From the NCBI GenBank assembly GCA_002780065.1, contig PEWQ01000126.1:1-7589 (forward strand): 7,589 nt of DNA, written 5' to 3'. Within the stretch, counting starts at the first letter, position 1. Every line of letters starts with the position of its first letter. Of this stretch, positions 1 to 7,589 are shown one piece after another. The notes beneath the pieces are model-generated. The model saw only the letters and a program-made list of their open reading frames with translations, was not told the origin of the DNA and did no database searches. A program made the position numbers and the translations under genes. This DNA comes from Candidatus Hydrogenedentes bacterium CG07_land_8_20_14_0_80_42_17 (GTDB lineage: Bacteria > UBA8481).

Positions 1-2
1 CA

Positions 3-42
3 GGCGCCACGCGTCAATGGGCGCCACGCGTCAATGGACGCC
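3..42. repeat. 17-bp GC-rich tandem repeat, about 2.4 copies
   Basis: Two identical 17-bp units (GGCGCCACGCGTCAATG at 3-19 and 20-36) are followed by a degenerate start of a third (GACGCC, 37-42). Each unit contains two six-base palindromes, GGCGCC and ACGCGT. The end of one unit and the start of the next can fold into a small hairpin: GCGTC-AATG-GACGC at 28-41 is perfect, and the first unit gives the same stem with one G-T wobble. The composition is far more GC-rich than the surroundings. It lies directly downstream of the minus-strand operon and may continue beyond the window edge. Function is unknown; it could be an intergenic repeat array or a transcript-end structure. Confidence 0.8.
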
Positions 43-69
43 CTCGCCTGTGCTTGCGAACCTTTTTTC

Positions 70-909
70 TTAGCGAATATTTGAGATGTAAATCTGTCCG
101 TCAGGACCTCTGAAATAAAATATCGGAGTATTTACTTTTGCAATAATAGGAACATCTGCGGCTGTTCTTGTTCTGCTTCGAGTTGAGCTATTTCTTCTTG
201 AAGCGGTATTTGTTCCGGAATACGCGAGCTGAAGATTCAATTCGCCGCTTCCGCCGAATTCTCTGTAAAACCTAAGCACCCTTGGAACATAATTCAAAGT
301 CTCTGAATAAGGTGGAATCCCGCCGTAACGCTCTACAGCCTGCGGTCCTGCATTGTAAGCGGCAATTGCAAGGTCAAGTCTTCCAAATCGATCGAGCATC
401 ATTCTGAGATATTTTGCTCCGCCTAAAATATTCTGTCTCGGTTCAAATACATCATTCACTCCTACTAATCTTGCCGTCGACGGAATTAATTGCATTAATC
501 CTCTGGCGCCGGCTGAAGAAACAGCGTAAGGATTGAAATTGGATTCAGCTCTCATTAAGGCATATATGAGCGATTCCGACAGGCGATACGCCGCGGCGGC
601 TTCCTTCACATACACTTTGAAGACTGACGGATCTCTTTTCAAAGCGGAAGAATAATTCGTTCGAACATTCGTATTGCTTGTTCGAGCCGACGCCGGCGAC
701 AGTCGCGGCAAAACGACGACTCTACTATTTTCCGAAGGCACATCGGTTATCCTTATTCTGCCTTGTGCGTCTGTATAAGCGTAAATGGTCGCAAAAGAAG
801 GAACAGCAAAAGATAAAGAGAGCAGAGCAATTAAAGCAAGATGAAGGCAAGATTTATTGAAAAAAATTACCTTTATTTTTTCAGGAGACTCAAGATTAAA
901 TCTTTCCAT
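70..909 (-). CDS. Secreted lytic murein transglycosylase (SLT family) with DUF4124-type motifs at both ends
   Basis: This should cleave the MurNAc-GlcNAc bond of peptidoglycan in the periplasm, leaving 1,6-anhydro-MurNAc ends. An N-terminal signal peptide has a hydrophobic core LHLALIALLSLSFA and a likely cut after SFA. A DUF4124-like segment follows (IYAYTDAQGRIRITDVP, about residues 42-58), then a Ser/Thr/Arg-rich linker. The SLT domain covers about residues 95-220, with catalytic Glu in RAESNFNP (about residue 122), the GLMQ motif, and AYNAGP near 185. After a second Ser/Arg-rich linker the protein ends in IFYFRGPDGQIYISNIR, which resembles the N-terminal motif. TTG at 912 precedes ATG at 909; I chose ATG, although AAAGG sits 8 nt before the TTG. 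The start overlaps the upstream FliT-like gene by 14 nt, so it is the last gene of the flagellar operon. It may help the flagellum cross the wall, but a housekeeping role is also possible. Family assignment is very secure. Confidence 0.93.
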   Translation of the reverse strand: MERFNLESPEKIKVIFFNKSCLHLALIALLSLSFAVPSFATIYAYTDAQGRIRITDVPSENSRVVVLPRLSPASARTSNTNVRTNYSSALKRDPSVFKVYVKEAAAAYRLSESLIYALMRAESNFNPYAVSSAGARGLMQLIPSTARLVGVNDVFEPRQNILGGAKYLRMMLDRFGRLDLAIAAYNAGPQAVERYGGIPPYSETLNYVPRVLRFYREFGGSGELNLQLAYSGTNTASRRNSSTRSRTRTAADVPIIAKVNTPIFYFRGPDGQIYISNIR

Positions 910-1348
910 CAACTCTGCGACCTTTCCTCTCGTTTCTATTATACTTTTTATTTAATGTTCTGGCACTATTGTTCTTTAAAATTTCCAGTCGAATCTTTTC
1001 TTTTATCTTTTCCATTTCACGCAAAGCTGAAACTCTTAATGCGGCAACCTGATGCACAGCAGAAGAAGCCTCATTAAATTCTTGCTCGGCGCCGACACTT
1101 ATTACGGCATCATAAAGCTTAATATTTTTTTCTTCATTTTTTCTTATTTCAATTCGTTTTGCTTCCACTTCCTCTCCCAACATTTTTGCCTTATCAATAA
1201 ATTCCGTCTCCAACTCAGATAAACTTGAAATCACCTTATCAATATCTTTTGCCGACTCAACTGAAGATATCCAGGAAACAAGCCTATCAGCATATAAATT
1301 ATAACAAGCCGCAAGCCTAGATAGAGACTCTTTAAGCGAAGAACTCAT
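896..1348 (-). CDS. Small helical flagellar protein, FliT/FlgN-like chaperone candidate
   Basis: A 150-residue protein without signal peptide or membrane segment. It is almost entirely predicted alpha-helix, with long charged heptad-like stretches (about 34-75 and 100-126) suggesting a helical hairpin or coiled coil, and a strongly basic C-terminal tail (about 129-148). Its start overlaps the fliS stop as ATGA (1345-1348), so the two are probably translationally coupled. FliT commonly follows fliS, and FliT and FlgN are small all-helical export chaperones for filament cap and hook-junction proteins, so size, fold and position all fit. I see no sequence motif that proves FliT, because this family diverges strongly. 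The alternative is a lineage-specific flagellar accessory protein. The gene is convincing; the function is inferred mainly from context. Confidence 0.7.
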   Translation of the reverse strand: MSSSLKESLSRLAACYNLYADRLVSWISSVESAKDIDKVISSLSELETEFIDKAKMLGEEVEAKRIEIRKNEEKNIKLYDAVISVGAEQEFNEASSAVHQVAALRVSALREMEKIKEKIRLEILKNNSARTLNKKYNRNERKGRRVDGKI

Positions 1349-1776
1349 GTCTTGATTGAAACTCCCGATTGAGTCTTTGGCGATTCCACATTCACTTCAA
1401 CCTTTTTGAAAACCTCGTTCCAAGTAGTTCTGAATGCATCAAGGTCTTTTACAATTTCCTCCACCATTGCCACATCTTTTCTGATGTTCGCAGTAATCAT
1501 TCTTACTCTGATCTCTTCATAAGCGCGTGCAATAATCCGAGAAATTTCTTCGCCTTTAGAATGATCCAAAGCAAGAATCAGCTCAGTCATAATTCGCTGA
1601 GCCTTCATAGAATTATTATGAGCTTCTTCAATCTTTCTCGCTTTTGTAGCTTCTGCAAACTGATTCATAAATTTTATAGCGCCTTCGAAGAGCATCACTA
1701 CCAGTCTGCCCTGACTGGCAGTCTGAATAGATGTCGTTTTATAAGCTTGCTGAGCTTTGTAAGGGTTCATGGTCAT
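1345..1776 (-). CDS. fliS: Flagellar export chaperone FliS
   Basis: FliS binds the C-terminal disordered part of flagellin in the cytoplasm, stops premature polymerisation and delivers it to the FlhA export gate. The 143-residue length is typical. The diagnostic N-terminus is present: MNPYKAQQAYKTTSIQTAS, then GRLVVMLFEGAIKFM, matching the usual MNPY...TASPxELxxMLYxGAIxF pattern. The family's helical bundle follows, including a segment like the conserved ELxxSLD region (TELILALDHSKGEEIS) and an LDAFRTTWNEV segment near the end. ATG at 1776 is preferred over ATG at 1770 because GAG lies 6 nt before it. The gene starts 3 nt after the maf stop and overlaps the next gene by 4 bp. Having the flagellin chaperone beside a Maf glycosyltransferase fits handling of glycosylated flagellin. 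Confidence 0.95.
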   Translation of the reverse strand: MTMNPYKAQQAYKTTSIQTASQGRLVVMLFEGAIKFMNQFAEATKARKIEEAHNNSMKAQRIMTELILALDHSKGEEISRIIARAYEEIRVRMITANIRKDVAMVEEIVKDLDAFRTTWNEVFKKVEVNVESPKTQSGVSIKT

Positions 1777-1779
1777 ACG

Positions 1780-3099
1780 TCACTCATTTCTATCGGCACC
1801 TTTGGACAACATCTCTAGAAGTTTGGAGATAGGAATATGTTCAATTCCTATCTTTGCTCCGTGCATACTGGTTTGAATGAATCTGACCTGAGGATTTTCC
1901 AAAGCGATCTTTTCAAAATGCAGTCGGTATGAATCTAAGACCGGAGTAGTCATAACCCAATTCCCGTCAACACTTTGAACCCGCCTCAAATTTCTTTGCC
2001 GCCATAAACTCATTATACAATTTTCTGCAGAACAAAACCTTGTCGAGCGTGAAACCTTTTCTTCTTCTTGAACATTCCCTCTCGAATACATTTTTTTTTC
2101 TGTTAGCGCCAAATCCTGCCCGACCAAAACGATGCATTTGGCTCCAAAACGCAGAGCAAGCACTGCCGCGGCGGTTGCGACACTCCCTCCAATATCACTC
2201 ATGACGGAATCTTTTTTCACAAAAAACTTTTCTTCAAGCGGATGCCCCTGTCCGAATAGATATATTTTTTTAGCTTTTTTTAAAATTTCGTTTGGAGAAA
2301 GAACAGAAGCCAAAAGCGGAATATCTCCAATGCAATCTAAAGAAGAAGCTTTTATCTTTTGAGGATCAACCGAGCAAACATAATCCGGAATTACTCCTGC
2401 ATGCAAAACACTCTTGAGCGCAGAATCAACAGCAATAACGACTGCATTTCTCTTTAAATTTGTCCTTTGAAAAGAATACCCAGCCAAAAATTCAAGGTCT
2501 TCATCCAGTGAAGGTCCTGCCGACAAAATAAAAATAGTTCGATTTCGAAACGCTCCATCCAATTCAGTTATCCATGAAACCGTTTTATTTTTCTCTGCGC
2601 TGCGAATGAACGATTCATTTTCAATTAAATTTTTTCGCCATACGGATTCAAAGGCATTGAAGGTAATTACATGAGTGGCGAGTTCATCTACAGCAGTCTC
2701 TGCCGCGTGCCTGAGGCTGGAATAATAATCATGATCTTCATCGAGATATGTTCCTGAAACGATTGATAGTTTTCCTTTTGTCAAATCTTCGATGGAAAAA
2801 ATTATGTTTTGAATCGTCTCCGAGTCCGGAAAAATAATCATCTCTAAATCCGGACGAAGCTTTGCCAGTTCTTCATGCCGCTCGATCAAAAAAAGAAATT
2901 TAGTTTTATTTCTGATGATGTCCGCAGAATAACCCAATCCCGGAGAAAAGAGTATTACGGCATGAGATTCGGAAATTTCGGCGGCTGTGCGCTCGGCTTC
3001 TCGGACCGGATCATACTTGCTGTGAAAATAAATTCCATTTACAAGAAGAGTTCTTATGCCTGATTCTGCAAGAGGAGTTTCTATTCTAATCTGCTTCAA
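1780..3099 (-). CDS. maf: Motility-associated factor (Maf/DUF115) glycosyltransferase
   Basis: Maf proteins transfer nonulosonic acids (pseudaminic or legionaminic acid type) to Ser/Thr of flagellin before export. The N-terminal part (about 15-110) is a Rossmann-like domain with SPGLGYSADII. The central DUF115 domain (about 150-345) carries SAGPSLDEDL at 193, AVDSALKSVLHAGVIPDYVCSVDP at 223-246 as two adjacent strands, GGSVATAAAVLALRFGAKCI at 304 and VGQDLALT at 326; all are typical of Maf and of the related MptE-like pterin pyrophosphokinases. At 439 residues it is shorter than many Campylobacter or Aeromonas Maf proteins, which often exceed 600. The start is TTG: it overlaps the upstream TGA stop as TTGA, AAGG lies 10 nt upstream, and no internal ATG occurs before the first conserved block. 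A run of nine A (2091-2099 on this strand) lies inside the catalytic domain. No sugar biosynthesis genes are in the window, so the sugar donor is unknown. Confidence 0.88.
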   Translation of the reverse strand: MKQIRIETPLAESGIRTLLVNGIYFHSKYDPVREAERTAAEISESHAVILFSPGLGYSADIIRNKTKFLFLIERHEELAKLRPDLEMIIFPDSETIQNIIFSIEDLTKGKLSIVSGTYLDEDHDYYSSLRHAAETAVDELATHVITFNAFESVWRKNLIENESFIRSAEKNKTVSWITELDGAFRNRTIFILSAGPSLDEDLEFLAGYSFQRTNLKRNAVVIAVDSALKSVLHAGVIPDYVCSVDPQKIKASSLDCIGDIPLLASVLSPNEILKKAKKIYLFGQGHPLEEKFFVKKDSVMSDIGGSVATAAAVLALRFGAKCIVLVGQDLALTEKKMYSRGNVQEEEKVSRSTRFCSAENCIMSLWRQRNLRRVQSVDGNWVMTTPVLDSYRLHFEKIALENPQVRFIQTSMHGAKIGIEHIPISKLLEMLSKGADRNE

Positions 3100-5312
3100 C
3101 CAGTCTGAACCTTGCGAAGAATTTTAGGCGAAACTGAATCGATCGATTCAGTGCCGGTAAGAATCATTACTCGTTCGAGTTCATCCCTCAATTGGTTCCA
3201 ATATAGCTCGACTCCTTCTCTGCCGCCGCCAACCGCGGCAATAGCAAGCGGCCGCCCGATCATGCAGAGGTCTGCTCCAAGCGCAAGAGCTTTCAAAACA
3301 TCTTCACCGGAACGAATTCCACCGTCGAGAATTATCGGCACTGTTTTTTTAAGTTCAGAAACAATCTCAACCAGCGCATCAGCTCCGCCTGCCATAAAAT
3401 CCATAACCCTGCCGCCATGATTCCCGACAATGACCGCTTTAGCTCCGGCAGAAACTGCTTTCTTTGCGTCTTCCACCGTCATTATTCCTTTTACGATGAA
3501 AGGGATACTGCATTCTGAAATTATCTTTTTGAGTTCACTCTCGCTTTTCGGAGCCACCGCCTGCCCCTTTGCTTTCATGGTCACAAAAGCCGATGCGTCT
3601 ATATCTACTCCAACCGCCGGGCATCCTGTCGCTTCCGCAAAATGTATTCTGTTCATCACTTCTTCATACGAGCGCGGTTTGAATATTGGAATTGCCCGTC
3701 CTCTGACAAACGCTGCGGCAGAAAGTCCGATTCGAAACTTTTCCGGAGAAGCTCCATCGCCGACACATGCAATTGTTCCTGCAGAATTCGAACCGAAAAC
3801 TATAGCCTCCGCAAATTCCTCCTCTGCTATAGCTCCACCCATATTTGTAACCGCACCGGTCATAGGAGCCGAAATAACAGGTAAAGACAATTCGATTCCA
3901 AGAAAAGAAGTTCTAAACTTTGGAGAATCAAAATCATGAATGAAAGAAGGAATAAGTTTATATCGAGCCAAGGAAGCTACATTTTCCATAAAACTTCTTC
4001 CTGTGCCGATACCTCCCATTCCAGGCATCATTCCCGCACAATATACTCCGTCGCAAATCCTGCAGACTCGGCAATACTTGCCGAAAAGATTTCGCGCTTT
4101 TGAATTAATGTCGGACATCGTCAAAACAGTTCGACTTTCTGTCTCGATTTTAATCTGCTCCAATGCTCTATTCACAATTGATTCGCAATCTTCACGGCTG
4201 TCACAAACAGCGATCACATGGCCTTGCTTGTCCATATTCGAGATTGGAATTCCGACTTCATCGCCGACATGCGCTTTGATAATTACTTCTTTTACTCCTT
4301 TTATTCTTCGAGCTTTATTTACTCCGTCAATTCGTATAATTCTGCCCGGAGATGCAATTATGGCGCGTTCCATAGAAACTCTATTCTGGTATTCAGGAAT
4401 AACCGGTTTCTTTCCGATGGCAATTTCGATAGCGCCGCAAATCATCGAGTAGCCAGTTGAAAGCGGAAAGGTATGTGAGCTCATCCAGCCTCCGGAAAGC
4501 CGCGCCGCGCACTCGCCAATCATTGGACCGGACTCAGTCAGTTTCACATCACCCTTCGCGGCGCCAAAAGTTATTCCGAGCGCCTTTACCGCTCTACGCA
4601 TAATCTCCTTAGCCGATTCAATCTTCTCTTCAGGCTGATTCGACGGAAGATTATGACCGAGTTCAATAAAATACGGAGGACGAGCTATAATTCTATCTGC
4701 AATGCCCCATGCAATAATCTCACTGTCCCAAACCAAAGCGTCAATTGAAAGTTCTGAGCCGTCCATAAATTTTTCTACAATGACTTCGCCGCTTGTCGAA
4801 CAAGATTTCGCGTGACGAAATCCATTCTCAATTCCGCTCATGTCATCGACTCGAATCACTCCGCGTGCACCCATATTGTCGACAGGTTTTATCACCAAAG
4901 GAAATCCTAATTTCAATGCGGCATCGCGTGCCTCATCGATCGCCCATATTCCCTGAAAATCCGGGACCGGAACTCCAGCCTGCCGCAGTATGTTCCTCAT
5001 CTTTAATTTGTGAGTTGCATTTTCCGCAGATTCGTAATGAATGCCAACTAGCCCTAATGCGCCTGCTACTGCCGCTACAGTGAGAGATGCATCTGTCCCG
5101 ACTGTTATGACTCCGCGGAGCTGGCGCTGATATTGACGGGCAATCCGAACATTTCCTTCGATATCTTTTGTCGACATTATTACGGGAATATCAGCAGTAG
5201 CAAGCCCAGGCGCCTCAGGATTGTAATCGGTAACCATACAGCGAAGTCCCATCTCTTTTGCTATTCGAATTGCAGGCACCTGCATCAAACCTGCTCCGAC
5301 TATCATCAGCAT
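3096..5312 (-). CDS. ATP-grasp ligase fused to FMN-dependent alpha-hydroxy-acid oxidoreductase
   Basis: A two-domain, 738-residue cytoplasmic protein. Residues about 1-395 are an ATP-grasp enzyme: an N-terminal nucleotide-fold (MIVGAGLMQVPAIRIA), the ATP-binding strand PLVIKPVDNMGARGV near 138, acidic metal-binding block IGECAARLSGGW near 265, and a C-terminal part (about 315-390) resembling the LAL_C2 domain of L-amino acid ligases. Such enzymes activate a carboxylate as acyl phosphate and join it to an amine. Residues about 399-738 are an FMN TIM-barrel of the lactate/glycolate oxidase type: SAPMTGAVTNMGG, lysine in IVKGIMTVEDA, active-site His-Arg in GNHGGRVMD, and phosphate-binding DGGIRSGEDV...ALGADLCMIGRPL. 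A Cys cluster (CRVCRICDGVYC, near 414) opens this half. No Shine-Dalgarno precedes the internal ATG of the second half, so a true fusion is likely. ATG at 5312 is chosen over TTG at 5333 because CAGGAG at 5322-5327 lies between them. The gene is first in the operon and overlaps maf by 4 bp. Substrates are unknown; a role in flagellin glycan synthesis is inferred. Confidence 0.88.
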   Translation of the reverse strand: MLMIVGAGLMQVPAIRIAKEMGLRCMVTDYNPEAPGLATADIPVIMSTKDIEGNVRIARQYQRQLRGVITVGTDASLTVAAVAGALGLVGIHYESAENATHKLKMRNILRQAGVPVPDFQGIWAIDEARDAALKLGFPLVIKPVDNMGARGVIRVDDMSGIENGFRHAKSCSTSGEVIVEKFMDGSELSIDALVWDSEIIAWGIADRIIARPPYFIELGHNLPSNQPEEKIESAKEIMRRAVKALGITFGAAKGDVKLTESGPMIGECAARLSGGWMSSHTFPLSTGYSMICGAIEIAIGKKPVIPEYQNRVSMERAIIASPGRIIRIDGVNKARRIKGVKEVIIKAHVGDEVGIPISNMDKQGHVIAVCDSREDCESIVNRALEQIKIETESRTVLTMSDINSKARNLFGKYCRVCRICDGVYCAGMMPGMGGIGTGRSFMENVASLARYKLIPSFIHDFDSPKFRTSFLGIELSLPVISAPMTGAVTNMGGAIAEEEFAEAIVFGSNSAGTIACVGDGASPEKFRIGLSAAAFVRGRAIPIFKPRSYEEVMNRIHFAEATGCPAVGVDIDASAFVTMKAKGQAVAPKSESELKKIISECSIPFIVKGIMTVEDAKKAVSAGAKAVIVGNHGGRVMDFMAGGADALVEIVSELKKTVPIILDGGIRSGEDVLKALALGADLCMIGRPLAIAAVGGGREGVELYWNQLRDELERVMILTGTESIDSVSPKILRKVQTG

Positions 5313-5321
5313 ACTGCGTAT

Positions 5322-5327
5322 CTCCTG
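5322..5327 (-). promoter_or_regulatory. Ribosome binding site deciding the fusion-gene start
   Basis: On the minus strand CAGGAG lies 9 nt before ATG at 5312. It sits inside the frame that would begin at TTG 5333, which has no comparable site upstream. This supports the ATG as the start and shortens the protein by seven residues. Confidence 0.7.
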
Positions 5328-5345
5328 AACCAATTGTATGAACGA

Positions 5346-5373
5346 AGTCTAATGGAAAATTAGAAAGTTTCAA
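5346..5373 (-). promoter_or_regulatory. Candidate sigma70-like promoter for the minus-strand flagellar operon
   Basis: On the minus strand TTGAAA (5373-5368) is separated by 16 nt from TAGACT (5351-5346), four of six bases matching a -10 box. Transcription would start near 5339 and leave a leader of roughly 27 nt before ATG 5312, with the ribosome binding site inside it. I found no sigma28-type flagellar promoter match. This is a visual match only, and the region is AT-rich, so chance matches are easy. Confidence 0.35.
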
Positions 5374-5423
5374 ATAAAAGAGTAGGGTCAGGAGATGAAA
5401 AAAAAGAGCTGTATTTTTCGAAA

Positions 5424-5458
5424 AACTTCAATATATTTATTCAAATAAATTTGAAGTT
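5424..5458. promoter_or_regulatory. 35-bp interrupted palindrome in the divergent intergenic region
   Basis: Perfect 8-bp outer arms AACTTCAA (5424-5431) and TTGAAGTT (5451-5458) enclose inner arms ATTTATT (5435-5441) and AATAAAT (5444-5450), with a 3-nt TAT bulge on one side. It ends directly at the GGGGAGG ribosome binding site (5459-5465) of the plus-strand gene at 5470. A TATATT at 5432-5437 could be a -10 box within it, but I see no good -35 partner. It could be a repressor operator or an RNA hairpin next to the ribosome binding site. Confidence 0.5.
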
Positions 5459-5469
5459 GGGGAGGAATA

Positions 5470-6687
5470 ATGCGAAAAGTTGTATTAGTTATTCTGGCGG
5501 TAATGTCAGTTTCATTGCTTGGCTCATCAAATTCTGCTGTTGCAGACGATGAATCTCAATGGAGTATCTGGCGCGCGGCATGTCTTGAAGCAGGAAACGG
5601 TCCAATAAAACTTGCGGATGAACCTCTCACTATTAAGGTTTGGCAGAACCCGAACAATGATCAGTATAAAGAATGGGTTCCGGTAATAAACGGCCGCATA
5701 ATAGGACATACTCGATCTGGTGATGCAATCAAAATTGTAATTTCTAAAGATGGAAAAGATTTGATTACTCTACGCAAAGGACTGAAAGGAAACAATCCTG
5801 AAGAGTTGGGGTATTGCGAGAATTTTACTTTCGATGTGAATGATGAAGGCACTGCCTTGTCAGCTACAGGCGAATTGACTCTGACATTCAAATACTATAA
5901 CGATCAAGATGAAACCGAATCCGTGATTGGAATCAGGAAGATTAAGGTTGTAAAGCTGGCACAGCATATCGGATCTTTCAAGCATGTTTGGAAATATGGA
6001 ATCTTGTCGGATGACCTTGCGGGAAGTTCTTACTTTTATCTTTCAGTGGAAGATGAATGGTCTATCCCGAGAGTTTGGTTCTACACATGGGGGAACAGAG
6101 AGAACGGCAATATTGAAGATGTCTCTTGCAAAATCGAAGTTGACGGAAAACGTATCGAATTGCCAAATAATTTTCTTTCAACTTATGGAGACATCAGCAG
6201 TTTGGAGCAAAGAGAAGAGTTGTATCTAAAAGACGTAGAAGGCAACGGAGTAATAAATGATTACAATTGGTATAAAATTCGCTGGTGCCCGAATCTTTAC
6301 TGGGGAGAAAAACGCGATGATGTGGCAGAACATTTTATCGCAATGATAGATCATCCCGGCAACTGGGTTGTAAAAATACGTTCAAACGGAAAAATAATCC
6401 GTGAGCTTAGATTTACGGTGACGCCTGATGGTTTGATTGCGGCTCATCCCGAGCAAGATGCATCGAAACCCGGAGCAATCTGCTATGGTCCTGGTAGATA
6501 CTTTGTAGAGACATATTTCGGAAACCCGAATGAGTTCGATGCAAGGTTTAATTCAACAGCTATTTCAGAGGGAATGATGTATGGAAGGCAATGGACCAGC
6601 GACGAGGTCAAGAACGGAATGATTAAGGCTCTTCCGCCTGCTATTCGCGGCAAAAGAGTCTTTCCAACAGCGGCACTGCCAAGATAA
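5470..6687 (+). CDS. Secreted beta-rich protein of unknown function
   Basis: A 405-residue protein with a classical Sec signal peptide: RK, hydrophobic core VVLVILAVMSVSLLG, likely cleavage after AVA at residue 25. The mature part is rich in aromatic residues and short alternating beta-like strands. One segment (about 298-322: GNWVVKIRSNGKIIRELRF followed by TVTPDGLI) looks like the last strands of an immunoglobulin-like beta-sandwich, as in extracellular modules where a G-x-W strand pairs with a final xFxV strand. Five Cys (about 38, 116, 220, 273, 338) could form disulfides in the periplasm. A W-rich middle (about 199-280) and a Lys/Arg/Pro-containing C-terminal tail complete it. The start is secure: GGGGAGG lies 4 nt before ATG. 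The gene ends in tandem TAA TAA and is followed closely by the barrel-like gene, so the two probably form an operon. I do not recognise the family and propose no function beyond export from the cytoplasm. Confidence 0.8.
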   Translation: MRKVVLVILAVMSVSLLGSSNSAVADDESQWSIWRAACLEAGNGPIKLADEPLTIKVWQNPNNDQYKEWVPVINGRIIGHTRSGDAIKIVISKDGKDLITLRKGLKGNNPEELGYCENFTFDVNDEGTALSATGELTLTFKYYNDQDETESVIGIRKIKVVKLAQHIGSFKHVWKYGILSDDLAGSSYFYLSVEDEWSIPRVWFYTWGNRENGNIEDVSCKIEVDGKRIELPNNFLSTYGDISSLEQREELYLKDVEGNGVINDYNWYKIRWCPNLYWGEKRDDVAEHFIAMIDHPGNWVVKIRSNGKIIRELRFTVTPDGLIAAHPEQDASKPGAICYGPGRYFVETYFGNPNEFDARFNSTAISEGMMYGRQWTSDEVKNGMIKALPPAIRGKRVFPTAALPR

Positions 6688-6699
6688 TAAAAAGATGTT

Positions 6700-6740
6700 A
6701 TGACTTATCAAAAAAAAATTTGCATAATATTTTTTTTTCG
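6700..6740 (+). other. Frame-shifted N-terminus with A9 and T9 homopolymers
   Basis: ATG at 6700 lies 12 bp after the preceding stop and begins MTYQKK, a typical charged start of a signal peptide, but it is out of frame with the downstream gene. Between them are nine A (6710-6718) and nine T (6730-6738). One extra base in either run joins the frames: in the A run it gives MTYQKKNLHNIFFSAILSIF, in the T run MTYQKKICIIFFFSAILSIF, both continuing to a cleavage site after VCA. This is either a sequencing or assembly indel, a slippage-controlled start, or a recent frameshift. Confidence 0.6.
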
Positions 6741-7466
6741 GCGATATTATCGATTTTTTTCTTTGATATTTCAGTTTGTGCCGAAGATTCTCAGCTTGGC
6801 AATTTTGAAGCTGGAGTATCGCGGCCGGGTTATTCTGGAGTCGCTAATTCAGATACATCTTCAGTTTCTTATGATACTGAGGCAACTGCTCTATATACTC
6901 AGCTCTTCATTTCAGCGCTCAAATTTGGATTGCTTCTGCCTCAAGCATTCGTAGAGTCAATGAAAACGGATGATATTTCTTCCGACCAGAAATTCGATTT
7001 AAGAATTCTCTACGGCAATGACAAGAGATCTCTTTCTCACATTGCCGGCGACGGACGACTTGCTATTGCACATGGTTTCGGACTTACTGCCGGCTATCTT
7101 GGATATCGTGAAAAAAACGCGGGCAGAACAGAGCATCTGGAATTTTATCGAAGCGACGTTCGGTATCAAATCGGTTCGCTTCGGAATTCCGCGGGTCTAG
7201 AGCTTGGAGGCCGTTGGATGACCGGCGGTATTGAAACTCGCTCAGGCCTTGACGGTGCCGTGACAGTAGATCTCTCGCCGCATCCGATTTTTCACTTTGA
7301 CACATCCTACAGGATTTCACGTCTCTCTGCCTCGACAATCAGAGAGTCAGCTGTCGGCATCACTGCCTATTACAAAGGCATTGGAGCGCGAATAGGATAT
7401 CGCAATCTTGACAGCGGAGTGAATCATCTTGAAGGGTTCGAGGCAGGACTTGGTTTAAGTTTTTAA
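6720..7466 (+). CDS. Putative outer-membrane beta-barrel protein, start probably frameshifted
   Basis: As the sequence stands the longest in-frame reading begins at TTG 6720 and gives 248 residues. It opens with a hydrophobic segment (IFFSAILSIFFFDISVCA) and a likely signal-peptide cleavage before EDSQ. The mature part is a series of amphipathic strands with alternating polar and hydrophobic residues and Gly/Tyr/Arg turns, for example RLAIAHGFGLTAGYLGYRE, SAGLELGGRWMTGGIETR, AVGITAYYKGIGARIGYR. It ends in LGLSF; a C-terminal Phe is the classical signal for BAM-mediated insertion in the outer membrane. The TTG start has no Shine-Dalgarno and lacks the basic residues expected at a signal-peptide start, so the true start is probably ATG 6700 in another frame. 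Its proximity to the preceding secreted-protein gene suggests co-transcription. The specific barrel family is not recognised and no catalytic motif is visible, so a structural, porin-like or export role is all that can be suggested. Confidence 0.68.
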   Translation: MHNIFFSAILSIFFFDISVCAEDSQLGNFEAGVSRPGYSGVANSDTSSVSYDTEATALYTQLFISALKFGLLLPQAFVESMKTDDISSDQKFDLRILYGNDKRSLSHIAGDGRLAIAHGFGLTAGYLGYREKNAGRTEHLEFYRSDVRYQIGSLRNSAGLELGGRWMTGGIETRSGLDGAVTVDLSPHPIFHFDTSYRISRLSASTIRESAVGITAYYKGIGARIGYRNLDSGVNHLEGFEAGLGLSF

Positions 7467-7589
7467 CCGGAGTCATGCAAGTCGATATGGAATACAACTA
7501 CTGAGGCACAGAGACACAGAGAAAAAAATAGATAATATTAAAAAAATAAAAAACTTTGTTTCTGAAATGTTATTATATTTGAAACTGCA
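7467..7589. other. Non-coding right edge, AT-rich
   Basis: After the barrel gene there is no clear hairpin-plus-T-run terminator and no credible reading frame. Apart from the short repeat at 7497-7526 the stretch is AT-rich with poly-A tracts. It may hold the promoter of a gene lying beyond the window, but I see no convincing -35/-10 pair. Confidence 0.5.
7497..7526 (+). repeat. Dispersed-type intergenic repeat (TTEAQRHREK-encoding)
   Basis: The core CTGAGGCACAGAGACACAGA is built from an 8-bp quasi-repeat (AGGCACAG, AGACACAG, AG). Read from 7497 it translates as TTEAQRHREK and then stops at TAA 7533-7535. From memory, this same DNA word occurs in many unrelated bacterial genomes, often just before genes of the GxxExxY family, where it is annotated as their N-terminus. 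No such gene begins within the remaining bases here. I treat it as a non-coding repeat, possibly marking the boundary of a mobile or accessory segment. Confidence 0.55.

Follow-up and report, generated by a model that had tools for sequence, protein, structure and literature searches.

The window, that is, the whole 7,589-nt stretch of contig PEWQ01000126.1 analysed here, contains a run of genes on the minus strand that includes an ATP-grasp/FMN fusion gene and a Maf-type gene and ends with a lytic transglycosylase gene. The features are as follows.

3096..5312, minus strand: ATP-grasp/FMN fusion gene, encoding 738 aa from an ATG preceded by AGGAG
4128..5312, minus strand: ATP-grasp ligase half, L-amino-acid-ligase type, with LAL_C2 C-terminal domain (residues ~1–395)
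4038..4073, minus strand: four-Cys motif C414-x2-C417-x2-C420-D-G-x2-C425 opening the FMN half, a candidate Fe-S or zinc site
3099..4001, minus strand: FMN-dependent alpha-hydroxy-acid dehydrogenase-type half (residues ~438–738; K608, H632, and R635 kept)
1780..3099, minus strand: Maf-type flagellin glycosyltransferase gene (MptE-like PF01973; 439 aa; begins with a TTG that shares TTGA with the stop of the fusion)
1345..1776, minus strand: fliS, flagellin export chaperone (FliS 107 bits), 3 nt after maf
896..1348, minus strand: ORF of 150 aa, with an ATGA overlap at the fliS stop
70..912, minus strand: SLT lytic transglycosylase with DUF4124, the final gene of the run

The fusion is an uninterrupted 738-codon frame from the ATG at 5312 to 3096, with AGGAG ~12 nt upstream of the start. 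Pfam places ATP-grasp_4 and LAL_C2 at residues ~135–391 and FMN_dh in the C-terminal half, all above the cut-offs. The longest frame in 200 shuffles of the same composition has 219 codons, and the best 80 genome matches are all full-length fusions of 709–808 aa, indicating that the fusion is not a frame artefact and that the preliminary description, which joined an ATP-grasp half to an FMN-oxidase-type half in one frame, is correct on this point. That frames were wrongly joined or the contig misassembled, for which the sole argument is that the window is a 7.6-kb contig of a MAG, is effectively ruled out by these independent fused homologues (80/80 loci) and by genome G001, which repeats the fusion–maf–fliS order at 63% identity.

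The junction 'GGTTGAAG' contains TTG at 3099–3097 and TGA at 3098–3096. Therefore, the TTGA overlap of fusion stop and maf start described earlier is real; for maf, TTG3099 is the sole plausible start, the next one in frame lying at codon 55. The 3-nt spacing between maf (stop, 1780) and fliS (start, 1776) was likewise described correctly. The maf product matches MptE-like/Maf PF01973 with 112.7 bits (cut-off 34.6). At E 1e-3 the window protein shows no PF20157, an N-terminal domain known from some Maf proteins, and we therefore call this protein Maf-type; the domain is weakly detected in the Maf adjoining a fusion in locus L061. The 150-aa ORF has no match in Pfam or NCBIfam, and its position suggests a FliT/FlgN-like chaperone. 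No FliA-type promoter was found in the window.

The two halves of the fusion protein

In an AlphaFold model of the fusion (pLDDT 82), residues 1–393 match the L-amino-acid ligase BL00235 (PDB 3vot) with a Z score of 39.1 over 381 residues. For the placement of the two active sites relative to each other, the structure prediction has a pLDDT of 91.9 but a pTM of only 0.58. The same half matches PF13535 (44 bits, cut-off 27) and PF18603 (72 bits, cut-off 29.4). Residues K102, K142, E180, E187, K253, D255, E267, and R271 are identical in 41/41 homologues; we take them to be the positions expected for ATP-Mg binding, their individual roles being assumed. By fold, profile, and conserved residues, the N-terminal half is thus a predicted ATP-grasp carboxylate-amine ligase of the L-amino-acid ligase type. 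BL00235 and RizA, its closest solved relatives, share the fold and LAL_C2. However, identity to them is ~25%, and the window's ligase half is fused to a second enzyme and has only a predicted substrate.

The C-terminal half matches FMN_dh (PF01070) with 214 bits (cut-off 24.9), and residues 396–737 of the predicted model match mandelate oxidase (6a3t) with a Z score of 34.8. It shares with the FMN alpha-hydroxy-acid oxidases (mandelate oxidase, glycolate oxidase, and lactate oxidase) the fold and the catalytic Lys/His/Arg set (KG...NHGGR), which corresponds to K608, H632, and R635 in the window protein and is kept in 41/41, 37/41, and 40/41 homologues, respectively. Hydroxy-acid oxidases have active-site tyrosines, Tyr24 and Tyr129 in glycolate oxidase numbering. 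In a profile alignment, the QLY segment with the active-site tyrosine faces IFKPR and the Tyr24 region faces a Cys-rich stretch. This stretch holds the four-Cys motif, kept in 40/41 homologues in the family form CxxCxxC(D/N)GxxC. Of the earlier label "lactate/glycolate-oxidase-type" the fold stands, whereas in the profile alignment the tyrosine segment has no aligned counterpart, and there is an additional cysteine motif.

Stand-alone FMN proteins (G023 and G024) share the family signature of the C-terminal half at 40–47% identity. Neither is fused. Both the Cys motif and NHGGR are present in the G023 protein, whose genome has neither flagellin nor Maf, indicating that the stand-alone family has other roles.

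Gene order and co-inheritance with flagellin glycosylation

The best 80 matches come mostly from Spirochaetota, and also from Nitrospinota, Coatesbacteria, Lindowbacteria, and Hydrogenedentota; the ATP-grasp/FMN architecture is old. That the two domains are separate housekeeping genes in relatives is rejected for the fused form: FMN-only relatives do occur (G023 and G024), and the ATP-grasp-only forms, from treponeme-type genomes, are a derived clade nested within the fused one.

Local linkage of the fusion to maf/fliS fails as a general rule. Among the best 80 loci, maf adjoins the fusion in only 2, and most spirochaete copies have unrelated neighbours. In Leptospiraceae the fusion adjoins mnmA- or mnmG-like genes; a role in tRNA modification, which these neighbours would suggest, was set aside, since orientation and neighbours differ among groups.

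In three lineages, SpsF/SpsG (PseF/PseG-like), an HpcH/HpaI-type aldolase, and the fusion lie in one run, and two of the runs end in Maf. The orders are SpsF-SpsG-aldolase-fusion-Maf with gaps of 0–52 nt (L061), SpsG-aldolase-fusion-Maf-FliS (G001), and SpsF/SpsG-aldolase-fusion (G019). An archaeal origin of the last (L114), guessed from neighbours, was dropped on finding bacterial flagellin. In the window's own genome (G000) the set is split over two contigs, the SpsF-SpsG-aldolase run being on contig C77. SpsG resembles PseG (3hbm). The aldolase has YfaU, a 2-keto-3-deoxy-sugar aldolase, as its best PDB relative and matches PF03328 with 49 bits (L038 copy) and 33 bits (G000 copy; cut-off 25); E119 and D148 are invariant and are presumably the metal-binding Glu/Asp known in the family. 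It lies next to the fusion in 11 of the best 80 loci and is the only partner in Nitrospinota. Only 51/159 Spirochaetota genomes have it, indicating that it is not an obligate partner.

At the genome level, flagellin and Maf are both present in 29/29 fusion genome records (27/27 distinct genomes, at least five phyla), versus 6/54 fusion-less genomes. In one broad draw, Maf is present in 5/5 fusion genomes versus 6/54 others (Fisher p = 9e-5, kinship ignored), and among the flagellin-positive genomes of that draw, in 5/5 with the fusion versus 6/22 without (p = 0.006). The window's own phylum is represented by two genomes in the sample. The fusion or its ATP-grasp half is present in 151/159 Spirochaetota genomes. 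A Borrelia-like family (four genomes) has flagellin but lacks the fusion, Maf, and NeuB altogether, and a non-flagellate genome (G207) lacks the fusion; here and below, Borrelia-, Brachyspira-, and Treponema-like are labels assigned from phylum, family, and genome size, not names. Strong NeuB is found in 42/45 genomes with the ligase, among them a Treponema-type genome of 1.14 Mb that has retained NeuB and the ligase along with four Maf. No strong NeuB is seen in three fusion MAGs, and no fusion in three spirochaete MAGs that have Maf, exceptions that likely reflect incomplete assembly. The window's genome itself has three strong NeuB, the pathway companion that the preliminary description had proposed to look for, along with SpsF/SpsG, 6 PF01973 genes, and 7 flagellin matches. 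In our judgement, co-inheritance at the whole-genome level outweighs the weak local linkage.

Proposed function and alternatives

The position of the fusion directly before maf, and its presence, among the genomes checked, only where there is flagellin-sugar machinery, make it probable that the enzyme makes an unusual acid group and links it to the sugar that coats the flagellum. We propose, with a probability of roughly 0.6, that the fusion is the acyl ligase for a flagellin nonulosonic-acid (NulO) glycan, with redox chemistry by the FMN half, an aldolase-made acid, and transfer by Maf. The aldolase would make the acid from pyruvate and an aldehyde, the FMN half would interconvert the 2-oxo and 2-hydroxy acids at C2 before ligation, and the four-Cys site would probably serve this half. 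The ATP-grasp half would convert the carboxylate of the small hydroxy acid to an acyl phosphate and, judging from family function, form an amide with an amine of the NulO precursor (that of a 4-amino sugar nucleotide, or else N7/N5 of the NulO itself), such that a hydroxy-acyl group replaces or supplements the usual N-acetyl. SpsG and SpsF would finish and CMP-activate the sugar, Maf would transfer the acylated sugar to flagellin, and FliS would serve export. We have low confidence in what the acid is (perhaps a 3-deoxy-aldonic acid or another 2-hydroxy acid like it) and in the direction of the FMN-half reaction. The preliminary description had suggested that a carboxylate-derived substituent is joined to the sugar or donor used by Maf; co-inheritance, NeuB, and the SpsF/SpsG-aldolase-fusion(-Maf) runs agree with this, whereas local synteny (2/80) does not. 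Its suggested sequence of oxidation first and ligation second is conjectural.

In a variant of the same pathway, the ligase would couple an amino acid, giving a substituent like those of N-methyl-glutamyl legionaminic acid and peptidylamido glycans, and the FMN half would act on an amino- or hydroxy-acid precursor unrelated to the aldolase. The L-amino-acid ligases as closest solved relatives, and the C. difficile ATP-grasp protein required for a peptidylamido sugar (PMC5207246), fit this variant. However, a hydroxy or keto acid is what the conserved adjoining aldolase and an FMN half of hydroxy-acid type suggest, and the corresponding Shewanella substituent is apparently nitrogen-free, so we consider the variant unlikely.

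It is less probable still that the fusion is a general metabolic or envelope enzyme of spirochaetes and Nitrospinota, non-flagellar, and adjacent to maf only in this order. Near-universal presence in Spirochaetota whatever the neighbourhood, which is equally expected of a lineage-wide housekeeping gene, is consistent with such a role, as are the mnmA-/mnmG-like or unrelated neighbours and the Nitrospinota pairing with the aldolase alone. Yet none of the 29 fusion genomes tested lacks flagellin or Maf, and the Borrelia-like family keeps flagellin without fusion, Maf, or NeuB.

Across the family, the FMN half can be dispensed with. In Brachyspira-like genomes it has decayed (four cysteines lost, NHGGR replaced by NNNKY); it has lost the catalytic His in L113, L124, and L127, and is absent in treponeme-type genomes, indicating that its step is optional or replaceable. 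These losses would also be expected if the half were a structural or regulatory relic and the ATP-grasp half alone were catalytic even here. But selection on a relic would not keep the four cysteines and the K/H/R set, which are intact in 37/41 homologues including the window's, and we regard a relic as distinctly improbable.

Relation to known systems

Flagellin glycosylation by PseG/PseF/NeuB–Maf in Campylobacter, Helicobacter, and Aeromonas shares with the proposed pathway the synthesis of NulO, its activation with CMP, and its transfer by Maf. Those pathways use N-acetyl or acetamidino groups and are not known to have an ATP-grasp/FMN fusion with an aldolase.

The preliminary description knew of no flagellin modification pathway with this domain pair. 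In part this needs correction, as ATP-grasp ligases alone have been tied genetically to flagellin modification. In Shewanella oneidensis, SfmE (SO_3265; ATP-grasp_4, predicted carboxylate-amine ligase) belongs to a pathway for flagellin NulO whose other genes include NeuB-like and methyltransferase ones; its deletion alters flagellin mass, and the NulO moiety is apparently nitrogen-free with methyl groups (PMC3765264). SfmE, likened here by description, differs in having 412 aa, no FMN half, and a TPP enzyme and ketoreductase as partners (PMC3765264). In Clostridioides difficile, the ATP-grasp protein CDR20291_0245 (PF13535) is needed for the amide-containing end group of the type B flagellin glycan, and its mutants lose the terminal peptidylamido sugar; however, the glycan is of GlcNAc/rhamnose type, the protein is annotated as carbamoyl-phosphate synthetase, and an FMN half is unmentioned (PMC5207246). 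The fusion family itself very probably includes LA2659 of Leptospira interrogans, listed as a hypothetical protein with an FMN-dependent IPP isomerase-like and an ATP-grasp fold and with expression data only (PMC2964297). No enzyme assay, substrate, or glycan structure for any fusion-bearing organism was found in the literature searched. What appears new is the fusion, together with its aldolase partner and its co-inheritance with Maf. If the proposal holds, the fusion would physically link an ATP-grasp ligase to a flavoenzyme that possibly prepares the acid for it, with the substrate class suggested by gene order.

Spirochaete flagellins carry glycans to which the family may be relevant. The T. 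denticola flagellin glycan, of 450.2 Da, is indispensable for assembly of the filament (PMC9481697). In Leptospira, putative FlaB1 glycans lie between core and sheath (PMC13144727). The literature searched assigns no enzyme to the unusual acyl part of the spirochaete flagellin glycan. On a reading that we hold only tentatively, conservation of the ligase half across Spirochaetota, and its absence with Maf in the Borrelia-like family, would make it the enzyme behind both the unusual Treponema N-acyl sugar and the putative FlaB1 glycans. This reading is of an unrecognised ancient acyl-NulO flagellin pathway, in which the aldolase would make a hydroxy-keto acid, the Cys-rich FMN domain would set its C2 redox state, and the ATP-grasp half would attach it to the NulO amine for Maf. 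As a conserved gene co-inherited with Maf and NeuB and absent from Borrelia-like genomes lacking both, the ligase gene is a direct target for knock-out. In treponeme-type lineages, the ATP-grasp gene comes after an SpsG–methyltransferase fusion, which fits the methoxy-acyl NulO (N7-acyl) that T. denticola FlaB reportedly carries according to Kurniyati in 2017.

The fusion and its gene run

Contig C180 makes up the entire window and belongs to a genome bin of 2.39 Mb (G000; 207 contigs, 87% complete). Five co-directional genes, from the fusion to a lytic transglycosylase, occupy the minus strand, and two open reading frames (ORFs) diverge from the fusion.

5312..3096, minus strand: fusion, ATG start, AGGAG about 12 nt 5'
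3099..1780, minus strand: Maf-type gene, TTG start
1776..1345, minus strand: fliS, ATG start
1348..896, minus strand: 150-aa ORF, ATGA overlap with the fliS stop
912..70, minus strand: lytic transglycosylase, fifth gene in the run
5470-6687, plus strand: 405-aa ORF, divergent
6720-7466, plus strand: 248-aa ORF, divergent

The fusion TGA shares bases with the TTG of the Maf gene (TTGA), and 3 nt separate the Maf stop from the fliS ATG; the window sequence agrees exactly with the preliminary description on both points. The 150-aa ORF occupies the usual place of fliT or flgN and has no family match. The two plus-strand ORFs have zero Pfam or NCBIfam matches; a signal-peptide-like stretch opens the 405-aa ORF. 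The other Maf/MptE-like genes of the genome are a tandem of four on contig C66 (L168, 213-6504) and one on C124.

The fusion had been described as an L-amino-acid-ligase-like ATP-grasp half joined to an FMN oxidase-type half, and Pfam and model matches bear this out. Residues ~135-391 match ATP-grasp_4 and LAL_C2, and the C-terminal half matches FMN_dh. A first structure model from a 6-row alignment had a pLDDT of 82.0, which rose to 91.9 with 41 rows. The 6-row model matches the L-amino-acid ligase BL00235 (Z 39.1 over 381 residues) and mandelate oxidase (Z 34.8 over 308 residues), and a pTM of 0.58-0.63 indicates that the modelling does not give the relative placement of the two halves.

The ATP-grasp positions are invariant across 41 homologues. 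The FMN half of the window protein retains Lys608, His632, and Arg635, but carries IFKPR where alpha-hydroxy-acid oxidases have the active-site tyrosine segment. A CxxCxxC(D/N)GxxC motif in the N-terminal stretch of this half (40/41 homologues) is a candidate metal or Fe-S site, and from the sequence an electron acceptor other than O2 is predicted. A stand-alone FMN protein with a CxxCxxCDGxxC-type motif (L041, 7862-8878), from a genome lacking flagellin and Maf (G023), represents a separate uncharacterised flavoenzyme family.

Neighbourhoods and co-inheritance

A scan of GTDB genomes returned 541 relatives, and neighbourhoods were counted in the best 80, all of them (80/80) full-length fusions. 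These come chiefly from Spirochaetota, including Leptospiraceae and one Brevinema-labelled genome, with others from Nitrospinota, Coatesbacteria, Lindowbacteria, and Hydrogenedentota. Among the best 80 of 541, the Maf adjacency of the window recurs little (directly adjacent in only 2), an HpcH/HpaI-type aldolase lies directly beside the fusion in 11, and an SpsG-type gene lies two genes away in 3. Aldolase plus fusion is the commonest neighbour pair found.

The run SpsG, aldolase, fusion, Maf, FliS occurs in G001, to which the window is most closely related (same order, 63%). SpsF, SpsG, aldolase, fusion, and Maf follow one another at L061 (gaps of 0, 3, 2, and 52 nt), and SpsF/SpsG, aldolase, and fusion in G019. 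A profile search places the aldolase of the window's own genome on contig C77, last in a run of acetyltransferase, SpsF, SpsG, and aldolase. SpsG has a weak but recognisable relationship to PseG (PDB 3hbm; E 0.003), and the aldolase is related to YfaU, a 2-keto-3-deoxy-sugar aldolase. At six Nitrospina-type loci (L075, L080, L086, L088, L091, and L103) the same aldolase abuts the fusion 3' with zero gap, and no glycan genes were recognised beside the fusion. At eight Leptospiraceae-type loci (L097, L099, L102, L107, L110, L118, L120, and L125) mnmA-like or mnmG-like tRNA-modification genes adjoin it. One fusion lies on a Candidatus Dependentiae-labelled contig (L074); its genome record, with 12 flagellin matches, is probably a misnamed or mixed bin.

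Because local Maf linkage is rare, co-inheritance was tested across genomes. Flagellin and a Maf/MptE-like gene are present in 29 of 29 fusion genomes tried (27 distinct). Among 59 genomes drawn broadly across many families, Maf is above the cut-off in 5/5 fusion genomes versus 6/54 others (Fisher p = 9e-5, phylogeny ignored); flagellin alone is found in 22 of the 54 fusion-less genomes. Among Spirochaetota (159 genomes), the ligase, either within the fusion or as the ATP-grasp half, occurs in 151 and FliS in 154; the exceptions are the informative cases. A family that is Borrelia-like by size (four genomes, 1.0-1.5 Mb; this and similar names are inferred labels) has flagellin and lacks Maf, the nonulosonic acid (NulO) synthase NeuB, and the ligase. 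Genome G207 lacks flagellin, FliS, Maf, and the ligase, and its NeuB is a weak paralog only. Three Maf-positive bins are missing the ligase; all are fragmented, and same-family relatives possess it. Of the 45 ligase genomes, 42 carry a strong NeuB, one of them a treponeme-type genome with a 1,139,633-bp contig. Therefore, the fusion/ligase gene follows the NulO-Maf pathway more tightly than it follows flagella as such.

Decay and loss of the FMN half

The constant part is the ligase, the FMN half being decayed or lost in several lineages. A Brachyspira-like family keeps the FMN half with the Cys motif gone and NHGGR changed to NNNKY (e.g., L149 of G081, 8225-10372), and the catalytic histidine is replaced in three other spirochaete lineages (L113, L124, and L127). 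The ATP-grasp half is intact in all four. In the tree, treponeme-type ATP-grasp-only proteins form a derived clade nested within the fused clade (support 90/65 for all five rows, 100/99 for four). In two treponeme-type families an SpsG-methyltransferase protein precedes the ATP-grasp gene, and at least one of these families has SpsF upstream.

L145, 6620-10060: SpsG-methyltransferase protein directly before ATP-grasp ligase
L148, 8073-14231: the same pair, preceded by SpsF and a weakly SPASM-matching protein

Proposed route and known flagellin glycans

The preliminary description suggested that the fusion may build a carboxylate-derived substituent for the sugar used by Maf. This idea is supported in part. 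Assignment to the NulO-Maf flagellin pathway is well supported by the comparative evidence; the chemistry is a prediction. The aldolase would join pyruvate and an aldehyde into a 4-hydroxy-2-oxo acid, the FMN half would interconvert 2-oxo and 2-hydroxy acid, and the ATP-grasp half would form an amide bond between the aldolase-derived acid and an amine of the NulO precursor. SpsG, NeuB, and SpsF would complete and CMP-activate the sugar, and Maf would move it onto flagellin.

The T. denticola FlaB glycan described by Kurniyati et al. in 2017 is reportedly a pseudaminic-type NulO with 2-methoxy-4,5,6-trihydroxyhexanoyl on N7. Pyruvate plus glyceraldehyde would be expected to give such an acyl skeleton after reduction at C2, methylation of the oxygen, and ligation as an amide. 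Since neither the aldolase (at the threshold applied) nor the FMN half is present in the treponeme-type genomes, the match is a consistent lead rather than a test. PMC9481697 cites the T. denticola glycan as 450.2 Da and essential.

ATP-grasp proteins act on flagellin glycans in Shewanella (SfmE; PMC3765264) and C. difficile (CDR20291_0245; PMC5207246). In Leptospira, LA2659, a hypothetical protein in the list of PMC2964297, is very probably this fusion, and putative glycans of Leptospira FlaB1 are located between core and sheath (PMC13144727).
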